Positions 1 through 64,000 of a DNA stretch of 64,000 bases are shown here, one piece after another. The number at the start of each line of letters is the position of its first letter. The first letter of the stretch is position 1. The notes below the pieces were generated by a model that was given only the letters and a program-made list of their open reading frames with translations, was not told the DNA's origin and searched no databases. A program made the translations under genes and the position numbers. The stretch covers positions 1,230,698-1,294,697 of the forward strand of contig JAAVVV010000001.1 in NCBI GenBank assembly GCA_023910605.1. The letters are read 5' to 3'. The DNA is from Bosea sp. (in: a-proteobacteria). Lineage in GTDB: Bacteria > Pseudomonadota > Alphaproteobacteria > Rhizobiales > Beijerinckiaceae.

Positions 1-607
1 GCCGGTTCAGGGCTCTACCCATGTGGCGGCTCAGATAGGCTTCGGCGCCAAGGCCCGGCTCGGTGGCCAGCATGGCCCGCTGCCAGCGCTCCTGCCGCGC
101 GATGGCGAGATCGGGCGGGCACAGCCCATCGAACGCATCGCGCCAGCTCAGCACACGGATGATTCGGGGCAGCGCCGGCGAGGCCCGCAAGAGGCTCATC
201 ATCGCCGCAAACGCCTCGCTGGCGCAGGCCTCGTCGAGCACGGGAGTCGCCAGGGATTCATAGCGCGGATCGAGCGGCGCCTGCAGGGCGCGCGCGCCCA
301 GGGTGAACAGGTCGCGGACCAGCCGCAGAGCCCAGGCGCCGACGAGCCGTTGCGCTGCATCGCGCACGATGAGGATGACCAGCTTGTCGGCCGGGCCGTC
401 ATTCCACGATGCCGCCACCAGGGCCGGCGCCATGAACGGGTTGGCGTGGGCTGAGCGCATCGCCAGAGCCGCGAACTCATCCTCCATGACCCGGTAACGA
501 TCCACGTCGATGCGGCTCGCGATGAACGGCGCATTCGCCGGCGGCGGGCTGTCATGAGACCCGTCCTCGCGCGCCATTGCCACTTCGTCGGCAGCAGACA
601 CGTGCAT
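1..607 (-). CDS. CelD/BcsL-like GNAT acetyltransferase, 3' end outside window
   Basis: This minus-strand reading frame starts at an ATG ending at 607 and stays open to the window edge, giving about 202 residues without a stop. The N-terminal half has the pattern of CelD/BcsL-type GNAT proteins: a DEFAALA stretch, then SAHANPFMAP followed by a hydrophobic strand LVILIVRD. Those proteins are usually linked to exopolysaccharide or cellulose synthesis, but the acyl substrate cannot be read here. The start codon overlaps the stop of the FlhB-like gene by one base (TGATG), so the two are probably co-translated. Only the N-terminal part is visible, so the catalytic acetyl-CoA region is not seen. Family assignment is by general resemblance and is moderate. 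Confidence 0.5.
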   Translation of the reverse strand, partial: MHVSAADEVAMAREDGSHDSPPPANAPFIASRIDVDRYRVMEDEFAALAMRSAHANPFMAPALVAASWNDGPADKLVILIVRDAAQRLVGAWALRLVRDLFTLGARALQAPLDPRYESLATPVLDEACASEAFAAMMSLLRASPALPRIIRVLSWRDAFDGLCPPDLAIARQERWQRAMLATEPGLGAEAYLSRHMGRALNR

Positions 608-891
608 CACCGCTGCCGTTGCCTGAGGCCAAGCACGAAGCCGATCACCTGCGCCACGGCCTTGTAGAGATCCTCCGGGATCTGGTCATCGAGCTCGACG
701 CCCGAGAGCGCCTGCGCCAGCAGCGCGTTTTCCTCGACCGGAACGCCGGCCGCGCGCGCCGTCTCGACGATTCTGTCGGCGATCTCGCCCTTGCCCTTGG
801 CCGTGACGCGCGGCGCGGCCGAGCCGTCATACTGCAGCGCCACGGCCATGCGGCGCGGCGCCATGCCGGCGGGCTTGCGGGCGCCGCTCAT
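607..891 (-). CDS. FlhB C-terminal-domain-like protein (FhlB type)
   Basis: A 94-residue protein matching the cytoplasmic C-terminal domain of FlhB/YscU export proteins. It has the motif AVALQYDGS followed by AKGKGEIADRIVETARAAGVPVEEN and ends with IPEDLYKAVAQVIGFV. It lacks the membrane region and the NPTH self-cleavage site of full FlhB, so it is the stand-alone form often found beside fliK-like genes. Its start overlaps the stop of the FliK-like gene upstream (ATGA), which points to one operon. A role in flagellar export specificity is known for the family. Whether this copy works in motility cannot be decided here, as no other flagellar genes are in view. Confidence 0.8.
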   Translation of the reverse strand: MSGARKPAGMAPRRMAVALQYDGSAAPRVTAKGKGEIADRIVETARAAGVPVEENALLAQALSGVELDDQIPEDLYKAVAQVIGFVLGLRQRQR

Positions 892-2408
892 GAGCGGCGG
901 TCCAGATAGTGGCCGGCGGGGGCTGGCCTGCGTGCCGGCTGGCCTGCGATCACCTCGATTTCGGCCTTGTCGAAATCGGCGTCGAGCAGCGCTGCCCTCA
1001 GGTCGGGGGAGTGGTCGCGCACCAGACGCGAGGTCGCCTCGCGCTCCGCCCAGACAGCCACGCCGATGTCGCGTCCCTGCATCGTCACCAGCGCATGGAC
1101 CGGCCCGATCGGCTCGACGTCGAGCGCAAAGCGGATGCGCCAGAGCCGCGCCTGCGCGCCTGCGGCGCCGGCGCCGGAGCGATCCTCCTCGACCTCGAGC
1201 GGCAGCACGGCGGTCCGCCCGTCCAGCGCCATCGGCAATTCGGTGAACCAGCGGTTGGTCGGCGCTGCCTGCGCGGCCTCATGCGCGCTGGGCAGCGAGG
1301 CGAACTGGCTCAGGCTGATGCGGTCGATCGCCGCTTCGGTCCGTTCAAGCACTTTCGTCATCATCGAGGCCGCGTCATCCGCTGCATCGATGCTGGGCCG
1401 GGCGACGGCTTGCGGCACGGGCAGGCCATCGCGCAGCGGGGGCTGGAGGCGCTGCCCAAAGGCTGGCGGCGTGGTCGGCTGCGTGCCTGCGCCGGCCATC
1501 CGTGTTTCGCGCATGGCCTGCTCGGGCAAGCCTGGGGGCATCGGACCGGACAGCGGCTCGGGCTGCGCCACCTGGTCCGCACCCGCCATGGCAACGGCGG
1601 CCGATGCCTGGCCAAGGGCTTCGCGCAGGCTCTGCCTCAGCGCCAGCAGCACGCCCTTGAGGTCAGGCTGCAATGCCGCAACAGCCCCGCGCGCGACATG
1701 CGCCTCGTGCAGCAGGCCCGAAGCCTTCACGGCCTTCTCAATGTCCCTCCCGGCAGCAGCCGGCGCCAAGCGCAGCGCCAGCGCGGCCTGCGTGGCGGCC
1801 AGCACGGGCTGCGGCATCAGTGGCGCCCGCGCCAGCGCTTCAAGATCGGCGAAGAGCGGGGCAAGCCCCCCCTGACGGGCGAGCGCTTGACCCATCAGCG
1901 GGCCGGCAGCGGCGCGCGCCGCCAGGATTTCGGCCGTGCGAGCCTGTGCAGGCCCGGCGCCCCCCACGGCAGCGGGAGCCGATCCACTCATGGCCTGGTC
2001 CGTCGCGGCGCCCATGCCACGCTCCCCGGCTATGCCCACAAGGCGCATTTGCGCCGGCTGGCCCGGCGACGCGGCACGTTCGACGGCGAGCGTCAGGACG
2101 GCGCCCGGCATCAGCGCCGCCCGCCGCTCGGCATCGGCCTGGATCAGGAGCGTGACAGGCTTGCCGCCGATCTCGATCCGTGCGGTCGAAAGCGTGGGTG
2201 AGGGCCCGCTTGTGGCGAACGCGGGCATGCCCGGCGCCGCCATGGCTTGTGTCCCGCGCGCCGCCGCGCTCATGCCTTCGGGCGCTTCGCTCCAGCCCAT
2301 GAAACGCGCTTCGACAACGGCGCCCCTCGCAGCCGAATCGCTCGCCGATTGCAGCGCCTGCAGCAGCGTCTGGATCATCTGGCTCTGGATGACCGCCGCG
2401 ATGGTCAT
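888..2408 (-). CDS. FliK-like flagellar hook-length control protein
   Basis: A protein of about 506 residues starting MTIAAVIQSQM at 2408; an upstream in-frame extension exists but begins in noncoding-looking sequence. The long middle is rich in Ala, Pro, Gly and Met, as in the disordered ruler region of FliK proteins. The last 120 residues form the conserved FliK C-terminal domain: WFTELPMALDG, then LWRIRFALDVEPIGPVHALV, then a segment ending LRAALLDADFDKAEIEVI. In the family this domain contacts FlhB to switch export from hook to filament, which fits the FlhB-like gene directly downstream. It diverges from the cytochrome c2 gene across a 246-base gap. Confidence 0.72.
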   Translation of the reverse strand: MTIAAVIQSQMIQTLLQALQSASDSAARGAVVEARFMGWSEAPEGMSAAARGTQAMAAPGMPAFATSGPSPTLSTARIEIGGKPVTLLIQADAERRAALMPGAVLTLAVERAASPGQPAQMRLVGIAGERGMGAATDQAMSGSAPAAVGGAGPAQARTAEILAARAAAGPLMGQALARQGGLAPLFADLEALARAPLMPQPVLAATQAALALRLAPAAAGRDIEKAVKASGLLHEAHVARGAVAALQPDLKGVLLALRQSLREALGQASAAVAMAGADQVAQPEPLSGPMPPGLPEQAMRETRMAGAGTQPTTPPAFGQRLQPPLRDGLPVPQAVARPSIDAADDAASMMTKVLERTEAAIDRISLSQFASLPSAHEAAQAAPTNRWFTELPMALDGRTAVLPLEVEEDRSGAGAAGAQARLWRIRFALDVEPIGPVHALVTMQGRDIGVAVWAEREATSRLVRDHSPDLRAALLDADFDKAEIEVIAGQPARRPAPAGHYLDRRS

Positions 2409-2654
2409 GGCTTGGCTCCTGCGCCGGGAACGCGGCACGCAAGCATCATGACGGTAATGCTTTATGATTTGTTTACAGGCGCTTCGCTTGGTGGGAACGG
2501 CACGTGGGCGATATTCAAACACCGTTCACTGTTGGAACGATATGATGCTGGTCCAGTTGGAAGCAGCAACATCCAGCGCGGTCTGAGACACGTAGAAAGT
2601 GCGTGTCAGGAAAAATTGTCGCCACGATTGGCGATCCAAACGGAGGTTACCCCA
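2409..2654. promoter_or_regulatory. Divergent intergenic region fliK-like / cycA with GACACG inverted repeat
   Basis: The 246-base gap separates divergent genes and must hold both promoters. It contains an inverted repeat GACACG-N9-CGTGTC at 2587-2607, about 50 bases before the cycA start, and a strong ribosome binding site GGAGG at 2642-2646, eight bases before the cycA ATG. No TGT-N12-ACA PpsR operator is visible here, unlike in front of the pigment operons, so cycA appears to be outside the direct PpsR circuit. Confidence 0.4.
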
Positions 2655-3056
2655 ATGCGTTCAGGGATTTTTCTGTCCGGTGCGGTTCTTGCGCTCGGCA
2701 TGATGGCGCAGGCCCCCGCCTCCGCGCAGGATGCGGCCGCCGGCGAGCGCCTGTTCAACCAGTGCCGCGCCTGCCATCAGGTCGGCGAGACGGCGCGTAA
2801 CGGCGTCGGCCCGCAGCTCAATGGCCTGTTCGGACGCAACAAGGGCTCGGTTCCGGGCTACACCTACTCGACCGCCTATCAGGCGATCAAGGACCAGACC
2901 TGGGGCGAAGACAACTTCCGCGTCTACATCAAGGATCCGCGCGCCGTCACCCCAGGCACCAAGATGGTCTATCTCGGCATGAAGGACGATGCGCAGATCA
3001 CCAACCTGATCGCGTTCCTCAAGCAATATTCCGCCGACGGCAAGCGCACCCAGTGA
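2655..3056 (+). CDS. cycA: Cytochrome c2, periplasmic electron carrier
   Basis: A 133-residue class I cytochrome c. The first 24 residues form a cleavable signal peptide ending APASAQ, so the mature protein is periplasmic. Haem attachment is CRACH, and the distal Met ligand lies in GTKMVYLGM near the C-terminus, as in cytochrome c2. It carries electrons between the cytochrome bc1 complex and the reaction centre or its PufC subunit. The start is set by the GGAGG upstream; a longer in-frame extension back to 2247 would remove the signal peptide. It converges on hemA and shares a terminator-like hairpin with it. Its place beside the photosynthesis superoperon supports a photosynthetic role. Confidence 0.88.
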   Translation: MRSGIFLSGAVLALGMMAQAPASAQDAAAGERLFNQCRACHQVGETARNGVGPQLNGLFGRNKGSVPGYTYSTAYQAIKDQTWGEDNFRVYIKDPRAVTPGTKMVYLGMKDDAQITNLIAFLKQYSADGKRTQ

Positions 3057-3084
3057 GGGTTGGCTTCAGGCCAGGAGCATCGGG

Positions 3085-3110
3085 GGGCGCTGGCGACAGC
3101 GTCCCTTTTT
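3085..3110. terminator. Hairpin terminator between cycA and hemA
   Basis: A stem CGCTG/CAGCG, extended by GGG/CCC with one bulged T and closed by a GCGA loop, is followed on the plus strand by TTTTT. It lies in the 72-base gap between the convergent stops of cycA and hemA. It is a good rho-independent terminator for cycA. It can also form in hemA transcripts, but no T-run follows on that strand. Confidence 0.7.
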
Positions 3111-3128
3111 CATGCGCGCAAGGCGCAC

Positions 3129-4532
3129 TCAGTCGCGGGCGAACAGGCCTTCATCGCGCCAGATGCCGGTCAGCGCCTCGATCAATTCGGCGATGTCGGC
3201 GTCCGTGTGCATCGGCGTCGGCGTGATGCGCAGCCGCTCGGTGCCGCGCGCCACGGTCGGGTAGTTGATCGGCTGCACATAGATGGCGTGCTCGTCCATC
3301 AGTCGGTCCGAGATGCGCTTGCACACCACCGGATCGCCCACCATCACCGGTACGATGTGGCTGACATTGTGCAGCACCGGAATGCCGGCCTTGGCCAGCA
3401 GGCCCTTCACTTTCGCGACATTGGCATGCTGCCGCTCGCGCTCGGCGCCACTGGCCTTGAGGTGCCGGATGCTGGCGGCCGCGCCCGCCGCCACGAAGGG
3501 CGGCAGCGCCGTAGTGAAGATGAAGCCCGAGGCGAAGCTGCGCACGAAATCGCACATGGCGTGCGAGCCTGCGATGTAGCCGCCCACCACGCCGAAGGCC
3601 TTGCCGAGCGTGCCCTCGATCACGGTCAGCCGGTGGCTAAGCCCTTCCCGGTCCGCAATGCCGCCCCCGCGCGGGCCGTAGAGGCCCACCGCATGCACCT
3701 CGTCGAGATAGGTCATGGCGCCATAGGCATCCGCGACATCGCAGATCGCCTCGATCGGCCCGATGTCGCCATCCATGGAGTAGACCGATTCGAACGCCAC
3801 GAGCTTGGGCGTGCGCGGATCGAGCGCGGCGAGCTTCCGCTCCAGGTCGCCCACGTCATTGTGCTTGAACACCTGAACCGGCGCGCGGCTGTGGCGGATG
3901 CCTTCGATCATCGAGGCATGATTGCCCGCATCGGACAGCACCACGCAGCCCGGAATTTGCGCGGCCAGCGTCGACAGCGTCGCCCAGTTGGAGACATAGC
4001 CGGACGTGAACAGCAGGGCGGCGTCCTTGCCGTGCAGGTCGGCCAGCTCACGTTCCAGCATCACATGTTCGTTGGTGGTGCCGGCGATGTTGCGCGTGCC
4101 GCCCGCGCCGGCGCCGCTGCGCTCCAGCGCCGCGTGCATGGCCTCGAGCACGGCCGGATGCTGGCCCATGCCGAGATAATCGTTCGAGCACCACACCGTG
4201 ACCTTGCGCGCTTCCTCGCCCTTGCGGTGCGTGGCCTGCGGGAAGGCGCCGCGATGGCGTTCAAGATTGGCGAAGACGCGGTAGCGCCCTTCCGATTTCA
4301 GGCCATCCAGCTTGGCCCGGAAGAACTCCTCATAGTCGAGAAAGGGCGAGGTCTCCGGCGGCTTGCGGAAGGCCATGCGCTCGGGATGCTGGGGCGCGGG
4401 CGCGGCCGCCCTGCCAGCGCGGAGCTTCGCGGGCTGGGCATCGCGCCGGGGCCCGCGATTGCTGGTCATGGGCTGCATTCCCTCGATGGGGCTGGAGATC
4501 TCTGCGGCATGAGCGTCGCTGTCATCGGTCAT
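3129..4532 (-). CDS. hemA: 5-aminolevulinate synthase
   Basis: A 467-residue PLP enzyme that condenses glycine with succinyl-CoA to give 5-aminolevulinate, the first tetrapyrrole precursor in alphaproteobacteria. Family hallmarks are [14 protein letters not shown], the glycine-rich [37 protein letters not shown] and the PLP lysine in [14 protein letters not shown]. About 50 N-terminal residues before [12 protein letters not shown] are not conserved in the family, so a start at a later Met is possible. It is the last gene of the bchF-to-hemA superoperon, 27 bases after puhE, which ties precursor supply to pigment synthesis. A second hemA copy elsewhere in the genome would not be unusual. Confidence 0.93.
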
Positions 4533-4559
4533 GGCTCTGGCTCCCGTCCATTCGCTGTC

Positions 4560-5636
4560 TCAGGCGGCGCAGGCGGCGAAGGCCGCCCCGAGCCGTTCAC
4601 GATCGAAGGCGCGCCCCACGGCGGTGACGCGCGCCTGTCTTGCGTCCAACATGCCGATGCTGTCGAGGGAAGCGCGCCCATCCGCGACGGCAAACCGCAG
4701 CCAGCCATCGCCAACCCTCACCGCCCCGTCGAGGCGTTCGACCTGCCCGAAGCTGCCGGTCAGAACCTCATCAAGGACCCGGCTGAGCTGGCGCGCATCG
4801 CAGGGCCGGGTCAGATCGGCCGACCATGACAGCATCGCCTTGTCAGGCCGGGGCGCATTGTCCTGCATCAAGGTGTGGCGATGGGATTTCAGGCCCCAGG
4901 ACCATAGCCTTGTGGCGGAGAGCGGCACGTAAAGCAGCCAGTGCTCGAGAACGGCGAGCGCCATGAGCGTGGTCAGCAGCGCATAGCCCGTGCGCTCGAG
5001 CGGCGTGCTCTGCGCATTCAGCGCCATGTGCACCGACAGCGCGGTCAGCAGCGTCGCCGCCGTGATGGCGAAGGGAAAGAAGCCGTTCATCGCCCGGCGC
5101 CGGAAATAGCTGGCGAGATAGCGCAGGTGCGCCGGCAGGAACTCGTCAGGAATGTTCGGCGCGCCCAGGAAGATGTTGATCTTGGTCGACAGGCGCATGA
5201 TCCAGAGCACGGCGAAGGTCCACAGCGCGAAGGGATTTTCGCCCCCCCAGCACAGCGCCGCGATCACGCCCGCAGAAGCGGCGATGGCCAGCTCGTGATG
5301 GATCAAGGTGGAGGCGGCCAGCGTGAAGCGCTGGAAGCCCCTGGCATCCGGCGGGCAGGGTGCGCGGCGCGGGCCGGTCAGATAGCCCATCAGGAACGCC
5401 ATCTCGTTCCAGCCCCAGATCATGAGGGCCGAGAGGAAGGCGATGTAGGCTCCGGCCGGGCCCTCCCAGCTGCTCGTCTGCCAGATCGCCCAGAGCGCGG
5501 CGGCGGACAGCGCCGTCGCCGCCGCCATGCTCCACCTGAAGGAGCCGCGTCCCAGCCCGTCCAGATAAAGGATCAGGCCCGTGCTCAGCCACCACACCAG
5601 GATGGCCAGCAGCACAGGCAGTCCCATCTCCGACAT
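4560..5636 (-). CDS. puhE: Photosynthetic complex assembly protein PuhE
   Basis: A 358-residue integral membrane protein of the DUF3623/PuhE family. Several hydrophobic segments are visible, starting with MGLPVLLAILVWWLSTGLILYL. The family-typical WGWNEMAFLMGYLTGPRR and INIFLGAPNIPDEFLPAHLRYLASYF follow. A soluble C-terminal tail of about 110 residues comes after RLWSWGLKSHR. PuhE is needed for normal reaction centre assembly and modulates bacteriochlorophyll levels in Rhodobacter; its biochemical action is not settled. It lies between acsF and hemA, the usual order in this superoperon. Confidence 0.87.
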   Translation of the reverse strand: MSEMGLPVLLAILVWWLSTGLILYLDGLGRGSFRWSMAAATALSAAALWAIWQTSSWEGPAGAYIAFLSALMIWGWNEMAFLMGYLTGPRRAPCPPDARGFQRFTLAASTLIHHELAIAASAGVIAALCWGGENPFALWTFAVLWIMRLSTKINIFLGAPNIPDEFLPAHLRYLASYFRRRAMNGFFPFAITAATLLTALSVHMALNAQSTPLERTGYALLTTLMALAVLEHWLLYVPLSATRLWSWGLKSHRHTLMQDNAPRPDKAMLSWSADLTRPCDARQLSRVLDEVLTGSFGQVERLDGAVRVGDGWLRFAVADGRASLDSIGMLDARQARVTAVGRAFDRERLGAAFAACAA

Positions 5637-5672
5637 TGCGGGCCCCTTCCGTTCAGTTGGCCGAAGCTGCCA

Positions 5673-6740
5673 TCACCAGGCCGGAACCAGGCGGATATCC
5701 TTGGGCAGTTCGTGCGACTTCACCGGGATCATGTAGAGCCTGAGGAAGGCGACAGCGCCCGACACGCCGAGCCCGAAGCGCTTGATGCCCCCCATCAGCC
5801 CACCTTGCGCCTTGGCGTCCTCGGTGGCCTCCACGATGGCGCGCAGGCGCCTGAGACCCGCGATGAAGGCGGGGTTGTCGATGTCGATCGTGAAGGGGAA
5901 GACCTGCTTGGAGATCTCGGAGGTGATGCGGAAAACCCGCATGTCGTAATCCTCGATCCCCACATCCAGCGCCTTGTGGAAGGCCGGGCGCATGTGGTCG
6001 CGCACATACATGGTCGCGAACACGGCGAGCAGGAAGAAGCGGATCCACAGCCTGTTGCCGCCCGTGAGCAGCTTGGGGTCCGAGCGCATCAGCAGCGCGA
6101 AGGCCTCGCCATGGCGGAACTCGTCATTGCACCAGTTCTCGAACCACTTGAAGATCGGGTGGAAGCGCTTGTCCGGGTTGCGCTCGAGCAGACGGTAGAT
6201 GGTGATGTAGCGCGCATAGCCGATCTTCTCGGACAGATAGGTCGCATACATGATGAACTTCGGCTTGAAGTAGGTGTATTTCTTGGCCTTGGTCAGGAAG
6301 CTCATGTCGACGCCGACGTCGAAATCCTTGAGCACTTCGTTGATGAAGCCGGCATGGCGGCTCTCGTCGCGCGCCATGAACGAGAACAGCTCCTGCATGT
6401 CCGGGTTCTTCATGCGCTTCTTGATCTCGGAATAGAGCACGCATCCGGAGAACTCGGCCGTGAGCGAGGAAACCAGGAAATCCACGAACTCCTTGTCGAG
6501 TTCCGCATCGAGGGTGGCGCGGTCGAACTCGAAATCATCCGGCTTGCGGAAATGATGCTTGTTGGGGTCGTCCCGCATTTCCTTCATCAACCCGTCCCAC
6601 TCACGGCGCACCAGGCTGACATCGATCCTGTCCATGGCATCATGGTCGGTGGTGTAGAAGCGCGGCGTGAGCAGCGTCTCCTCGGTGGCCATCTTGGTGA
6701 CGTAGTTGGGAGCGCCGCCCCCGCCTTCCTGCGGAATCAT
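5673..6740 (-). CDS. acsF: Mg-protoporphyrin IX monomethyl ester oxidative cyclase (aerobic)
   Basis: A 355-residue diiron enzyme that forms the isocyclic fifth ring of bacteriochlorophyll using oxygen. Iron-ligand motifs are visible: [27 protein letters not shown] and [13 protein letters not shown]. The N-terminal [18 protein letters not shown] is characteristic of AcsF. The start overlaps the preceding small gene by four bases (ATGA). The window holds no bchE, the oxygen-independent cyclase, so this stretch supports pigment synthesis only when oxygen is available unless bchE is elsewhere. Proteobacterial cyclases of this kind often need a partner such as BciE or Ycf54, and none is recognised here. 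Confidence 0.95.
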
Positions 6741-7039
6741 CGTGCTCTCCCCGCTGAAAACCCGACTTCGTACAGCTCGGTCAGTTCGAGATAGGCGGTG
6801 ATCTTGGTCCAGAGCCGGTCGAGCGCGGTGGCGCGCGTCACGGTGGCCATGCGCCGCTCGACGCGATGCTCGCCAAAGGCGACATGGGTCGGCGCGTCAT
6901 GGACGATGACCGTGTCGCCAGGGCCGACATCCACGCCCTCGAGCACGACATGGGCATGGACGAATTCGGCGGTGTTCAGAAGATCGACCGTGCACGGAAC
7001 GCGGACGGTCTCCCCCCCGCTGAGAAAGTATCGCAGCAT
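6737..7039 (-). CDS. Conserved PGC protein of unknown function between puhC and acsF
   Basis: A 100-residue soluble protein starting [15 protein letters not shown], with a purine-rich AAGGGG seven bases before the ATG. I see no membrane segment, signal peptide or cysteine cluster; the middle ([36 protein letters not shown]) looks like a small beta-rich fold. Its position, 14 bases after puhC and overlapping acsF by four bases, is where many alphaproteobacterial clusters carry a small uncharacterised gene. Translational coupling to acsF hints at a link to the cyclase, but that is inference only. It is longer than, and not clearly related to, the short PuhD of Rhodobacter. Confidence 0.75.
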
Positions 7040-7053
7040 CTGCCATCCCCTTG

Positions 7054-7497
7054 TTATTGTTGGAGAAGCCTGGCAAAGGCCTCTGCATTGGTTGGGCCGA
7101 AGGAGTTCAGGACGATCTTGATGGTCGTTGCCGTATCCTCCAGCGTGATGCGGCCATCGGCGTGTCGGGAGAGGCGGAACGGTTGTTCCGGGCCGAAGCC
7201 GTCGAGCCTGCGCTCGCGGGCCCGACCCCGCATGACGCCCCTGATGAAGCCGCCTTGGCCTGGCTCGATGATCAGGATGAGGGCAGCGGTCTTGGCATCC
7301 GAAATGCCGACCGAACCATCCGCCCGATCCGCGAACCTGATGTCACGATACTGCACAACCTCCGCTTCTGGCATCCGTAGAACACCCAAGCCGGTGACCC
7401 GCGCCACCGCGACGAATCCGATCACCAGCGCCAGCACGATGAACACCCCGTGCACGGGGCGAAAGCTGGAAAACTGTCTGATGATGGCGGCGCTCAT
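7054..7497 (-). CDS. puhC: Photosynthetic complex assembly protein PuhC
   Basis: A 147-residue protein with one membrane anchor near residues 17-38 (VHGVFIVLALVIGFVAVARV) and a periplasmic domain. Within it are IRFADRADGSVGISDA and FIRGVMRGRARERRL, typical of PuhC. PuhC is needed for efficient assembly of the LH1-reaction centre core in Rhodobacter. It follows puhB by 39 bases and precedes the small PGC gene by 14, as expected in the puhABC block. Confidence 0.85.
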   Translation of the reverse strand: MSAAIIRQFSSFRPVHGVFIVLALVIGFVAVARVTGLGVLRMPEAEVVQYRDIRFADRADGSVGISDAKTAALILIIEPGQGGFIRGVMRGRARERRLDGFGPEQPFRLSRHADGRITLEDTATTIKIVLNSFGPTNAEAFARLLQQ

Positions 7498-7536
7498 GTC
7501 ACGCGCTCCTGTTGTTCGGGGGAAAGCGGTCGGCGC

Positions 7537-8211
7537 TCAGTGCGCCGGCCGCAGTTCTGGGGAGGCCTTGGGCACGACGCCCGGCTCGGCCCGCATCGCG
7601 GGGACGCGCGCGCCACTCAAGGCCGCGCTGAGCACCTCGGCCACGGCGCCCGCATTTCGCAGGCTGCGCAGCATGGGCTCGGGCCGGCCCAGCCGCCAGG
7701 GGCGCATGTTCGGCCAGATCGCAAGGATCGCGATCCGGTCATCCTTGGCCAGTTGCAGGGGCAGGTCGCCGGTGCCGTCGCCGTAGAGCTTCAGGCTGGC
7801 GCCGTCGATGCGCTTGAACGGCAGGTTGACAGTGATCGGCATCGCCACGCCCGAGCGCAACAGCACGCGCCGCGAGGTGATGGTGTAGATCGTCATCCGC
7901 GCATAGGCGTAGGCAAGCAGGGCGAGGATGCACAGCCCGATCGCCGCCATGGGGGCCAGCCCCATGGCGTAGGTCAGCGCTTCCGCGACGCCATTGCCAT
8001 CAGCCCAGGAGGACATGCCGCGCCAGGCCATCAGGATGGCGAAGTAGATCGCCACCTTGCGCACATGGAAGGCGTGGAGAGCAAGCGAGCGCCAGTCGGG
8101 CGAGCCCTGCCAGAGCAGCTTCTCGCCCTCCGGCAGGGGCGCAGGCACGCCCGGAATCGGTTCGCTCGCATAATCGTCATGCGGGACGTCCACATATCCG
8201 CCCTTGCTCAT
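7537..8211 (-). CDS. puhB: Photosynthetic complex assembly protein PuhB
   Basis: A 224-residue membrane protein with a bacterial PH-like (bPH2) domain. The N-terminal EGEKLLWQGSPDWRSLA is the usual bPH2 entry, followed by three hydrophobic segments between about residues 48 and 110. The signature YTITSRRVLLRSGVAMPITVNLPFKRID comes next. PuhB is a reaction centre assembly factor in Rhodobacter. The start overlaps the puhA stop by four bases, so the H subunit and its assembly factor are translationally coupled. Confidence 0.9.
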   Translation of the reverse strand: MSKGGYVDVPHDDYASEPIPGVPAPLPEGEKLLWQGSPDWRSLALHAFHVRKVAIYFAILMAWRGMSSWADGNGVAEALTYAMGLAPMAAIGLCILALLAYAYARMTIYTITSRRVLLRSGVAMPITVNLPFKRIDGASLKLYGDGTGDLPLQLAKDDRIAILAIWPNMRPWRLGRPEPMLRSLRNAGAVAEVLSAALSGARVPAMRAEPGVVPKASPELRPAH

Positions 8212-8996
8212 AGCAGCGGATCCGCGCGCTGGGGCGAGGCGTAGAGCGTGCCGCCGCCATAATAGCCCATGATCTTGTCTTCCTCGAGCAGCGTCACCTG
8301 GTCGGGGTTCTTCAGCGCCGGCACATCGGCGAAGTGCCTGGCGAAGATGGCCTTCACACGGGCCTGGCGGCGGGCGCCGTCGAAGCGCGTGAAGTTGATC
8401 GGCAGCAGCACGTTGCGCGCGCCGCCCGCGACCGGCACCTCGACCTCGAGATAGCGCGCGACATATTCCGCGCGGTCGATCCAGACATCCTTGACCGTGC
8501 CGGCCAGCTTGCCGTCGCCGCCGATGACATCCATCCCCACCGGGTTCGGGTCACGTCCCTCGATGTGGTAGTCGGTGGCCACGCGCAGCGGCTCTATGCG
8601 GTTCTTGCCGCTGTGGAGAATGTCGGGCACGTCCTGCCGCTCGGCATAGGAGCCGGGGCCGACGGCCGCCAGCATGGGATCGCCGACGGGCTCGAGCGGA
8701 GCGCCTGGCCAGGGCTCCATCGCCTTGAGCGGATGGTTGCGCAGGTCAGGCTGGCCGTCGCGGCCCACCACGCGGTCGGGGCCGTGGCTCTGCTTGTAGG
8801 TCTTGGCCGGCGGCGGCACGGGCCAGCCGACGATCTCGAAGCGGTTGTAGCGGTCCTGCGTGTCGCGGGCGAGGGGATAGCCCTCGCGCTTGTTCTCGCG
8901 GAGCAGATACCAGATCAGCCCTGCAAAGAAGGCGAGGAACAACCAAAAGCTGATGACGGCAAGATCGATGCCGAGGGGACTGGAGCCGGGTAACAT
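8208..8996 (-). CDS. puhA: Photosynthetic reaction centre H subunit
   Basis: A 262-residue H subunit. A single N-terminal membrane helix (DLAVISFWLFLAFFAGLIWYLL, about residues 10-31) is followed by the basic/acidic REGYPL motif and a cytoplasmic PRC-barrel domain. The conserved surface includes DRVVGRDGQPDLRNHPLKAMEPWPGAP, VPDILHSGKNRIEPLRVATDY, and a C-terminal VTLLEEDKIMGYYGGGTLYA. The subunit caps the L and M subunits and guides proton delivery to QB. It lies 27 bases after lhaA, in the usual lhaA-puhA order. Confidence 0.97.
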   Translation of the reverse strand: MLPGSSPLGIDLAVISFWLFLAFFAGLIWYLLRENKREGYPLARDTQDRYNRFEIVGWPVPPPAKTYKQSHGPDRVVGRDGQPDLRNHPLKAMEPWPGAPLEPVGDPMLAAVGPGSYAERQDVPDILHSGKNRIEPLRVATDYHIEGRDPNPVGMDVIGGDGKLAGTVKDVWIDRAEYVARYLEVEVPVAGGARNVLLPINFTRFDGARRQARVKAIFARHFADVPALKNPDQVTLLEEDKIMGYYGGGTLYASPQRADPLL

Positions 8997-9023
8997 GTGT
9001 CGCCTCCTGGTGACGAACTCGGA

Positions 9024-10457
9024 CTAGCTGGGGAATTCCGCCAGGCCGAAAGGTGAGGGGGATGGGGCTTTGGTTTCGGTCGTGCGGCCGACAAGCGGGC
9101 CGATCGCGACCAGGGTCATGAAGAGCAGCAGAAGCTCGACGTGATAGACGAAGGTGTATCCGACGGAGGGCGACGTCAGCGCCGGCCCAAGCAGCCCATG
9201 GGTCGCCATAAGCGAGACGATGTCGCGCAGCACGCCGCCGCCCGCCACCGCAAGCCCCATCGCCAGCGCCTGCACAGCGCCCCAGGCGCCGAGCGCCAGG
9301 CCCGTTCCGCCCTCGCGGTCGAGAGCCATCGCGCCGGTGAGCGTGCCGACCGAGAACAGGCCGCCGCCAAAGCCGATCAGCACGGCGCCGACACGGAACA
9401 GCATCGGCATGTCGAGCGGGGCCGAAAGCACGACGCAGGAGAAGGCTGCTAGGCCCACGACGGCCCCTTTGGCGGCCAGCCGGCACGGGTCGATGCCCTT
9501 CATCAGGCTGCGCGCCGCCAGCGCGAAGGCGACCAGCGCCCCACCGGCCATCAGCGCCGTCAGCGCCGTGGTTTCCGCCACGCTCAGCTTCAGGATCTCG
9601 CCGCCATAGGGTTCGAGCACCGCATCCTGCATGTTGAAGGCAGCCGTCCCGAGAGCCACCGCCAGAAGGAAGCGGCGGGTGCGGCCAGCATTGGCGAAGC
9701 GGGCCCAGACCACGCGGAAGGCCGGTGTCGGCTCCTCGCCGCCGCACCGGTTTGAAGCGCGCGCCTCCTGCTTCCACAGCGCGACCAGGTTGAGCGCGAG
9801 CGTCAGAACCGCCGCGCCCTGCACCACCTGGATCAGCCGCAACTGGCTGAAGTCAGACAGGAGCAGGGAGAAGGCGCCGCCGGCCAGAACCATCCCGACC
9901 AGCAGCATGGTGTACATCAGGGCCACGACCCGGGGCCGCGCCTCTGGCGGCGCGAGATCGGTGGCGAGCGCCAGCCCGGCCGTCTGCGTGGTCTGAAGCC
10001 CCGCCCCGACCAGCAGGAAGGCCGCCGCCGAGGCGATATGGCCAATCCACCACGGCCCCCATGTGTCGCCCGAGAGCAGGATCAGCGCAAACGGCATGAT
10101 CGACAGCCCGGCGAACTGGAGCAAGGTGCCCATCCAGATGTAAGGCACGCGCCGCCAGCCAAGGGCGGAGCGGTGATGGTCGGACTTGAAGCCCACAAGC
10201 GTGCGGAACGGCGCGAACAGCAGCGGCAGCGCCACCATGATCGCCACGAGCGAGGCGGCGACCTGCATCTCGACGATCAGCACGCGGTTGAGCGTGCCGA
10301 TCAGCAGCACCGTCGCCATGCCAACCGAGACCTGGAACAGCGAAAGCCTCAGCAGCCGCCGCAGCGGCAGATCGCCTGCGCCAGCATCGGCGAAGGGCAG
10401 GAGGTTCATGCCCACCTGCCTCCAGTTCAGCGCCAGCGAGGACCGCGATCCGTTCAT
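9024..10457 (-). CDS. lhaA: LH1 assembly factor LhaA (PucC/BCD major facilitator family)
   Basis: A 477-residue polytopic membrane protein with about twelve hydrophobic segments. It belongs to the PucC-like bacteriochlorophyll delivery branch of the major facilitator superfamily. Family marks are GTLNRVLIVEMQVAASLVAIMVALPLLFAPFR, GFKSDHHRSALGWRRVPYIWMGT and NMQDAVLEPYGGEILKLSV. LhaA promotes LH1 assembly, probably by handing pigment or lipid to the nascent polypeptides. It sits between bchM and puhA and overlaps the bchM stop by four bases. A second family member, bch2, is encoded at 23.1 kb. Confidence 0.92.
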   Translation of the reverse strand: MNGSRSSLALNWRQVGMNLLPFADAGAGDLPLRRLLRLSLFQVSVGMATVLLIGTLNRVLIVEMQVAASLVAIMVALPLLFAPFRTLVGFKSDHHRSALGWRRVPYIWMGTLLQFAGLSIMPFALILLSGDTWGPWWIGHIASAAAFLLVGAGLQTTQTAGLALATDLAPPEARPRVVALMYTMLLVGMVLAGGAFSLLLSDFSQLRLIQVVQGAAVLTLALNLVALWKQEARASNRCGGEEPTPAFRVVWARFANAGRTRRFLLAVALGTAAFNMQDAVLEPYGGEILKLSVAETTALTALMAGGALVAFALAARSLMKGIDPCRLAAKGAVVGLAAFSCVVLSAPLDMPMLFRVGAVLIGFGGGLFSVGTLTGAMALDREGGTGLALGAWGAVQALAMGLAVAGGGVLRDIVSLMATHGLLGPALTSPSVGYTFVYHVELLLLFMTLVAIGPLVGRTTETKAPSPSPFGLAEFPS

Positions 10458-11170
10458 CTGTGGGCAAGCTCCAGGCCTTGGGAGATGTAGAAGCCGCGCG
10501 TGATCCGGTTCGTCCGGCCCACGCGCCAGTCCGCGAGCAGCGGCTCCAAGGCGATGCGGCGGGTGAGGTCGGCCTCGGCCAGCGGCACGATCGCCGGTGA
10601 GCGGTCGCCGCGCGGGAAGAGCTTGCCCACGCCGTACATGGCCGAGATCATCGGCGTGCGCGGCGCGAAGGTGAAGAGGATCGAGCCCGTGGTGCGGTCC
10701 GCCAGCGCCTTCAGGCAGCGCACCACGTCGCCGACGGGATGGTAGATCAGCGAATCCATCGCCACGACATGATCGAAGCGGCCGAATCCCGCATCGAGCA
10801 TGTCGCCGACGCCGAAGGTGATCGAGCCTTTGCCGAGGTCGCGGGGAGACCGCTCGCGCGCCAGGCTCACCAGCGTCGCGCTCAGATCGATAGCGGTGAC
10901 GTCGGCGCCGCGCCGCGCCGCCTCGACGGCGAAGGCGCCCGTGCCGCAGCCGGCATCAAGGATGCGGCGGCCCGTGAGATCCTGAGGCAGCCAGCCCAGC
11001 AGCTGAGCCCGCATCGCGTCGCGGCCCGCGCGCACGGTGGCGCGGACGCGGCTCACCGGCGCGTCGCTGGTCAACCGCGCCCATGCATCGACGGCGGTGC
11101 GGTCGAAATAGGTTTCGAGTTCGCCCCGGCGGGCGGTGTAGCTCTGTGTGTGGTGGGCCAGCTGATCCAT
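10454..11170 (-). CDS. bchM: Mg-protoporphyrin IX methyltransferase
   Basis: A 238-residue SAM-dependent methyltransferase starting MDQLAHHTQSYTARRGELETYFD. It makes Mg-protoporphyrin IX 13-monomethyl ester, the substrate of AcsF. The SAM-binding motif is RRILDAGCGTGAFAVEAARRGADVTAIDLS, followed by HVVAMDSLIYHPVGDVV and the BchM-typical MYGVGKLFPRGDRSPAI. An in-frame extension upstream to 11245 runs into bchL and is rejected. Ten bases separate it from bchL, and it overlaps lhaA. Confidence 0.95.
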   Translation of the reverse strand: MDQLAHHTQSYTARRGELETYFDRTAVDAWARLTSDAPVSRVRATVRAGRDAMRAQLLGWLPQDLTGRRILDAGCGTGAFAVEAARRGADVTAIDLSATLVSLARERSPRDLGKGSITFGVGDMLDAGFGRFDHVVAMDSLIYHPVGDVVRCLKALADRTTGSILFTFAPRTPMISAMYGVGKLFPRGDRSPAIVPLAEADLTRRIALEPLLADWRVGRTNRITRGFYISQGLELAHR

Positions 11171-11180
11171 CCGTGCGCCC

Positions 11181-15827
<4,647 letters not shown>

Positions 15828-15853
<26 letters not shown>

Positions 15854-17486
15854 CGTACAATGTGTCCACGGTGATGAGGCCCACGCCGCGCTCGCTTGCG
15901 AAGCGTTCAGTGTTCCGTCTCGCCTTGCCCCGCACGAAGAACGGGATTTTCCTCAGTTCCTGTTCGGCATCCGCGGCCCAGATGATCGATGCGCCCGTGA
16001 TGGGCGGCAGAACGGGCGACAAAAGCGTGTGGGCCGCGACCGGAGCGGCCGGCTCCGCTGCCTGCGGCTCGGGCGCTGGCGGCATGGCCGTGACCGCCGG
16101 CAGCCCGGTCGCAGGTTCGGCGCGGGAATTCGTGTGCGAGCCATGGCCCGCGCCCAGATGGCTGGGGGTCGCGCCGTCCGCGAACTCGAAATCGCCGCGG
16201 AACATGCCGATCAGATGTTCTTCAAGGCCCATCATCAGCGGATGGACCCAGGTGTCGAAGATCACGTTCGCGCCCTCGAAGCCCATCTGGGGCGAGTAGC
16301 GCGCGGGGAAATCCTGCACATGCACGGGCGCGGAGATCACCGCGCAGCCGATGCGCAGGCGCTTGGCGATATGGCGCTCCATCTGCGTGCCGAGCACGAG
16401 CTCTGGCTGCAACTCCTGGATGCGGGCCTCGACCTCGAGGTAATCATCGGAGATCAGCGCCTCGACGCCGAGCTTCGTGGCGAGCGCCCGGACTTCGCGG
16501 GCGAACTCGCGGGTGTAAGTGCCGATGCCCACGACCGTGAAGGCCATCTCCTCCGACGCGATGCGTGCGGCCGCCAGCACATGGGTGGCGTCGCCGAAGA
16601 TGAAGACGCGCTTGCCGGTGAGGTAGGTGGAATCGACCGAGCGCGAATACCAGGGCAGCCGCGATGGCGTCACCGCATCGGCGATGGCCGGATCGAGGCC
16701 CGCGACGGCGATGACCTCGGCGATGAAGTCGCGCGTGGCGCCCACGCCGATCGGCACCGTGCGGATGAGCGGCTGGCGGAAGGTCTTCTCCAGCCAGCGC
16801 GCCGTCACGTCCGCGATCTCGGGATAAAGCGAGATGTTGAAGTCGGCATCGGGAATGCGGGCGATGTCGGCGGCGGAGGCGTCGAGCGGGGCCACCACGT
16901 TCACGTCCACCCCGATCCGGCCAAGCAGCCTCGTGACCTCGGTGATGTCGTCGCGATGGCGAAATCCCAGGGCTGTCGGGCCCAGAAGGTTGCAGCGCGG
17001 CCGCGCGCCGGCCACCCGCGCCGGCCGTTCGAAGCCCTGGGCGCGGGCGCTGAGCAGCGCGCGGCACAGCCGGTAGAAGGTTTCGGACGCGCCCCAGTTT
17101 TCCTTCTTCTGGTAGGAGGGCAGCTCAAGCGGAATGACCGGGATCGGCAGGTCGAGCGCGGCGGCGAGCCCGGCCGGATTGTCCTGCAGCAACTCGGCCG
17201 TGCACGATTCGCCCACCAGCATCGCGGCGGGGCGGAAGCGCTCATGCGCGTCGGTGCAGGCCTTCTGGAAGATGCCGGCGGTGTCGCCGCCAAGGTCCCG
17301 CGCCTGGAAGGTGGTGTATGTCACCGGCGTGCGGCGGTCCCGCCGCTCGATCATCGTGAAGAGCAGGTCGGCGTAGGTGTCGCCCTGCGGCGCATGCAGC
17401 ACGTAATGCACGTCGGTCATCGCGGTCGCGATGCGGATCGCACCGATATGGGGTGGTCCCTCATAGGTCCAGACGGTCAGCTGCAT
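15828..17486 (-). CDS. bchB: Light-independent protochlorophyllide reductase subunit B
   Basis: A 552-residue NifK-like subunit. The start is [23 protein letters not shown] at 17486, the canonical BchB N-terminus; the longer in-frame extension into bchN is rejected. The catalytic NB-cluster cysteine is in [14 protein letters not shown], and the aspartate-bearing stretch WTYEGPPH matches the family. A Pro/Ala-rich linker (about residues 420-470) precedes the C-terminal domain that begins [25 protein letters not shown]. With BchN it reduces protochlorophyllide ring D in the dark. Only one base separates it from bchN. Confidence 0.96.
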
Positions 17487-17487
17487 G

Positions 17488-19396
<1,909 letters not shown>

Positions 19397-19411
19397 TTTT
19401 TGCCGGCCTTA

Positions 19412-19427
19412 GACTACCTACGTAGTC
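19412..19427. repeat. Inverted repeat GACTAC-N4-GTAGTC in bchF/ppaA intergenic region
   Basis: GACTACCTACGTAGTC has perfect six-base arms around CTAC. It lies 16 bases beyond the bchF operators, in the 306-base gap between divergent bchF and ppaA. It is not a TGT-N12-ACA site, and no T-run follows, so it is more likely a second operator or a start-site element than a terminator. The remainder of the gap (19428-19583) shows only the ppaA ribosome binding site AAGGAG near 19572. Confidence 0.4.
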
Positions 19428-19583
19428 GTCCGGGGGGACCGTGGAGGGGGCCTGTGTTAATCCTTGAACAGATGGTTGCCGTGAGCGTGGGTCCTGTCAC
19501 CCGAGCGCTTCTGTCACCTGCCACAGCGTGCCCGCCATCGTGCCGGGCGGGCGTCGATGACAGGGAACAGCAAGGAGTTGGCC

Positions 19584-20561
19584 ATGTCTGACTCGACCTA
19601 TTCCAGCCACACCGAAGGCGTGACGGCTCAGCATGATTCCCATGCGGAGAGCGGCCACCGCGGCGGTTGCTCCTTGCCGGACGGCTCATCGGGCAGCGCC
19701 TGCGGCATGTCCCGGTTCGAGCAGGACATCCTTTCCTTGCTCTCCCGCGTCGTGAAGCGAGACATCGTTCCGAACCTGATCACCGCCAACCGCGTGATCG
19801 GGCAGGACGCGGAATCGCCCGCCGCCCAGGCATGGCATGATGGCGGCTTCAACGCCGAACGCGGGGAGCGCGACATTCATTTCACCAGCGCCAGCATCCG
19901 CATGGTCGATGTGGCGCGCTTCGTGCGCCTGCTGCGCAGCGCAGGGATCGATGCCGCGCCCGCGCTGGTCGAGGTGCTGCTGGCGCGCGGCATCGCGCGC
20001 AATGACATCTATCTCGATCTGCTCGGCCCTGCCGCCCGGATGATTGGCGACATGTGGCAGGATGATGAGTGCAGCTTTGCTGATGTCACGATGGTGGTGG
20101 GCCGCCTGCACAACATCCTCAACTCGCTGCGCGGGGAGCGCGTTGTCACGCAGTCGAGCCCGAACAGCCCCACGATCCTTCTCTCTCCCGCCCCGGGCGA
20201 ACAGCACAGCTTCGGGATCGCGGTGGTGGATGCCGTTTTCCAGGACGCCGGCTGGCAGACCAGCCTGTCCTACACCAACGATGCCGACGACCTGATCGAT
20301 CAGGTTTCCCGTCGCCGCTTCGATGCGGTCGGCCTGTCGCTGAGCAATGATTCGCTGTCCGACGTGCTGCGCGCCTCGATCATGCGGCTGCGCGCGGCCT
20401 CCGCCAATCCGGATCTGGTCGTTCTGGTCGGTGGTCCCGCCTTCGAGGCTGCGCCAGCGCTGTCTGCCTATGCCGGCGCCGATGCGATGGTAGGCAAGGG
20501 CGTCGCGGCCGCCGCGCGGGCGCGGGAACTGTTGCCTCGACATCTGGCTTTATCTGTATAA
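19584..20561 (+). CDS. ppaA: PpaA/AerR cobalamin-binding photosynthesis regulator
   Basis: A 325-residue protein starting MSDSTYSSHTEGVTAQH, with AAGGAG upstream. It belongs to the PpaA/AerR family, which carries a short vitamin B12-binding (SCHIC) domain and modulates PpsR/CrtJ. The helical segment ends MIGDMWQDDECSFADVTMVVGRLHNIL, with the family-typical W-x-x-D-x-x-SF-x-x-VT-x-x-x-x-RLH pattern. The Rossmann-like part, HSFGIAVVDAVFQDAGWQTSLSY, FDAVGLSLSNDSLSD and LVVLVGGPAFEAAP, follows. It lacks the DxHxxG of classical B12 proteins, as expected for this family. It lies directly before ppsR, the usual pairing. A light-sensitive corrinoid cofactor is known for AerR but not shown here. Confidence 0.9.
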   Translation: MSDSTYSSHTEGVTAQHDSHAESGHRGGCSLPDGSSGSACGMSRFEQDILSLLSRVVKRDIVPNLITANRVIGQDAESPAAQAWHDGGFNAERGERDIHFTSASIRMVDVARFVRLLRSAGIDAAPALVEVLLARGIARNDIYLDLLGPAARMIGDMWQDDECSFADVTMVVGRLHNILNSLRGERVVTQSSPNSPTILLSPAPGEQHSFGIAVVDAVFQDAGWQTSLSYTNDADDLIDQVSRRRFDAVGLSLSNDSLSDVLRASIMRLRAASANPDLVVLVGGPAFEAAPALSAYAGADAMVGKGVAAAARARELLPRHLALSV

Positions 20562-20569
20562 GTACATAA

Positions 20570-20587
20570 ATCACGTCGCGACGTGAT
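20570..20587. promoter_or_regulatory. Perfect 18-bp palindrome upstream of ppsR
   Basis: ATCACGTCGCGACGTGAT is a perfect 18-base palindrome starting nine bases after the ppaA stop and 85 bases before the ppsR start. It has no loop and no T-run, so it is a protein binding site candidate rather than a terminator. It does not fit the TGT-N12-ACA pattern of the other operators in this cluster, so a different regulator may control ppsR. Confidence 0.5.
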
Positions 20588-20671
20588 AACTGCCACCGAG
20601 CGTCTGGCCGCCACTGTATCTCCGCACGAATGCCCCGCCGCGTTCTGCGCGCTGTTCCGAGGGCTCATAGT

Positions 20672-22075
20672 GTGAAGAAGCTCGACCATCCGTCCAATGC
20701 GGTGGTCCACATCGACCCCGCGGTCGCTGCGCGGATCGTCATGGCCAGCGCCGACGTCGCTGTCATCATGGATCAGGCCGGGATCGTCAGGGATGTCCTG
20801 CTGGCAGCCGAGGCGCGCCTTCCTTCCGAGTTCGGCGCCTGGCTCGGACGGCCCTGGCTGGAGACCGTGTCGCTGGACAGCAAGCCCAAGGCCCAGCAAT
20901 TGCTGGCCGACGCCGCAGCGGGCCTGCCCGGCAGGCTGCGCGAGATCAATCATATCGTTGCCGCCGGCGCCGCCACCGTTCCGATCCGCTATTCGGCGAT
21001 GAAGCTGGACGATGCCGGCCAGATACTGGCTGTGGGCCGTGACCTGCGCGCGCTCGCCGGGCTCCAGCAGCAGCTCGTTCAGTTCCAGCAGTCGATGGAG
21101 CGCGAATATGGTCGCCTGCGCGCGGCCGATACGCGCTACCGCGTGCTGTTCCAGCTCACGGGCGAGCCGATCCTGATTGCCGATTCCAGCGGGCGGCGCA
21201 TCACCGAGGCCAATCCGGCCGCGATCGCGCTGATCGGCCTGCCGCCGGGCCGCATCACCGGACGCGTATTGCCCAGCCTCTTCGCCGACAAGGGTGGCGA
21301 CGCCCTGCAGGACATGCTCACCGTGGCCAGCAATGGCGGCCGCGGCGCTGCCTATGGCCTGACGCTTGCCGAGAACGGCGCGCGGGTCGCGGCGCAGGCC
21401 TCCCTGTTCCGGCAGGATGGCGCGGCCTGTTTCCTTATCCGTCTCACGGGCCCCTCCGATCGCGAGCGCGGCGACGGGCCGGCGACGACAGCCATCGAAG
21501 CCCTCATCGACCGTCTGCCCGACGCCTTCGTCGTCACCGATGCCGCCGGCGCGCTCCAGCGCGTCAACGGCGCCTTCCTCGACATGGCCGGCCTCGCGAC
21601 GGCTGGCGCAGCCGTCGGCCAGAACCTCGATCAATGGCTCGGCCGCGCCGGGGTGGACTTCAACGTCCTGAAGGCCTCGATGCGCGAGGGCGGCGTGGTC
21701 CGCAATTTCAGCACCGTGCTGCGCAGCGCCTATGGCGCGGTCGACACGGTCGAGATTTCAGCCGTGGGCGGCATCGGCGACGCCGCCGACCATCTTGGCT
21801 TCATCATCAGGCCGGCCGGCCGCTCCGGTTCGGAGCCTGGGCCGTCCGCCCTGCCGCGCTCCGCCGAGGAGTTCAAGCAGCTGGTCGGCCGCGTGCCGCT
21901 CAAGGAGCTGGTGCGCGAGACCAGCGACATCATCGAGAAGCTCTGCATCGAGGCGGCCCTCGAAATGACCGGCAACAACCGCGCCTCCGCCGCCGATATG
22001 CTCGGCCTGAGCCGCCAGGGTCTCTACGCCAAGCTCCACCGCTTCGGCATCGGGGATCTCTCCGGGCAGGATTGA
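20672..22075 (+). CDS. ppsR: PpsR/CrtJ-type redox-responsive repressor
   Basis: A 467-residue transcriptional repressor of photosynthesis genes with an N-terminal PAS-like region, a Gln-rich helix near LQQQLVQFQQSMEREYGRL, two further PAS domains and a FIS-type helix-turn-helix (TGNNRASAADMLGLSRQGLYAKLHRFG). GTG 20672 is chosen over the ATG at 20630 because GAGGG lies eight bases before it and none precedes the ATG. With this start the two cysteines fall at 253 (ACFLIRL) and 425 (KLCIEAAL), close to Cys251 and Cys424 of Rhodobacter sphaeroides PpsR. Redox sensing by disulfide is known for that protein. Its predicted sites recur across the cluster. Confidence 0.95.
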   Translation: MKKLDHPSNAVVHIDPAVAARIVMASADVAVIMDQAGIVRDVLLAAEARLPSEFGAWLGRPWLETVSLDSKPKAQQLLADAAAGLPGRLREINHIVAAGAATVPIRYSAMKLDDAGQILAVGRDLRALAGLQQQLVQFQQSMEREYGRLRAADTRYRVLFQLTGEPILIADSSGRRITEANPAAIALIGLPPGRITGRVLPSLFADKGGDALQDMLTVASNGGRGAAYGLTLAENGARVAAQASLFRQDGAACFLIRLTGPSDRERGDGPATTAIEALIDRLPDAFVVTDAAGALQRVNGAFLDMAGLATAGAAVGQNLDQWLGRAGVDFNVLKASMREGGVVRNFSTVLRSAYGAVDTVEISAVGGIGDAADHLGFIIRPAGRSGSEPGPSALPRSAEEFKQLVGRVPLKELVRETSDIIEKLCIEAALEMTGNNRASAADMLGLSRQGLYAKLHRFGIGDLSGQD

Positions 22076-22095
22076 GCCGCACCGACGGTTCAATC
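22070..22095 (+). terminator. Hairpin at the ppsR stop codon
   Basis: GATTGAGCCG and CGGTTCAATC form a ten-pair stem (one G-T wobble) with a six-base loop, and the ppsR stop codon lies inside the stem. Only a short GTTTC follows, so termination would be weak or factor-assisted. It separates ppsR from the bchG operon promoter. Confidence 0.45.
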
Positions 22096-22132
22096 GTTTC
22101 GCAGGCGCTGCGCGACAACCCTGCCGTATAGG

Positions 22133-22164
22133 TGTAAACACAAATTGACGCCTGCGGGCGTCAA
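22133..22164 (+). promoter_or_regulatory. PpsR-type operator and adjacent inverted repeat upstream of bchG
   Basis: TGTAAACACAAATTGACG (22133-22150) fits TGT-N12-ACA with one end change (ACG). Its right half is also the left arm of the perfect inverted repeat TTGACGCCTGCGGGCGTCAA (22145-22164, eight-base arms, four-base loop). The bchG ATG follows at 22181. The core CACAAATTGAC is identical in the bchC operator. TTGACG could act as a -35 box, so binding would block the promoter of the ten-gene bchG operon. Confidence 0.65.
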
Positions 22165-22180
22165 ATGTAGCGTCGTCTTC

Positions 22181-23086
22181 ATGTCCGACGCCCCCGCCAG
22201 TTTGCCGGTGAACGCACGCGCCCTGCCCAGCCCCGCAGCGGTGCTGGAGCTGTTCAAGCCCATCACCTGGTTTGCGCCGATGTGGGCCTTCGGCTGCGGC
22301 GTTGTGTCCTCCGGCTTGCCGGTTGCGGAGCGCTGGTTCGCCATCGTTCTGGGCGTGCTGCTCGCCGGGCCTCTGGTCTGCGCGACCTCGCAGGCCGTGA
22401 ACGATTGGTTCGACCGGCACGTGGACGCCATCAACGAGCCCGGCCGGCCGATTCCCTCCGGGCGCATTCCTGGCCGCTGGGGCCTGTGGATCGCGATCTT
22501 CTGGACGGCGGTGTCCCTGCTCGTCGCGGCGGCGCTCGGCCCCTGGGTCTTCTGGGCCGCCGTCCTCGGCCTTGCGCTCGCCTGGGCCTATAGCGCGCCG
22601 CCCTTGCGCCTCAAGCTGAATGGCTGGTGGGGCAATGCCGCCGTCGGCTTTTCCTATGAGGGCCTGCCCTGGTTCACCGGCGCCGCGGTCATGGCGGCCG
22701 CCGCGCCCGACTGGCGCATCACCCTCATCGCCGCCATCTATGCCGTCGGCGCGCATGGCATCATGACGCTCAATGACTTCAAGGCTGTGGAAGGTGACCG
22801 GGCGCTGGGCGTGCGCTCCTTGCCCGTGCAACTGGGCGAGGCGCAAGCTGCTCGGCTGGCCTGCTGGGTCATGGCGCTGCCGCAGGTTCTGGTGGTGATC
22901 CTGCTCGGGGGCTTCGACCGCCCCTGGCACGCGGCGCTGGTTGCGGGCCTGCTGGCGGCGCAGCTCGCCCTGATGCCGCGCCTGCTCTCAGATCCGCGCC
23001 GCTATGCCGCCTGGTACAATGCCACGGGCACCACGCTTTACGTGCTGGGCATGCTCGCCGCCGCCTTCGCCCTGCGTTCGTCATGA
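22181..23086 (+). CDS. bchG: Bacteriochlorophyll synthase (geranylgeranyl transferase)
   Basis: A 301-residue UbiA-family membrane prenyltransferase that esterifies bacteriochlorophyllide a with geranylgeranyl diphosphate. The start is ATG 22181 (MSDAPASLPVNARALP); an upstream TTG lies inside the operator. The Mg-diphosphate motif is NDWFDRHVDAINEPGRPIPSGRI, the second acidic motif is LNDFKAVEGDRALGVRSLPVQLG, and about eight hydrophobic segments are visible. It is the first gene of the long plus-strand operon and overlaps bch2 by four bases. Confidence 0.95.
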   Translation: MSDAPASLPVNARALPSPAAVLELFKPITWFAPMWAFGCGVVSSGLPVAERWFAIVLGVLLAGPLVCATSQAVNDWFDRHVDAINEPGRPIPSGRIPGRWGLWIAIFWTAVSLLVAAALGPWVFWAAVLGLALAWAYSAPPLRLKLNGWWGNAAVGFSYEGLPWFTGAAVMAAAAPDWRITLIAAIYAVGAHGIMTLNDFKAVEGDRALGVRSLPVQLGEAQAARLACWVMALPQVLVVILLGGFDRPWHAALVAGLLAAQLALMPRLLSDPRRYAAWYNATGTTLYVLGMLAAAFALRSS

Positions 23087-24471
23087 GGTCGCCCATGCGT
23101 TCCGCCTCGTCCCGGCCTGACCTGAGCTGGATCGGCATCGTGCGCCTTGGCCTGGTCCAGACCGCGCTGGGCGCCATCATCGTGCTCACCACCTCCACGC
23201 TCAACCGCGTCATGGTGGTGGAGCTGGCCCTGCCGGCGATTCTGCCCGGCCTGCTGGTCGGGCTGCACTATGCGTTGCAGGTGCTGCGCCCGCGCTGGGG
23301 CTTCGGTGCCGACAAGGGCCAGCGCGCCACGCCCTGGATCGTCGGGGGAATGGGCATGCTGGCGGGCGGCGGCTTCGTCGCCTCCCTCGCCACGGCGCTC
23401 ATGAGCGTCAACCTTGCCGCGGGCATCGCGCTGGCCCTGGTCGGTTTCGTGCTGATCGGCATCGGCGTCGGCGCATCGGGCACCTCGCTGCTGGTGCTGC
23501 TCGCCAAGCGCGTGGCGCCCGAGCGCCGCGCTCCGGCTGCCACGCTGGTCTGGCTGATGATGATCTTCGGCTTTGCCGCCACGGCTGGCCTCGCAGGCCA
23601 TTTCCTCGATCCGTTCTCGACAAGCCGCATGATCACCGTCGCAGCGATCCTGTGCAGCCTCGCCTTCCTCGTCTCCGTGCTGGCCGTGGCCGGCGTCGAG
23701 GGCCCGGCTGCGGCGCAGACGCAGTCCGAGGCGGAGCAGGAGATGCCCTTCCGCGCGGCCATCGCCGAGGTTTGGGCCGAGCCGCGCGCGCGCCTGTTCG
23801 CGCTCTTCATCATCATCTCGATGCTGGCCTATAGCGGGCAGGACCTGATCCTCGAGCCTTTCGCGGGCATCGTCTTCGGCTTCACGCCAGGCGGGTCGAC
23901 CAAGCTCTCGGGCGTGCAACATGGCGGCGTCCTGGTTGGCATGATCTTCGTCGCATTGGCGGCTGGCCCTCTGGCGAAGGGCCGGCTCGGCTCTCTCGGC
24001 TTCTGGACCATTGCCGGCTGCGTGCTGTCCGCCATCGTGCTGCTCGCGCTGGTCATCGCCTCCAATGTCGGCCCCGCCTGGCCGCTGCGCGCCAATGTCT
24101 TTGCCCTGGGCGTCGCCAACGGCATCTATGCCGCCGCGGCCATCGGCTCGATGATGCTGCTGGCCGGCTCCGGGCGGCGCGGGCGGGAGGGCACGCGCAT
24201 GGGCCTTTGGGGCGCCGGCCAGGCGCTGGCCATGGGCGCGGGCGGCCTCATCGGCGCAGGCGCGGTCGATGTGGCGCGCTGGCTCAGCGGCTCGCCCTTC
24301 ATGGCCTATGCCGCCGTCTTCACGGGCGAGGCCGTCCTGTTCCTCATTGCAGCGCTCATCGCCGCCCGCGTTGCCGCGCTCGGGGCCGCCGCGCCCCAGC
24401 CGGCCGCAACCACAGTCGCCGGACCCCGTCACAGCATCGCCATCCAGGCCAACAGGGAGCCTTCCCGATGA
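23083..24471 (+). CDS. PucC/LhaA-like transporter (bch2, orf428 type)
   Basis: A 462-residue polytopic membrane protein of the PucC-like bacteriochlorophyll delivery family. It shows GLVQTALGAIIVLTTSTLNRVMVVELALPAILPGLLVGLHYALQVLRPRWG and YSGQDLILEPFAGIVFGFTPGGSTKLSG. Its place between bchG and bchP is that of the gene called bch2 or orf428 in other purple bacteria, so it probably handles newly made pigment. It overlaps both neighbours by four bases (ATGA), indicating coupled synthesis with BchG and BchP. Confidence 0.88.
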   Translation: MRSPMRSASSRPDLSWIGIVRLGLVQTALGAIIVLTTSTLNRVMVVELALPAILPGLLVGLHYALQVLRPRWGFGADKGQRATPWIVGGMGMLAGGGFVASLATALMSVNLAAGIALALVGFVLIGIGVGASGTSLLVLLAKRVAPERRAPAATLVWLMMIFGFAATAGLAGHFLDPFSTSRMITVAAILCSLAFLVSVLAVAGVEGPAAAQTQSEAEQEMPFRAAIAEVWAEPRARLFALFIIISMLAYSGQDLILEPFAGIVFGFTPGGSTKLSGVQHGGVLVGMIFVALAAGPLAKGRLGSLGFWTIAGCVLSAIVLLALVIASNVGPAWPLRANVFALGVANGIYAAAAIGSMMLLAGSGRRGREGTRMGLWGAGQALAMGAGGLIGAGAVDVARWLSGSPFMAYAAVFTGEAVLFLIAALIAARVAALGAAAPQPAATTVAGPRHSIAIQANREPSR

Positions 24472-25769
24472 CCGTTCCGCACTTCGCCCGAGGCGATGCC
24501 CGCAAGGCTGATGCCCATGAAACCTATGACGTGGTCGTGGTCGGCGGCGGCCCCGCCGGCGCCACCGCGGCGGCTGATCTTGCCGCCCGTGGCCACAGCG
24601 TGCTGCTGCTCGACAAGGCCGGCCGCATCAAGCCGTGCGGCGGCGCCATCCCGCCACGGCTGATCCGGGATTTCCGCATTCCGGACGAGCTGCTCTGCGC
24701 CCGCATCAGCTCGGCCCGCATGATCCCGCCCTCGGGCCGCTTCGTGGACATGCCCATCGATTCGGGCGGCTATGTCGGCATGGTCAATCGCGAGAGCTTC
24801 GACGAGTGGCTGCGCGAACGCGCCGCCAGCCTCGGCGCGGAGCGTCGCCGCGGCTCCTTCGAAAGCCTGTCGCGCGATGACGATGGCGTCGCGGTCGTTC
24901 ACTACACCCTCCGCGCCCAGGCTGAGGACCCATCCGGCGAGGATGGCTGCAGCGAGGGCGAGGCCAAAGGCGACGCGAAGACGGGCCGGACCGTGGCAGC
25001 CGCCATCCGCGCCCGGATCGTCATCGGCGCCGATGGCGCGCTCTCGGGCGTGGCCCGGGCCGCCATCCCCGGCGCTGACCGCATCCCCTTCGTCTTCGCC
25101 TATCACGAGATCGTCCGCGCGCCGGCCGGCGCCAGCGATGCCTACGACCCGGCCCGCTGCGATGTGCATTATGACGGCCGCTTCTCGCCGGATTTCTATT
25201 CCTGGGTCTTCCCCCATGGCGATACGATGAGCATCGGCACCGGCAGCGCCAACAAGGGCTTCTCCCTGCGCGGCTCGGTGGCCGAGCTGCGCAGCCATCT
25301 GGGGCTCGACACCGCGCAGACCATCCGCAAGGAAGGCGCGCCGATACCGCTCAAGCCCCTCAAGCGCTGGGACAATGGCCGGGATGTGATCGTTGTGGGC
25401 GATGCCGCCGGCGTCGTCGCGCCTTCCTCGGGCGAGGGCATCTACTATGCCATGGCCTGCGCGCGTTTTGCCGCCGATGCCGTTCATGCCGCGCTTAGCA
25501 CGGGCGATGCGCGGGCGCTTGCCGGAGCGCGCAAGGCCTTCATGAAGGCCCATGGCCGCGTCTTCTGGATCCTCGGGATCATGCAGTGGGTCTGGTATCG
25601 CAACGACCGCCTGCGCGAGCGCTTCGTGGCGATCTGCAAGGACAAGGATGTCCAGCGCCTGACCTGGGAAAGCTACATGAACAAGGAACTGGTCCGGAAG
25701 GACCCGATGGCGCATGTGCGCATCTTCTTCAAGGATCTGGGCCACCTCATCGGGCTGGCCCGCACATGA
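24468..25769 (+). CDS. bchP: Geranylgeranyl bacteriochlorophyll reductase
   Basis: A 433-residue flavoprotein that reduces the geranylgeranyl tail to phytyl. The N-terminal FAD motif is YDVVVVGGGPAGATAAADLAARGHSVLLLDKAGR, then KPCGGAIPPRLIRDF, and the second FAD motif is VIVVGDAAGVVAPSSGEGIYYAM. It starts at ATG 24468 inside the bch2 stop; the longer in-frame extension runs through bch2. An insert of about 30 charged residues (ASP/GLU/LYS-rich, around residue 150-165) is longer than in most relatives. Confidence 0.95.
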   Translation: MTVPHFARGDARKADAHETYDVVVVGGGPAGATAAADLAARGHSVLLLDKAGRIKPCGGAIPPRLIRDFRIPDELLCARISSARMIPPSGRFVDMPIDSGGYVGMVNRESFDEWLRERAASLGAERRRGSFESLSRDDDGVAVVHYTLRAQAEDPSGEDGCSEGEAKGDAKTGRTVAAAIRARIVIGADGALSGVARAAIPGADRIPFVFAYHEIVRAPAGASDAYDPARCDVHYDGRFSPDFYSWVFPHGDTMSIGTGSANKGFSLRGSVAELRSHLGLDTAQTIRKEGAPIPLKPLKRWDNGRDVIVVGDAAGVVAPSSGEGIYYAMACARFAADAVHAALSTGDARALAGARKAFMKAHGRVFWILGIMQWVWYRNDRLRERFVAICKDKDVQRLTWESYMNKELVRKDPMAHVRIFFKDLGHLIGLART

Positions 25770-25793
25770 TCCGGAAACTCAAGAGCGCGCGCG

Positions 25794-26324
25794 ATGAGTG
25801 ATTATGTCGGCTCCAACTGGCCGGTCATTCTGGTGGCCGCAATGGCCGCCTTCGCGGTCGCGGCCGTGGGCGGCATGCTCACGGAGATCGGGGCCTGGTA
25901 TCACTCGCTGCGCTTTCCTGCCTGGAAGCCGCCCAACTGGGCTTTCGGCCCGGTCTGGACCGTCATCTTCACGCTCTGCGTCGCCGCTGCCGTGATGGCC
26001 TGGGTCGGGGCGGAGAGCCGTGCCGCCCGCGCCGGGCTGGTCGCCCTGTTCGCGGTGAATGCGGGGCTCAACATCCTGTGGAACGTGCTGTTCTTCCGCT
26101 GGCGGCGTCCCGATTGGGCGCTGATCGAGACCGGAGCGCTGTGGCTCTCGATCCTGGCCTTGATCCTCTATGTCTGGCCGATCTCGCCGACGGCCAGCCT
26201 CCTGCTGGCGCCCTACATTCTCTGGGTCAGCATCGCCTGGGCTCTCAACCTGGCCATCGTCCGGCTCAACCCGCCCTTCGGGGCGGCCGGCCCCGCGCAG
26301 CCTTCCGACATCAGGAGCACCTGA
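25794..26324 (+). CDS. tspO: TspO/MBR family tryptophan-rich sensory protein
   Basis: A 176-residue protein with five hydrophobic segments and the TspO pattern WYHSLRFPAWKPPNWAFGPVWTVIF, then NAGLNILWNVLFFRWRRPDWALIE and APYILWVSIAWALNLAIVRLNPP. Bacterial TspO (CrtK) is an outer-membrane tetrapyrrole-binding regulator that affects photosynthesis gene expression in Rhodobacter. It sits 24 bases after bchP and one base before bchI; in many clusters it is instead beside crtIB. Confidence 0.92.
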   Translation: MSDYVGSNWPVILVAAMAAFAVAAVGGMLTEIGAWYHSLRFPAWKPPNWAFGPVWTVIFTLCVAAAVMAWVGAESRAARAGLVALFAVNAGLNILWNVLFFRWRRPDWALIETGALWLSILALILYVWPISPTASLLLAPYILWVSIAWALNLAIVRLNPPFGAAGPAQPSDIRST

Positions 26325-26325
26325 C

Positions 26326-27351
26326 ATGGCGCGCCCCTTCCCCTTCCCCTTCACCGCCATCGTCGGACAGGACGAGATGAAGCGCGCGCTGCTGGTGGCG
26401 GCCGTGGACCCCACCATCGGCGGCGTGCTGATCTTCGGGGATCGCGGCACCGGCAAATCCACCGCCGTGCGCGCGCTGGCCCAGCTCCTGCCGCCGATGA
26501 AGGCGGTCGAGGGCTGCCCCTATCACTGCGACCCCGCCCGCACGGCCGGCCTCTGCCCCCATTGCAGCGGGCGCGACTGCGCGAGGCGGGAGACCTGCAC
26601 CATGGCTGTGCCCGTGGTGGACCTGCCGCTTGGCGCCACCGAGGACCGGGTGGTCGGCGCGCTCGACATCGAGCGTGCGCTCGCCCATGGCGAGAAGGCG
26701 TTCGAGCCCGGCCTGCTGGCGCGCGCCCACCGCGGCTTTCTCTACATCGATGAGGTCAACCTGCTCGAGGATCACCTCGTGGACCTGCTGCTCGACGTGG
26801 CGGCCTCAGGAGAGAACCTCGTCGAGCGCGAGGGCCTGAGCGTGCGCCATCCGGCGCGCTTCGTGCTGATCGGCTCGGGCAACCCGGAGGAAGGGGAGCT
26901 GCGTCCCCAGCTGCTTGACAGGTTCGGCCTCTCTGTCGATGTCCGCACGCCCACCGACATCGCCATGCGCGTCGAGGCGGTGAAGCGCCGCGATGCCTTC
27001 GACCGCGATCCGGACGCCTTCGCCGAGGCCTTCGCCGCCGATGAGGAGCGCCTGCGCCGCAAGATCACCGCCGCCAGGAAGCTGGCGCCCACCGTTGATG
27101 TCGAGGATGACACGCGCCGCCGCGTGGCGGAGCTGTGCGTGGCGCTCGGCACGGACGGGCTGCGCGGCGAGCTGACGCTTCTGCGCGCCGCGCGCGCCGT
27201 GGCCGCGCTCGACAAGGCCAGGACCGCGACCATGGCCCATGTGAAGTCCATCGCCATGCCGGCCCTGCGCCATCGGCTGCGCCGCAATCCGCTCGACGAG
27301 GTCGGCTCCGGCGTCCGCATCGAGCGCGCCCTTGCCGAGGTGCTTGGCTGA
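26326..27351 (+). CDS. bchI: Magnesium chelatase subunit I
   Basis: A 341-residue AAA+ ATPase that powers Mg insertion by BchH. It starts MARPFPFPFTAIVGQDEMKRALL. Walker A is IFGDRGTGKSTAVRAL, the cysteine-rich insertion is GCPYHCDPARTAGLCPHCSGRDC, Walker B is GFLYIDEVNLLEDHLVD, and the ESGN region is IGSGNPEEGELRPQLLDRFGL. The stop overlaps the bchD start by one base (TGATG). Confidence 0.96.
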   Translation: MARPFPFPFTAIVGQDEMKRALLVAAVDPTIGGVLIFGDRGTGKSTAVRALAQLLPPMKAVEGCPYHCDPARTAGLCPHCSGRDCARRETCTMAVPVVDLPLGATEDRVVGALDIERALAHGEKAFEPGLLARAHRGFLYIDEVNLLEDHLVDLLLDVAASGENLVEREGLSVRHPARFVLIGSGNPEEGELRPQLLDRFGLSVDVRTPTDIAMRVEAVKRRDAFDRDPDAFAEAFAADEERLRRKITAARKLAPTVDVEDDTRRRVAELCVALGTDGLRGELTLLRAARAVAALDKARTATMAHVKSIAMPALRHRLRRNPLDEVGSGVRIERALAEVLG

Positions 27352-29144
27352 TGCCCGCGCCTGCGTCCCGTCCCGTGACATTGTGGGAGGACGCGCTCGC
27401 GGCCGCCGATCTGGCGGCCGTCGATCCCAATCTTGGCGGGGTCCTCGTCCGCGCGGAACCGGGTCCTGTTCGGGATGCCTGGCTTCAGCGCTTCCGCGCC
27501 GCCCATGGCGCCGGCCCGGTGCTGCGCGCCCCTGCCGATGTGGGCGATGCTGAACTGCTGGGCGGGCTCGATCTTGCCGCCACGCTCGCCACTGGCCGCA
27601 GCGTGGCGCAGCGCGGGCTTCTCGCGCGCGCCCATCGCGGCGCTCTGATCCTCACCATGGCGGAGCGGCTGCGCGCCGCCGCCGCCGCCGGGATCGCCGC
27701 CGCGCTCGATGCCCGCATGGTCGCCGCCGAGCGCGATGGCCTCACCATAAGGGCCGAGGCGCGTCTGGGCGTCGCCGCGCTGGATGAGGGTCTGGCGGAG
27801 GATGAGCGCCCGCCCGCCGCGCTCCTGGAGCGCTTGGCGTTCCATGTCGATCTGCGTGCCCTCAGCCATCGCGACCTGTCTGCGGCGCCGACCGAAAACG
27901 GTGATGTCGCGGCCTCGGTTCAGGCGGCGCAGGCAAGGCTGCCGCGGATCATGGCCGCTGATCGGCTCGTTGAGGCGCTGTGCGCCGCCTGCGCAGCGCT
28001 GGGCGTCGGTTCTGTCCGCGTGCCGATCCTTGCGCTCAAGGCCGCCTGCGCTGCCGCCGCGCTCGCGGGGCGCGATGAGGTGGCCGACGAGGACGCAGCG
28101 CTGGCCGCGCGTCTGGTCATTGCGCCGCGCGCGCTGCATCTGCCGCCCGAGGCTGAGCAGGAGGATCAGGCTGCCGAGCCGCCTCCGCCCGAGCCTCCGC
28201 CCGAGACGCCCCCCGATTCCCCCGATGACGACAAGGGCGAGGTCCGGGCCCTCGATGACACCGTGCTGGAGGCCGCGCTGGCCGCCTTGCCGCCGGGGCT
28301 TCTGGCGCGGCTTCAGGCCGGAGCGCAGCGCCTGCGCGCAGGCCAGACCGGCAAGGTCGGCGAGGCGCAGGCCACGATCCGGCGCGGCCGCCCTATTGGC
28401 GCCCGGCGCGGCGATCCGCGCTCCGGCGTGCGGCTGGCTCTGCTCGACACGTTGCGCGCCGCAGCGCCCTGGCAGAGGCTGCGCAAGCGCGGGCTCGACC
28501 CCAAGCTCCAGCGCCCGCCGGTGGAGATCCGGCGCGAGGACTTCCGCATCCGCCGCTTCCGCGACCGGAAGCAGACCACCACCATCTTCGTGGTGGACGC
28601 CTCGGGCTCCACCGCGCTTGAGCGGCTGGGCGAGGCCAAGGGTGCGGTCGAACTGTTGCTGGCCGATTGCTATGTCCGGCGCGACGAGGTGGCGCTGATC
28701 GCCTTCCGCGGCACGGGCGCGGACATTCTCCTGCCGCCCACCCGCTCGCTGCACCGCGCCAAGAAGGAACTGGCGGCCATGCCCGGCGGCGGCGGCACGC
28801 CGCTTGCGGCCGGGCTGATGGCGGCGGGGCTCATGGCCGACGAGGTGCGGCGCAAGGGGCGCACGCCGACGCTGGTGCTGATCACGGACGGCCGGGCCAA
28901 TGTCACGCGCGAGGGCGTCGGCGGTCGTGCCAAGGCGCAGGATGAAGCCGCGAGCGCCGCCAAGGCGATCAGGGCGCAGGGCCACCGCAGCCTTCTGGTC
29001 GACAATTCCCCGCGCCCCGAGCCCCGCGCCGGCAAGCTCGCCGATGAGATGGGCGCGCTGTATCTGCCGCTGCCGCGCGCCAGCTCCGACATGATCTCGC
29101 GGGCGGTGCGCGCCAGCGGCGCCCCGGCCCCGGTGCCGCGATGA
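27351..29144 (+). CDS. bchD: Magnesium chelatase subunit D
   Basis: A 597-residue subunit with a degenerate AAA+ half, an acidic Pro-rich linker around residues 265-300 (alternating PPPEPPPE and DDDKGE), and a C-terminal von Willebrand A domain. The metal-binding DASGS of that domain is in IFVVDASGSTALERLGEAKGAVELLL. It forms the platform linking the BchI ring to BchH. The start is ATG 27351, coupled to the bchI stop; a longer in-frame extension is inside bchI. Confidence 0.95.
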   Translation: MPAPASRPVTLWEDALAAADLAAVDPNLGGVLVRAEPGPVRDAWLQRFRAAHGAGPVLRAPADVGDAELLGGLDLAATLATGRSVAQRGLLARAHRGALILTMAERLRAAAAAGIAAALDARMVAAERDGLTIRAEARLGVAALDEGLAEDERPPAALLERLAFHVDLRALSHRDLSAAPTENGDVAASVQAAQARLPRIMAADRLVEALCAACAALGVGSVRVPILALKAACAAAALAGRDEVADEDAALAARLVIAPRALHLPPEAEQEDQAAEPPPPEPPPETPPDSPDDDKGEVRALDDTVLEAALAALPPGLLARLQAGAQRLRAGQTGKVGEAQATIRRGRPIGARRGDPRSGVRLALLDTLRAAAPWQRLRKRGLDPKLQRPPVEIRREDFRIRRFRDRKQTTTIFVVDASGSTALERLGEAKGAVELLLADCYVRRDEVALIAFRGTGADILLPPTRSLHRAKKELAAMPGGGGTPLAAGLMAAGLMADEVRRKGRTPTLVLITDGRANVTREGVGGRAKAQDEAASAAKAIRAQGHRSLLVDNSPRPEPRAGKLADEMGALYLPLPRASSDMISRAVRASGAPAPVPR

Positions 29145-30139
29145 GCCGCCGCCTGGACTGGGACGTCGAGGGGGCTCACTGGCCCCACCGCGATGCAAGC
29201 CGCTTCGTCGCGGCGGGCGGGCTGCGCTGGCATGTGCAGGTGCTCGGCGATCTCGAATCGGCGCGCCCGGTGGCGTTGCTGCTGCACGGCACGGGCGCCA
29301 GCACCCATTCCTGGCGGGATGTCGCCCCCGCTCTGGCAAGGCGCTTCACAGTGGTGGCTCCGGACCTGCCGGGCCATGGCTTCTCGGGTGACGCGAGCTT
29401 CAACCAGCTGTCTCTGCCAGGCATGGCGCGGGCGCTGTCAGCGCTCATCAAGGCGCTGGGCGTCGAGCCGGCGCTGGGTGTTGGTCATTCGGCCGGCGCC
29501 GCGCTCCTGCTGCGCATGGCTCTGGACGGACTGATAGCGCCGCGCCTGATCGTCTCGGTGAATGGCGCCCTGCAACCGTTCGCCGGCCTTGCGGGGCAGG
29601 TCTTCGCGCCGATCGCACGGATGCTCGCGCTCTGGCCGGCGGTGCCCAGCCTCTTCGCCTGGCGCGCGAGCGATCCCCATGTGGTAGGCGATCTGCTCAG
29701 GCGGACGGGCTCGCGCATCGATGCCGATGGCGCGGCGACATATGGCATTCTGGCGCGCAACCCGGCGCATGTCGGCGCGGCGCTGGGCATGATGGCCAAC
29801 TGGGACCTGCCCGGCCTCAAACGTGACCTCGCCCGTGTCGACACGCCCGTGCTGCTCATCGTCGGCGCCATGGATGCCATGGTCCCGCCCGATGATGCCG
29901 TCACCTCGCAGCGCGAGATCGGCGGCAGCCGCCATCTGCGCCTCAAGGGCCTCGGCCACCTCGCCCATGAGGAAGCGCCGGAGCTTGTCGTGCGGCTCAT
30001 CGAGGATGCATTCGAAGGGCGCGCCCTCTCGCTTGCGCCGGCGGAGGGCCGCGAAATCACCGCCGCCGGGCCGGCCCTCGCCGGGCGCCGCAGCGCCGCA
30101 TCCGGCTTCGCCACACCCCACAGGGACAATCCTTCATGA
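29141..30139 (+). CDS. bchO: Alpha/beta hydrolase BchO
   Basis: A 332-residue alpha/beta-hydrolase starting MSRRLDWDVEGAHWPHRDASRFVAAGGLRWHVQ, the typical BchO N-terminus. The oxyanion region is LLLHGTGASTHSWRDV, the nucleophile elbow is VGHSAGAALLL, and the late histidine is in KGLGHLAHEEAPE. BchO accompanies bchI and bchD in most purple bacteria and is thought to aid Mg chelation, but its reaction is unproven. It overlaps bchD and crtI by four bases each. About 40 C-terminal residues after AFEGRAL are low-complexity. Confidence 0.9.
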   Translation: MSRRLDWDVEGAHWPHRDASRFVAAGGLRWHVQVLGDLESARPVALLLHGTGASTHSWRDVAPALARRFTVVAPDLPGHGFSGDASFNQLSLPGMARALSALIKALGVEPALGVGHSAGAALLLRMALDGLIAPRLIVSVNGALQPFAGLAGQVFAPIARMLALWPAVPSLFAWRASDPHVVGDLLRRTGSRIDADGAATYGILARNPAHVGAALGMMANWDLPGLKRDLARVDTPVLLIVGAMDAMVPPDDAVTSQREIGGSRHLRLKGLGHLAHEEAPELVVRLIEDAFEGRALSLAPAEGREITAAGPALAGRRSAASGFATPHRDNPS

Positions 30140-31659
30140 CCGCACCCGTCCGCCATCCCCTGCCCACGAGCCAGCCCAAGCCGCGCGCCATCGTCATCGG
30201 CGCGGGCTTCGGTGGGCTCGCGGCCGCGGCGCGGCTCTGCGCGCGGGGCTATCAGGTCACGGTGCTGGAGAAGCTCGAACAGCCGGGCGGGCGCGCTCGC
30301 CTGTTCCGGCAGGATGGCTTCGCCTTCGATTCCGGCCCCACCATCATCACCGCGCCCTTCATCTTCGAGGAGCTCTGGAGCTTCTGCGGAGGCCGGCTGG
30401 CCGATGATGTCACGCTGGTGCCGATGGAGCCCTTCTACCGCCTGATCTTCGACGATGGCTCCACCTTCGATGCCTCCTCCGACCCCGCAGCCATGCGGCG
30501 CGAGATCGCGCGCCTCTCGCCGGGCGATGTCGCGGGCTATGAGCGCTTCTTCGAGCGCAGCAAGCTGCTCTACAAGGTCGGCTTCGAGGAGATGGGCACG
30601 GTGCCCTATTCCTCGCTGATGGATCTCATCCGCTCGGTCCCGGACATCGTGCGGCTGGAGGGTTACCGCTCGATCCACGCGCTGGTGGCCTCCTACGTCA
30701 AGGATGAGCGCATCCGTATCGCGCTGTCCTTCCATCCGCTGTTCATCGGCGGCAATCCCTTCAGCGCCAGCGCCATATACGGGCTCATCGCCTTTCTCGA
30801 GCGCACCCATGGCGTGCACTACGCCATGGGCGGCACGCACACCGTGGCGCAGGGCATGGTCAAGCTGATCGAGCGTCAGGGCGGCCGGATCACGTATCGG
30901 GCCCCGGTGGCCGAGATCACGCTGGATGGGCGACGCGCCACCGGCGTGAGGCTGGAATCGGGCGAGAGGCTGGAGGCCGAGATCGTCGTCTCCAACGCCG
31001 ACAGCGCCTGGACCTACCGCAAGCTCCTGCCCTCCCATGCGCGCCGCAAGTGGACCGACGCGAAGCTCGATCGCTCGCGCTATTCGATGAGCCTGTTCGT
31101 CTGGTATTTTGGCACCAAACGCCGCTACGACGCCGTGCCTCACCACACGATCGTGCTCGGGCCACGCTACAAGGCCCTGCTCGACGACATCTTTGGCGCC
31201 AAGAGGCTGGCCGACGATTTCAGCCTTTACCTGCACCGCCCCACCGCCACGGACCCCTCGATGGCGCCGGAAGGCTGCGACGGCTTCTATGTGCTCTCGC
31301 CAGTGCCCAACCTGGCCGGCGGCGCGGACTGGAGCCAATTGGCCGAGCCCTATCGCCGGGCCATCGCCAAGCGCCTCTCGGAGACGCTGCTGCCCGGACT
31401 GGAGGACGAGATCGTGACCTCGCGGATCATGACGCCAGATGATTTCCGCGACGAGCTGAACGCAATCCACGGCGCCGCCTTCGGGCTTGAGCCGATCCTG
31501 CTGCAAAGCGCCTATTTCCGCCCCCACAACATGTCCGAGGACATCGAGAACCTGTTCCTTGTCGGAGCCGGGACCCATCCGGGCGCCGGCCTGCCTGGCG
31601 TCGTCACCTCCGCCCGCATCCTCGATCAGGTCGTGCCCCATGTTTCCCGCTTCGCCTGA
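30136..31659 (+). CDS. crtI: Phytoene desaturase
   Basis: A 507-residue flavin-dependent desaturase. The FAD motif is AIVIGAGFGGLAAAARLCARGYQVTVLEKLEQPGGRA, followed by GFAFDSGPTIITAP. The C-terminal carotenoid desaturase signature is NLFLVGAGTHPGAGLPGVVTSARILDQ. It introduces the conjugated double bonds of neurosporene or lycopene. It overlaps bchO by four bases and crtB by 20, so pigment and carotenoid genes share one transcript here. Confidence 0.95.
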   Translation: MTAPVRHPLPTSQPKPRAIVIGAGFGGLAAAARLCARGYQVTVLEKLEQPGGRARLFRQDGFAFDSGPTIITAPFIFEELWSFCGGRLADDVTLVPMEPFYRLIFDDGSTFDASSDPAAMRREIARLSPGDVAGYERFFERSKLLYKVGFEEMGTVPYSSLMDLIRSVPDIVRLEGYRSIHALVASYVKDERIRIALSFHPLFIGGNPFSASAIYGLIAFLERTHGVHYAMGGTHTVAQGMVKLIERQGGRITYRAPVAEITLDGRRATGVRLESGERLEAEIVVSNADSAWTYRKLLPSHARRKWTDAKLDRSRYSMSLFVWYFGTKRRYDAVPHHTIVLGPRYKALLDDIFGAKRLADDFSLYLHRPTATDPSMAPEGCDGFYVLSPVPNLAGGADWSQLAEPYRRAIAKRLSETLLPGLEDEIVTSRIMTPDDFRDELNAIHGAAFGLEPILLQSAYFRPHNMSEDIENLFLVGAGTHPGAGLPGVVTSARILDQVVPHVSRFA

Positions 31660-32740
31660 CCGGGCGCACGCCGCCGATATCGAGGCCTGCCGCGAGTTGC
31701 TGCGCCTCGGCTCGAAATCCTTCCACGCGGCGTCCCTGCTGCTGCCGCGCTCGGTGCGCGATCCGGCCACTGCGCTCTATGCCTTCTGCCGCGTGGCCGA
31801 TGACGCGGTGGATGAATCCGCCGCGCCGGGCCCCGCGCTGATCCGCCTCCATGCCCGGCTCGACCGCATCTATGCTGGCCTGCCCGAGGATCACCCGGTG
31901 GACAGGGCCGCCAGCGTCACCGTGGCGCGCTTCGCCCTGCCGCGCGCGGTCATGGACGCGCTGCTGGAAGGCTTCGCCTGGGATGCTGAAGGCCGGCGCT
32001 ATGAGGATCTCTCTTCCGTGATGGACTATTCGGCGCGGGTCGCGGCCACGGTCGGCGTGCTCATGACCGTGCTCATGGGCGCGCGGGCGCCGCGAACCCT
32101 GGCGCGCGCCTGCGATCTGGGCGTCGCCATGCAACTCACCAACATCGCCCGCGATGTCGGCGAGGATGCGCGCAATGGCCGGCTCTATCTCCCGCGCGAC
32201 TGGATGCGGGAGGAGGGGCTCGATCCCGAAGCCTGGCTGGCGCGCCCGGTCTTCGATGCGCGGCTCGGCCGCGTCGTCCGACGGCTGCTGGGCGTGGCGG
32301 ACGGGCTTTACAATCGCTCCTGCGCCGGCATCCGCGACCTGCCGCCCGATTGCCGCGCCGCGATCCATGCGGCCCGCCTCGTCTATGCCGAGATCGGCCG
32401 GCTGGTCGCCTCCGGCGGCTATGATTCGGTCTCCGGCCGTGCGGTCGTTTCACGCTCGCGCAAGCTGGCCCTGGTGGCCCGTGCCTGCTGCCCGGGCTGG
32501 CTGCTGCGCCACCACTCGCAGGATCCGGCGCTGGCCGAGGTGCAGTTCCTCATCGATGCGGTGGTGCGCGAGCCGCGCCTGGCGGTGCCCCGTGCGGTCG
32601 AGGGTGGTCAGCTCCTGCGGCCTTTTCGCGGATTTACGCGCCGCACCATCGGCGTCATAGAGCTTTTCGAGCGCGTGAAGCGCCGCGAGACCGAAGGCCG
32701 GCGCGGTGCGCCCGCGTTTCGGGGGCTGGCGCAGCACTGA
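31640..32740 (+). CDS. crtB: Phytoene synthase
   Basis: A 366-residue enzyme that joins two geranylgeranyl diphosphates into phytoene. Asp-rich motifs are CRVADDAVDESAAPG and TNIARDVGEDARNGRLYLPRDWM, with YDSVSGRAVVSRSRKLALVARA later. The start is ATG 31640 (MFPASPDRAHAADIEACRELL), inside the end of crtI; the longer in-frame frame is crtI shadow. Confidence 0.95.
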   Translation: MFPASPDRAHAADIEACRELLRLGSKSFHAASLLLPRSVRDPATALYAFCRVADDAVDESAAPGPALIRLHARLDRIYAGLPEDHPVDRAASVTVARFALPRAVMDALLEGFAWDAEGRRYEDLSSVMDYSARVAATVGVLMTVLMGARAPRTLARACDLGVAMQLTNIARDVGEDARNGRLYLPRDWMREEGLDPEAWLARPVFDARLGRVVRRLLGVADGLYNRSCAGIRDLPPDCRAAIHAARLVYAEIGRLVASGGYDSVSGRAVVSRSRKLALVARACCPGWLLRHHSQDPALAEVQFLIDAVVREPRLAVPRAVEGGQLLRPFRGFTRRTIGVIELFERVKRRETEGRRGAPAFRGLAQH

Positions 32741-32795
32741 AGCCCCGGACCATGCCGCCCGCGCCGGGCGGCCGCAAGCAAGGCAGGAGCGCGCG

Positions 32796-32987
32796 TTGGA
32801 AATCGGAACCTTGATGCTCATCGAGTTCTCGGCCTTTTTCGGCGGCCTCCTCGCCTTCGGCTTTCATCAGCTCTGGTCCCTGAAGAAGCTCGATCGCCTT
32901 GACCGCGAGAAGCGGGCGGCGGCAGGCGAGGGCGCCGATGTCGATCTCTCGCCACCGCCCATGCCGGGCTGGATGACGCGCCGCTGA
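32796..32987 (+). CDS. Small membrane protein after crtB, TTG start
   Basis: A 63-residue protein assigned to a TTG start because AGGAG sits six bases before it (32785-32789); an ATG at 32814 is the alternative. A single hydrophobic helix (LIEFSAFFGGLLAFGFHQLWSL) is followed by a charged segment KKLDRLDREKR and a Pro-rich tail PPPMPGWMTRR. Small single-helix ORFs of this kind occur at this position in other PGCs, with no known function. It ends nine bases from the convergent crtC stop, and I see no terminator between them. Confidence 0.65.
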   Translation: MEIGTLMLIEFSAFFGGLLAFGFHQLWSLKKLDRLDREKRAAAGEGADVDLSPPPMPGWMTRR

Positions 32988-32996
32988 AGCGAGCGC

Positions 32997-33833
32997 TCAG
33001 CTGCGGCGCGGCATCCGGAACGGCAGCAAGAACTCCACCCAGCGCCGCCGCAGCCGGTCAAGATCAAGGCTCTCATGCATCAGCGTGACGGCCTCCCCGC
33101 CAATGCGGCTCTTCACGATCGAGCGGGTGTAGAAGGGCGTGTCCTCAAGCGTCAGCGCCACCTGGGGCCGTGCGCCAGCGTCGCAGCGCGCATTACGGCC
33201 GATCAGCCAGTTGGCGCGCCTGAGCGCCACAGGCTCCGGCGCCTCGATGGGCTCCAGCCTGTCGCCGCGGGCGATGAGGCTCAGGTCAAGGCGCGTCCCG
33301 TCCCGCCTGAGCACATCATAATGGATCACGGAACCGGCGCTGGTGTCGCCCCGCGCCCAGTCCCAAGACGTGAAATCCTCCGCGAGGGGGCGCGATCCGG
33401 CATTGGTGTCGAGATAGCCTCGTCCCTGCCAGCGCTGCCCGGGCGCCTGCATGGCCACGCTGACGCGCGCGGACGGCGCGATGGGCCGCCACAAATGCCG
33501 ACCTGCGGCGTCGAGCGCGAAGCTCTGCCCCAGCACGGCCTCCGGCGTCAGCACGATCTCGCCCGCGATGCGGCCCATGAACGGCATGGTGCGCTCGTTG
33601 ACCGCGATGTGCAGCGATTGTCCATCCCAACGCAGGCTGGAAGGCCCTAGGCTGAAGCGGTCCGCGTCGCGCTGCAGCACGGCGCCCGTGCGCTCCGTCA
33701 TCGCCCAGTGGTGGCCGCCCTTGCCGTAAAGCGCCACGTTGACCGCACAGTGCTGCTCGGGATCGGCCGCCCCGCGGCGCAGGGCGCGCGCGTAATAGGG
33801 CGAGAACACGCTGCCCACGAAGGCGATGACCAC
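32997..33833 (-). CDS. crtC: Acyclic carotenoid 1,2-hydratase (hydroxyneurosporene synthase)
   Basis: CrtC adds water across the psi end group of neurosporene or lycopene, opening the route to spheroidene or spirilloxanthin. The body is clear: VIAFVGSVFSPYYARALRRG, HCAVNVALYGKGGHHWAMTER, AGRHLWRPIAPSARVSV, DTNAGSRPLAEDFTSWDWARG and a C-terminal DTPFYTRSIVKSRIGGE. GTG 33833 is the first usable start, giving 278 residues. However, the family-like stretch FDAAVAPGGYRWWYVDALSDDG lies upstream of it in the same frame, and no ATG, GTG or TTG occurs in frame back to 34166, inside crtD. The true start is therefore uncertain. It is cotranscribed with crtD, with which it overlaps if the longer reading is right. 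Confidence 0.85.
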   Translation of the reverse strand: MVIAFVGSVFSPYYARALRRGAADPEQHCAVNVALYGKGGHHWAMTERTGAVLQRDADRFSLGPSSLRWDGQSLHIAVNERTMPFMGRIAGEIVLTPEAVLGQSFALDAAGRHLWRPIAPSARVSVAMQAPGQRWQGRGYLDTNAGSRPLAEDFTSWDWARGDTSAGSVIHYDVLRRDGTRLDLSLIARGDRLEPIEAPEPVALRRANWLIGRNARCDAGARPQVALTLEDTPFYTRSIVKSRIGGEAVTLMHESLDLDRLRRRWVEFLLPFRMPRRS

Positions 33834-33856
33834 AAGCCCGTATTGCCCGTCATCGC

Positions 33857-35395
33857 TCAGCGCGTCGACATACCACCAGCGATAGCCGCCCGGGGCGACG
33901 GCCGCATCGAAGCCTGGTCCGCCAGCACGCTCTGCGCCGCCAGCCGCCCCGAGAGCGCCGCCATCGGCACGCCCGGACCCGGATGAACGCTCCCTCCCGC
34001 GAGATAGAGCCCCGGTATCTTCGTCCGCGCGCCGGGCCTCAGGAAGGAGGCCTGCCAGCCATGGCTCGCCTGTCCGTAAAGCCCCCCGCCCGTTGCCGGG
34101 AACAGGGCGTTGAAGCCCGTCGGCGTCGTTGTGGCGAAGGGCCCCTGATGCAGCGTCAAGCCGCATCTCGCCATCAGCCGCGCTGCCCTGTCTTCGCATC
34201 GCGCGATCTCCGTCTGGTTGTAGGCGTGGCTGTCGCCGTTGGCCGGCGCGTTGATGAGGCACAGCAGCCGCTCCGGGCCTGGCTGCGCAAGGCCGCCATC
34301 GTCGCGGTCCTGCGCGCAGATGTAGACGGTCGGCTCGTCGGGAACCGCGCCGGCGCGCAACTGGTTGAACTCGGCGCGGGTGTCGGTGCTGAAGAAGACA
34401 TTGTGCCGGATCAGCGGGAACCCGCTTGTCCCGGCATGCCGGCAGCTGACGATGGCCGACAGTGAGCGCCGCTCCCGCCTTGCGGCCGGCACGCCCCCTG
34501 CCGCCGCCTCTCCGAGCAGACCCGAACCGAGCGCGGCATAATCTCCATTGAAGATCGCCACATCCGCCCGCACCACTTCGCCGCCGGCCAGCTCCACACC
34601 GTCCACCCCGCCCGGGCCGGTGCGGATGCGCACGGCATCCACGCCGAACCGGAAGGCCGCGCCCTTCACAACGGCAAGATCATGGATGGCGCGGGCCAGC
34701 GCATGCATGCCCCCCTCCACGCTCCACACGCCCGATTGCTCGGCATGGGCCACCAGCATCAGCGTGGCCGGCGCGAGGAAGGGCGACGAGCCGCAATAGG
34801 TGGCGTAGCGCCCGAAGAGCTGGCGCAGGCGCGGATCGGTGAAAGAGCGGCACAGCGCATCCCACATCGTCTCGAACGGCCTGAGCCGGAACATGTCGAA
34901 GGGGTTGCGCAGGCCATCGCGCATCATGTTCGCGGTGAGGCCGAGCATGCCGGGCTTTGGCGCCTGCATGAAGCTGCGGTCCAGCATGGTGTAGATCGTG
35001 CGCGTCTCGGCCGCGAAGGCGCGGAAGCGCTGAGCCTCCGCCGCCCCGGCGAAGACGCCGATCGCGTCGGCGGAGGGCTCGATTGCAGCATGAAGGTCAA
35101 GGCGCGGGGAGTCCGGCCACGCATGGCGCGCCAGAAGAGCCAGGGGCGACAAGGTGACATGCGCGTCAAGGCTCGCGCCCGCGCTGTCGAACAGCCCCTC
35201 GAAGACATGGCGCATGGTGAACACGGTGGGGCCCGCATCCATGGCCGCGCCGCCCGGCGCGAGCTGGCGCATCTTGCCGCCCGGCGCTGTGGCCCGTTCC
35301 AGCACGGTGACATCGAGGCCCCGCGCGGCAAGGTCCAGCGCGGCGGCAAGACCACCCATGCCCGCCCCGATGATGACGACCCGCCGATCCTGCAT
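33857..35395 (-). CDS. crtD: 1-hydroxycarotenoid 3,4-desaturase
   Basis: A 512-residue flavoprotein of the CrtI-like family. It starts [45 protein letters not shown]; the longer extension covers the operator and crtE region and is rejected. It shows MDAGPTVFTMRHVFEGLFD and the C-terminal GLYLAGGSVHPGPGVPMAALSGRLAA. It desaturates hydroxylated carotenoids after CrtC. It is divergent from crtE, with the PpsR-type operators between them. Confidence 0.93.
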   Translation of the reverse strand: MQDRRVVIIGAGMGGLAAALDLAARGLDVTVLERATAPGGKMRQLAPGGAAMDAGPTVFTMRHVFEGLFDSAGASLDAHVTLSPLALLARHAWPDSPRLDLHAAIEPSADAIGVFAGAAEAQRFRAFAAETRTIYTMLDRSFMQAPKPGMLGLTANMMRDGLRNPFDMFRLRPFETMWDALCRSFTDPRLRQLFGRYATYCGSSPFLAPATLMLVAHAEQSGVWSVEGGMHALARAIHDLAVVKGAAFRFGVDAVRIRTGPGGVDGVELAGGEVVRADVAIFNGDYAALGSGLLGEAAAGGVPAARRERRSLSAIVSCRHAGTSGFPLIRHNVFFSTDTRAEFNQLRAGAVPDEPTVYICAQDRDDGGLAQPGPERLLCLINAPANGDSHAYNQTEIARCEDRAARLMARCGLTLHQGPFATTTPTGFNALFPATGGGLYGQASHGWQASFLRPGARTKIPGLYLAGGSVHPGPGVPMAALSGRLAAQSVLADQASMRPSPRAAIAGGMSTR

Positions 35396-35465
35396 GGTCT
35401 GCTTTACCGCATTCGCGCCGTCGCGGGCAGACCGGAATGCCCCCAATTGACAGTCCGACTCCCTG

Positions 35466-35508
35466 TGTCCATTCTGTCTAACATTGCATCTGTCAACTTC
35501 AATTGACA
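35466..35508. promoter_or_regulatory. Two PpsR/CrtJ operators between crtD and crtE
   Basis: TGTCCATTCTGTCTAACA (35466-35483) and TGTCAACTTCAATTGACA (35491-35508) both fit TGT-N12-ACA exactly. They are seven bases apart, with centres 25 bases apart, in the 141-base gap between divergent crtD and crtE. TTGACA occurs in each direction inside the second site. This pair probably represses both carotenoid operons together, and the spacing would allow cooperative binding. Confidence 0.78.
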
Positions 35509-35536
35509 AATGTGCGCCGCACAGGAGACCGTGGCC

Positions 35537-36397
35537 ATGATGACGCGGATCGAGCAGGCCATGCAGGCTGCATTGGCCATCACCCAGACCTCCTGCCCTC
35601 CCAAGCTGGCGGCGGCGCTGCAATATGCCGTCTTTCCCGGCGGTCACAGGCTAAGGCCTCGCCTCGCCATCACCGTCGCCCGCGCCTGCGGCGATTCCGA
35701 TCCCGCTGCTGCTGATGCGGCCGCCTGCGCCATCGAGTTCCTGCACTGCGCCTCGCTGGTTCATGACGATCTGCCCTGCTTCGACGATGCCGACATGCGG
35801 CGCGGCAAGCCTTCCGTGCACAAGGCGTTTGGCGAGCCTCTCGCGGTGCTGACCGGCGATGCGCTGATCGTGCTGGCCTTCGAGACGCTGGCGCGTGAAG
35901 CGGCGACCCATCCCGTGCGGCTGGCCGGCCTGGTCGGCATCGTCGCCAAGGCGGTGGGCGCGCCCCATGGCATCTGCGCCGGGCAGGCCTGGGAAAGCGA
36001 GCCGATGATCCCGCTTGCCGAATATCACCGCGCCAAGACCTCGTCGCTTTTCGCGGCGGCGACGTCGGGCGGCGCCCTTGCGGCCGGGCATGATCCCATG
36101 GACTGGCGCACGCTCGGCGAGCGTCTGGGCTGCGCCTATCAGGTGGCGGACGACATCCGCGACGCCGCCGACACGGCCGACGGCATGGGCAAGCCCGCCG
36201 GCCAGGATGCCGCGCGCGGGCGCCCCAATGCCGTTACGGAACTGGGCATGGACGGTGCCATACGCTGGCTCGACCGCCTCATCGCCGAGGCGGTGGAGGC
36301 GATCCCGGCCTGCCCGGGACAGACCGGCCTCAAGGCAGCGATCGAGCGCGAGGCTACCCGCTTCCTGCCGCCGGAGCTGTCGATCAGGGCCGCTTGA
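35537..36397 (+). CDS. crtE: Geranylgeranyl diphosphate synthase
   Basis: A 286-residue trans-prenyltransferase. The first Asp-rich motif is HDDLPCFDDADMRRGKPSVH and the second is YQVADDIRDAADTADGMGKP, with FPGGHRLRPRLAI near the N-terminus. The start is ATG 35537 (MMTRIEQAMQAAL), nine bases after AGGAG; an ATG at 35510 would abut the operator. The product feeds both CrtB and the tail added by BchG. Nine bases separate it from crtF. Confidence 0.93.
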   Translation: MMTRIEQAMQAALAITQTSCPPKLAAALQYAVFPGGHRLRPRLAITVARACGDSDPAAADAAACAIEFLHCASLVHDDLPCFDDADMRRGKPSVHKAFGEPLAVLTGDALIVLAFETLAREAATHPVRLAGLVGIVAKAVGAPHGICAGQAWESEPMIPLAEYHRAKTSSLFAAATSGGALAAGHDPMDWRTLGERLGCAYQVADDIRDAADTADGMGKPAGQDAARGRPNAVTELGMDGAIRWLDRLIAEAVEAIPACPGQTGLKAAIEREATRFLPPELSIRAA

Positions 36398-36406
36398 GGA
36401 GGCAGC

Positions 36407-37561
36407 ATGGGCACTGTGCCGGCAATGCCGCTCTCCGCATGGGCCCGTCTGGTCGATGCCGCCTATGCCGCGCGTGACCGGCTGCTCGCCAGCCAGCGCT
36501 TCCAGATACTCGCCGCGCGTTTTCCATTGACGCGGCGCATTTCGGCGCGCAAGGCCCGGGCCTGCTTCGATCTGTGCGCTGGCTTCGTCTACTCGCAGGT
36601 GCTCTTCACCTGCGTGAAGCTCGACCTGTTCGAATTGCTGGCCCGCCGCCCCCTTGATGCCGAGGGAGTGGCCCGGCAGACGAGTCTCAGCCCGGCCATG
36701 TCCGAGCGCCTGCTGCGGGCCGCCGCCTCGCTTGATCTGCTCCAGCTCCGGTCAGGCGGCCGCTACGGCCTTGGCCAGCTTGGCGCTGCCATGCGCGGCA
36801 ACCCCGGCGTGAAGGCCATGATCGAGCATCACGCGATGTTCTACGCCGACATGGCCGACCCGCTGGCGCTGCTGCGGGGAGAGGCCGACACCACGCAGCT
36901 CGCGCGCTACTGGCCCTATGCTGACGGCGCCGATCCGGCCGCGCTCGGCGCCGAGGCCGTGGCGCCCTACACCGACCTCATGGCCACCTCGCAGCAATTC
37001 GTCGCCGAGGATGTGCTCGATGCCTACGACATCGCGCGCCACCGGCGCCTGATGGATGTCGGCGGCGGCGACGGCTCCTTCCTGCGCTCGGCCGCGCGCC
37101 GTGCGCCGGCCCTTGCGCTCACCCTGTTCGATCTTCCCGCCGTGGTGGAGACAGCGCGCCCGCGCTTCGCCGCTGCGGGCCTGGGCGACCGGGTCACCCT
37201 TGCGGGCGGCTCCTTCACGGCGGATGCGCTGCCCGGCGGCGCTGACCTCATCACGCTGGTGCGCATCGCCCATGACCATGGCGACGAGACCGTCCGACAT
37301 CTTCTGGTGGCGATCCATGCAGCGCTCGAGCCGGGCGGTTCGCTCCTGATCGCCGAGCCCATGGCGGGCGATGCCGGGTCCGCGCCCATGGCGGACGCTT
37401 ATTTCGGGTTTTACCTCCTGGCGATGGGCAAGGGCAGGGCCCGCACGCCCGCCGAGATCCTGGCCCTTCTGGCCGGCGCCGGCTTCGTCGAGGCCCGCCA
37501 GATCGCCATGCCGCGTCCGTTATTGTCCGGACTGATCCATGCCCGTAAAGCGTCCATATAA
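36407..37561 (+). CDS. crtF: Hydroxycarotenoid (demethylspheroidene) O-methyltransferase
   Basis: A 384-residue SAM-dependent methyltransferase. An N-terminal dimerisation part (RACFDLCAGFVYSQVLFTCVKLDLFELLARRPLDAEGVA) is followed by the SAM motif RRLMDVGGGDGSFLRSAARRAP and the catalytic-region LVRIAHDHGDETVRHLLVAIHAALEPGGSLLIAEPMAG. It methylates the tertiary hydroxyl introduced by CrtC. No crtA is seen in the window, so the expected end product is spirilloxanthin-like rather than spheroidenone. Its stop is immediately followed by the bchC operator. Confidence 0.92.
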   Translation: MGTVPAMPLSAWARLVDAAYAARDRLLASQRFQILAARFPLTRRISARKARACFDLCAGFVYSQVLFTCVKLDLFELLARRPLDAEGVARQTSLSPAMSERLLRAAASLDLLQLRSGGRYGLGQLGAAMRGNPGVKAMIEHHAMFYADMADPLALLRGEADTTQLARYWPYADGADPAALGAEAVAPYTDLMATSQQFVAEDVLDAYDIARHRRLMDVGGGDGSFLRSAARRAPALALTLFDLPAVVETARPRFAAAGLGDRVTLAGGSFTADALPGGADLITLVRIAHDHGDETVRHLLVAIHAALEPGGSLLIAEPMAGDAGSAPMADAYFGFYLLAMGKGRARTPAEILALLAGAGFVEARQIAMPRPLLSGLIHARKASI

Positions 37562-37562
37562 G

Positions 37563-37602
37563 TGTCAGCACAAATTGACAGCTGAGGCCGTCTCGGTATC
37601 AT
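37563..37602 (+). promoter_or_regulatory. PpsR operator overlapping the bchC promoter
   Basis: TGTCAGCACAAATTGACA (37563-37580) fits TGT-N12-ACA exactly and begins two bases after the crtF stop. Its right half TTGACA (37575-37580) forms a good -35 box, with TATCAT 16 bases later (37597-37602) as the -10. Repressor binding would therefore cover the -35 box directly. The core CACAAATTGAC is shared with the bchG operator. Confidence 0.75.
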
Positions 37603-37641
37603 GACATCAGGCCATTGGCCTGCACGAAGGGATCGGGTGTC

Positions 37642-38577
37642 GTGAAGAGCACCTACGCCATCATTCTCAAGGAGCCGCGCCACCTGGTCCTCGATCAGGT
37701 CGGGCTCGTGGACATGACGGATCAGGACGTGCTGGTCGAGGTCCTGTGGTCCGGCATCAGCACCGGCACGGAGCGCCTCCTGTGGAGCGGGCGCATGCCC
37801 CATTTCCCGGGCCTTCAGTATCCGCTGGTTCCAGGATATGAGACCGTTGGCATCGTGCGCGAAGCGGGTTCCGCTTCGGGCCGCGCGGCGGGCGAGCATG
37901 TCTTCGTTCCGGGCTCCCGCGGCTTTCGCGGCGTGAGCGGCCTGTTCGGCGGCGCGGCCCACCATCTTGTCGCCGCCGGCGCCAAGGTCCTGCCCATCGA
38001 TGCGCGGCTCGGCGAGAATGGCGTGCTGCTGGCGCTGGCCGCGACCGCGCACCATGCGCTGGCCGGCGGCGCTGTGCCTGATCTCATCATCGGCCATGGC
38101 GTCCTGGGCCGGCTTCTCGCCCGGCTCGCCGTGGCGGCTGGCGGCAGCCCCACCGTGTGGGAGACCAATCCGCTCCGGCGCTCCGGCGGTGACGGCTATG
38201 GGGTCATCGATCCGGCGGCCGACGCCCGCTGCGACTATGCCACGATCTGCGACGTCAGCGGCGACGGCGCCTTGCTGGACACGCTGATCGCAAGGCTGGC
38301 GCGCGGCGGTGAGATCATTCTCGCGGGCTTTTATGAAACGCCGTTGAGCTTCGCCTTTCCGCCCGCCTTCATGCGCGAGGCCAGGCTTCGCATCGCCGCC
38401 GAATTCACGCCTGCCGACCTCGCCGCCGTGATCGCGCTCGCCGCGAGCGGCGCTCTCTCGCTTGAGGGGCTCGTCAGCCACCGCGCTGCGGTGTCCGACG
38501 CATCCCGTGCCTACGAAACCGCCTTCGCCGACCCGGCGTGCATCAAGATGATTCTCGACTGGAGAACCTGCCCATGA
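37642..38577 (+). CDS. bchC: Bacteriochlorophyllide a dehydrogenase (BchC)
   Basis: A 311-residue medium-chain dehydrogenase that oxidises the 3-hydroxyethyl group to 3-acetyl. GTG 37642 (VKSTYAIILKEPRHLVLDQV) is chosen because AAGGGA lies nine bases before it. Family marks are VLWSGISTGTERLLWSGRMPHFPGLQYPLVPGYETVGIV and the cofactor-binding LIIGHGVLGRLLARLAVAAGG. The stop overlaps the bchX start (ATGA). Confidence 0.93.
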   Translation: MKSTYAIILKEPRHLVLDQVGLVDMTDQDVLVEVLWSGISTGTERLLWSGRMPHFPGLQYPLVPGYETVGIVREAGSASGRAAGEHVFVPGSRGFRGVSGLFGGAAHHLVAAGAKVLPIDARLGENGVLLALAATAHHALAGGAVPDLIIGHGVLGRLLARLAVAAGGSPTVWETNPLRRSGGDGYGVIDPAADARCDYATICDVSGDGALLDTLIARLARGGEIILAGFYETPLSFAFPPAFMREARLRIAAEFTPADLAAVIALAASGALSLEGLVSHRAAVSDASRAYETAFADPACIKMILDWRTCP

Positions 38578-39605
38578 GCGTGACCACAACCCTGACGCCG
38601 CCCTCCACCAGCCATGCGCGCGAGGCCGCCCTGGCAGCTCACGGCGCAGTCGCCGCGCCAGCGCCCGGCCCGGACCTTGCCGAGGACGCCGTCCACGAGA
38701 CCAGGACCCAGATCATCGCGATCTATGGCAAGGGCGGCATCGGCAAATCCTTCACCCTCGCCAATCTCAGCTACATGATGGCGCAACAGGGCAAGCGCGT
38801 GCTGCTGATCGGCTGCGATCCGAAATCGGACACGACCTCGCTCCTCTTCGGCGGCAAGGCCTGCCCCACCATCATCGAGACCTCGGCGCGCAAGAAGGCC
38901 GCCGGCGAGGAAGTCCGCATCGAGGATGTCTGCTTCAAGCGCGACGGCGTCTTCGCCATGGAGCTGGGCGGTCCCGAGGTCGGGCGCGGCTGCGGCGGGC
39001 GCGGCATCATCCATGGCTTCGAACTGCTCGAGAAGCTCGGCTTCCATGAATGGGGCTTTGACTACGTGCTGCTCGACTTCCTCGGCGACGTGGTCTGCGG
39101 CGGCTTTGGCCTGCCGATCGCGCGGGACATGTGCCAGAAGGTCATCGTGGTCGGCTCGAACGACCTGCAATCGCTCTACGTCGCGAACAATGTCTGCTCG
39201 GCGGTGGAGTATTTCCGCAAGCTCGGCGGCAATGTCGGCGTGGCCGGCATGGTCATCAACAAGGATGACGGAACGGGCGAGGCTGCTGCCTTCGCCGAAA
39301 GCGTCGGCATCCCGATTCTCGCGTCCATCCCCGCTGATGAGGACATCCGCAGGAAGAGCGCCAATTACCAGATCATCGGCCGCCCCGGCGACCGCTGGGG
39401 CCCGATGTTCGAGGAGCTGGCGCGCAATGTGGGTGAATCCAGGCCCATGCGGCCCGCACCGCTGAGCCAGGACGGGCTGCTGGGACTGTTCTCTGCCGAC
39501 ACCACGGGTCGCGACTACGTGCTTCAGCCGGCTTCGCTGGCCGACATGTGCGGCGGCGTCATCGCCGAGAAGCCCACCCTCGAAGTCATTTACGACGAAG
39601 CCTGA
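38574..39605 (+). CDS. bchX: Chlorophyllide a reductase iron protein
   Basis: A 343-residue NifH-like ATPase starting MSVTTTLTPPSTSHAREAAL. The P-loop is [38 protein letters not shown], and the 4Fe-4S cysteines are in VGRGCGGRGI and [11 protein letters not shown]. It donates electrons to BchY-BchZ for reduction of ring B, the step that commits to bacteriochlorins. An in-frame extension upstream lies in bchC. Confidence 0.96.
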   Translation: MSVTTTLTPPSTSHAREAALAAHGAVAAPAPGPDLAEDAVHETRTQIIAIYGKGGIGKSFTLANLSYMMAQQGKRVLLIGCDPKSDTTSLLFGGKACPTIIETSARKKAAGEEVRIEDVCFKRDGVFAMELGGPEVGRGCGGRGIIHGFELLEKLGFHEWGFDYVLLDFLGDVVCGGFGLPIARDMCQKVIVVGSNDLQSLYVANNVCSAVEYFRKLGGNVGVAGMVINKDDGTGEAAAFAESVGIPILASIPADEDIRRKSANYQIIGRPGDRWGPMFEELARNVGESRPMRPAPLSQDGLLGLFSADTTGRDYVLQPASLADMCGGVIAEKPTLEVIYDEA

Positions 39606-39621
39606 ACGGAGCGCGGCTGCC

Positions 39622-41238
39622 ATGGTCACGCTGATCGACAACCTGAACAAGACGCCGCCGCGATCTGCTGCAACCGCGCCCGTGGCCACGCCCGAGCCGG
39701 TCAAGGCTGCGCCCTCGCAAGCCGAGATCGCCGCCGCGACCAGGGCCGTGGCCACCTCCGAGGCGCTCGGCTCCGGCTGCCATGCCGGCCGCGCCGAGAT
39801 GCGCAAGGCTGCCATCGCCGCCGGGGCCAGCGACACGCTGGCGCGCTATGCCGCCGATTATCCGCAGGGCCCGCACGATCAGCCGCAGAGCATGTGCCCA
39901 GCCTTCGGGAGCTTGCGCGTCGGCCTGCGCATGCGCCGCACCGCGACCGTGCTCTCGGGCTCGGCGTGCTGCGTCTATGGCCTGACCTTCACCTCGCATT
40001 TCTACGGCGCACGCCGCACGGTGGGCTACGTGCCCTTCAATTCGGAGACGCTGGTCACCGGCAAGCTGTTCGAGGACATCCGCGAGGCCGTGCACCTGCT
40101 CGCCGACCCGCACCAGTATGACACCATCGTGGTGATCAACCTTTGCGTGCCGACGGCCTCCGGCGTCCCCTTGCGCCTTCTGCCCGACACCATCGACGGC
40201 GTGCGCGTCATCGGCATCGACGTGCCGGGCTTCGGCGTGCCGACCCATGCCGAGGCCAAGGACGTGCTGGCTGGCGCCATGCTCAACTTCGCCCGCAAGG
40301 AGGCCGAGTCCGGCCCTGTCGCGGCCCCGCGCGGCGGACGCAACGACAAGCGTACGGTCACCCTGCTTGGCGAGATGTTCCCGGCCGATCCTGTCGGCAT
40401 CGGAATGATGCTCGGCGCGCTCGGCCTCGCCGCCGGCCCTGTGGTTCCCACGCGCGAATGGCGTGAGCTTTACGCCGCGCTCGATTGCGCCGCAGTCGCG
40501 GCCATCCACCCGTTCTACACCGCCTCGATCCGCGAGTTCGAGGCCGCCGGTCGGCCCATCGTGGGCTCCGCGCCCGTGGGCCATGACGGCACCGCCGCCT
40601 GGCTGGACGCCATCGGCGAGGCGGCTCAGGTGTCCAGGGCCATGGTTCAGGCCGCCAAGGACCAGATGCTGCCGATGATCCGCGCCGCGCTCGCGGCAAG
40701 GCCGATCACGGGCAAGATCACGGTTTCCGGCTATGAAGGCTCCGAGCTGCTCGTGGCGCGTCTGCTGATCGAGAGCGGCGCCCATGTTCCGTATGTTGGC
40801 ACGGCCTGCCCGCGCACCCCCTGGTCCGACCCCGACCGCGAGTGGCTTGAGGCCCGCAACGTCCACATCCAGTTCCGGGCTTCGCTCGAAAACGACCTCG
40901 CGGCGGTGGAATATCACATGCCTGATCTCGCCATCGGCACGACGCCCGTGGTCCAGCATGCCAAGGCAATGGGGATGCCTTCGCTCTATTTCACCAATCT
41001 GATCTCAGCTCGGCCGCTGATGGGCGTCGCCGGCGCGGGCTCGCTTGCCCAGGTGGTCAACGCCGCCATGGTCAACAAGGCCCGCATGGACGTGATGAAG
41101 GACTTCTTCGAAGGCGTGGGCGAGGGCCATGCGGCCGGGATCTGGTCCGACATGCCGCGCGACAGGCCGGAGTTCCGCAAGAAACAGCTGGCGAAGCTTG
41201 GCAAGACCGACATGGGCATGGCGGGGGAGATCGTCTGA
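39622..41238 (+). CDS. bchY: Chlorophyllide a reductase subunit Y
   Basis: A 538-residue NifD-like subunit. Cluster-ligand cysteines are seen in [29 protein letters not shown] and [42 protein letters not shown]. The first 50 residues are a variable Pro/Ala-rich lead. It forms the catalytic complex with BchZ, and its stop overlaps the bchZ start by one base (TGATG). Confidence 0.95.
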
Positions 41239-42689
41239 TGCTGGTGCTCGATCACGACAGGGCAGGGGGCTACTGGGGCGCGGTCTACGTGTTCTGCGCC
41301 ATCAAGGGCCTTCAGGTCATCATAGACGGACCCGTGGGCTGCGAGAACCTGCCGGTCACATCCGTGCTGCACTACACCGATGCGCTGCCTCCTCATGAGC
41401 TGCCGATCGTGGTCACGGGTCTGGGCGAGGAAGAGCTTGGCCAGCATGGCACCGAAGGCGCCATGAAGCGCGCGCACAAGACGCTTGATCCGGGGCTCCC
41501 CTCCGTGGTCGTCACCGGCTCGATCTCCGAGATGATCGGCGGCGGCGTCACGCCCGAAGGCACCAACATCCTGCGCTTCCTGCCGCGCACCATCGACGAG
41601 GACCAGTGGCAATGCGCCAACCGGGCCATGGCCTGGCTTTGGAAGCAGTTCGGCCCGAAGAAGACGCCGGCGCTGAAGCCCCGCAAGGAGGGCGCCAGGC
41701 CCAGGGTCAACATCATCGGGCCCAGCTACGGCGTGTTCAACATGCCCTCCGACGTGGCCGAGATCCGGCGTCTGGTCGAGGGCATCGGCGCCGAGATCAA
41801 TCTGTGCTTCCCGCTCGGCACGCATCTGGCGGACATCGGCCGGCTGGGCGACGCCGAGGTCAATATCTGCATGTACCGCGAATATGGGCGGCTGCTGTGC
41901 GAGGCGCTCGACCGGCCTTACCTGCAGGCGCCGATCGGCCTGCATTCCACCACCAGGTTCCTGCGCAAGCTGGGCGAACTCACGGGCCTTGATCCCGAGC
42001 CCTTCATCGCTCGTGAAAAGCACACCACCATCAAGCCGCTGTGGGATCTGTGGCGCTCGGTGACGCAGGACTTCTTCGCCACCGCCTCCTTCGCCATCGT
42101 CGCGAACGAAACCTACACGCGCGGCATCAGGCAGTTCCTCGAGGACGAGATGGGCCTGCCCTGCACCTTCGCCGTGCCGCGCAAGGCCGGCGAAAAGACC
42201 CTGAACGATCAGGTGCGCGATCTCGTCAAGACCAAGACGCCGCTGATTCTCTTCGGCAGCTACAATGAGCGCATGTATCTCGCCGAGTGCGGGGGGCGCG
42301 CCATCTACATCCCCGCATCCTTCCCCGGCGCCATCATCAGGCGGCACACCGGCACGCCATTCATGGGCTATGCCGGCGCCACCTACCTTGTCCAGGAGGT
42401 CTGCAACGCCCTGTTCGACGCGCTCTTCAACATCCTCCCCCTCGCGACCGCAATGGACGCGATAGACGCCACCCCATCGCGCCTGCACGAGGAGCTGCCA
42501 TGGAGCGAGAAGGCCAGGTCCATGCTTGATCGCGTGGTCGAGGAGCACCCCGTCCTGGTGCGCATCTCCGCTGCCAAGCGCCTTCGCGACGCCGCCGAGC
42601 GCGACGCGCGCGCCACGGGAGCCGGCGAGGTCACGGAGTCGTCCGTGAGCCGCGCGCAGGATGTGATCTCAGGCCGAAATCCCGGCTAA
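41238..42689 (+). CDS. bchZ: Chlorophyllide a reductase subunit Z
   Basis: A 483-residue NifK-like subunit starting [56 protein letters not shown]. The cysteine in GPVGCENLP is a cluster ligand. The family-typical [32 protein letters not shown] and the C-terminal [34 protein letters not shown] follow. It is the last gene of bchCXYZ; the puf promoter region begins after its stop. Confidence 0.96.
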
Positions 42690-42826
42690 GACCTTAAAAT
42701 ACAATACTTTTTGAATTAAAATTAAAAATTCATATGCCTTTTTTAGACCCTCGACTGTCAAATTAAATAGACAAAATAGCTGTCAACTCCGCTGGAATAT
42801 GCTAGAAAAGCAATCAGAGGTGACTC
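42690..42826 (+). promoter_or_regulatory. AT-rich puf promoter region with PpsR operator
   Basis: This 137-base gap is markedly AT-rich compared with the cluster. It holds an exact TGT-N12-ACA operator TGTCAAATTAAATAGACA at 42756-42773 and a further TGTCAA half-site at 42781-42786. TATGCT at 42798-42803 is a possible -10 box, and AGAGG at 42816-42820 is the pufQ ribosome binding site. The first 50 bases after bchZ are nearly pure A/T and could be an UP-like or IHF/RegA-type element; no single sequence settles that. Confidence 0.68.
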
Positions 42827-43057
42827 ATGACCGACATGCGACTTGAAATGCCCCGCTCCCGCGCCCGCAGCCATGACCGGATCGCTTTCCGGGTTCTGGT
42901 GGCGCTCACCTATCCGCTGTTCCTGGCCGCTGCGCTCATGTCACGCCTGGCGCCCTTCGGCCGCGGCCTTCTGGCTCGTCCGGCTTCCCCCATCTCGATT
43001 TTCGCGCAGGCCCGTCAGGCCAGCGAGGCCACCATCGCCTTCGCCTTCATGGGCTGA
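42827..43057 (+). CDS. pufQ: PufQ-like protein
   Basis: A 76-residue protein with one hydrophobic segment (DRIAFRVLVALTYPLFLAAALMSRL) and a C-terminal SIFAQARQASEATIAFAFMG that is typical of PufQ. PufQ is linked to bacteriochlorophyll supply for the antenna and reaction centre genes that follow. The start is ATG 42827, six bases after AGAGG. Position upstream of pufBA supports the assignment; sequence conservation in the family is low. Confidence 0.8.
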   Translation: MTDMRLEMPRSRARSHDRIAFRVLVALTYPLFLAAALMSRLAPFGRGLLARPASPISIFAQARQASEATIAFAFMG

Positions 43058-43062
43058 GGCGT

Positions 43063-43108
43063 GGCCCGGGCGACCGGGCCGCCAGCGATCCTGTCCGGGC
43101 GACCGGGC
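43063..43108 (+). repeat. Two GCGA-tetraloop hairpins between pufQ and pufB
   Basis: CCGGGCGACCGGGC occurs twice, at 43066-43079 and 43095-43108. The first forms a seven-pair stem GGCCCGG/CCGGGCC closed by a GCGA loop (43063-43080); the second forms a shorter stem with the same loop. GCGA is a GNRA tetraloop, so stable RNA hairpins are expected in the pufQ-pufB intercistronic segment. They could protect pufBA mRNA or mark a processing site. Confidence 0.6.
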
Positions 43109-43197
43109 GGGCAGTCATCGTGGTTTCACGAGGGCGATCCCAGCCGCGCGGGATGGGCGCGGTAACGGCTTCGGCCAGTATTGAGGAGTCTCAGGTC

Positions 43198-43347
43198 ATG
43201 GCTGACAGAGACAGGCAGTCCCTCACGGGACTGACAGAAGGTGAGGCACAGGAATTCCACAAGTTCATGATGCAGGGAACTTTGGGTTTCGGCGCTGCTT
43301 CGCTGTTCGCGCACATCCTGATCTGGATGTGGCGTCCGTGGTTCTGA
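43198..43347 (+). CDS. pufB: LH1 antenna beta subunit
   Basis: A 49-residue light-harvesting 1 beta polypeptide starting MADRDRQSLTGLTEGEAQEFHKFMMQG, nine bases after GAGGAG. The membrane helix GFGAASLFAHILIWMWRPWF carries the bacteriochlorophyll-ligand histidine, and the RPWF end is typical. With PufA it forms the ring around the reaction centre. An upstream in-frame extension is rejected. Confidence 0.95.
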   Translation: MADRDRQSLTGLTEGEAQEFHKFMMQGTLGFGAASLFAHILIWMWRPWF

Positions 43348-43380
43348 TGATCACTGAAACGTAGAGAAGGAGAATTCGAC

Positions 43381-43533
43381 ATGTGGAGAATCTGGCTGAT
43401 TTTCGATCCGCGCCGTTCGCTGATTGCAATCCTCGGCTTCTGTTTCGCGATGGTGCTCGTCAACCACTTCGTGCAGCTCAGCACGCCGCGCTACGGCAGC
43501 TGGCTCAGCGCGCCTGTGGTTGCGAAGCGGTAA
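43381..43533 (+). CDS. pufA: LH1 antenna alpha subunit
   Basis: A 50-residue protein beginning MWRIWLIFDPRRSLIAILGF, the standard LH1 alpha N-terminus. The helix continues CFAMVLVNHFVQLSTPRYGSW with the pigment-ligand His in VNHFVQLS. AAGGAG lies eight bases before the ATG. It is the partner of PufB and lies 33 bases after it; the short C-terminal tail ends APVVAKR. Confidence 0.95.
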   Translation: MWRIWLIFDPRRSLIAILGFCFAMVLVNHFVQLSTPRYGSWLSAPVVAKR

Positions 43534-43541
43534 GGCAGACC

Positions 43542-43585
43542 AGGGCGGACGAGCTTCGGCGCATGCGCTCGAACTTGCCCGCCCT
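43542..43585 (+). promoter_or_regulatory. pufA-pufL intercistronic stem-loop
   Basis: AGGGCGG (43542-43548) pairs with CCGCCCT (43579-43585), and inside it CGAGC (43550-43554) pairs with GCTCG (43567-43571). It begins eight bases after the pufA stop. An analogous stem-loop in Rhodobacter shields pufBA mRNA from 3' decay and sets the antenna to reaction centre ratio. GGAGG at 43597-43601 follows. Confidence 0.7.
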
Positions 43586-43641
43586 ACTCGCCCACGGAGG
43601 CGAGAGAGATGTTTCAGGGTGTCCACGCGGGGGCCAACACG

Positions 43642-44466
43642 ATGGCAATGCTCAGTTTTGAAAGAAAATACCGCGTCCGTGGCGGGACGCTGATCGGCGG
43701 GGACCTTTTCGATTTCTGGGTTGGCCCCTTCTATGTCGGCTTCTTCGGCGTTACAGCCGCGTTCTTTTCGTTCCTTGGCACCGTGCTGATCTTTTACGGC
43801 GCGTCGTTGCAAGGCACCTTCAATCCATGGACTATCAACATAGCGCCGCCAGACCTGAAATACGGGTTGGGATTGGCCCCGCTGGCCGAAGGCGGCCTTT
43901 GGCAGATCATCACCATCTGCGCCATCGGGGCGTTTGTGTCCTGGATGCTGCGTGAGATCGAAATCTGCCGCAAGCTCGGCATGGGCTTTCATGTGCCGTT
44001 CGCCTTCGGCGTCGCGATCTTCGCCTATGTGACCCTGGTGGTGATTCGCCCGTTATTGCTCGGCGCCTGGGGCCATGGCTTCCCCTATGGCATTTTCAGC
44101 CACCTGGATTGGGTTTCCAACGTTGGGTATCAGTCCCTGAACTTCATGTACAACCCGGCCCACATGATCGCGGTGACCTTCTTCTTCACCACGACGCTTG
44201 CCCTTTCGCTGCATGGCGCGCTGGTCCTGTCCGCTACCAATCCCAAGGCCGGCGAGCCGGTCAAAACCCCCGAGCATGAGAACGCCTACTTCCGCGATTT
44301 CATCGGCTATTCCATCGGCACGATCGGCATCCACCGACTGGGTCTGTTCCTTGCCCTTTCGGCGGGCTTCTGGTCAGCCATCTGCATCGTCATCAGCGGA
44401 CCGTTCTGGACCCAGGGATGGCCCAGATGGTGGAGCTGGTGGCTTGATCTGCCAATCTGGTCCTGA
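43642..44466 (+). CDS. pufL: Photosynthetic reaction centre L subunit
   Basis: A 274-residue L subunit starting [36 protein letters not shown]. An ATG at 43609 has a better ribosome binding site and would add 11 residues. With the chosen start (Met excluded) the ligand histidines fall at 153 (HLDW), 173 (NPAHM) and 190 (LHGAL), exactly the Rhodobacter numbering. A further His is in GIHRLGL for the non-haem iron. Five membrane helices are visible. Confidence 0.96.
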
Positions 44467-44479
44467 GGGGAGGGACAAA

Positions 44480-45475
44480 ATGGGTCTTCTGACAACCACA
44501 GACTACCAGAATATCTTCACCCGCGTTCAGGTCCGCGGACCTGACGACCTCGGCATCCCCATTGCAAAGGGCATTTACGAGCGCGGCACCAGGACGAGCC
44601 ACAGTTACTGGCTTGGCAAGATTGGCGATGCGCAGATTGGCCCGTTCTATCTCGGCGTCTGGGGCCTGCTGTCGATTGCATGCGGCATCATTGCCTTCGA
44701 GATCATCGGTCTCAACATGTGGGCGTCAGTCAATTGGGACCCGGTGCAGTTCATTCGTCAGCTCTTCTGGCTCGGCCTCGAGCCGCCGCTGGCCAAGCAC
44801 GGTCTTAATCCGTTCATCCCTCTGAACGAGGGTGGCTGGTTCCTGATGACGGGCTTCTTTTTCACGGCCTCGGTACTGTTCTGGTGGGCCCGCACCTACT
44901 CTCGCGCCAGGGCGCTTGGCATGGGCACCCACGTTCCATGGGCCTTTGCCGCAGCTATCTGGCTCATGCTGGTGCTGGGCTTCATCCGTCCGATCGCCAT
45001 GGGTTGCTGGTGCGAGGCTGTTCCCTATGGCATTTTCCCTCACCTTGACTGGGTGCAGGCCTTCTCGATCCGGTATGGCAACCTGCACTACAATCCGTTC
45101 CACGCCTTCTCGATCGTCTTTCTGTATGGCTCCGTGCTGCTCTTCGCCATGCATGCCGGCACCATCCTGGCCGTCACCCGTTATGGTGGCGAACGCGAGA
45201 TCGAGCAGGTCGTCGATCGTGGCACGGCTTCCGAACGTGCCGCCCTGTTCTGGCGCTGGACGATGGGCTTCAACGCCACCATGGAATCGATTCACCGCTG
45301 GGCCTGGTGGTTCGCAGTCCTCACCCCGATCACGGGCGGGATCGGCATCCTTCTCACGGGCACGGTCGTCGACAACTGGTACCTCTGGGCCCAGCACTAT
45401 GGTTACGCCCCGGCCTATCCGATGGTGAACCCGCCGGTGGTCGATCCCAGCCTGCTTCCTGGAGCGGTGAAATGA
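44480..45475 (+). CDS. pufM: Photosynthetic reaction centre M subunit
   Basis: A 331-residue M subunit starting [23 protein letters not shown]. Pigment and iron ligands are in [45 protein letters not shown] and [13 protein letters not shown]. The C-terminal tail [25 protein letters not shown] extends on the periplasmic side, as in reaction centres that bind a cytochrome subunit. Its stop overlaps the pufC start (ATGA). Confidence 0.96.
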
Positions 45476-46536
45476 GAGCCTTGACGCAAAGAACCGTTCG
45501 CGCCGCCGGTTTCGCCGCGCTGACCCTGGGACTCGGCATGCTGCTCGCCGGTTGCGATCAGTCCCCGCCCGACACCGCCCAGGTGGGCTATCGCGGCACC
45601 GGCATGGAGCAGGTCAAGACCGCGCGCACCGTCGCCGCGCTCAATGAAGTCAATGTGGCGCCGGAGGTCATCCCCCCCGGCGACCGCGATGGCCCCCGCG
45701 CCTCAACAATCTACCAGAACGTGAAGGTGCTGGGCGATCTGAGCGAGACCGAGTTCACTCGCATCATGGTCGCGATGACGGCCTGGGTCGCGCCCGGCGG
45801 CGTCGCCGGCTCCGAGCCGGGGCAGGGGTGCGCCTACTGCCACAATCTCGAGAACATGGCCGACGAGTCAAAGTACCAGTACAAGACCGCCCGCCGCATG
45901 ATCCAGATGACGCGCGAGATCAACACGACCTGGACAAGCCATGTCGGCGCCACCGGCGTGAGCTGCTACACCTGCCATCGCGGCAACCCGATCCCGACCC
46001 AGACCTGGTTCACGGGCGGGGGGCACCCCAGGAATCTTGCCGATGGCGGGGGCTGGATTGGTGCGAATAACGGCCAGAACCTTGCTGGAAAGCACGTTGG
46101 ACGGGCGTCCCTTCCTGCCGATCCGTTCACACCGCTGATCCAGTATGCCGAGACGATCCGCGTGACCGGCAAGACAGCGTTGCCGATAGCCAAGGGCGAA
46201 ACGATCGCCGTCACTGAACGCACGAACGCGCTCATGAACCACATGTCGGAGTCCCTCGCCGTCAACTGCACCTTCTGCCACAACTCGCGCGATTTCAGTT
46301 CGTGGAAGGATGCGCCGCCGCAACGCGTCACCGCCTTCCACGGCATCCGCATGCTTCAGGATGTGAACAGCAGTTATCTCGCGCCGCTCAGCGCCACTTA
46401 TCCGGCCGAGAAGCTCGGCCCCGAAGGCGACGCGGCCAAGGCCTACTGCGCGACCTGCCACCAGGGCGCCCAGAAACCGATCAACGGCGCTCCCATGCTG
46501 TCGGACTATCCGGAGCTTGGCGCCCCCCGTCCCTGA
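45472..46536 (+). CDS. pufC: Reaction centre tetraheme cytochrome c subunit
   Basis: A 354-residue lipoprotein. The N-terminal hydrophobic stretch ends in the lipobox LLAGC with the acylated Cys at residue 28. Four CxxCH haem sites are present: CAYCH, CYTCH, CTFCH and CATCH. Met ligands are plausible in [20 protein letters not shown] and NALMNHM. It re-reduces the special pair, receiving electrons from soluble carriers such as the cytochrome c2 at 2.7 kb. It ends the puf operon and is followed by a strong terminator. Confidence 0.96.
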
Positions 46537-46564
46537 CCCCGGGCGGCGACAGCAGCAAACACGG

Positions 46565-46595
46565 CCCGGCCCGCTTGACAGTGGGCCGGGTTTTT
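46565..46595 (+). terminator. Rho-independent terminator of the puf operon
   Basis: CCCGGCCC (46565-46572) and GGGCCGGG (46583-46590) form a perfect eight-pair GC stem with a ten-base loop, followed directly by TTTTT. It is 28 bases after the pufC stop and marks the end of the photosynthesis cluster. Confidence 0.92.
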
Positions 46596-46676
46596 CTTTG
46601 CTGACGAGCATGCCCGCGCTTTACATGCCGCCCTCGCATTGACGAGACGCCAGCCGCCAACGTATCCCTCGTGCGA

Positions 46677-46701
46677 GGGCCCTTAGCTCAATGGTTATGA
46701 G
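46677..46701 (+). pseudogene. tRNA-like 5' fragment cut by the IS5 element
   Basis: GGGCCCTTAGCTCAATGGTT and the following bases read as a tRNA 5' acceptor strand (GGGCCCT), positions 8-9 (TA), D-stem GCTC and D-loop. After GAG the similarity stops, exactly where the IS5-type inverted repeat begins. No anticodon arm or TTCGA arm follows at the right end of the element. It may be the remains of a tRNA gene, or a coincidence of about 20 bases. Confidence 0.35.
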
Positions 46702-47813
46702 ACCTGTGCGCGGGTGCCTGGACACTGATTTAAGTCTCTGGTTCACTTCACTTGCGTGAGAGTCGGAGGCAGCACTGGTGCACCGGGTGATTGGGCAGGA
46801 GCAGCTTGGTTCTGGATCGGGCACGAGGTCGGTCTCGTCGCTTGAAACACTTTCGGCCCTGATCGATTGGTCACCGGTCATGACGCTTCTGGCACCTGTT
46901 CATGCCAGCGCGAAAGGTGAAGCCGCGTGGCCCCCGCTGTCGATGTTCCAGGCGCTGCTGCTGTCGGTCTGGTACGATCTGTCAGAAGTGAAACTGGCGG
47001 AGGCGCTTGACGACCGGGCGTCATTCCGGCGGTTCTGCGGCTTCTGTGGCACTGAACCGGTACCGGAGCGGACAGCGTTCGTCCGCTTCCGCCGCGCCCT
47101 GATCGGGGCCGGGCTGGACCGCGCGGTTTTCGAGGCGGTGACCGCGCAACTCAAGGCGAAGGCGGTCACGGTGAAGACCGGCACCATTGTCGACGCGACC
47201 ATCATCGCCTCTGCCAGCGAGGACGACACACAAGCGCGCTGGGTGAAACACAAGACAAAGCCGGCCGTCCACGGCTTCAAGGCCCATGTCGGCGCGGATG
47301 CTGGTGCTGCGCTGGTCGAGGAGGTGTCGGTCACGCCGGCCAATGTCCATGATGGACGGGCCGGATTTGCGGCGCTTCCGCAGAATCCCGGCGAGGTGTT
47401 CGCCGACAGTGCCTATCGCGGCCAGGTCTTTGCCGAAGCCGTGCGCGCCAGGGGTGGAACGCCCCGCATCGTGGCCATCGCCATGTGGGGACGGGATGAG
47501 CAGGAAACGCTAGGCAGGCTCAAGGCCCACAACCGCCCCATCCATCAGGTTCGTGGCAGGATCGAGAAGATCTTCGGGACATGGAAACGAAGCTACGGCC
47601 TCAGGCGCATGCGATGGCGGGGAATCGCCAAGGCAAACGCCCAGGTCCTGCTCACCGCCATCGCCTGCAACCTCAAGCGCTCCCTGACAATCACAGCAAA
47701 ACCAGCCTGACACGGGGTGGGGGAATAGCAATTCACCGGGCCCAATGGCTCTCAACAAACTTGTCAAAGCGTTGATATAAAATCGAAAATACCCACCCGC
47801 GCACAGGTCTCAT
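46697..47813 (+). mobile_element. IS5-family insertion sequence, 1117 bp
   Basis: The ends are 20-base perfect inverted repeats: ATGAGACCTGTGCGCGGGTG at 46697-46716 and its complement at 47794-47813. One transposase gene fills the interior. No clear target duplication longer than two bases is visible. It lies between the puf terminator and the rhamnose genes, so it marks the junction between the core cluster and accessory DNA. Confidence 0.85.
46778..47710 (+). CDS. IS5-family transposase
   Basis: A 310-residue DDE transposase with a GTG start eight bases after CGGAGG. Catalytic residues are Asp139 (VDATIIAS), Asp210 (ADSAYRG) and Glu263 (RIEKIFGTWKRSYGLRRMRWRG). The N-terminal MFQALLLSVWYDLSEVKLAEALDDRASFRRFCGF is the usual IS5 DNA-binding part. 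The frame is intact and the inverted repeats are perfect, so it may be active. Confidence 0.92.
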   Translation: MHRVIGQEQLGSGSGTRSVSSLETLSALIDWSPVMTLLAPVHASAKGEAAWPPLSMFQALLLSVWYDLSEVKLAEALDDRASFRRFCGFCGTEPVPERTAFVRFRRALIGAGLDRAVFEAVTAQLKAKAVTVKTGTIVDATIIASASEDDTQARWVKHKTKPAVHGFKAHVGADAGAALVEEVSVTPANVHDGRAGFAALPQNPGEVFADSAYRGQVFAEAVRARGGTPRIVAIAMWGRDEQETLGRLKAHNRPIHQVRGRIEKIFGTWKRSYGLRRMRWRGIAKANAQVLLTAIACNLKRSLTITAKPA

Positions 47814-47881
47814 CAGTGGGGGCCGATCAGCTCTAAGTCTTGCTCAATGTTCAAAGATCACATTCTGTGCAATCAAATCGA

Positions 47882-49126
47882 TCACCCGCGCATCGCCACC
47901 TTTGCCTGATAGCGTTCAAGCGCGCCGATCAGCCGCGCCCCTGTGGACACATCGGCGCGGGCGCAGAATTCGGCCCAGACGGTGGGGAAGGGCAGGTCTT
48001 TGGCTTCTTCGGTCAGCATCAAGCGGGTAGTGTAATCCAGCGATTCCTCTGCCGCTTTCAGCCGCGCTTGCGGCAGCAACAGCGCGCGCAGCAGCGCCTT
48101 TTGCATGTTGCGGGTGCCGATGACCCAAGCCGCAGTGCGGCTGATGGTGGCGTCGAAGAAATCAAGCCCGATATGGGTGCGGCCCAGCAGATCGGCAAAG
48201 ACCAGTTCTTGCGCCATGGCCAGAATATCATCGTTGAGCAGTATCACATGGTCACTGTCCCATCGCACGGGGCGCGAGACGTGCAGGAGGATCTCATCCA
48301 CCGACAACGCCACCGATGACAGCTTGTCGGCCACGTTTTCGGTGGGGTGGAAATGGCCCATGTCGAGGCAGAGAATGGTGCCCTTGCGGATGGCGTAGCC
48401 AAGGTAAAACTCGTGGCTTCCCACGGTGCAGGATTCCACCCCGATGCCGAACAGCTTGGATTCCACCGCGTCGCGCATCTGCGCCTTGGGCAGCGGCGTG
48501 GCCATCATCGCATCGAGCGAAGCCTCCAGCCGCCGCCGCGCGGCCATGCGGTCGACGGGCGCATCCTTTGACCCGTCAGGCACCCAGATGTTGTTGATCA
48601 CCGGGCTGCCCAATGCAACGCCCATCTGTGCGGCGATGTCGCGGCAGCGACGACCGTGCTCGATCCAGAAATTGCGGATGCCCGCATCGGGGTGCGACAG
48701 GGTCAGGTTGTCATCGGCCCTGGGGTGGGCAAAGAAGGTGGGGTTGAAATCAAGCCCCACCCCCTGCGCCTTGGCCCAATCGACCCAAGGCGCAAAATGC
48801 CGATATTCGATGGCATCGCGGTCGGGCATGTCGTCGGCATCCAGATAAAAGGCGTGCAGGTTCAGCCGGTGCTTGCCGGGAATTTGCTCGTAGGCAAATT
48901 CCAGATCGGCGCGCAGTTCGGCCACGTTGCGGGCGCGGCCCGGGTGGTTGCCGGTGGCCTGAATGCCACCGCCTGCGGTGCCGGATTTCCTCTCGAACCC
49001 TTTTACATCATCGCCTTGCCAGCAATGCATGGAAATCGGGATGGCGGCCAGCGAGGTGAGCGCGGATTCGGTATCCACGCCCCAATCCGCAAAGTGCTGG
49101 CGGGCGGAGTCGTATGCGTGTGCCAT
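47882..49126 (-). CDS. rhaA: L-rhamnose isomerase
   Basis: A 414-residue metal-dependent isomerase converting L-rhamnose to L-rhamnulose. It matches the RhaA type of enterobacteria closely: SMHCWQGDDVKGFE, GGIQATGNHPGRARNVAELRADLE, LDFNPTFFAHP, VESKLFGIGVESCTVGSHEFYLGYA, LDMGHFHPTE and LHVSRPVRWDSDHV, which hold the metal and substrate residues. The start is ATG 49126, with AGGGGAG upstream. It lies ten bases after the aldolase gene in the same transcript. Related loci in rhizobia call this gene rhaI. Confidence 0.95.
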   Translation of the reverse strand: MAHAYDSARQHFADWGVDTESALTSLAAIPISMHCWQGDDVKGFERKSGTAGGGIQATGNHPGRARNVAELRADLEFAYEQIPGKHRLNLHAFYLDADDMPDRDAIEYRHFAPWVDWAKAQGVGLDFNPTFFAHPRADDNLTLSHPDAGIRNFWIEHGRRCRDIAAQMGVALGSPVINNIWVPDGSKDAPVDRMAARRRLEASLDAMMATPLPKAQMRDAVESKLFGIGVESCTVGSHEFYLGYAIRKGTILCLDMGHFHPTENVADKLSSVALSVDEILLHVSRPVRWDSDHVILLNDDILAMAQELVFADLLGRTHIGLDFFDATISRTAAWVIGTRNMQKALLRALLLPQARLKAAEESLDYTTRLMLTEEAKDLPFPTVWAEFCARADVSTGARLIGALERYQAKVAMRG

Positions 49127-49136
49127 GTTGGCTCCC

Positions 49137-51233
49137 CTAGCGCGTGAACGCTTCCTTGTTGCCCGCATCCACATTCAGGATGTTGCCGGTGGATTTGGCG
49201 GTGAGGTCAGAGGCGAAGAAATACACCCCTTCGGCGATATCTTCGGGGAGAACCGAGCGTTTGAGCAGGGACCGCTGGCGATACATCTCCTCCAGCCCGT
49301 CCTTGTCGGTCCTGTAGGTGCTCGCGCGCTGTTCCAGCCATTCGCCAGACCAGATCTTTGATCCGCGCAGCACGGCATCGGGGTTGACGACATTCACCCT
49401 TATGCCCGCATCGGCGCCTTCGAGGGCAAGGCAGCGGGCGAGGTGAATCTCCGCCGCCTTGGCAGTGCAATAGGCACTGGCGTTGGGGCTGGCGGCGAGG
49501 CCGTTCTTGGAGGCAACAAAGATCACCGACCCGCCGATGCCTTGCGTGCGAAAGAGGCGGAAGGCCTCACGGCTGACAAGGAAATAGCCGGTGGACAGGA
49601 TGTCCATGTTCTTGTTCCACAGCGCGAGGCTGGTGTCTTCGATCGGGGCCGAAGAGGCGATGCCCGCGTTTGACACAAGAATGTCGATGCCGCCGAATTC
49701 GACCGCCGCATGGGCATAGGCGGCGATCAGTTGCGATTCATCGGTGACGTTCATCGCCACGGTGCGCACGACATCGGGGCCAAAGCCCTTTACCATGCCG
49801 GCCGCCACGTCCTTGGCCGCTGCCACGTCGATATCGGCCAGCAGGACGCAGGCGCCTTCGGTCAACAGGCGCTCCGCCGTTGCCGCGCCAATGCCGCCCG
49901 CCCCGCCGGTGACCAGCGCCACCCGGCCTGCCAGCGCCTTGGGGCGCGGCATGCGTTGCAGCTTTGCCTCTTCCAGCAGCCAGTATTCGATATCAAACGC
50001 CTCTTGTTCCGGCAGGGCCTGATAGGTGGAGACAAGGCTGGCGCCGCGCATCACGTTGATGGCGTTGATGTAGAACTCCCCCGAGATGCGGGCGGTGGCT
50101 TTGTCCAGCGCGAAGGTGATCATGCCGACGCCCGGCACCAGATAGACCACCGCGTTGGGGTCGCGCAGCGCGGGGCTGTCGGGATGTTTGCAGCGGTCGT
50201 AATAGGCGGCGTAATCTGCGCGGTAAGAATCCAGCGCCGGGGCCAGTGTGGCGACGGTGGCCTCCAGATCGGGGGATGCCGGGTCAAAATCCACTACCAG
50301 CGGGCGGATCTTGGTGCGCAGGAAATGGTCGGGGCAGGAGGTGCCTAGCGGGGCCAGCGATTCGAGCATGGCCGAGCCGAGGAATTCGAGCACGGCGGGG
50401 CTGTCGTCGAAATGCCCGACCTTGTGCCGATCTTGCGAGACCAGGCCCCGGATCACCGGCATCAGGCGAGCGGCCACGGCGCGCCGGTCTTCGGCGGGCA
50501 GGGTCGGGCGGGTTTGCCCGCCGAAGGCTGGCTTGCCGGCAGATTTCGCATCCAGCCAATCCGCCGCCTGATTGATGATCTCAAGCGTGGTCAGGTAGCA
50601 GTCTTTCGCATCATCGGCCCAGGTGAACAGGCCATGGCTTTCCAGCACACAGCCGCGGGCCTGCGGATTGTCACGGCAGAATGCCTGCAGCCACAGCCCC
50701 AGTTCAAACCCCGGCTTTTTCCACGGCAGCCAGCCGATATCCGCGCGGAAGATCTCGGTGGTCAGCTCCTTGGAGTTGACCGAGGCGGCGATGGCGATGA
50801 TGGCGTCCGAATGGACATGATCGACATGCTTGCGCGGCACATAGGCGTGCAGCGGCGTGTCGATGCTGGCGGCGCGCGGGTTCAGCGCAAAGGTGCAATG
50901 GGGCAGATACCCGACGATTTCATCCTCGAAGGCGAGGCCGCGATACAGGCCGGGCAGGGCGTTGAGCTTGTCCATGTAAAGCGTGGAAAAGCCATCCATC
51001 TTCATCGAGCCGATGTCACCGCCCGAGCCCTTGACCCAGAGCACCTCGACCATCTGGCCTGTCAGCGGGTCGCGTTCCATCACCTTGGCGCTGGTGTTGC
51101 CGCCGCCGTAATTCGTCACCCGCTTGTCTGATCCCAAGAGGTTGGAGCGGTAAAGCAGCTTTTCCGACTCGCTCATGGCAGAAGCGCGGGCTTCATCCCA
51201 CAGATTTTGCAGCCGGTTTTCGCTAATGGTCAT
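49137..51233 (-). CDS. Bifunctional rhamnulose-1-phosphate aldolase / short-chain dehydrogenase
   Basis: A 698-residue two-domain protein. Residues to about 400 form a class II aldolase with the Zn-ligand pattern PLHAYVPRKHVDHVHSDAII and a later ESHGLF. The C-terminal 260 residues are an NAD-dependent short-chain dehydrogenase with VALVTGGAGGIGAATAERLL and YCTAK as the catalytic Tyr and Lys. The family splits rhamnulose 1-phosphate into dihydroxyacetone phosphate and L-lactaldehyde and oxidises the latter. The start is ATG 51233 with AGGAGG five bases before it. It is often called rhaD. Confidence 0.93.
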   Translation of the reverse strand: MTISENRLQNLWDEARASAMSESEKLLYRSNLLGSDKRVTNYGGGNTSAKVMERDPLTGQMVEVLWVKGSGGDIGSMKMDGFSTLYMDKLNALPGLYRGLAFEDEIVGYLPHCTFALNPRAASIDTPLHAYVPRKHVDHVHSDAIIAIAASVNSKELTTEIFRADIGWLPWKKPGFELGLWLQAFCRDNPQARGCVLESHGLFTWADDAKDCYLTTLEIINQAADWLDAKSAGKPAFGGQTRPTLPAEDRRAVAARLMPVIRGLVSQDRHKVGHFDDSPAVLEFLGSAMLESLAPLGTSCPDHFLRTKIRPLVVDFDPASPDLEATVATLAPALDSYRADYAAYYDRCKHPDSPALRDPNAVVYLVPGVGMITFALDKATARISGEFYINAINVMRGASLVSTYQALPEQEAFDIEYWLLEEAKLQRMPRPKALAGRVALVTGGAGGIGAATAERLLTEGACVLLADIDVAAAKDVAAGMVKGFGPDVVRTVAMNVTDESQLIAAYAHAAVEFGGIDILVSNAGIASSAPIEDTSLALWNKNMDILSTGYFLVSREAFRLFRTQGIGGSVIFVASKNGLAASPNASAYCTAKAAEIHLARCLALEGADAGIRVNVVNPDAVLRGSKIWSGEWLEQRASTYRTDKDGLEEMYRQRSLLKRSVLPEDIAEGVYFFASDLTAKSTGNILNVDAGNKEAFTR

Positions 51234-51395
51234 GAAATCCTCCTCGCCCATGGCGGCAAATGTGCCAGCCTTCTCCCTCCTGTCAATCATAAACAATCAT
51301 GTTCAATCATTATACGGTATACAATGATGTGTCATGATCGAAACTGATTGACAGCAATCGTTTTCAATGGAGTATGGCGGTGCAGGGAGAGCGCG
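51234..51395. promoter_or_regulatory. Divergent rhamnose promoter region with phased CAATCAT repeats
   Basis: CAATCAT occurs three times at exactly ten-base spacing (51284-51290, 51294-51300, 51304-51310), followed by TACGGTATAC and further ATGATG/ATTGACAG motifs. The repeats lie on one face of the helix between the divergent aldolase and regulator genes. They are the likely operator of the adjacent DeoR-type repressor; DeoR-family regulators often use short repeated boxes. Confidence 0.6.
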
Positions 51396-52208
51396 ATGCA
51401 CGAGAGCGCACGGCACAGGCTCATATTGTCAGCCATCGAAGGTCGGCCGGTGGCGACCGTCGCCGATCTGGTCACGCTGACCGGAACATCCGAGGCGACG
51501 ATCCGTCGGGATATCGCCACCTTGCATGTGCAAAAGAAGCTGCGCCGGGTGCGGGGCGGGGCGGAATCGATCGCACCACCGCAGTTCGTCGGCATCAATG
51601 CGCGCCCCTTCAGTGTGAACGAAGGAATCCGGCTGGCGGAAAAGCGGGCGATTGCGCGGGCGGCGGTGGATCTGTGCGCGGATGGTGAGGCGATCATCAT
51701 CAACGGCGGCACCACCACCTTTCAGATGGTGCATCCGCTGACGGCCAAGCGCTGCCAGGTGTTCACCAACAGCTTTCCGATTGCCGAGCATCTGCTCAAG
51801 CATTCCAAGAACACCGTGTTGCTGCCTGCCGGTGCGATTTACCGCGAGCAGAACATCATCCTGTCGCCGTTTGATGAAGACGGCAGCCGCCATTTCTATG
51901 CCCGGCGCATGTTCATGGGGTGCCGGGGGCTTGGCCCGCTGGGCCTGATGGAGGGCGACCCGCTGCTGGTGCAGGCCGAACAGAAACTGATCGGTCAGGC
52001 GGATGAGCTGGTGGTCTTGGCCGACAGCACCAAGTTTGCCGCGCGCTCCAGCCTGCTTTTGTGCGCGCTGTCACGCATCCACACCGTCATCACCGATGAC
52101 GGCATTACAGACCGCGACGCCGCCATGCTGGAGGCCGCGGATATCAGGCTGATCGCGATCCATATCGGTATCGCGGACAGACGCGAGGACTGCACAGGCG
52201 ACGCCTGA
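51396..52208 (+). CDS. rhaR: DeoR-family transcriptional regulator of rhamnose genes
   Basis: A 270-residue regulator starting MHESARHRLILSAIEGRPVATV, with AGGGAGA upstream. The N-terminal DeoR helix-turn-helix is VADLVTLTGTSEATIRRDIATLHVQKKLRRVRGGA. The C-terminal sensor domain shows INGGTTTFQMVHPL, TNSFPIAEHLL and LADSTKFAARSSLLLCALSRIHTVITDDGI. It matches the position and family of the repressor called RhaR in rhizobial rhamnose loci. The inducer is not determined by the sequence. Confidence 0.88.
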   Translation: MHESARHRLILSAIEGRPVATVADLVTLTGTSEATIRRDIATLHVQKKLRRVRGGAESIAPPQFVGINARPFSVNEGIRLAEKRAIARAAVDLCADGEAIIINGGTTTFQMVHPLTAKRCQVFTNSFPIAEHLLKHSKNTVLLPAGAIYREQNIILSPFDEDGSRHFYARRMFMGCRGLGPLGLMEGDPLLVQAEQKLIGQADELVVLADSTKFAARSSLLLCALSRIHTVITDDGITDRDAAMLEAADIRLIAIHIGIADRREDCTGDA

Positions 52209-52242
52209 AGCGGATGGGAAACGGCTCATAAGGGAGGAACTG

Positions 52243-53232
52243 ATGGGAATTCTGAAAAAGACACTGACGACGGCGGCGATTGCCACCTTGCTAATGACGC
52301 AAGCGGTGGCGGCGGAAAACGTCAAGATTGCGCTGGTGGTCAAGGCGCTGGGCATCGGCTTCTTTGAAGCCGCCGCCAAGGGCGCAAAAGAGGCGGCGGC
52401 GGAACTGGGCGGTGTGACAATCATCTACACCGGCCCGACCGACACCACCGCCGAAGGCCAGATCGAGGTGATCAACGCGCTGATCGCGCAGGGCGTCAAC
52501 GCCATTGCGATTTCGGCCAATGACCCCGATGCCGTGGCACCGGCGCTGAAACGCGCGATGAGCCGTGGCATCACGGTGATTTCGTGGGATTCGGGCGTGG
52601 CCAAGGAAGGCCGCCAGATGCACCTGAACCCGTCGTCCAGCGCGCTGATCGGCAACACCATCATCAAGCTGGCCGCCGATCATATCAAAGGCACCGGCGA
52701 TGTGGCGATTCTGTCGGCCACCTCGACCTCCACCAACCAGAATATCTGGATCGAAGAGGCAAAGAAGGTGCTGCCGAACTATCCGAACGTGAACCTTGTG
52801 GCGACGGTGTACGGCGACGATCTGGCTGACAAATCCTATCGTGAGGCCCGGGGCCTGATGGCCACCTATCCGAACCTGAAAGCCATCATCGCGCCGACCA
52901 CGGTCGGCATTCTGGCGGCTTCGCAGGCGGTGAAGGATGCGGGCAAGATCGGCAAGATCAACGTGACGGGTCTGGGCCTGCCCTCGGAAATGGCGGGCGC
53001 GGTGGAGTCGGGTGCGACGAAAAGCTTCGCGATCTGGAACCCGATTGATCTGGGCTATGCGGCCACTATGCTGTCTTACAACCTGATCAAGGGTGCCACG
53101 GCCAAGCCGGGCGCGTCCATTCCGATGGGCCGGATCGGCGCGGCGGTTCTGGACAAGAACAACGAAGCGGCCATGTCGGACCCCTTCACCTATGACAAGT
53201 CGAACATCGAACAGTTCAAGTCGATCTTCTGA
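52243..53232 (+). CDS. rhaS: Rhamnose ABC transporter substrate-binding protein
   Basis: A 329-residue periplasmic binding protein of the ribose/rhamnose class. A signal peptide (MGILKKTLTTAAIATLLMTQAVA) is followed by ENVKIALVVKALGIGFFEAAAKGAKEAA and an IAISANDPDAVAPALKRAMSRGITVISWDS segment typical of sugar binding. GGGAGG lies before the ATG. It delivers sugar to RhaT-RhaP-RhaQ, judged from context. Confidence 0.92.
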   Translation: MGILKKTLTTAAIATLLMTQAVAAENVKIALVVKALGIGFFEAAAKGAKEAAAELGGVTIIYTGPTDTTAEGQIEVINALIAQGVNAIAISANDPDAVAPALKRAMSRGITVISWDSGVAKEGRQMHLNPSSSALIGNTIIKLAADHIKGTGDVAILSATSTSTNQNIWIEEAKKVLPNYPNVNLVATVYGDDLADKSYREARGLMATYPNLKAIIAPTTVGILAASQAVKDAGKIGKINVTGLGLPSEMAGAVESGATKSFAIWNPIDLGYAATMLSYNLIKGATAKPGASIPMGRIGAAVLDKNNEAAMSDPFTYDKSNIEQFKSIF

Positions 53233-53242
53233 TATGTCACCC

Positions 53243-53272
53243 GCCCCGGCTGGCTGCTCCGTCGGCCGGGGC
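53243..53272 (+). terminator. Intercistronic hairpin between rhaS and rhaT
   Basis: GCCCCGGC (53243-53250) and GCCGGGGC (53265-53272) form a perfect eight-pair stem, 11 bases after the rhaS stop. It is followed by only a short ATTTGC, so it is better seen as an attenuator or mRNA-protecting stem that keeps binding-protein levels above those of the membrane components than as a full terminator. Confidence 0.6.
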
Positions 53273-53295
53273 ATTTGCTCCCAAAGGAATCCGTG

Positions 53296-54792
53296 ATGAA
53301 GCCCGTTCTTTCGCTGCGCGGCATTTCCAAGTCATTTCCGGGGGTCAAGGCGCTTTCAGACCTGCAGCTTGATCTTTACCCCGGTAAGGTGACTGCCCTG
53401 ATCGGCGAAAATGGCGCAGGCAAATCCACCATCGTGAAGGTGCTCACCGGGCTGTATCAGCCCGACACGGGCCGCATCTTGATGGGCGGGGCCGAGGTGC
53501 AGTTTCCCACCGCACAGGCGGCGAGTGCGGCGGGGGTGACCGCGATTCATCAGGAAACCGTGCTGTTTGACGAATTGACCGTGGCCGAGAACATCTGGCT
53601 GGGTCATGCGCCCCGCACGCGGCTGGGCCTGATCGACCGCAGCGCGATGCGCGCGGGCGCGGTGCGGCTGCTGGAGGGGATTGGGGCCAAGCTGAACCCC
53701 GATTTGCGGCTGCGCGATCTGGGGATCGCGTCAAAGCATCTGGTCGCCATCGCACGGGCGCTGTCGATTGATGCGCGGGTGGTGATCATGGATGAACCCA
53801 CGGCGGCGCTGAGCCACAAGGAAATTCATAAGCTCTATGAGCTGGTCGAAACGCTGAAGGCGCAGGGCAAGGCCATCTTGTTCATCAGCCACAAGTTTGA
53901 CGAGATCTTCCGCATCGCCGACCGCTACACCGTGTTCCGCGACGGGCAGTTTGTCGGCGAGGGCGCGATGGGCGACGTGAGCGAAAGCGCTCTGGTGCAG
54001 ATGATGGTGGGCCGGTCGGTCGACCAGATCTTCCCGGCGCGCCAGCGCAACATCGGCCCACCTGTGTTGACCGTGTCAGGCTACAGCCATCCGACCGAAT
54101 TCGCCGACATTGGCTTTACCCTGCACCGGGGCGAGATTCTGGGGTTCTACGGGCTGGTGGGGGCCGGGCGCTCCGAGGTGATGCAGGCGCTGTTCGGCAT
54201 CACCAAGCCCTCAAAGGGCGCGACGCGGATCGACGATTCCGTGCAGGTGATCCGCTCTACCTCTGAAGCGATTGCGGCGGGGATTGTCTATGTGCCCGAG
54301 GATCGCGGCAAGCAAGGCGCGGTCAAGGGCCTGCCGATTTTCCAGAATGTCACGCTGCCCTCCCTTTCGCGCACCTCGCGCGCGGGATTTCTGCGGCTGG
54401 CCGAGGAATTCAAGCTGGCGCGCGACTACACGCAGCGGCTGGACCTGCGGGCGGCGAGCCTCGATCAGGATGTAGGGCTGCTGTCGGGGGGCAATCAGCA
54501 AAAGGTGGTCATCGCCAAATGGCTGGCCACCAGGCCGCGCGTGATCATTCTGGACGAGCCGACCAAGGGCATCGACATCGGGTCAAAGGCGGCGGTGCAT
54601 GAGTTCATGGCGGAACTGGCCGCAGAAGGGCTGGCGGTGATCATGGTCAGCTCGGAAATTCCCGAGGTGCTGGGCATGTCGGACCGGGTGATCGTGATGC
54701 GCGAAGGCCGGATCGTGGATGAGGTGACGGGGGATCGGATGACGCCCGAGGTGCTGGTGCGCGCTGCCGCCGGATTGGCGGTGGCGGCATGA
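53296..54792 (+). CDS. rhaT: Rhamnose ABC transporter ATP-binding protein
   Basis: A 498-residue double-domain sugar ATPase. The first domain has Walker A GENGAGKSTIVKVLTGL and Walker B VVIMDEPTAAL. The second has the degenerate GLVGAGRSEVMQALFGI, signature LSGGNQQKVVIAKWL and Walker B VIILDEPTKGIDIG, as in RbsA-type proteins. The start is ATG 53296, with GTG 53293 as alternative. It overlaps rhaP by four bases. Confidence 0.92.
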   Translation: MKPVLSLRGISKSFPGVKALSDLQLDLYPGKVTALIGENGAGKSTIVKVLTGLYQPDTGRILMGGAEVQFPTAQAASAAGVTAIHQETVLFDELTVAENIWLGHAPRTRLGLIDRSAMRAGAVRLLEGIGAKLNPDLRLRDLGIASKHLVAIARALSIDARVVIMDEPTAALSHKEIHKLYELVETLKAQGKAILFISHKFDEIFRIADRYTVFRDGQFVGEGAMGDVSESALVQMMVGRSVDQIFPARQRNIGPPVLTVSGYSHPTEFADIGFTLHRGEILGFYGLVGAGRSEVMQALFGITKPSKGATRIDDSVQVIRSTSEAIAAGIVYVPEDRGKQGAVKGLPIFQNVTLPSLSRTSRAGFLRLAEEFKLARDYTQRLDLRAASLDQDVGLLSGGNQQKVVIAKWLATRPRVIILDEPTKGIDIGSKAAVHEFMAELAAEGLAVIMVSSEIPEVLGMSDRVIVMREGRIVDEVTGDRMTPEVLVRAAAGLAVAA

Positions 54793-55757
54793 ACCTGTTG
54801 AAATCCCGCGAGGCGCTGCTGGCGCTGGCGATTCTGGTGCTGATCGGCGTGGTGGCGGCGCGGTTCCCGGCCTTTGTGCGGCCTGCCAATCTGGCGAATG
54901 TGTTCAACGACACCTCGCCGCTGATCATCCTGGCCATCGGGCAGATGATCGTGATCCTGACCAAGTGCATCGACCTGTCGGTTGCGGCCAATCTGGCGCT
55001 GTGCGGCATGGTGGCGGCGCTGATGAACGGCGCGGGCGTGCCGCTGGCGTTGATCCTGCCGGGGGTGATCCTGCTGGGCGCGGGTCTGGGCGCTGTGAAC
55101 GGGGTGCTGGTGTGGAAGCTGGGCATTCCGTCGATTGTGGTTACGCTGGGCACGATGACGATTTTCCGTGGGTCGATCTTTTTGATGACGGGGGGCCAGT
55201 GGGTCAACGCGCATCAGATGAGCGACGGGTTCAAGGCGCTGCCGCGCACGGTGCTGATGGGCCTGCCGGTGATGAGCTGGATGGCGATTGCGCTGATCGT
55301 GCTGTTCACTGTGGTGCTGACACGCACTGCGCTGGGCCGGTCATTCTATGCTGTTGGCGGCAACCCGCATGCGGCGGTGTATGCCGGCATCAACGTGGGG
55401 CGCAGCCAGTTTGCGGCCTTTGTGATCTCGGGCGCGCTGGCGGGCCTGGCGGGCTATCTTTGGGTCGCGCGCTACGCGGTGGCCTATGTCGCTGTTGCGG
55501 GCGGGTTTGAACTGGACGTGGTGGCCGCCTGCGTGATCGGCGGCGTGGCCATTGTGGGCGGTGCGGGCACCATCATCGGCGCTGTCTTGGGCGCGCTGTT
55601 TCTGGGCGTGATCAAGAATGCGCTGCCCGTCGTCGGCATTTCGCCATTCTGGCAGATGGCGATTTCCGGCGCGGCCATTGTGCTGGCCGTGGCCTTCAAT
55701 GCCACCCAATCGCGCGCCAAGGGTCGCATCATTCTCAAATCGGCCGAGGCAAGATGA
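54789..55757 (+). CDS. rhaP: Rhamnose ABC transporter permease 1
   Basis: A 322-residue RbsC-type permease with about eight to ten hydrophobic segments. It shows IDLSVAANLALCGMVAALMNGAG, LGIPSIVVTLGTMTIFRG and the EAA-like GGVAIVGGAGTIIGAVLGALFLGVIKNALP. It forms the channel with RhaQ. Overlap with both neighbours (ATGA) indicates coupled translation. Confidence 0.9.
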   Translation: MNLLKSREALLALAILVLIGVVAARFPAFVRPANLANVFNDTSPLIILAIGQMIVILTKCIDLSVAANLALCGMVAALMNGAGVPLALILPGVILLGAGLGAVNGVLVWKLGIPSIVVTLGTMTIFRGSIFLMTGGQWVNAHQMSDGFKALPRTVLMGLPVMSWMAIALIVLFTVVLTRTALGRSFYAVGGNPHAAVYAGINVGRSQFAAFVISGALAGLAGYLWVARYAVAYVAVAGGFELDVVAACVIGGVAIVGGAGTIIGAVLGALFLGVIKNALPVVGISPFWQMAISGAAIVLAVAFNATQSRAKGRIILKSAEAR

Positions 55758-56731
55758 CCCCGCACACCCGTATCCTGCCTGACCGTCTACAATCGCCTGC
55801 CGTGCGCGCATTGCGCAGCTGGGAAGCGATTCTGGTCGCTGTGGCCATTGCGGTGTTTGTCACCAACAGCTTTGCCTCGCCCTATTTCCTGAATGCGTGG
55901 AATCTGTCGGATGCCACCTTCAACTTTACCGAAAAGGCGCTGATCGCCTTTGCCATGGCGATGCTGATCATCGCCGGCGAGATTGATCTTTCGGTCGCCT
56001 CCATCATCGCACTGGCTTCCACCGCAATGGGGGTGGCGATGGCGGCCGGGGCGGATACGCCGGTTCTGGTGCTGGTCGGGATCGGTACCGGGCTTTTGTG
56101 CGGGGCGATCAATGGCGCGCTGGTGGCGGGGCTGGGTCTGCCCTCTATCGTGGTGACCATCGGCACCATGAGCTTATTTCGCGGCATCGCCTCCATCGTG
56201 TTGGGTGACAAGGCGTTCACAGGCTATCCGGCGAGCTTCAAGTTCTTTGGGCAGGGCTATGTCTGGTGGGTGATCAGCTTTGAGATGGCGCTGTTTGCGG
56301 CGATGGCGGTGGTCTATTATCTGCTGCTGCACCGCACCAGTTTTGGCCGTGCGGTGTTCGCCATCGGCAATAATGCCACCGCCGCGCAGTTTTCCGGCAT
56401 TCGCGTCGCGCGGGTGCGGTTCATCCTTTTCCTGCTGACCGGGGTGATGAGCGGGATTGCCGCTGTTTGCCTGACCTCGCGCCTGGGCTCCACCCGCCCC
56501 TCGATTGCGACGGGGTGGGAACTGGAGGTGGTCACGATGGTGGTGCTGGGCGGGGTCAGCATTCTGGGCGGGTCGGGCAGTATTCCGGGCGTGGTGCTGG
56601 CGGCGCTGATCATGGGCATGGTCACTTTTGGCTTTGGCCTGCTGAACGTGCCGGGGATCGTGATGAACATTTTTCTGGGCTTCCTGCTGATCGGCGTGAT
56701 TTCGCTGCCCCGTCTGCTGCGGAGGAAATGA
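55754..56731 (+). CDS. rhaQ: Rhamnose ABC transporter permease 2
   Basis: A 325-residue RbsC-type permease. It shows [56 protein letters not shown] and [32 protein letters not shown]. Partner of RhaP. Its stop codon shares bases with the start codon region of rhaM. Confidence 0.9.
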
Positions 56732-57045
56732 TGCACAAATATGCGTTCAAGATGCGGCTGCATCCGGGAGCAGAGGCGGAGTATATCCGCCGCCATGATG
56801 AAATCTGGCCCGAGCTGGTGGCCCTACTGAAGGACGCGGGCGTGCGGGATTATTCCATCCATCTGGACCGGGAAAGCCGAATCCTGTTTGGCGTGCTGTG
56901 GCGGCGCGACGATCACGGCATGCACGATCTGCCTGCCCACCCCGTCATGCAGCGCTGGTGGGCGCATATGGCGGACCTGATGGAGACCCATCCCGGCAAC
57001 GCGCCGGTGGCGGAGCCTTTGGTCACCGTGTTCCAGATGTCCTGA
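56731..57045 (+). CDS. rhaM: L-rhamnose mutarotase
   Basis: A 104-residue protein, the exact length of Escherichia coli RhaM. It starts [46 protein letters not shown] and contains the conserved [16 protein letters not shown]. It interconverts the alpha and beta anomers of L-rhamnose for the isomerase. ATG 56731 is five bases after GGAGG; the ATG at 56728 is too close. It is called rhaU in rhizobia. Confidence 0.95.
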
Positions 57046-57058
57046 CCCTGCCCTAACC

Positions 57059-58462
57059 ATGCGCAACGTCGCCGTAGTTGATATTGGCAAGACCAATGTG
57101 AAACTTGCCCTCGTGCAGGAAGGCTGCCTGCAAGAACTCGCAGTCGTCACCAAAGCCAACACTCCGCGTGCCGGCCCGCCTTACCGGCATTTCGATTTAG
57201 CCGGTCACTGGAACTTTTTCCTCCACCATCTTGCCGCCTTCCATGCTCAATTGGGGGTCGATGCGATCTCTGTGACCACGCATGGTGCCTCGGCCGTTCT
57301 GCTCGATGCCGCTGACCAGCTCGCATGCCCTATGCTGGATTACGAAGATCCTGGCCCGACTTCGCTGGCCGCTTCTTATGATGCTCTTCGCCCTTCATTT
57401 GCCGAAAGTGGGTCATCGCGCCTGCCTTTGGGGCTCAATCTCGGCGCGCAGCTCCACTGGCTTCTTTCAGCACAAAATGAGTTTTCCGGGCTAAGTCGAC
57501 ACCTTTCGCGGATCGTCACCTATCCGCAATACTGGGGCTTTCTCTTGACGGGCGAGGCGGCCTGCGATCTGTGCTCCCTTGGGTGCCATACCGATCTGTG
57601 GAATCCCCGTCAGGGAGATTTTTCGCCACTTGTCGAGCGGCTGGGCCTGACCGGCCGAATTGCTTCGCCGCGACGGCCTGACGAAACGCTCGGAAATCTA
57701 CGTCCAGCGCTTGCCGCCGCGACGGGCCTTTCTCCCAAGACACCGGTAAGCGTTGGGATCCATGACTCGAATGCCTCGCTTTACCCTCACCTCGTCTGCC
57801 GACAGGGGCCCTTTTCTGTTGTCTCTACGGGAACCTGGGTGATTTGCATGGCTATTGACGGTGATAATCGTCAACTCGATCCGTCCCGAGATACGCTTAT
57901 AAATGTAGATGCACTTGGTCGTCCCGTCGCCTCAGCTCGCTTCATGGGCGGTCGTGAATTCGAACGCCTGAGCGAAGGCCACACCGGTCCCATTACGCAG
58001 GCTGATCGTGCTGCCGTGCTCGCCAGAAAGATGGCGGTGCTACCCGCAGTTGAAGCCAACTCTGGCCCTTTCCCTGGACATCGGATGCGATGGACGGCCC
58101 AGCCCGAATCTGTTGGCCAACGTCTTGTGGCCGTGTCCTTTTATCTTGCGCTGATGACACGCACTTGTCTTGACCTGATCGGCACCCGGGGCCCGGTAAT
58201 TGTTGAAGGTCCCTTCGCGCGCAATTCCCACTATCTTGCAATGCTTTCTTCCCTGTCTCCAGAAGGCGTAGAAGCCGCTACCTCGGTAACCGGAACATCT
58301 GTAGGAGCGGCGCTTCTGTGCCTAGGCGCGGCACGGGCTCCCGACACGCAGCCTGTTCCCCGCCCAATTGATGCCGCGGACCTTTGCGCGTTTGCCAAGA
58401 CCTGGCGGTCGCTGGTCGTCCGTGAAGAATTCGATTTCCGTTCAAGCCTGGGCGTATTTTGA
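57059..58462 (+). CDS. rhaK: FGGY-family carbohydrate kinase, probable rhamnulokinase
   Basis: A 467-residue FGGY-type kinase. The N-terminal phosphate loop is VAVVDIGKTNVKLALV, then SVTTHGASAVLLDA, and the second-domain motif is GIHDSNASLYPHL with FSVVSTGTWVICMAIDG. C-terminal ATP-site glycines appear in GPVIVEGPFARNSHYLAML and TSVTGTSVGAALLCLGAA. Phosphorylation of L-rhamnulose is inferred from the operon. No ribosome binding site is visible in the 13 bases after rhaM. Codon choice is visibly less GC-biased at third positions than in the genes before it. The last residues overlap an IS5-type remnant, so the C-terminus may have been altered. Confidence 0.85.
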   Translation: MRNVAVVDIGKTNVKLALVQEGCLQELAVVTKANTPRAGPPYRHFDLAGHWNFFLHHLAAFHAQLGVDAISVTTHGASAVLLDAADQLACPMLDYEDPGPTSLAASYDALRPSFAESGSSRLPLGLNLGAQLHWLLSAQNEFSGLSRHLSRIVTYPQYWGFLLTGEAACDLCSLGCHTDLWNPRQGDFSPLVERLGLTGRIASPRRPDETLGNLRPALAAATGLSPKTPVSVGIHDSNASLYPHLVCRQGPFSVVSTGTWVICMAIDGDNRQLDPSRDTLINVDALGRPVASARFMGGREFERLSEGHTGPITQADRAAVLARKMAVLPAVEANSGPFPGHRMRWTAQPESVGQRLVAVSFYLALMTRTCLDLIGTRGPVIVEGPFARNSHYLAMLSSLSPEGVEAATSVTGTSVGAALLCLGAARAPDTQPVPRPIDAADLCAFAKTWRSLVVREEFDFRSSLGVF

Positions 58463-58855
58463 CTGTCGTTTGGGATATGGGCCGCCCAGCGCGGCGGTTA
58501 TCGCAGCCATGATCCAGGCACAATAAAGCCTGAGCCATGCCAGCAGGAGCCGGAGATTATGGCCGGCTGCGGTGAGGATGACGTTAATCGCATCACCGCT
58601 CGCACCCTTGAGGGGGTTGCGCTCCATCAGGCCGTCGCTTTTGAGGTGACCGATTACCGGTTCGATGGCGTTTCGTCGCCGCATCTCACGACGGATCGTC
58701 GGTGAGACAATGCCCCGGGTGTGAGAGATCACGACGGTCAGGTCCTGACGCTCGAGCTTGTGACCGCGATATCCGCGATCGACATAGGCCCGCCGGACGC
58801 GTTGACCGGTGAGTGTTTCGACCTGGTCGATCTGGCGGGCGAGCGTGTGACCGCA
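58442..58855 (-). pseudogene. IS5-type transposase, C-terminal remnant
   Basis: Reading on the minus strand, about 135 residues of a DDE transposase C-terminus are open: GHTLARQIDQVETLTGQRVRRAYVDRGYRGHKLERQDLTVVISHTRGIV, then RRRNAIEPVIGHLKSDGLMERNPLKGASGDAINVILTAAGHNLRLLLAWLRLY. The second catalytic Asp (VDRGYRGH) and Glu (IEPVIGHLK) are present. Upstream, the frame breaks near 58856 and no N-terminal half is recognisable. Its stop lies within the last codons of the kinase gene. It differs from the intact IS5 transposase at 46.8 kb. Confidence 0.75.
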
Positions 58856-59725
58856 TCATCTTCGCGCTTCTGACCAAGGGCGTTGAATATCGAAAGCCCG
58901 AATGGACTGCGGCAGTGGAGCCTACCCCAACTGCTTGAAACAACATAGGACGAACAGGCTTCCGGCGCGGTCAACCGCAGCGCGCCGAAAGGACCAAGGT
59001 GCAAAATGATGACGATGACCACACGGGACGAAATCCCAACGCGAGACAAGCCGATTATACCAACGCACCCTCAAGTGCGCGCCGTTGTTTGGCTGCCCGC
59101 GACGCGGACTTCATCGAGGCCAGCGGCCAAATGTGCCGCAGCGAAAGGCCGGACATATGGGCGCACCGCCTCCCGACGGACAAAGTCTCCGCTTTATCCT
59201 TGGCCCGAAGGGGTCGTTCCACATATGGTAATATGAAACTGTAATGCTAGGAATTTCCACAGAATTCGCGACACGACCCGAGAAAGACGCGTCACAGCAC
59301 CAGCGCTCTGGCCGCAGGAGCCTCATGTCGTTCACACGGCAAACTGCGACAATGACACGGGCTTGCCCGCCAGTCCTGGCCTCGGCGACAACGCCTGGTG
59401 GCAAAATGCGCAACCGGCCTCGTCATCAACGGCTTGCCGCGCCGCGCGCAAACCCACCAAAGCCCAAGCCGAAATCATCAAATCCCCATAGCGATCTGTT
59501 GCGGACCGCGGGTTCCTGCATGAGAGGCTTTCGTACGCCTCCGGCACCCGAAACCCTTCACCGTTCCGGTCGTTGTGCCGGTTGTAGCAGAGTTCCAAAA
59601 GCGGACTTCCGTGCGGACAGGCCAGGTTGCAGCGTTGCGCCAAGAGCGGTCTTGTGCACAGGTAGGCAACGACGACTCTGCGGCCGATTGCGGCTTGGCG
59701 TCGGGAAACTGACACCGCAATTTCT
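58856..59725. other. Degraded region without a recognisable gene
   Basis: About 870 bases between the IS5 remnant and the HipA operators. Open frames of 60-180 codons exist on both strands but none shows a known motif, good ribosome binding site or consistent codon bias. A minus-strand frame at 59332-59715 has a protein-like C-terminal stretch (DRYGDLMISAWALVGLRAARQAVDDEAG), which may be a gene remnant. GC content is lower than in the photosynthesis cluster. Confidence 0.4.
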
Positions 59726-59809
59726 AACTTTCTCGTATTTCAAACACGCGAAAGTTGACATTTGGAGGCCGAGAACCTAACTTTCTCGTATCTGATATAC
59801 GCGAAAGTT
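59726..59809 (+). promoter_or_regulatory. Two 31-bp imperfect palindromes in front of the HipA fusion gene
   Basis: AACTTTCTCGTAT, five bases, then ACACGCGAAAGTT at 59726-59756; and AACTTTCTCGTAT, five bases, then ATACGCGAAAGTT at 59779-59809. The left arms are identical, and the right arms differ at one base. The centres are 53 bases apart, about five helical turns. The second palindrome ends six bases before the ATG at 59816. They are the likely autoregulatory operators of the downstream toxin-like gene. Confidence 0.75.
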
Positions 59810-59815
59810 AGACTA

Positions 59816-61654
59816 ATGGCCCTTTTCCTCGTCGGCGAGAACATAGACAAGACCCGCAGCCACTACCAGGCCGGGACCGGGAGGCTCGTCCAGCTGATGC
59901 GGGGCGTTTACGTTGATGCGGGCGATGATGTCGACGCGATGGTGATGAAGCATGCGGTCCGGATCGCGCGCTACCTCTATCCGCAGGCTTACCTGTCTGC
60001 CGCCACTGCCGTCCTGCTCGGACCGACACGCGACGGTCGTCTGTTCATCAGCGGGCGGCGGATTCAACGTACACGGCTGCGGGCCCTCGAGATCATACAG
60101 AACGCAACGCCCGCACACCCTTCCGTCGCCTCCGCCGTCGTCGATGACGGGATGGGCGAGTTCACCGTCACGGTCTCTGCATTGCGTCAACGCTTTCTCG
60201 AAGCATTCCGTATTCGCAGCGAGCACGCGCAGTCTCTTGACGAAGCCATGCGCGAGACGATCGTGCAGCGCCTCATCGAGGAATATGGCAGCGCCCAGAA
60301 AGCCGCCGACGCGGTGTGGACGCTCGCCCGCGAGAATGAGTGGTACCGCGAAGGCGAACAGGCCGAGCGTCTCCTCCTACGCCGCCCTGCCGCCGCACCC
60401 GCGCGGAACGAAGCCGCTCTGGACCTGATCGTCGCCTGGCATCAGAAACCGATCGGCAATCTCACCCACGACGGCTTTGAGTGGCGCTGGAAACCTTCCG
60501 ACCAAAAAGGTCCGCCGCTTGTGCGCCAGACCGTGCCCGGCCAGCTGCCGCCCTTCATCGTCTCCCTGCTGCCTGAAGGCTGGCTGCAATTGGTTCTCGG
60601 CGAGCGCGACGAGCGCGCGCAGCTGCGCGCGGGCCGGCGCTACATGTCGAACATCACGATCGCCGAGACGCAAAAGGAACTGGCTTCCCTGCCCGCTGAC
60701 ATTCTCAGTACGTGCCTGTCCGCTTATAGGAACGGCGGTGTATTCACCGGCCGCTATGAAGGACCCGGCCGCACCGCCATCGAGGAAAGCTTTGAAGCCA
60801 ACCTCGCCGCGATTTTTGCGCGCAGCGATACCCCGCGCCTTTCAGGGATACAGATCAAGGCCCCGATGTTCCTGGCACACGATGGCGCGCTCATTCCGAG
60901 CGAGGGCCGTCCCTTCACGCATATCCTCAAGCCTGCCGGCACCAGCGGCTTTGACATGCTGCCCATCATCGAATGGCAGGCGCTGACGCTGGGCGCGGCG
61001 GCGGGCTTTGAGGCGCCCGCCATGGCGCTCGTCGCGATGCCCGACGGCATGCCGCCCGCCTTGCTGGTCGAGCGCTTCGACATCCGCCGGGGTGACAATG
61101 ATACGCGGTTCCTCGCGCTTGAGGATTTCGCATCGGTGCTGGGGGTGCCGACCTCTGCCAAGTATGACGGCACGATCGAGCGCGTCGCCCGCGCCGTGCG
61201 GCCTCTTTCAACAGATCCCGATGCTGACCTGCTCCTCATACTGAAGCGCGCGCTGTTCGCCTGGCTGATTGCCGACGGCGACATGCACCTCAAGAACCTG
61301 GCTCTCCTGAAGATCGCGGAGCCCGGCAGCGATACGTTCGCGAGCGTGCGCGTCGCGCCGCTCTATGACGCTGTGACCACCCGCGTCTTCCCGCGCCTTG
61401 CGCGCGACCGCATGGCCCTGAAGCTCAACGGCAAGGATGACCGCCTGCGCCGCGCCGACTTCAAGGCCCTCGCCGCCACCGCCGGTCTCAGGGCTGCCGA
61501 CGCGGACGCGGCCATTGATGAACTGGCATCCGCACTCGCCCGCGCGCTAGGCGGCCTGGGCCCCGTGCCGCTGGTGGAGCCGGCCTCGCCCGCGGCGGAC
61601 GCGGCGGCGGCCATGCGCGCGCTCGTCAAAGAGCGCCTTGAATCCCTCACCTAG
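59816..61654 (+). CDS. HipA-type kinase fused to AbiEi-like N-terminal region
   Basis: A 612-residue protein. Residues 1 to about 185 resemble the winged-helix antitoxin/regulator AbiEi group (LVQLMRGVYVDAG, then YLYPQAYLSAATAVLLGPTRDG). From about 200 a HipA N-terminal subdomain follows (IGNLTHDGFEWRWKP, LPPFIVSLLPEGWLQLVLG), then the HipA kinase core with ILKPAG, LLVERFDI and ADGDMHLKNLALL, whose Asp489 and Asn494 match the HipA catalytic and Mg-binding residues, and APLYDAVTT. HipA proteins phosphorylate translation factors such as tRNA synthetases. No separate hipB precedes it. No ribosome binding site lies before ATG 59816; a TTG at 59762 is an alternative. A PIN gene follows 13 bases later. 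Confidence 0.8.
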   Translation: MALFLVGENIDKTRSHYQAGTGRLVQLMRGVYVDAGDDVDAMVMKHAVRIARYLYPQAYLSAATAVLLGPTRDGRLFISGRRIQRTRLRALEIIQNATPAHPSVASAVVDDGMGEFTVTVSALRQRFLEAFRIRSEHAQSLDEAMRETIVQRLIEEYGSAQKAADAVWTLARENEWYREGEQAERLLLRRPAAAPARNEAALDLIVAWHQKPIGNLTHDGFEWRWKPSDQKGPPLVRQTVPGQLPPFIVSLLPEGWLQLVLGERDERAQLRAGRRYMSNITIAETQKELASLPADILSTCLSAYRNGGVFTGRYEGPGRTAIEESFEANLAAIFARSDTPRLSGIQIKAPMFLAHDGALIPSEGRPFTHILKPAGTSGFDMLPIIEWQALTLGAAAGFEAPAMALVAMPDGMPPALLVERFDIRRGDNDTRFLALEDFASVLGVPTSAKYDGTIERVARAVRPLSTDPDADLLLILKRALFAWLIADGDMHLKNLALLKIAEPGSDTFASVRVAPLYDAVTTRVFPRLARDRMALKLNGKDDRLRRADFKALAATAGLRAADADAAIDELASALARALGGLGPVPLVEPASPAADAAAAMRALVKERLESLT

Positions 61655-61667
61655 AAGGAGGAACGCG

Positions 61668-62105
61668 ATGCTCAAACTCCTGATCGATACGAGCGTGTGG
61701 CTCGACCTTGCCAAGGACTATCGCAACCTGCCGCTCCTCACGCTGCTGGGAGACCTGGTGGATCGTGACGAAATAGAACTTTTGGTGCCGGAAGTCGTCC
61801 GCGAGGAGTTTGACCGCAACCGGGCGCGTGTCCTCGCCTCCGCCAAGGCCAGCCAGGGAGAAGTCTTCAAGCGCGCCCGCAACGCGGTGCGCCAGTTCGG
61901 CAACGAAGAAACAAAGGCCGTGGTGCTGCGCGAGCTGGATGACGTCGCCCATAGCCTTGCCATTCACGGCGAGGCTTCGAACGAATCCATGCAGCTCGTC
62001 GAGAAGCTGCTTGAGGGTCCTGAACCGATCATTGCAAGCGTCATCGCCCGCCAGCGCGCCGCAAACCGGGGTCTTGACCGGCGGGCACCGTTTCACGGCA
62101 GCAAG
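61668..62105 (+). pseudogene. PIN-domain (DUF4935-like) gene truncated by an IS1380 remnant
   Basis: The protein starts MLKLLIDTSVWLDLAKDYRNLPLL with AGGAGG nearby, 13 bases after the HipA fusion, so they formed one operon. The first PIN aspartate is in LLIDTSVW and an acidic helix is in VPEVVREEFDRNRARV. A stretch ANRGLDRRAPFHGSK resembles the DUF4935 region before the third acidic residue. After about 62105 the sequence is IS1380 transposase DNA in the other orientation, and the frame runs to 62168 only by chance. The last acidic residues and C-terminal half are missing, so nuclease activity is unlikely. Confidence 0.7.
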
Positions 62106-62252
62106 CCGTTCGGCAATGCCCATCCGCCGTGCAGCGGCAGCCAGAAGCATCACGCCCCCGTCCGATGACAGCCGACCGCCGTCAAGAGCGGCTGTGATTT
62201 TCCTGCCTCCCACGGCTGGAAAAGTGAAGGGAAGTCCCGTAACGTCAGTCAT
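62100..62252 (-). pseudogene. IS1380-family transposase, N-terminal fragment
   Basis: About 50 residues read on the minus strand from ATG 62252: MTDVTGLPFTFPAVGGRK, then ITAALDGGRLSSDGGVMLLAAAARRMGIAERLAAV. The DGGRLSSDGGVMLL segment with its following GIAERLAA is diagnostic of IS1380-family transposases. The rest of the gene is absent; the sequence changes into the PIN gene. It records an old insertion followed by deletion. Confidence 0.75.
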
Positions 62253-62352
62253 GGCGGGTGTGGCTTGCGGAGATGGCGTGGCCCGGATCGGTGTAAACAG
62301 CCAAATCCTACACGATATCATACCTTTACGCTACATCCACCAACCCAGGGCG
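62253..62352. other. Leftover IS1380 end and junction to IS30
   Basis: About 100 bases between the IS1380 transposase start and the IS30 left inverted repeat. They are relatively AT-rich and contain no open frame of note. They probably include the IS1380 leader, but no inverted repeat partner remains to prove it. Confidence 0.35.
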
Positions 62353-63419
62353 GTCTCAAATCTGAAGTGCATCACCGAGTTTCGATAGCTCAATCATAAA
62401 GACTTCCTCGGGTGTTTGGAAGCCGAGGACGGCGCGCGGTCTGGTGTTGAGGCTGTGGGCGATCCTGTCGAGATCGCGCTGGCTGTAGATCGACAGGTCG
62501 ATGCCCTTGGGCAGGTACTGCCGGACGAGGCCATTGAGGTTCTCGCTGGACGGCCTCTGCCAGGGGCTGTGCGGATTGCAGAAGTAGACCGGCATGCCAA
62601 GGCGGCTGGTCAGTTCCTTGTGGCGGGCCATCTCCTTGCCCTGATCATAGGCGAGGCTGCGGCGCATCAATTTTGGCACCTTGGCAAAGGCTTTGGTGAA
62701 CCCGTCCAGTGCCGCCTGCGCCCCGCAATCCTTCATCCTGGCGATCAGGGTGTAGCGGCTCTTGCGCTCGACCAGCGTGCCGATGGCGCTGGCATTTCCT
62801 GCGCCCTTGACGAAGTCGCCCTCCCAGTCGCCCGGAATGAGCCGATTGAGCGCATCTTCAGGCCGTTCGTGGATCGAAACCATGTCCGGCAGACGCCCCT
62901 GCCGGTTTGTCCCCCGCCCGCGTGCGCCGCGCGTCTTGTGGGCCTGGCGCAGACAACCGATCAGATCCTTGCGCAGCTCTCCGCGCGGGATCACGTAGAT
63001 CGCCCGGTAGATCGTCTCGTGGCTGACAACGGGCAAGGAAGGACCGTTCGCATCAGGATCGCTCATGGCCTTCAGCTTGCCGGAAATCTGCTGCGGTGAC
63101 CATGCAAGGCGCAAGTGCTTCAGCACATACTCGCGCAGCATCGTCCCCTCGCGCAGCTTGACCAGTCCCCGCCGCCGTCTGGCCCGGCAAGAAGAGGCTG
63201 CCGAGGAAGCGTCATATCCTTGCGCCGTGCCAGAACTGCGTTTGATCTCGCGCGATATGGTCGGTCCAGAGCGCCCCAGATGCCCGGCTATCCAGGACAG
63301 CTCCGACCTTCATTCAGATGCCGATGAATGAAATTGCGTTCCTCACCGCTGAGGTGATTGTAAACTTGGCCCATCAATCACCCGATAATCCGTCAGGTGA
63401 TGCACTTCAAATGTGAGAC
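62353..63419 (-). mobile_element. IS30-family insertion sequence, 1067 bp
   Basis: The ends are 23-base inverted repeats matching at 21 positions: GTCTCAAATCTGAAGTGCAT followed by CAC at 62353-62375, and the complement of GTCTCACATTTGAAGTGCAT followed by CAC at 63397-63419. One transposase gene runs on the minus strand and its stop codon lies inside the left repeat. No clear target duplication is visible. Confidence 0.85.
62356..63374 (-). pseudogene. IS30-family transposase with N-terminal frameshift
   Basis: The C-terminal 261 residues are intact: AWSPQQISGKL, VSHETIYRAIYVIPRGELRKDL, GDWEGDFVKGAGNASAIGTLVERKSRYTLI, SLAYDQGKEMARHKELT and HSPWQRPSSENLNGLVRQYLPKG, which carry the IS30 DDE residues. 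The N-terminus MGQVYNHLSGEERNFIHRHLNEG begins at 63374 but reaches a TAG at 63288-63290. The expected continuation SWIAGHLGRSGPTISREIKRS lies in another frame. The break is between about 63291 and 63310. IS30 elements are not usually made by frameshifting, so this copy is probably inactive. Confidence 0.8.
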
Positions 63420-63725
63420 GGCCAGGTAAAAAAATCTACGAACAATGAGAGTGACGTTTTTGACCTTACGAAACTCGAACAAATGAAGTTGCAACTTGGT
63501 TACCGCTACGCCGCCTTCATTCGCCTGTCGACAGGACAGAAAGCCGACATCGCCAATGTCCAAGTGACTTGGGTTTAATACACGCCGTAGATCCCACTCG
63601 ACTAGTGTGAGCAATCAACGGACCCAAGTGGATTTTGCCCCTCCTTCAAATTGCTGCCGTAGGAAAACAAAGCACCGACATTCGTGCAACATTTAGAAGT
63701 CTTGGGGGTCTGCTAGCCAAGCACC
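63420..63725. other. AT-rich gap without a recognised gene
   Basis: About 306 bases between the IS30 right end and the last gene. The sequence is much less GC-rich than the rest of the window. A 73-codon minus-strand frame (63393-63614) ends inside the IS30 repeat and shows no known motif; it may be the remains of a gene cut by the element. No terminator or tRNA is seen. Confidence 0.35.
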
Positions 63726-63995
63726 TTACTCGTCTTGCAAAAGCCTAGAGCATTCCGCAACAACATACTCCGGCACGCTTTCAAACTTATGAGGATTGAG
63801 CTGCATGACATACTCATTTTCGATGTGGTACGACTCATTAATGAATTTTGAAATGATGTCGTCCTGATGTGCACCTTTGATAATTCTAAAGAGTTGAATT
63901 TTTTCGTATCCAACATCAGTTCCAAGGAACTTCGCTTTCATCACTCCATCGTCGTTAATTTCCTGTACTAGTGTGTTATAATCAAAGGACGGCAT
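63726..63995 (-). CDS. Hypothetical protein, possibly extending beyond the window
   Basis: An AT-rich frame of 89 residues from ATG 63995, starting MPSFDYNTLVQEINDDG and ending YVVAECSRLLQDE. Its composition (many Ile, Asn, Tyr, Lys) differs strongly from the photosynthesis genes and suggests acquisition from a lower-GC source. A TTG precedes the ATG, and the frame is open to the window edge, so the true start may be outside. No known domain is recognised. Coding is supported by the balanced amino acid use rather than by homology. Confidence 0.45.
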   Translation of the reverse strand: MPSFDYNTLVQEINDDGVMKAKFLGTDVGYEKIQLFRIIKGAHQDDIISKFINESYHIENEYVMQLNPHKFESVPEYVVAECSRLLQDE

Positions 63996-64000
63996 CAATT

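Follow-up and report, generated by a model that had tools for sequence, protein, structure and literature searches.

HipB represses through paired palindromic operators, and in HipBA the repressor and the kinase are the products of separate genes, while HipBST comprises three. According to the available part of a HipA-kinase survey (PMC8262856), its stated rule was to include kinases next to which a putative antitoxin is encoded, although its tree still contains the one-gene kinases YjjJ and HipL. Published AbiEi consists, as far as the accessible portion of the source describes it, of a winged helix and a C-terminal domain, and basic residues of both are needed for DNA binding (PMC7319586). 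Here we describe a gene in the window (the whole 64,000-nucleotide stretch of Bosea sp. DNA that was analysed) that lies at 59816..61654 on the forward strand, starts with ATG and encodes a 612-residue HipA-type kinase with an extra N-terminal region. Its family shares the kinase-core motifs of HipBA, and repression through paired palindromes would be the second likeness; however, repressor and kinase would here form one chain, and the HipS-like and repressor-like parts that are separate in HipBST are fused. Judging from sequence, we give a probability of about 0.72 to the reading that this is a single-gene, self-repressing HipA-homologous kinase whose N-terminal region represses its own promoter via the paired operators. 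The adjacent-antitoxin rule may explain the absence of this family from the survey, at least as that rule is worded in the portion available to us (PMC8262856).

The open reading frame carries the features that a sequence-only reading had placed in it, namely RGVYV at residues 29-33, YLSAATAV at residues 59-66, Asp489, Asn494 and the PLYD motif with Asp518. An alternative longer frame with a TTG start at 59762 is also open in the window; most relatives have a start codon aligned with the ATG or with the next codon. The kinase core matched HipA_C (PF07804) at 60839..61543 on the forward strand (residues 342-576, E 1.2e-36), scoring 126.8 bits where the cut-off is 30.5. Residues Lys348, Lys372, Asp489, His491, Asn494 and Asp518, which we take to be Gly-rich loop, catalytic and metal-binding residues, were invariant across the 57 of 81 family sequences used for this alignment and also in 84 of 84 rows; Ser343 was present in 84 of 84 rows, and in the 57-sequence alignment it was conserved at a level of at least 90%. 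The closest solved structure was HipT(Lp), both for the single protein (E 5e-19) and for the family profile (E 5e-27), which, together with the HipS-like matches, constitutes the likeness to HipBST. These matches, to HipS or the N-subdomain 1 of HipA, are weak (E 0.04-0.12) and cover 60437..60673 on the forward strand (residues 208-286); in one distant relative a sub-threshold Couple_hipA match fell at 232-257 of its translated stretch. Because the N-subdomain matches start at residue 208, the first ~200 residues are additional to an ordinary HipA kinase. The possibility that residues 1-190 are just an ordinary HipA subdomain, against which the sequence-only reading had asked to be checked, is thus not indicated by the sequence, given that the weak HipS-like matches lie downstream of the extra region. 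Residues 1-340 of the window protein gave no Pfam, NCBIfam or PADLOC match at E 1 or better.

The same reading had called the N-terminal region AbiEi-like, and this label is weakly supported. The profile of the family aligned with that of AbiEi_3 (9 sequences) over 138 colinear columns with a score of 25.0 and an hhalign probability of 4.6%; the alignment spans the RGVYV wing and then places a VSxxRQRFLEAF stretch opposite ISTAERSILE. With DUF6088 (15 sequences), 26 columns at the wing aligned with a score of 26.8 and a probability of 7.9%. None of 200 column shuffles reached the real score in either comparison, the best being 22.6 for AbiEi_3 and 25.1 for DUF6088. Two other stretches of the same proteins, used as controls, gave scores between 12.5 and 21.3, and a comparison of AbiEi_3 with DUF6088 gave 40.6; the best shuffles and the control at 21.3 are close to the real scores. 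On the window protein, the weak profile match comprises a winged-helix segment that includes RGVYV (59816..59920, residues 1-35) and extends to residue 162 within the remainder of the AbiEi-like region (59921..60385, residues 36-190), both on the forward strand; the remainder includes a conserved basic stretch, R82-x-Q84-R85-T-R87-x-R89. While this shuffle-tested similarity, weak as it is, speaks for the label, the Pfam search and the comparison with one AbiEi protein (probability 0.2%) do not. Residues 1-200 of the window protein matched no Pfam family, with no AbiEi model above the cut-off; AbiEi_3_N was touched by one of 30 members (E 0.029) and an unrelated family by seven of 30 (0.025), and other Pfam families matched as many or more members, equally weakly. 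Several AbiEi_4 (PF13338) loci had been discarded, their frames being long or doubtful and not evidently of AbiEi type, and a weak PDB match of the N-terminal region to MutL (E 0.16) was judged to be due to chance. Overall, we regard a weak relationship of the N-terminal region to AbiEi as probable.

Among genome contigs 248 relatives were confirmed, and the family counts given below use the best 80 of these 248 (64-81% identity, mostly full-length), which biases them toward close relatives, several of them near-identical. The domain order proposed for the window protein was recovered in its homologues, with the same layout across a family present in many proteobacterial genomes and plasmids and a protein length of 611-615 aa in 77 of 81 (window included). 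One relative, L117, which is partial and has an in-frame stop, was excluded from the alignments. Most source records belong to alpha-, beta- and gammaproteobacteria; a few metagenome-assembled records carry the labels of other phyla. Of plasmid records, 399 match, 69 of them across at least 80% of the protein; the N-terminal region is matched in 84 records, 46 of which are near-identical Pseudosulfitobacter plasmids. Of 199 genomes from the taxonomic family to which the window belongs, 43 match, and only five of them, the window's own included, cover the N-terminal region, the remaining matches beginning at residue 262 or beyond. In stricter samples, each of which includes the window's genome, the counts were 9/397 for the order, 6/385 for the class and 3/398 for the phylum. 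This patchy distribution suggests that the kinase family has spread horizontally. One copy was found among IMG/VR contigs, and the single match among phage records covers kinase residues 355-523 only. A near-identical copy on a Devosia plasmid (L127, CP104975.1; 98% across the N-terminal region, operators identical) matches in four pieces and is unannotated as a gene, so that it appears broken.

Genes conserved beside the kinase were sought by clustering the flanking open reading frames, and 25 clusters were listed. Among these, many are near-identical Mesorhizobium flanks or shadow frames, and two are the hipB and hipA of some loci. The largest marks a release-factor-3 (prfC-type) gene, which in 11 of 80 relatives lies downstream of the kinase gene in the same orientation, 84-605 nt beyond its stop (L042, L043, L045, L046, L052, L053, L056, L064, L067, L068 and L070; Pfam was run on the L056 copy). 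These loci form a single tree branch, mostly betaproteobacterial by title, and because the association is confined to this branch, it was not taken as a family-wide partner; the neighbour may mark an insertion site or hint at a link to translation. An AbiEii nucleotidyltransferase partner was absent from the window's scanned neighbours, and the flanking sequences indicate no partner gene common to the whole kinase family. Near individual family members we also noted an annotated AbiEi-AbiEii pair (L171:1-1625, AbiEi_1 confirmed) and an annotated Xre/RES pair (L132:6097-6552).

The shared domain order, the constant protein length, the patchy spread and the lack of a family-wide partner would all suit an all-in-one toxin-antitoxin, in which the AbiEi-like region represses the promoter and also blocks the attached kinase, the toxin being freed when the operators are no longer bound or the N-terminal region is cleaved. 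The assignment of the antitoxin function of AbiE to the C-terminal domain, as given in the accessible portion of PMC7319586, is in line with this. However, AbiEi counters a nucleotidyltransferase toxin and not a kinase, and the HipS-like segment of the window protein could restrain the kinase instead, which leaves the all-in-one toxin-antitoxin a possible but doubtful explanation. More specifically, we tentatively propose a single polypeptide that joins an AbiEi-type antitoxin/repressor to the HipA kinase. Binding to the operators would then repress the gene and at the same time keep the kinase inactive, and the switch would be either occupancy of the operators or phosphorylation of the N-terminal region by the attached kinase; we would not expect this proposal to hold.

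The sequence-only reading had seen no hipB-like gene beside the kinase, and none was found among the scanned flanking open reading frames, which matched PIN, transposase or FGGY families or no family. Nor do homologues consistently carry hipB: a search at E <0.01 with a model of one HipB type detected a HipB-like gene within 1.5 kb in only 11 of the 80 relatives and not in the other 69, with less than 1.5 kb available on one side at 16 of the 80 loci. Some of the 11 adjoin a hipA of their own (L042, L037 and L072), and at L056, L052, L046, L043 and L045 the hipB-like gene is convergent, 14-32 nt past the kinase stop; no hipA was seen beside that of L056. These nearby genes, and the finding that the toxicity of YjjJ, a single-gene kinase, is rescued by E. 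coli HipB (PMC9948734, in the part of that report available), are what one would cite for a HipB encoded at an unlinked locus and restraining the kinase in trans, with the N-terminal region acting as a repressor only. On the other hand, no HipB-like gene was found within 1.5 kb in 69 of the 80 relatives, the hipB genes of L042, L037 and L072 sit next to hipA genes, and the window's genome contains no second match to the kinase protein. We therefore consider a HipB acting in trans unlikely.

For the self-repressing kinase, the operators are the first line of evidence. Two 31-bp palindromes, each with 13 of 15 pairs matched, precede the gene: operator O1 at 59726..59756, the last two bases of which fall within the proposed -35 hexamer, and operator O2 at 59779..59809, which covers most of the proposed -10. 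As described earlier, six bases separate the end of the second from the ATG; the "53 bases" said to part them proved to be the distance from start to start, the gap being 22 bp. Operators were scored by a leave-one-out weight matrix at 79 loci (window included, some near-identical) against 1,580 shuffled upstream stretches, a procedure preferred over palindrome-only calling, which misplaced O1 at some loci; L031 and L038 were left out of the operator counts because their upstream DNA is too short. The expectation that palindromes would also precede the homologues was borne out, with O2 found above the top shuffled score in 78 of 79 loci and O1 in 74 of 79. The half-site consensus is AACTTTCnCGTAT. 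In the window's genome, with up to 3 mismatches allowed, the motif occurs at O1 and O2 only, and a regulon is unlikely because the motif is nowhere else. O2 was seen without O1 at L021, L028, L037, L056, L133, L134, L135 and L175, and neither operator was seen in the upstream DNA of L069 and L128, which are possibly rearranged or decaying copies. Of 18 loci fetched later, 15 were counted as new, since L120, L121 and L122 duplicate the operators of L066, L069 and L078 and their contigs are equally long.

The start-to-start spacing of O1 and O2 falls into groups of 43 bp (one locus), 52-55 bp (three loci) and 61-68 bp (70 loci). At the later-fetched loci with two clear sites it was 53-55 or 62-64, and at three distant loci with weak distal sites it was called at 47, 58 and 61. 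The groups correspond to about 4, 5 and 6 helical turns, which, as independent shifts are few, is no more than suggestive; if the single-polypeptide toxin-antitoxin proposed above were true, such spacings would reflect two dimers touching each other on the same face of the helix. A putative promoter on the forward strand (59755..59783) consists of TTGACA at 59755-59760, a 17-bp spacer and a weak -10, TAACTT, at 59778-59783. Its TTG is conserved: 64 of 78 loci have this triplet at -25 to -23 relative to O2, compared with a frequency of 4.8% among background positions. A strict consensus promoter scan did not report this TTGACA/TAACTT promoter, so the proposal depends on the conservation and placement of the TTG; the best sites of an unanchored promoter search were scattered. 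Conserved operators are thus located at the kinase gene's own promoter, as is expected of an autoregulated toxin-antitoxin locus. No RNA element matched Rfam in 59200-62400.

The second line of evidence links a residue of the protein to a base of the operator. When corrected mutual information was calculated for all residue-base pairs, residue 83 and base 13 ranked top with 0.245, the next pair reaching 0.163. Codon 83, which covaries with this base, is located at 60062..60064 on the forward strand and encodes Ile in the window; the residue lies within the nearly invariant basic stretch R82, R85, R87 and R89. All 9 distinct loci with Lys83 have C at base 13, in 36 of 36 half-sites, whereas a majority of C without Lys83 was found in only 2 of the 76 other loci; Ser83 was accompanied by G at base 13 in at least one half-site in 7 of 10 loci, compared with 3 of 75. 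When residue states occurring in 5 to 81 of 86 rows were compared, Lys83 with C13 had the top phi value, 0.90, ahead of a second-best 0.68, and Fisher's test, which ignores relatedness, gave p 1e-10. L113, which is on the same contig as L039, was removed from the final Lys83 counts and kept in the mutual-information and tree rows, and L021 and L069 were excluded from the covariation and tree rows as having no clear O2 by palindrome score.

On a quick tree built from residues 201-612 only, with 35 of 79 inner branches left open, Lys83 changed state five times and C13 seven times, gain and loss pooled. In nearly all of 200 random pairings, Lys83 and C13 changed together in all three supported independent pairs, and in the remaining pairings they did so in two of three; the opposite change never occurred. 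Three independent pairs are below the reach of a significant sign test alone, and most Lys83 rows fall within a poorly resolved part of this tree. The later-fetched loci with clear operators, all without Lys83 (it had no carriers among the later-fetched loci), showed no C majority at base 13. A second pair, Ala12 with T at base 3, was seen in one clade and at three later-fetched Ala12 loci; L039, which has T alongside Lys12, is an exception. Summed by region, mutual information showed no N-terminal excess, the top-ranked residues being scattered along the protein, and consequently the case for operator reading rests on the specific residue-base pairs. A contact at residue 83 would fit the DNA-binding basic residues of both AbiEi domains, as described in the available part of PMC7319586. 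Taken together, the covariation indicates that the kinase protein very probably reads its own operators, and the assignment of operator binding to the N-terminal region is supported by the conserved paired operators, their being the sole sites in the genome and the covariation of residue 83 with base 13.

These data also bear on whether the palindromes serve another regulator of which the kinase gene is merely a target, since L069 and L128 have retained the N-terminal region without operators. However, the motif is absent from the rest of the window's genome and tracks the gene across proteobacterial classes, and base 13 associates with residue 83 above any other residue state compared, which makes a foreign regulator very improbable.

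Insertion-sequence genes flank the kinase gene, as seen from a DDE_Tnp_1_6 transposase fragment upstream (58445-58729, reverse strand) and an integrase-core (rve) open reading frame downstream (62359-63138, reverse strand). Further upstream, at 54789-58462 on the forward strand, a group of genes resembling a sugar-uptake operon comprises two permease-like open reading frames and a short one, recognised by eye, together with an FGGY carbohydrate kinase. A PIN_12 nuclease-type open reading frame (61668-62168, forward strand) begins 13 nt after the kinase stop, with GGAGGA ahead of it. Its match ends early (139 of 172 profile positions), and its 3' part overlaps the start fragment of an IS1380-type transposase on the opposite strand; from their sequences, both look cut at a junction near 62100. 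An operon in which the kinase part regulates a PIN toxin, as this close spacing and the GGAGGA might suggest, can hardly be maintained, given that the PIN gene is cut short in the window and, as a candidate partner, was found in none of the 80 relatives (four with less than 500 bp of downstream DNA).

The intact kinase residues, the paired operators, their uniqueness in the genome and the relationship of residue 83 to base 13 thus favour the reading of a self-repressing kinase, and from them we infer binding, repression, cooperation between the sites and kinase activity of the predicted HipA-type protein. O1 and O2 would be bound by pairs of the N-terminal ~200 residues, which probably form a winged-helix repressor of AbiEi type. 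Occupancy of O2 would cover the -10 region and the transcription start while O1 abuts the -35, and the gene's own promoter would be shut off. When released or over-produced, the kinase core, with its catalytic residues complete, would probably phosphorylate a translation-related or other target; until then, restraint may come from within the protein, through its N-terminal region or its HipS-like segment, and not from an antitoxin acting in trans.

A built-in helix-turn-helix in a single-gene HipA kinase is already known from YjjJ (HipH), and what appears to be new here is the AbiEi-like, operator-paired version. No AbiEi-HipA fusion was recognised among the titles of the literature searched, where a mention could have passed unnoticed, and the term "AbiEi" is absent from the main text of PMC8262856, the part of that survey at hand. 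The window family offers a handle on such kinases, through its conserved paired operators, through a residue that may set specificity and through natural variants altered in both operator and protein letters. Like the family described here, HipH is the product of one gene and joins a HipA-type kinase to an N-terminal helix-turn-helix extension, proposed as a possible cis-acting antitoxin; but that extension is of ~100 aa, with the helix-turn-helix at 15-34, whereas the one in the window family is of ~200 aa and AbiEi-like, and the available text on HipH contains no mention of paired operators (PMC8262856). The window protein is also not a YjjJ-type equivalog by the NCBIfam model NF007297, which scored 12.3 bits (cut-off 401; E 0.051) over 50 kinase residues. 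HipL is likewise a one-gene kinase with HipS-like and presumed DNA-binding domains, as far as the same partial source goes (PMC8262856); in HipL, however, the kinase comes first and a HIRAN domain forms the C terminus, while the window family begins with its AbiEi-like region. With AbiEi, from AbiE and Rv2827c, the family shares an RGxY wing followed by a VSxxRQRFLEAF / ISTAERSILE-like stretch, and presumably the role of binding inverted repeats at a promoter, described for AbiEi in the accessible part of PMC7319586; it differs in being fused to a kinase, in the absence of an AbiEii partner from the neighbourhood scanned and in the weakness of the similarity. TakA (Rv1044) is an AbiEi-related antitoxin for which kinase activity has been reported; yet, in the portion of PMC7205606 available, that activity is placed in TakA's own C-terminal domain, whereas in the window family it would belong to a HipA core.
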